Shown here piece after piece: positions 1 to 12,954 of a DNA stretch of 12,954 nucleotides (its first letter is position 1; every line of letters begins with the position of its first letter). This stretch comes from Omnitrophica bacterium RIFCSPLOWO2_01_FULL_45_10. Its GTDB lineage: Bacteria > Omnitrophota > Gorgyraeia > 2-01-FULL-45-10. The notes below the pieces were generated by a model that was not told the origin of the DNA, searched no databases, and worked only from the letters and a program-made list of their open reading frames with translations. The DNA lies in contig MHFL01000027.1 in the NCBI GenBank assembly GCA_001804165.1, positions 38,615 to 51,568 of the forward strand, in the 5' to 3' direction. Made by a program: the position numbers and the translations under genes.

Positions 1-66
1 AACGTGACCAGGAGCGAAATCAATGAGGCGGTGTCGATATTGGATGGCGTGTTGTCAAGGGTATAG
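1..66 (+). CDS. argD: C-terminal tail of probable acetylornithine aminotransferase (partial)
   Basis: The first 66 bases read as 21 codons plus a TAG stop in frame 1, with no start in the window. The peptide (VTRSEINEAVSILDGVL and a few flanking residues) looks like the last helix of class-III acetylornithine/succinyldiaminopimelate aminotransferases, which typically ends in a pattern such as T-x-x-E-I-D-E-A-x-x-I-L. ArgD makes N-acetylornithine, two steps before the ornithine used by the next gene, argF, which starts 18 bp downstream. The short visible length makes this mostly a context call. It could be another aminotransferase or an unrelated C-terminus. Confidence 0.6.
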   Translation, partial: NVTRSEINEAVSILDGVLSRV

Positions 67-84
67 CTTAGGAGCGAATCGGCA

Positions 85-999
85 ATGAAGAAAGATCTAA
101 TTTCAATAGTAGATTTCGATAAAGATGATATTCTGGACCTGTTGGACCTGACGAAGGATGTTAAGGCAAATAAGTCAAAATACGAATGTTCGCTTAAATC
201 TAAATGCATCGGGCTGATATTTCAGAAGCCTTCAAATAGGACGAGGGTCTCATTCGAGATAGGCATGGTCCAGTTGGGCGGCCATGCAATCTATCTTGGC
301 CCGAGCGAGATAGACATGGGCGGGAGGGAATCCGTCAAGGATGTAGCATGCGTTCTTTCGAGATATCTCGACGGGATTGTTGCCAGAACTTATAATCATG
401 AGGACGCGAAGGAGCTGGCTCGCCACGCGGCAGTTCCTGTCATAAACGGCTTATCGGACCTCGAGCATCCATGCCAGGCGTTGAGCGACATATTTACCAT
501 AAGAGAGAACTTTGGAAAATTCAAAGGCGTTAAACTTTCGTATATTGGAGACGGGAATAATGTCCTCAATTCGCTTATGTGCGCGGCCTCAAAGGTGGGG
601 CTCGACATGAAGATCGCGACGCCGAAAGGTTATGAGCCAAAAATTGAGATGGCACGCATTGCAAGATCGATAGCAAGAGTTTCAGGTTCTCAAATAGAGT
701 TATCGAACGATCCCAAGGCCGCGGCCAAAGACGCGGACGTCATTTACACGGATGTCTGGGTAAGCATGGGTCAGGAGAAGGAGCGTTCAAAGAGAAAGAA
801 GTTATTTATGCCATTTCAGATTAATGGCAATCTCATGAAATTTGCGAAAAAGAAATGTCTCATCATGCATTGCCTGCCTGCCCACAGGGGCCAGGAGATA
901 ACGGATGAGGTCATAGACTCGAAAAATTCGATTGTTTATGATCAGGCGGAGAACAGGATGCATGCGGAGAAGGCGATATTGTTAAGATTATTGAAATAG
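85..999 (+). CDS. argF: Ornithine carbamoyltransferase
   Basis: Cytosolic enzyme that condenses carbamoyl phosphate with ornithine to give citrulline. The 304-residue length is normal for the family. Visible signatures are the carbamoyl-phosphate loop SNRTR (residues 50-54; family pattern S-x-R-T-R), HPCQALSD (128-135), the ornithine-binding DVWVSMG (223-229; D-x-x-x-S-M-G identifies ornithine rather than aspartate carbamoyltransferase), and HCLPAHRG (262-269) with the catalytic cysteine. The ATG at 85 has AGGAG at 70-74, a 10-nt spacer. It follows the probable argD tail by 18 bp and precedes argG by 8 bp, so it is probably co-transcribed with them. No frameshift or missing catalytic residue is visible. 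Confidence 0.97.
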   Translation: MKKDLISIVDFDKDDILDLLDLTKDVKANKSKYECSLKSKCIGLIFQKPSNRTRVSFEIGMVQLGGHAIYLGPSEIDMGGRESVKDVACVLSRYLDGIVARTYNHEDAKELARHAAVPVINGLSDLEHPCQALSDIFTIRENFGKFKGVKLSYIGDGNNVLNSLMCAASKVGLDMKIATPKGYEPKIEMARIARSIARVSGSQIELSNDPKAAAKDADVIYTDVWVSMGQEKERSKRKKLFMPFQINGNLMKFAKKKCLIMHCLPAHRGQEITDEVIDSKNSIVYDQAENRMHAEKAILLRLLK

Positions 1000-1007
1000 G
1001 TGATAAT

Positions 1008-2198
1008 ATGAAAGAAAAAGTTGTATTAGCTTATTCCGGCGGGCTCGATACCTCGGTCGCGATAAAGTGGCTCAAAGACAAGGGATATGATGTGATTGCC
1101 TACATGGCCGATGTCGGCCAAAAAAGCGATTTTAAAACTTACAGCAAGAGGGCCCTAAAGACCGGGGCCAGTAAAGTTGTGATCGAGAATTTGAAAGAAG
1201 AATTCGTTGAAGATTTCGTATTTAAGTCGCTTAAGGCAAACGCGGTTTACGAAGGAGGATACTTGTTAGCGACAGCGCTATCGAGGCCATTGATAGCGAA
1301 AGGGTTGGTGAAAGCGGCCCAAAAGTTCAAGGCGCGGTTTGCGGCGCACGGGTGCACAGGGAAAGGCAACGATCAGGTAAGATTCGAAGTTACGATAAGG
1401 GCCCTGGATCCGTCGTTAAATATAATAGCGCCCGCAAGAGAGTGGGAATTGAAGACAAGGATGGATGAAATAAAGTATGCGAAGAAGAATAATATCCCCA
1501 TTGACGCAACGGCGGAAAAGCCATACTCGCTTGATGTTAATCTTTGGGGAGTATCAATTGAAAGTGGGAAATTGGAAGATCCTTATTACGAGCCTGGTGA
1601 AGATATATATCAACTTACGAAGGGAGTAGATAGGGCTAAGGGAGAGCCTGCCTATGTAGAGGTGGAATTCAAGAATGGCGCGCCGGTCAAGTTGAACGGA
1701 AGGTCGATAGCCGGCGCTGACCTCATCTCGAAACTCTCTAAGATCGCGGGCGACGCAGGCGTTGGGAGAAGCGACATGATAGAGAATCGGCTCGTTGGAA
1801 TAAAATCGAGGGAAATCTATGAGGCGCCGGCGGCGTGGTCCTTAACAACAGCGCACAAGGCGTTAGAGAGCCTCGTGCTTGACAGAGAGACGCTTCATTT
1901 TAAGGAATTGATCGCGCTCAAATACGCGGAACTCGTATATTACGGCTTATGGTATACGCCGCTAAAATCAGCGCTTGACAAACTTATAGATGAGACTCAA
2001 AAAGCGGTGAACGGAACGGTTAGATTAAAACTGCATAAGGGAAGTTGCGTGGTAGTAGGAAGAAAGTCGTCCAATTCGCTCTATAGAAAGGAACTCGCGA
2101 CTTACGAGAAGGGCGACAAATTCGACCAGTCGCTCGCGAAAGGCTTCATCGAATTGTGGGGATTGCCTTATAAGGGATTGAGGAGAGATGTGATATGA
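1008..2198 (+). CDS. argG: Argininosuccinate synthase
   Basis: Joins citrulline and aspartate with ATP to form argininosuccinate, the penultimate arginine step. The protein has 396 residues, a usual bacterial length. The N-terminal pyrophosphatase P-loop SGGLDTS (residues 10-16) lies in a Rossmann-like nucleotide-binding half. The family signatures AHGCTGKGNDQVRFE (113-127) and SLDVNLWGVSIESG (174-187) follow. The ATG at 1008 is preceded by AGGTGA at 998-1003, which overlaps the argF stop. Its TGA overlaps the ATG of argH (ATGA at 2195-2198), indicating translational coupling. Nothing unusual was seen in the reading frame. Confidence 0.97.
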   Translation: MKEKVVLAYSGGLDTSVAIKWLKDKGYDVIAYMADVGQKSDFKTYSKRALKTGASKVVIENLKEEFVEDFVFKSLKANAVYEGGYLLATALSRPLIAKGLVKAAQKFKARFAAHGCTGKGNDQVRFEVTIRALDPSLNIIAPAREWELKTRMDEIKYAKKNNIPIDATAEKPYSLDVNLWGVSIESGKLEDPYYEPGEDIYQLTKGVDRAKGEPAYVEVEFKNGAPVKLNGRSIAGADLISKLSKIAGDAGVGRSDMIENRLVGIKSREIYEAPAAWSLTTAHKALESLVLDRETLHFKELIALKYAELVYYGLWYTPLKSALDKLIDETQKAVNGTVRLKLHKGSCVVVGRKSSNSLYRKELATYEKGDKFDQSLAKGFIELWGLPYKGLRRDVI

Positions 2199-3550
2199 CC
2201 AAGAAACTTTGGGGTGGAAGATTCAGTAAAAAGACGGATCCATTAGTGGAAGAATTTACCAAATCGATTTATTACGATTATAAACTCTCCGAGTACGATC
2301 TCCTTGGCTCAATGATTCACGTGGAGATACTGAGGAACGCGGGATACTTAAAGGCGGGAGAAGCGGCCCGGCTCTATAAGGGCCTTAAGTCGATCTACGA
2401 AGACGTTAAAAACGGCGAATTCAAGCCGGACGAAAGAAGCGAGGATATTCACACGGATATTCAGAATAAATTAGAGGCGAGGGTAGGCAGTGTTGCTTCG
2501 AAACTTCATACCGCAAGGTCCAGAAATGAGCAAGTGGCATTTTCAACCAGATTATACTGTAAGTTCTCCATATTAGAGTTGCAGGTAGGGGCCGCTAATT
2601 TTGTATCGTCGCTTGGCAAGTTGATTCATAAATATGAGGATATGATAATCCCCGGCTACACCCATATGCAGCATGCTCAAGCCGTATATTTAAGAGACTA
2701 TCTCTTTGCGTATGTTGAGATGCTCAAGAGAGATAACGCGAGATTGAATTACATATTCAAGGCCATAAAATTGACTATGGGCGCCGGGGCATTGGCGGGA
2801 ACTCCCATTAAAAGGGATTATTATAATGTAAAGGTATCGAAGTTTCTAAAAGGGTTGGAAGAATCGATCGAATTTTTCGATGTGCAGGCGGCGGATAATT
2901 CGATAGATTCGGTTAGCGACAGAGACTTCGTCATAGAAATTTTAAGCGCGCTTTCTATTCTATCGATGCATCTGTCGAGGTTTGCCGAAGATCTGATTAT
3001 ATGGTCAACGAAAGAGTTCGGTTTTGTGGATATAGGCGACTCCTTCACAACCGGCAGTTCATTGATGCCGCAGAAGAAGAATCCCGACGTGCTGGAGCTG
3101 GTGAGAGGCAATGCAGGCAGGGTATATGGCAACCTCGTGAGCCTATTGACTACAATGAAAGGCGTCCCGCTTTCCTACGATAGGGATATGCAGCTCGATA
3201 AGGAGCCGTTATTCTATTCGATTGAATTGGTTTTGAGCGAATTGAAGGTATTGAGCGGCCTAGTCGGGACACTCAAATTCAATAAGGACAGGATTAAAGA
3301 AGAACTGAAAGACGAATCGTTATACGCGGCAGATTTAGTATATTATCTCGTAGGAAAGGGCATGCCTTTCGCGAAGGCGCACGAGACGGTTGGTAAACTT
3401 GTCAGATATTCAACCGACTATTCGATCCAGATAAAGGACATGACCCAGAGCCAGATGGATAAATTTTCCGAGAAATTTGTAAAGAACGAGATTCTGAAAT
3501 TGTTCGATCCCGAAGTTTCAGTTAAATCAAAAAAATCTATAAGACGATAA
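2195..3550 (+). CDS. argH: Argininosuccinate lyase
   Basis: Splits argininosuccinate into arginine and fumarate; a member of the fumarase/aspartase superfamily of homotetramers. The protein has 451 residues, near the usual 455-460. Visible blocks are the N-terminal KLWGGRF (4-10), SEDIH (82-86), HTARSRNEQV (105-114), GYTHMQHAQ (154-162), and the superfamily signature GSSLMPQKKNPD (287-298), which carries the flexible-loop catalytic serine (288/289). The start ATG overlaps the argG stop by 4 bp, with AGGAGAG at 2181-2187. The next gene, lysA, starts 1 bp after the TAA stop, so arginine and lysine genes appear to share one transcript. Confidence 0.97.
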   Translation: MTKKLWGGRFSKKTDPLVEEFTKSIYYDYKLSEYDLLGSMIHVEILRNAGYLKAGEAARLYKGLKSIYEDVKNGEFKPDERSEDIHTDIQNKLEARVGSVASKLHTARSRNEQVAFSTRLYCKFSILELQVGAANFVSSLGKLIHKYEDMIIPGYTHMQHAQAVYLRDYLFAYVEMLKRDNARLNYIFKAIKLTMGAGALAGTPIKRDYYNVKVSKFLKGLEESIEFFDVQAADNSIDSVSDRDFVIEILSALSILSMHLSRFAEDLIIWSTKEFGFVDIGDSFTTGSSLMPQKKNPDVLELVRGNAGRVYGNLVSLLTTMKGVPLSYDRDMQLDKEPLFYSIELVLSELKVLSGLVGTLKFNKDRIKEELKDESLYAADLVYYLVGKGMPFAKAHETVGKLVRYSTDYSIQIKDMTQSQMDKFSEKFVKNEILKLFDPEVSVKSKKSIRR

Positions 3551-3551
3551 C

Positions 3552-4808
3552 ATGCACGAATTTACATTTAAGAATAATGAATTATATTGCGAAACCATTA
3601 GGGTCGGCGATATCGCTAAGAGGATCCCTACGCCGTTCTACCTTTATAGTTATAAGACCCTGCTTGACCATTACAGAAAAATAAGGCGCGCGTTCAGTTC
3701 TATTAAGCCGCTCATCTGCTTCTCCGTGAAGTCTAACTCTAATCTCGCCGTCCTGAAGGCCCTTGTCAAAAACGGGGCCGGCTTAGACATAGTCTCAGGC
3801 GGCGAACTCTACAGGGCCCGGTTGGTAGGAGCGTCGCCTGAGAAAATAGTTTATGCCGGGGTCGGCAAGAAGGCGGATGAGATCGGAAACGCCATCAAAT
3901 TCGGCATACTCTTCTTTAATGTCGAGTCCGAAGAGGAATTGGAAGAAATACAGAGAATAGCGCATTCAATGAAAAAGAGGGTCAGGGTCGGCTTGAGGAT
4001 AAATCCCGATGTAATTCCAAAGACACACGATTATATCGTGACAGGGAAGGGCGAATCGAAATTCGGCCTAGATTTTGAGACCGCTCATAAAATATTCAAT
4101 TCAAAGCGGAGATTTCCCAATCTTGATATATGCGGTGTTCATATTCATATCGGCTCTCAGATATTGACTTCTGAGCCGTTTGAGAACGCCATAAAAAAGG
4201 TTCTATCGTTTTTAAATAAAGAGAGGATACCCGTAAAATATTTCAATATAGGCGGAGGGCTCGGGATAGTATATTCATTAGAGAATCCCCAGACCGCCAA
4301 GAGTTTTGCCAAGAAGGTCCTGCCCATGCTTAAAAAATCTCGCCTTAAGATAATATTAGAACCGGGCAGGTTCATCTCAGGGAATAGCGGCGTTCTCGTT
4401 ACAAAGGTCATATATACGAAGAGGACTCCGAGAAAGAAATTTATAATTGTGGACAGCGGAATGAACGACTTGCTGCGGCCGAGTCTATACGAGGCATACC
4501 ACAAGATAGTGCCGGTTAAGTTGGCGGAAAACAGCTCCGACACGTCAGAGCGCCTCGACGTCGTAGGGCCGATATGCGAGACAGGAGATTTTCTCGGCAA
4601 GGACAGATTCCTGCCGCAGTTGAACAGAGGCGACCTTCTGGCCGTTATGGGAGCGGGCGCTTATGGTTTCACTATGTCGAGCAATTACAATTCTCGGCCG
4701 CGCGCGGCGGAGGTCATGGTGATCGGCAAAGGATTCCATGTTGTGCGCCGCCACGAGAACTATAGGGACTTGACGCGGGGTGAGGTTATACCAAGGGTAT
4801 TACGATGA
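3552..4808 (+). CDS. lysA: Diaminopimelate decarboxylase
   Basis: PLP-dependent fold-III (alanine-racemase-type barrel) enzyme that decarboxylates meso-diaminopimelate to lysine. The protein has 418 residues, as expected. The PLP lysine is K60 in FSVKSNSNL. Other blocks are VHIHIGSQI (195-203), the glycine-rich phosphate loop GGGLG (233-237), EPGR (269-272), VDSGMNDLLRPSLY (299-312), CETGD (341-345; catalytic cysteine donated across the dimer) and AYGFTMSSNYNSRPR (369-383). These point to LysA rather than ornithine or arginine decarboxylase. There is no clear Shine-Dalgarno sequence; the start lies 1 bp after the argH stop, so translation is probably coupled. The TGA overlaps the dapF ATG (4805-4808). 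Confidence 0.96.
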   Translation: MHEFTFKNNELYCETIRVGDIAKRIPTPFYLYSYKTLLDHYRKIRRAFSSIKPLICFSVKSNSNLAVLKALVKNGAGLDIVSGGELYRARLVGASPEKIVYAGVGKKADEIGNAIKFGILFFNVESEEELEEIQRIAHSMKKRVRVGLRINPDVIPKTHDYIVTGKGESKFGLDFETAHKIFNSKRRFPNLDICGVHIHIGSQILTSEPFENAIKKVLSFLNKERIPVKYFNIGGGLGIVYSLENPQTAKSFAKKVLPMLKKSRLKIILEPGRFISGNSGVLVTKVIYTKRTPRKKFIIVDSGMNDLLRPSLYEAYHKIVPVKLAENSSDTSERLDVVGPICETGDFLGKDRFLPQLNRGDLLAVMGAGAYGFTMSSNYNSRPRAAEVMVIGKGFHVVRRHENYRDLTRGEVIPRVLR

Positions 4809-5647
4809 AAGGGATACGGGATACGGGTTACGGGTTACGTAACAAGATAAAATTCACCAAGGCGGTAGCGACCGGAAACGACTTTATAATCATTGACAAC
4901 CGAAATGCCGCTATCAAGGAAAACTTATCCAAATTCGCTAAAAGGGCCTGCGAAAAAAAGTGGTCGATAGGCGCTGACGGCCTCCTTGTCATAGAGAGGT
5001 CGAAAGAAGCGGACTTCAAGATGCGGATATTCAATCCGGACGGAAGCGAGGCAGAGATGTGCGGCAACGGCTCAAGGTGCATTGCCCTATATGCGGTGAA
5101 TAAAAGAATCGCTAAGAAAGATATGACCATAGAAACGGCGGCAGGTGTCTTGAACGCGCATGTCACGAACGATTCCGTAAAGGTGAAATTGCCCGACCCT
5201 AAAGAGATAAAGTGGAACTTATGTCTTATGATAAATAAGTGCCCTTACAAGGTTACATTTGTGGACACAGGCGTCCCTCATGTCGTTCATTTTACGGACG
5301 ACCTCGAAAAGATTGATATTAAAGATATAGGACCTCATATGAGGTATCACAAAGAATTCGCGCCGCACGGCACGAATGCGGATTTTGTAAAAGTCATAAG
5401 TAAGGATCGCATAAAGATTCGTACATATGAGCGCGGTGTCGAAGACGAGACTCTTGCGTGCGGGACAGGCGCGGTTGCGAGCGCCATAATCTCGGCGGAA
5501 TCCGAAAAACTCTTATCTCCTATAACAATTGAAACAAGAAGCGGGGAAAAACTGAAAGTTTATTTCGAACTCATAGAAGGTAATTTCAGGAATGTGTATT
5601 TAGAAGGCAAAGCAAAACTTGTTTATGACGGCGTGTTATTTGGATAA
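4805..5647 (+). CDS. dapF: Diaminopimelate epimerase
   Basis: Converts LL- to meso-diaminopimelate, the form used for lysine and peptidoglycan. The protein has 280 residues. The PLP-independent two-cysteine mechanism is intact: C86 in MCGNGSRC (85-92) and C219 in ACGTGA (218-223). GNDFIIIDNR (24-33) is the usual N-terminal block. The first strand normally starts at or next to residue 1 (here KIKFTKA, from residue 14), so the first 13 residues are extra. They are encoded by four 7-bp GGGATAC/GGGTTAC units (4811-4838). The ATG at 4805 is supported by the ATGA overlap with lysA and by AAGGG near 4792-4796. No alternative start close to residue 14 is evident. Confidence 0.95.
   Translation: MKGIRDTGYGLRNKIKFTKAVATGNDFIIIDNRNAAIKENLSKFAKRACEKKWSIGADGLLVIERSKEADFKMRIFNPDGSEAEMCGNGSRCIALYAVNKRIAKKDMTIETAAGVLNAHVTNDSVKVKLPDPKEIKWNLCLMINKCPYKVTFVDTGVPHVVHFTDDLEKIDIKDIGPHMRYHKEFAPHGTNADFVKVISKDRIKIRTYERGVEDETLACGTGAVASAIISAESEKLLSPITIETRSGEKLKVYFELIEGNFRNVYLEGKAKLVYDGVLFG
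4811..4838 (+). repeat. Four tandem 7-bp units inside the 5' end of dapF
   Basis: Directly visible as GGGATAC, GGGATAC, GGGTTAC, GGGTTAC (4811-4817, 4818-4824, 4825-4831, 4832-4838). The array lies immediately after the dapF start codon region and is translated into part of the non-conserved N-terminal tail. The same unit occurs twice at 6541-6554 before dapB. It resembles the short tandem heptanucleotide repeats described in cyanobacteria in general form, but no shared origin is claimed. Confidence 0.9.
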
Positions 5648-5668
5648 TTAGCAAATAAGGAGTTTAAC

Positions 5669-6541
5669 ATGTTCAAAGGTTCGATGGTGGCGCTCGTGAC
5701 GCCGTTTAAGAACGGCAAAGTCGATGAAAAGTCATTAGAGAAGTTGATAGAATTTCATATAAAGAACGGCACATCCGCCCTTGTCCCTTGCGGCACGACG
5801 GGGGAATCGCCAACCCTATCGTATGAAGAGCATGACAGAGTCATTGAGCTTACCGTCAAATTCGCGCGGCGAAGAATTCCTGTCATCGCCGGCACTGGCG
5901 CGAATTCTACCGAAGAGGCGGTAATGTTGACCCAGCACGCAGAAAAAGTCGGAGCCGATGCGTCTCTACAGGTGAGCCCATACTACAATAGGCCGACGCA
6001 GAAAGGGCTTTATCTACACTTTAAGGCAATCGCGGAGTCCGTAAAGATACCCATTATTCTTTATAATATAGCGTCGCGGACGGGCGTCAATATAGAGCCG
6101 GAAACATTTGTGAGACTGGCCGAGATAAAAAATATCATCGGCGTCAAGGAGGCAAGCGGCAGTTTAGAGCAGATGTCGAGGATTAAAAATCTCTGCCCGA
6201 AAGATTTCTTGCTTATATCGGGTGATGACGCGCTGACACTGCCTGTTTTGGCGATAGGCGGAGTAGGCGTTATCTCGGTAGTCGCGAATATAATCCCGAA
6301 GGATGTCGCCTCAATGTGCGAGGCGTTTGAGAAAGGTGATGTAAAGAAGGCAAGTGGTCTGCATTATAAGATGCTCGAGCTCGTTAAAGCAATGTTTATC
6401 GAGACCAATCCTATACCGGTCAAGACGGCGATGGGGTTGATGAAGATGATCGACCCTGAACTGCGGCTGCCGCTTTGCGAGATGATGCCTGAGAATAAAG
6501 AGAAATTAATTAAGGCGATGAAGGAGTATGGGTTGATTTAG
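5669..6541 (+). CDS. dapA: 4-hydroxy-tetrahydrodipicolinate synthase
   Basis: First committed step of the diaminopimelate pathway: class-I aldolase condensation of pyruvate with aspartate semialdehyde. The protein has 290 residues, the standard length for a TIM-barrel tetramer. Visible features are CGTTGES (41-47) with the active-site threonines, SPYYNRPTQ (103-111) with the tyrosine contributed across the dimer, LYNIASRTG (131-139) with the catalytic Tyr132 and substrate-binding Arg137, and the Schiff-base lysine K160 in GVKEASG. The start has a good AAGGAG at 5657-5662, 6 nt upstream. It sits between dapF and dapB in pathway context, which argues against another NAL-family aldolase. Confidence 0.97.
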   Translation: MFKGSMVALVTPFKNGKVDEKSLEKLIEFHIKNGTSALVPCGTTGESPTLSYEEHDRVIELTVKFARRRIPVIAGTGANSTEEAVMLTQHAEKVGADASLQVSPYYNRPTQKGLYLHFKAIAESVKIPIILYNIASRTGVNIEPETFVRLAEIKNIIGVKEASGSLEQMSRIKNLCPKDFLLISGDDALTLPVLAIGGVGVISVVANIIPKDVASMCEAFEKGDVKKASGLHYKMLELVKAMFIETNPIPVKTAMGLMKMIDPELRLPLCEMMPENKEKLIKAMKEYGLI

Positions 6542-6554
6542 GGATACGGGATAT
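6541..6554 (+). repeat. Two 7-bp units at the dapA stop / dapB leader
   Basis: GGGATAC followed by GGGATAT begins on the last base of the dapA TAG. It is the same heptamer as in the dapF 5' end (4811-4838). The dapB ribosome binding site follows 3 bp later. Confidence 0.8.
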
Positions 6555-6569
6555 TACGAGGAGCTTTGC

Positions 6570-7244
6570 ATGATAAAACTATGCGTGAGCGGGTCAAAAG
6601 GCAAAATGGGTTTACGGATTGCGGCCCTCGCGAAAGAGGATAATGAGTTCGAGTTGACAGGCCAGTTCGATATCGGCGAAGAACCAGCGTCGTTAATAGA
6701 GAAATGCGATTGTTTAATCGAATTCACTTCGCCTGAAGCAACGATAGAGCATCTTGCGATTTGCGAAAAGTATAAGAAGGCGATGGTCATAGGCACAACC
6801 GGATTGTCCGATGCCCAGAAGCACAAGATAGGCGAGGCCTCCAAAACGGCACCGATTGTATTTTCTCCGAATATGTCGGTCGCGGTGAATCTTTTATTTA
6901 AGATAGCCGCCGATTGCGCCAAGACGCTCGGAGAGGAATATAATGTTGAAATATTGGAGGCGCACCATGTTAATAAGGTTGACGCGCCAAGCGGGACAGC
7001 AAAAGAACTGGGCCGCGTAATAAAAGAGGCGCGCGGCGGCATCGATGTTCCGATCGAGTCCATACGCGAAGATGAGATAGTCGGCGAGCATACAGTGACG
7101 TTCGATAGCCCGTTCGACTTGCTCGAGATAACTCATAGCGCCAAGACCCGCGACATATTCGCGAAAGGCGCTCTCCAAGCAGCAAAGTTCGTCGTGAAGA
7201 AAGATAAGGGCCTCTTTACGATGAAGGATGTATTAAGCATATAA
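6570..7244 (+). CDS. dapB: 4-hydroxy-tetrahydrodipicolinate reductase
   Basis: NAD(P)H-dependent reductase that makes tetrahydrodipicolinate. The 224 residues place it in the short class (Thermotoga-like, about 216), versus about 270 in E. coli. The shortening lies in the N-terminal Rossmann half: GSKGKMG (8-14) is followed early by IEFTSPEATIEH (50-61), and GTTG (75-78) is present. The catalytic signature EAHHVNKVDAPSGTA (130-144) carries His132/133 and Lys136. The C-terminal block GEHTV, then RDIFAKGALQAA and GLFTMKDVL, is complete. GAGGAG at 6558-6563 lies 6 nt from the ATG. Its product feeds the dapL enzyme encoded next. Confidence 0.95.
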   Translation: MIKLCVSGSKGKMGLRIAALAKEDNEFELTGQFDIGEEPASLIEKCDCLIEFTSPEATIEHLAICEKYKKAMVIGTTGLSDAQKHKIGEASKTAPIVFSPNMSVAVNLLFKIAADCAKTLGEEYNVEILEAHHVNKVDAPSGTAKELGRVIKEARGGIDVPIESIREDEIVGEHTVTFDSPFDLLEITHSAKTRDIFAKGALQAAKFVVKKDKGLFTMKDVLSI

Positions 7245-7273
7245 AATTTTATAAGGAAAAGCAAGAGGAAGCG

Positions 7274-8443
7274 ATGATTCGAATCGAGAGGTCGGAGAGG
7301 TTGAAGAAACTGCCGCCGTATCTGTTCGTTGAGATAGATAGGGCGAAGAAGAAGGCAGTCGATGAGGGTAGAGATATCATAGACCTTGGCATAGGAGACC
7401 CTGATATCCCGACGCCGAATTTCATCATTGACGCGCTGAATAGGGCGGTGCGGGACCCAAAGACTCATAGGTATGCCCTGGATCAGGGTCTGCCTGAATT
7501 CAAGGCGGCTATCGCGAAATGGTTTAAGAGACGTTTCAATGTAGAATTGAATCCTGAGAATGAGATTTTACCTTTGATCGGCTCGAAGGAAGGGATTGCG
7601 CACACACCTCTTGCGTTCGTGAATCCCGGAGAAATCGTCCTCGTTCCAGACCCGTGCTATCCGCCATATAGATCAGGCAGTCTATTCGCCGGCGGCGAGG
7701 TCGTATCAATGCCACTATTGGAAAAGAATAGATTCTTACCCAACCTAAGGGCAATAAATCATCCTCTCTTGCACAAGGTGAGGATGCTCTTCATTAATTA
7801 TCCCAATAATCCCACTTCGGCAGTATGCGACAGAAAATTCTTTAAGGACATTGTGGACTTCGCGGCAAAGCACAATATAATCGTATGCCAGGACGCGGCT
7901 TATTCTGAAGTTACCTTCGATGGTTTTAAATCATCAAGTATCCTTGAAGCGGAAGGCGCAAAAGAAGTAGCTGTTGAATTTCACTCTCTTTCAAAAACCT
8001 TCAATATGACGGGCTGGCGTATTGGTTTTGCCTGTGGCAATGCAGGGATTATAGAGGGTCTGGCGAAGGTAAAGTCCAACATAGATTCAGGTATTTTTTC
8101 AGCGATACAGCGAGCAGGCATAACTGCTTTGGAAAATTACGAAAGGCACATCGGGTCTACAATAAAAGTCTATCAGGAGCGGCGCGATATATTAGTCGGC
8201 GGTCTCAATACATTAGGATGGAATGCTCAAAAACCCAAAGCCACTTTTTATGTCTGGATGCATGTTCCGCCGAGATATACATCAGCGACTTTCGCAAAGG
8301 CATTATTAGAAAAGTGTGACATTGTCGTAACTCCTGGAAATGGCTTCGGCGAGCACGGTGAAGGCTATGTGCGCATGGCGCTCACGGTAGATAAGAGAAG
8401 AATTAAAGAAGCGGTAAATAGAATTAAGGAAAGACTGTGGTGA
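7274..8443 (+). CDS. dapL: LL-diaminopimelate aminotransferase
   Basis: Fold-I PLP aminotransferase that converts tetrahydrodipicolinate plus glutamate directly to LL-diaminopimelate, bypassing the acylated DapD/C/E branch. The protein has 389 residues. Family-like stretches are LPPYLFVEIDRAK (13-25), IDLGIGDPDIPTP (36-48), LIGSKEGIAHTPLAFVNPG (101-119), NYPNNPT (175-181) and the PLP lysine K241 in SLSKTFNMTGWR (238-249). A generic aspartate aminotransferase is the alternative. The position right after dapB, the absence of dapD and dapE, and the SKEGIAH block favour DapL. AGAGGA at 7264-7269 precedes the ATG. The C-terminus overlaps folK. Confidence 0.92.
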   Translation: MIRIERSERLKKLPPYLFVEIDRAKKKAVDEGRDIIDLGIGDPDIPTPNFIIDALNRAVRDPKTHRYALDQGLPEFKAAIAKWFKRRFNVELNPENEILPLIGSKEGIAHTPLAFVNPGEIVLVPDPCYPPYRSGSLFAGGEVVSMPLLEKNRFLPNLRAINHPLLHKVRMLFINYPNNPTSAVCDRKFFKDIVDFAAKHNIIVCQDAAYSEVTFDGFKSSSILEAEGAKEVAVEFHSLSKTFNMTGWRIGFACGNAGIIEGLAKVKSNIDSGIFSAIQRAGITALENYERHIGSTIKVYQERRDILVGGLNTLGWNAQKPKATFYVWMHVPPRYTSATFAKALLEKCDIVVTPGNGFGEHGEGYVRMALTVDKRRIKEAVNRIKERLW

Positions 8444-8844
8444 CTATTTGCTACATTGGCATTGGGACGAATTTAGGAGATAGAAGAGCGAACATCGATA
8501 AGGCGATCCAGGAATTGAAAAAGAATAAAAATATAAATTTTAAGAGAAGTTCCTCAGTATATGAGACCGAAGCCCAAAGCGATATCCCGCAGGGCAAATT
8601 CTTGAACGGCGTTCTGGAAATTGAAACGGACCTTGACCCTAAGGAACTTTTAAACGAATTGAATCGAATAGAAAAGAAATTAGGACGAAAGAGAATAGTC
8701 AAAGACGGGCCGAGAGCGATAGATTTGGATATTCTTTATTATGGCGACAGAGTGATAAAAGAGCCCGACCTTGCCGTTCCGCATCCGAAGATTAATGAAA
8801 GAGAATTCGTACTCAAGGGATTAAGGGAATTGGGCAGGGCGTAA
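8437..8844 (+). CDS. folK: 2-amino-4-hydroxy-6-hydroxymethyldihydropteridine pyrophosphokinase
   Basis: HPPK transfers pyrophosphate from ATP to 6-hydroxymethyl-7,8-dihydropterin in folate synthesis. At 135 residues it is shorter than the E. coli enzyme (about 159), but it spans the core from IGIGTNLGDRRANI (7-20) and SSVYETEAQ (39-47) to the HPPK signature KDGPRAIDLDIL (89-100), with the two Mg-binding aspartates D96 and D98. VPHPKINEREFVL (114-126) is also typical. There are two GTG start candidates: 8437 and 8440. AAGGA at 8426-8430 suits either, and 8440 gives a GTGA overlap with the dapL stop. It is a pathway outsider here, although folK beside panC is a common neighbourhood. Confidence 0.93.
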   Translation: MVTICYIGIGTNLGDRRANIDKAIQELKKNKNINFKRSSSVYETEAQSDIPQGKFLNGVLEIETDLDPKELLNELNRIEKKLGRKRIVKDGPRAIDLDILYYGDRVIKEPDLAVPHPKINEREFVLKGLRELGRA

Positions 8845-8860
8845 GGGATAACTCATACAT

Positions 8861-8965
8861 CGTCATTGCGAGGGCGCAAAGCGCCCGAAGCAATCCCGAA
8901 GGTTGCGAGGAACGCGGCGACGAAGCAATCTAAAAAGAGATTGCTTCGCTTCGCTCGCAATGACG
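8861..8965. repeat. Palindromic dispersed repeat (REP/MITE-like)
   Basis: A 105-bp element is bounded by a perfect 12-bp inverted repeat, CGTCATTGCGAG (8861-8872) and CTCGCAATGACG (8954-8965). Inside are GGGCGC-AAA-GCGCCC (stem arms 8872-8877 and 8881-8886) and GAAGCAATCT/AGATTGCTTC (8922-8931 and 8938-8947). Words such as CATTGCGAG and GAAGCAATC are widespread in dispersed bacterial palindromic repeats; that part is from memory, not a search. It sits between folK and panC and is open in frame with panC, so ORF callers may extend panC through it. No transposase is present. Confidence 0.85.
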
Positions 8966-8982
8966 CGTTAGAAAATGACAAC

Positions 8983-9828
8983 ATGAAAATAATAGATACG
9001 ATACCGAGGATGTCGACGCTCGTGAAGATGCTGAAGAAAGAGGGCAAATCCATAGGATTTGTGCCGACGATGGGATATCTGCACGAAGGACACTTAAGTC
9101 TATTCAAGACAGCGAAGAAACACACCGATCTGGTAGTCGTGAGCATATTTGTAAATCCGATACAGTTCGGCCCGAAAGAGGATATCGATAAATACCCTCG
9201 AGATTTTAAGCGCGATGAGGAATTGTCGAGAAGCGCCGGCGTTGACGTTATATTCTATCCGTCAGAGAAGGATATGTATCCCGAGAACTACAAGACTTTT
9301 GTTTTCGTTGAAGGATTAACCGAGACCTTATGCGGCATATCGCGACCGGGTCATTTTAAAGGCGTCACCACCGTAGTCGCGAAATTATTTAACATCGTAA
9401 GACCGGACATGGCATATTTTGGACAGAAAGACGCTCAACAGGCCGTCATCATAAAGAAGATGGTCAAAGACCTCAACATGGATATCGATGTAAAGGTTCT
9501 TGGAATAGTGAGGGAAAAAGACGGCCTCGCGATGAGTTCAAGAAACGTCTATCTATCTCCTGACGAAAGGAAGGACGCCGCCATTCTTTATAAATCGCTT
9601 ACCAAGGCGGAGTCGCTCATAAAGGCAGGTGAACGGGAAACGAAAAAGATAACAAAGATGATGGAAGAGACGATACAAAAGACGCCGACGGCAAAGATAG
9701 ATTATATTTCGATAGTGGATACGGGAAATCTTAAGGATGTCAACGTGATATCAGGCGAGATATTGATAGCGCTCGCCGTATTCATCGGCAAGACACGGCT
9801 GATAGACAATATAATTGTGAAGGTATAA
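8983..9828 (+). CDS. panC: Pantothenate synthetase
   Basis: Condenses pantoate and beta-alanine with ATP through a pantoyl-adenylate intermediate, the last step of pantothenate synthesis. From the ATG at 8983 the protein has 281 residues, matching the family (about 280). The nucleotidyltransferase motifs are PTMGYLHEGHLSL (28-40, HIGH-type), FVNPIQFGPKED (56-67), GQKD (147-150) and REKDGLAMSSRN (177-188, KMSKS-like). The open frame extends upstream to an ATG at 8866, but those 39 codons come from the palindromic repeat, so 8983 is chosen. No strong Shine-Dalgarno sequence is seen. panB and panD are not in the window. Confidence 0.95.
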   Translation: MKIIDTIPRMSTLVKMLKKEGKSIGFVPTMGYLHEGHLSLFKTAKKHTDLVVVSIFVNPIQFGPKEDIDKYPRDFKRDEELSRSAGVDVIFYPSEKDMYPENYKTFVFVEGLTETLCGISRPGHFKGVTTVVAKLFNIVRPDMAYFGQKDAQQAVIIKKMVKDLNMDIDVKVLGIVREKDGLAMSSRNVYLSPDERKDAAILYKSLTKAESLIKAGERETKKITKMMEETIQKTPTAKIDYISIVDTGNLKDVNVISGEILIALAVFIGKTRLIDNIIVKV

Positions 9829-9831
9829 AAA

Positions 9832-10803
9832 ATGTTGTACGCCGAAGATAAAGACATAAAATATAGAGATTCGCTCAAGAAAACCATTGCCAAACTGAAG
9901 AAGAAGCGCAATGCCGTTATAATCGCGCATAATTACCAGCGAGACGAGATACAGGAGATAGCCGACATATCAGGCGACAGCCTCGCCCTCTCTCAGGCGG
10001 CGGTCAGGACGGACGCCGACGTGATAGTTTTCTGCGGGGTTCACTTCATGGCGGAGTCCGCGTCGATACTGAATCCGGAGAAGAAGGTCCTCTTGCCCGT
10101 AAAAGAGGCGGGATGCCCTCTGGCGGATATGATAACGGTTGATAAACTAAAGGCCGAAAAAGAGGCGCATCCTGAAGCCGCGGTTGTATGTTACGTAAAT
10201 TCATCAGCCGCGATCAAGGCGGAGAGTTCAATAGCCTGCACGTCGAGCAATGCCGTTGAGATTGTACGATCGTTAAAAGAGAAAGAAGTCATATTCATAC
10301 CGGATAGAAATCTGGGAAGATACGTTCAGATCCAAGTTCCGGAGAAGAAGATAATTTTGTGGAAGGGATTTTGTCCTACCCATATCAGAGTCCAGGAAGA
10401 GGACATAAAAAGCGCCAAAATACTTTATCCTGATGCGGAGGTAGTCGCACATCCCGAATGCACGAGCGAGGTACTCGCGCTTGCGGATCACATTTGCTCA
10501 ACAGGAGGCATGTTTAAGTACGTAAAAGAGTCTAGTTCCAAAGACTTTATAATCGCGACAGAGTGCGGCATGTTGTATAAACTGCAGAAAGAGAATCCGG
10601 ATAAAAGATTCTATCTTCCCACGCAGAATTTAGTTTGCGCGAATATGAAACTCATTACATTAGGGTGGGTCGCGCACAGTCTGGAGATGCTTGTCTATGA
10701 GGTGAAGGTACCCGATGGAATAAGAGAGAAGGCGAAAAATACGCTTGAGAGGATGCTTCGGGTAACGGGTGAGACGAAGGGGGCGGCGATCGCGGGATAT
10801 TAA
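9832..10803 (+). CDS. nadA: Quinolinate synthase (4Fe-4S)
   Basis: Condenses iminoaspartate with dihydroxyacetone phosphate to make quinolinate for NAD. The protein has 323 residues, the size of the compact NadA class. The three cluster-ligating cysteines can be placed by spacing: C95 (EAGCPLADM), C181 (WKGFCPTHIR) and C269 (NLVCANMKLITL). AHNYQRDEIQEIAD (32-45), VNSSAAIKA (122-130), HPECTSEV (207-214) and TECGM (243-247) are conserved blocks. The oxygen-labile cluster suits an anaerobic setting. The ATG at 9832 lies 3 bp after the panC stop, with AAGG at 9820-9823. The gene for its iminoaspartate supplier, nadX, follows. Confidence 0.96.
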   Translation: MLYAEDKDIKYRDSLKKTIAKLKKKRNAVIIAHNYQRDEIQEIADISGDSLALSQAAVRTDADVIVFCGVHFMAESASILNPEKKVLLPVKEAGCPLADMITVDKLKAEKEAHPEAAVVCYVNSSAAIKAESSIACTSSNAVEIVRSLKEKEVIFIPDRNLGRYVQIQVPEKKIILWKGFCPTHIRVQEEDIKSAKILYPDAEVVAHPECTSEVLALADHICSTGGMFKYVKESSSKDFIIATECGMLYKLQKENPDKRFYLPTQNLVCANMKLITLGWVAHSLEMLVYEVKVPDGIREKAKNTLERMLRVTGETKGAAIAGY

Positions 10804-10824
10804 TAGCGTATAGCGCATAGGATA
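10804..10824 (+). repeat. Degenerate 7-bp repeats in the nadA-nadX spacer
   Basis: The 23-bp spacer reads as three heptamers, TAGCGTA, TAGCGCA and TAGGATA, directly before the nadX start codon. The sequence differs from GGGATAC but has the same 7-bp period. Confidence 0.65.
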
Positions 10825-10826
10825 TT

Positions 10827-11651
10827 GTGAGAATAAAAAAATCACGACTAAAGGTAGGTATAATCGGATGCGGCGCGATTGGGACCGAAATCGCGAAGGC
10901 ATGTCAGGAGCGATTAAAAGATAAAATTGAATTAATCGGGATCTGTGATATTGACGCCAAGAAGGCATCAAATTTAAATAATAATTTAAAGAAAAAAGTT
11001 CCGATTTTTGAGGTCGATGAACTCATAAGGAGGGCATCTTTAGTAGTGGAGGCGGCTTCAGCGAGCGTTTCAGGCGGGATCATTGAGAAGGTCGTTAAGA
11101 ATAAAAAGTCTTGTTTAGTGATGAGCGTAGGCGGTCTTTTGGGAAAAGAGGGATTGCTAAAAAGGGCAGCGAAGGCCGGCGTGAAAATTTACCTGCCGTC
11201 AGGCGCGATATGCGGGATAGATGGCCTGAAATCCGCTAATGTAGGCGCGATAGATCGGGTCACGTTGACTACTAGGAAGCCGTTGAGAGCCCTTGAGGGC
11301 GCGCCATATTTGGTGGAAAATAATATAGATCTCTCGTCGGTAAAGCATGAGACTGTTATCTTTGAAGGAAGCGCTAAAGAGGCGATCCGCGGATTTCCTC
11401 AAAATGTGAATGTCTCGGCCATATTGAGTCTTGCTGGAATCGGCGCCGGAAGAACGCGCGTCAGAATAGTCGCCTCACCCGATTATACTAAGAATGTCCA
11501 TGAAGTAGAAATAGGCGGCGCTTTCGGCCGTATCGTGACACGAACAGAAAATATGCCCTCTAAAGCGAATCCTAAGACCAGCCAACTCGCGATATTTTCC
11601 GCGATAGCGACGCTGGAAGGGATTGTGAATAGCGTTAAGATAGGGACGTGA
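10827..11651 (+). CDS. nadX: L-aspartate dehydrogenase
   Basis: NAD(P)-dependent oxidation of aspartate to iminoaspartate, the substrate of NadA. It replaces the oxygen- or fumarate-dependent aspartate oxidase NadB. The protein has 274 residues (family roughly 240-270). The N-terminal Rossmann motif is GIIGCGAIGTEIA (11-23). Then come VEAASASVSGG (72-82), LVMSVGGLL (96-104) and a catalytic-domain stretch YLPSGAICGIDGLKSAN, with GFPQNVNVSA and ASPDYTKNVHEVEIGG further on. The start is GTG at 10827; no ATG is available nearby and the Shine-Dalgarno sequence is weak. It lies 23 bp after nadA, which is the main support for the specific function. Confidence 0.92.
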   Translation: MRIKKSRLKVGIIGCGAIGTEIAKACQERLKDKIELIGICDIDAKKASNLNNNLKKKVPIFEVDELIRRASLVVEAASASVSGGIIEKVVKNKKSCLVMSVGGLLGKEGLLKRAAKAGVKIYLPSGAICGIDGLKSANVGAIDRVTLTTRKPLRALEGAPYLVENNIDLSSVKHETVIFEGSAKEAIRGFPQNVNVSAILSLAGIGAGRTRVRIVASPDYTKNVHEVEIGGAFGRIVTRTENMPSKANPKTSQLAIFSAIATLEGIVNSVKIGT

Positions 11652-11696
11652 TCTGTAATACGTAATTAAACGGCCCGAGTTTTAATATTAAAGAAT

Positions 11697-11831
11697 ATGA
11701 TAAAGGCCCTGGAGAAAGATTGCGCGCAGGTTAAAACGAATATATTCAGAAGCGTAGCCAGGGTGAATAGGGATTATCTGCGGATTACGGATGAAGAGCC
11801 AATGGTCGGTTCTTCGGTAGAAATAAAATAA
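11697..11831 (+). CDS. Possible 44-residue small protein, unrecognised
   Basis: An ATG at 11697 opens 44 codons ending in TAA at 11829-11831. The peptide starts MIKALEKDCAQ, has a central SVARVNRDYLRITDEE and ends MVGSSVEIK. It has no membrane segment or signal peptide, and its composition resembles a soluble protein fragment. There is no good Shine-Dalgarno sequence. An in-frame stop at 11667-11669 limits any upstream extension. It could be a real small gene, the remnant of a decayed gene, or chance. I recognise no family. Confidence 0.3.
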   Translation: MIKALEKDCAQVKTNIFRSVARVNRDYLRITDEEPMVGSSVEIK

Positions 11832-11834
11832 CAT

Positions 11835-11901
11835 GTTAGTTATTTGTTTTTAGCCGTTAGGTCGATTTTTTACTAACAACTAATAACTAACAACTGATTA
11901 A
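11835..11901. repeat. AT-rich inverted and 7-bp direct repeats
   Basis: A perfect 9-bp inverted repeat, GTTAGTTAT (11835-11843) and ATAACTAAC (11883-11891), encloses a 39-nt loop. Its right side reads as heptamers TAACAAC, TAATAAC, TAACAAC, TGATTAA (11874-11901). The left side has a TTAGnnn periodicity of 7. The purpose is unknown. There is no T-tract after the right arm, so a terminator is unlikely. The array sits upstream of the paired hairpins and the 79-residue gene. Confidence 0.6.
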
Positions 11902-11902
11902 C

Positions 11903-11968
11903 CTTGAAATTTTCTCTGTAAAATTTCAAGATGGCCATTTTTAAATTTGACAGAGCAAATTTAAGAAT
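11903..11968 (+). promoter_or_regulatory. Tandem hairpins with mutually complementary loops (candidate leader RNA)
   Basis: Hairpin 1 has a perfect 11-bp stem, CTTGAAATTTT (11903-11913) and AAAATTTCAAG (11920-11930), with loop CTCTGT. Hairpin 2 has a perfect 9-bp stem, TTAAATTTG (11941-11949) and CAAATTTAA (11956-11964), extendable by four more pairs to 11937/11968 (one G-U), with loop ACAGAG (11950-11955). The two loops are exact reverse complements. The 20-mers at 11907-11926 and 11943-11962 can also pair with each other at 18 of 20 positions. The two differences form the closing pair in each hairpin (T-A versus G-C), a compensatory exchange. It lies just upstream of the ribosome binding site for the next gene. 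Confidence 0.65.
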
Positions 11969-11971
11969 TGA

Positions 11972-11980
11972 AGGGGGGTG
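11972..11980 (+). promoter_or_regulatory. Exceptionally strong ribosome binding site
   Basis: AGGGGGGTG (part of AAGGGGGGTGA) lies 7 nt before the ATG at 11988. It is the strongest Shine-Dalgarno match in the window and decides that start. It follows hairpin 2 by 3 nt, so folding of the leader could affect ribosome access. Confidence 0.85.
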
Positions 11981-11987
11981 AACAAAG

Positions 11988-12227
11988 ATGGCGGAAAAAG
12001 TCGCGAAAGTCGGCATCAAGCGCAAGAAAGGATATCTTTATTACGTCGATAAAAAGGGGAACGTCGTAGAGACGAAGATGGCGAGGGGCAAATCGAAGGG
12101 CGGCGGCGGCAAGGTAATCGCCAAGCCCGGCGTAAAGAAAGTGAAAGGATATCTCTACTTCGTTGACAAAAAGGGCGACGTCTCGAGAGCCAAGATGCTG
12201 AGAGGCGGAAGAAAGAAAAAAAGGTAA
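11988..12227 (+). CDS. Small basic protein of two 30-residue repeats, function unknown
   Basis: The protein has 79 residues and is very rich in Lys, Arg and Gly. It consists of two copies of one unit: residues 5-34 (DNA 12000-12089) and 44-73 (12117-12206), joined by a glycine-rich linker (KSKGGGG, 35-41-ish). The copies align without gaps and share 19 of 30 residues. Common core: A-K-x-G, then K-G-Y-L-Y-[YF]-V-D-K-K-G-[ND]-V, then K-M-x-R-G. The aromatic and glycine pattern suggests a small beta-hairpin per unit. The C-terminus is GGRKKKR. No signal peptide, membrane segment or cysteines are seen. Charge would fit nucleic-acid or ribosome binding, but that is inference. It has its own very strong ribosome binding site and a terminator, so it is likely well expressed on its own. 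Confidence 0.85.
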   Translation: MAEKVAKVGIKRKKGYLYYVDKKGNVVETKMARGKSKGGGGKVIAKPGVKKVKGYLYFVDKKGDVSRAKMLRGGRKKKR

Positions 12228-12246
12228 GAGCAGCCACACGCGGTAT

Positions 12247-12289
12247 AAATAAAGCGGGGGAGACGGCATCTGTCTCCCTTGTTTTATTT
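12247..12289 (+). terminator. Intrinsic terminator after the small basic gene
   Basis: The left arm at 12247-12264 pairs with the right arm at 12272-12289 over 18 continuous pairs, including three G-U, around a 7-nt loop (GGCATCT). The GC-rich upper stem is GGGAGAC/GTCTCCC. The lower part pairs AAATAAA with TTTATTT, so the right arm doubles as the U-rich tract. The G-U pairs favour the plus-strand transcript. It starts 19 bp after the stop of the 79-residue gene and separates it from uvrA. Confidence 0.88.
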
Positions 12290-12294
12290 CTGCC

Positions 12295-12321
12295 ATTATG
12301 TTACTATTTTCTTAACATAAT
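12295..12321. promoter_or_regulatory. Perfect inverted repeat abutting the uvrA start
   Basis: ATTATGTTA (12295-12303) and TAACATAAT (12313-12321) form a perfect 9-bp dyad with a 9-nt spacer. The right arm ends on the base before the ATG. It could be a repressor operator (uvrA is damage-inducible in many bacteria) or a hairpin that limits initiation. It is not a LexA box of the E. coli or Bacillus type. No Shine-Dalgarno sequence is seen for uvrA. Confidence 0.5.
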
Positions 12322-12954
12322 ATGGAACGAGATACGATCTTAATAAGGGGCGCGAGGGTTCACAATCTAAAGAATATCGACGTAGAGATACCCCGTAATA
12401 AGTTAGTCGTTATAACCGGCCTTTCAGGTTCGGGTAAATCCTCATTAGCGTTCGATACACTCTACGCGGAGGGCCAGCGAAGATACGTCGAGAGCCTTTC
12501 GAGTTACGCGAGGCAATTTTTGGAGCAATTGGAGAAGCCCGACGTCGACTATGTCGAAGGCTAATCCCCCGCCATCTCTATCGAACAGAGGACCGCGAGT
12601 TCAAATCCCCGCTCGACCGTGGGGACGCAGACCGAGATCTACGATTATCTTCGGCTTCTCTTCGCGAAGATCGGCATGCCCCACTGCACCAAGTGCGGAA
12701 AAATTATAACGAGGCAAACGTCACAGGAGATAGTCGAGCAAGTCGCATGCCTTCCTAAGGGTTCGAAGATCATGATACTCGCGCCAAAAGTGCGCGGAAG
12801 GAAAGGCCAATACAAAGAGTTATTCGAGAAGGCGAAGGCGGATGGGTTCGTAAGGGTTAGAGTCAATGGCAAGGTTCTGGAGTTGGAAGGTAAGATTGAA
12901 TTGGATAAGAATAGGCGCCATTCCATCGAAATCGTGGTAGATAGGCTTGTTGTG
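12322..12954 (+). pseudogene. uvrA: Excinuclease ABC subunit A, 5' part, with in-frame TAA at codon 81 (partial)
   Basis: UvrA is the ABC-type ATPase that scans for DNA damage with UvrB in nucleotide excision repair. The first 80 codons are canonical: [14 protein letters not shown] (11-24), Walker [10 protein letters not shown] (33-41), and [21 protein letters not shown] (44-64 region). A TAA at 12562-12564 follows VDYVEG, where UvrA normally has Leu in a GLSPAI-type motif. The same frame then continues without interruption to the window end: SPAISIEQRT, NPRSTVGTQTEIYDYLR, HCTKCG. A single T-to-A change in a TTA codon would explain it. Either the gene is truncated, the stop is suppressed, or it is a sequencing or assembly error. 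Other genes here end with TAA, so the codon is not reassigned. The gene runs off the window edge. Confidence 0.9.

Follow-up and report, generated by a model that had tools for sequence, protein, structure and literature searches.

We found that the two adjacent hairpins at positions 11903-11968 of the analysed DNA (a stretch of 12,954 nucleotides, hereafter the window) belong to a dispersed repeat, and we consider this element, at a rough probability of 0.68, to be a short, AT-rich, non-autonomous mobile repeat of REP-doublet or MITE-like kind, with its arms inverted around TGGCCA. Besides its dispersal, the element displays covarying stems, absence from orthologous sites and a sense-biased placement beside Shine-Dalgarno (SD) motifs. 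The copy in the window occupies positions 11899-11970 of the forward strand, inside a match to our covariance model R1 (11897-11972; 98.3 bits on the forward and 82.9 bits on the reverse strand), and ends with TTG in place of the TTA of most copies. Arm A (11903-11930, forward strand) reads CTTGAAATTTT[CTCTGT]AAAATTTCAAG, with the loop at 11914-11919, and arm B (11938-11967, forward strand) carries the loop ACAGAG at 11950-11955; the sequence, the fold and the stem covariation (of helix 1 and helix 2, respectively) all point to these hairpins. Between them lies TGGCCA (11932-11937), the centre of the inverted repeat, which is conserved in the 14-copy alignment apart from one copy with TGACCA. 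Directly 3' of the element there is an SD-like run, AAGGGGGGTGA (11971-11981, forward strand), followed by a gene for a 79-residue basic protein (11988-12227, forward strand).

The first-pass annotation had correctly read the two loops as exact reverse complements and the loop-closing pairs as different between the hairpins (T-A versus G-C). Its suggestion that the hairpins form separately agrees with the predicted RNA fold of the window copy (MFE -19.6 kcal/mol, z -2.0, with 8 of 200 shuffles equally good), two hairpins being favoured over a single long hairpin in the 76-nt element (-18.1 versus -14.9 by fold prediction). The centroid fold has no pairing into the SD, while a few outer pairs of the MFE structure reach the G run. 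As for the strong ribosome binding site that had been claimed, an SD-like GGGGGG is indeed present at 11973-11978, but it is located 3' of the element, and element-free orthologues of the gene, read in loci on the forward strand, have SD-like runs as well. A further inverted repeat, GTTAGTTATT...AATAACTAAC, lies directly 5' of the element (window 11834-11892) as a predicted hairpin, where R1 scores 6-7 bits, which is chance level. Elsewhere in the window, a repeat ATTGCGAGG...GAAGCAATC...GATTGCTTCG...CGCAATGACG, which we take to be of REP-like kind, is found at 8861-8966, at the start of an ORF that resembles panC by eye.

A blastn search with the element matched many places in its own genome (1.43 Mb in 64 contigs, about 87% complete), and R1, built from an alignment (A1) of 14 compact copies, brought the total to 17, the remaining three being found later by the model itself. 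Stability of the fold is by itself modestly better than chance, and its recurrence in the genome is far beyond chance. Whether the structure always precedes the same small gene or is dispersed had been raised beforehand, and the covariance-model search answers that it is dispersed; being one of 17 such copies, it is not the own leader of the 79-residue gene. The element is 72 bp long, begins with TAA, usually ends with TTA, and forms an imperfect inverted repeat around TGGCCA with a consensus of roughly TAAyCCTGAAATTTn-CTCTGT-nAAATTTCAGGrTGG followed by its reverse complement; the GC content of the compact matches is 0.21-0.37. One tandem pair, about 70 bp apart, occurs among the 17 copies. 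When the other 16 were checked, TA was present at the left end of all 16 and at the right end of 11, where it may be either the end of the element or a duplication. Single arms, sought with a second model (R2), are mostly found as plus-then-minus pairs, and since arms A and B are no more alike within a copy (0.681) than between copies (0.690), the doublet is spread as a unit.

R1 detects copies in 9 of the 23 genomes from the family of the source organism (its own genome counted) and in none of 15 outside it, and a longer sister class, captured by model R3, occurs in 10 of 26 family genomes, with the caveat that R1, R2 and R3 partly recognise each other's copies, so that their tallies overlap. 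The sister class consists of a hairpin with loop ACAGAG, a linker of about 20 bases and a hairpin with loop CTCTGT, often followed by an SD-like run. Its matches, both strands counted, are uneven among congeners (32 in G015, 2 in G018, none in G021 and G024). Rfam returned nothing at the gathering score in the window, in nine loci (apart from one tRNA) or in 19 sister-class loci, and the element alone, searched at E<=1, gave only sub-threshold matches, mostly to microRNA families. We dropped a phage, plasmid or viral origin, as the element had no match in phages and plasmids by blastn or in viral contigs by one exact pattern. Separately, we observed a looser form, in which the hairpins stand about 12 bases further apart and which is part of a longer repeat with GTAAAATATTTTGT ends (L054, L057, L059 and L065, and at contig ends L055, L056, L058 and L060); several copies of this longer repeat coincide with contig ends. 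At another locus (L092, approximately 2544-2619), a compact copy apparently lies at the end of an ORF that looks hcp-like by eye, whose frame crosses most of the element.

Comparison of orthologous loci indicates that the element moves. The 79-residue protein has relatives in 77 of 97 genomes searched, among them MAGs titled Omnitrophota, Elusimicrobia, Endomicrobia and Woesearchaeota, and no Pfam family over cut-off; loci of its gene were taken from 30 genomes including the source, and R1 detects the element in none of the 29 relatives' loci examined. Similarly, the fabG-acpP junction is plain in 22 relatives' loci (the one weak match, in G004, is about 1.5 kb away from acpP), and in the source genome the element starts at the TAA that ends fabG, a site compatible with target duplication at TA. 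It is because the element is missing at these two orthologous loci that we conclude that it moves, and the passing remark that the structure might be an inverted duplication or mobile palindrome was right. The sister class behaves alike at secD-yajC, where 24 loci hold a copy only in G015 (before secD) and G022 (before yajC), and their congeners lack it. At 12562-12564 of the window, an in-frame TAA breaks a frame that by eye resembles uvrA, which may be a pseudogene or a sequence error.

These loci also bear on a rival explanation, which we regard as unlikely, namely that the element represents a family of cis-regulatory leaders whose hairpins and loop-loop pairing in mRNA would control downstream translation, being spread by insertion and kept by selection. 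Nearly all orthologous loci examined lack the element, which speaks against such a family. In a comparison of 14 relatives' loci with our own copies, the neighbouring genes had no position in common (panD neighbours were found in two genomes, with the element elsewhere), and orthologous leaders across genera were rejected; a later, wider survey found two shared genes, the only exceptions to the lack of conservation before orthologous genes. A leader copy at rpsB is common to three congeners, and the same ferritin-like gene (79% identical) stands behind a compact copy here and behind a sister-class copy in G011, a different genus. Both cases favour the leader explanation, but the rpsB copy fits retention by selection and simple inheritance alike.

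The covariation check that had been proposed gave a divided answer in the 14-copy alignment of the compact class, strongly positive for the stems and negative for loop-loop pairing. In the stems, 96.4% of cells are paired versus 84.8% after shuffling, double-change cells number 40 versus 13.7, and both partners vary in 11 of the 24 stem pairs (6.4 on average after shuffling). Between the loops, double changes are absent, and paired cells amount to 76.2% versus 77.1% after shuffling. Exact loop complementarity is found in 8 of the 17 compact copies (seven by script, plus copy C31, which has a stem mismatch and was added by eye from the printed sequence) and in one of 13 copies from relatives, and copy C51 has its first loop in inverted orientation, so that both loops read ACAGAG. 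Given the absent loop covariation, the 8 of 17 copies and C51, the complementarity in the window is a product of the inverted arms that roughly half of the copies have retained. The kissing-loop or switching leader envisaged for this structure thus finds no support in the compact class, where we reject the kissing loop on the absence of loop-loop covariation and the centroid fold leaves the SD unpaired.

On the other hand, the sister class argues against a flat dismissal of a leader, as it shows both pooled loop covariation and a sense, SD-adjacent placement. In alignment A3 (20 sister-class copies, including the near-duplicates L283 and L284), 89.2% of loop-pair cells are paired versus 83.2% when shuffled, with 8 double-change cells versus 2.6, and none of 500 shuffles reached the observed paired share, double-change count or score, in favour of the leader family. 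This covariation is suggestive and does not prove loop pairing. Among 47 sister copies scored, 42 had two 6-nt loops, and just 9 of these 42 show exact complementarity, compared to 4.1 expected under a pooled shuffle (p 0.009) and 7.5 under a within-genome shuffle (p 0.28); the latter value counts against the leader family, since lineages may then account for the pooled signal. Nor did we find a signature of a selected RNA strand, as the excess of G.U over A.C among stem mismatches (35 to 26, p 0.31; in the smaller sets, 11 to 4 in A3 and 10 to 9 in A1) is not significant.

The surprising feature of the element is the placement of its copies, which tend to lie immediately 5' of the ribosome binding sites of unrelated genes. 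We defined sense orientation by the arm sequence (the best strand under R1 and R3), independently of the genes, and counted copies with an SD-like motif and a start codon within 50 nt. The compact class gave 10 sense versus 2 antisense of 17 (p 0.039), and the sister class 22 versus 0 of 46 (p 4.8e-7; one of a tandem pair was dropped), both in the direction expected of leaders; 13 other copies gave 0 sense and 2 antisense. Counting by hand, 11 of 13 compact copies are in sense, as one SD lies outside the motif list used by the script. The 22 sense sister copies include the three orthologous rpsB leaders. Furthermore, ribosomal proteins (S2, L20, L25, L31 and L32) are the products of five of the 20 distinct genes behind sister-class copies, an excess with P 5.6e-4 if 55 of 1500 genes are assumed to be of this kind, which again favours the leader family. 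However, no start was detected after 24 of the 46 sister copies, and AAGG flanks copies that lack a nearby start as well: among 20 such copies, it was found on the left of 9 and on the right of 10, or on the left of 5 and the right of 6 of 15 after near-duplicates were collapsed, against backgrounds of 0.054 and 0.076 (40 sister copies were used for the flank and background analyses, leaving out L074, L397-L400 and L404). Because the flanks are present even without a start, a target preference is favoured over regulation, and an SD-like insertion target would explain both position and strand without it. Selfish repeats usually accumulate where harm is least, and to our knowledge a strand bias beside SDs is not usual for them. 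In pneumococcus, repeats are described as over-represented between convergent genes in the consulted part of PMC3049150.

Several copies lie between co-oriented genes, for example fabG-acpP. This arrangement would suit a role as domesticated intercistronic or 5' hairpins that serve as mRNA stability or processing sites, by analogy to ERIC and Correia/NEMIS elements and with loops of no role, and the portions consulted of PMC2229807 give ERIC and NEMIS as precedents for action on mRNA. We think such a role quite improbable, since most of the orthologous sites that we examined are without the element and the position bias of compact copies within gaps is weak, with 7 informative copies and a Fisher p of 0.025 or 0.047 depending on one gap (gap lengths were entered by hand).

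We then consider the enzyme that could move the element. The source genome has three Y1 transposases; across 32 Y1 loci, the arm model matched nothing but one compact copy, at a distance of about 1.3 kb from a Y1 gene, and Y1 and element counts are uncorrelated in 23 genomes (rho 0.02), G011 for instance having element copies and no Y1 match. DDE_3 (IS630 type, PF13358) was found in none of 25 family genomes. RAYT/Y1 and IS630 enzymes hence received no support as movers. That the element belongs to the RAYT-mobilised REP/REPIN superfamilies is very unlikely in our judgement: it resembles REPs, as the parts consulted of PMC3116915 and PMC3733652 describe them, in its inverted hairpin doublets, the compensatory changes in their stems and the presence of homo- and heterodimers, but two of the three Y1 genes (loci L067 and L068) have different hairpins of their own on both sides, there is no co-occurrence, and the 28 arms of the 14 copies, which end in TGG (one in TGA) and mostly start with TAA, have no GTAG or CGTC tag. 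A RAYT gene might simply be missing from the assembly, given its completeness. The hairpins beside the L067 Y1 gene do hold GTAG, in an arrangement as in RAYT genes.

Returning to the mobile-repeat reading, the lack of an identified mobilising enzyme (Y1, DDE_3), the strand bias and the shared rpsB leader are points against it. Under this reading, a candidate enzyme would recognise the arms, either as single strands that have folded or as inverted ends, and insertion would take place at TA in the compact class or near AAGG in the sister class. As AAGG is found in SDs, insertion there would leave copies in sense just 5' of genes. Inserted copies are probably included in the mRNA, where they may be tolerated or, in occasional cases, retained, and the complementary loops of the compact class would reflect the inverted-arm architecture and shared ancestry, not a selected kissing contact. 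The hairpin doublet is an ordinary, REP/MITE-like object, and it is its sense, SD-adjacent distribution that is surprising. A repeat landing in sense before ribosome binding sites would reveal either an SD-like transposition target or a mobile leader that rewires translation. The latter, a two-hairpin element with co-evolving sister-class loops that inserts in sense directly before SDs, has in our view a small chance of being correct; if true, an RNA control module has spread among unrelated genes, some encoding ribosomal proteins, within one family of Omnitrophota.

Among the papers searched, none described a repeat of this kind for Omnitrophota in its title or abstract. Like REP doublets and REPINs, as these are described in the sections consulted of PMC3116915 and PMC3733652 (a further, partly consulted source for the REP-doublet and MITE comparison is PMC12306157), the element consists of short extragenic palindromes in inverted pairs with compensatory stem changes, and each arm can form a hairpin by itself or join the other in a single long one; heterodimers whose loops differ are a further shared feature. 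It differs from them in its untagged, AT-rich stems, its mostly conserved 6-nt loop, its TGGCCA centre, its mere 17 compact copies, the lack of a linked RAYT gene among our findings and its sense placement before SDs. With the TA-ended MITEs (RUP, Correia/NEMIS and ERIC), as presented in the same portions of PMC2229807, it shares a length below 200 bp, A+T-richness, inverted repeats with 5'-TA at the ends and the lack of a protein of its own; unlike in these, each inverted end is a complete hairpin, no IS630-type transposase accompanies it in the family genomes searched, and a target duplication is indistinguishable from its TAA/TTA ends. In placement, the element resembles the TAACTGA repeats of Beggiatoaceae, which, according to the part consulted of PMC4679880, are dispersed and in most cases immediately precede the start codons of genes unrelated to each other, ribosomal ones among them, and for which a translational role was suggested. 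These are, however, short direct repeats and not hairpin doublets, and canonical ribosome binding sites are described there as rare beside them, whereas an SD-like run follows the element here.
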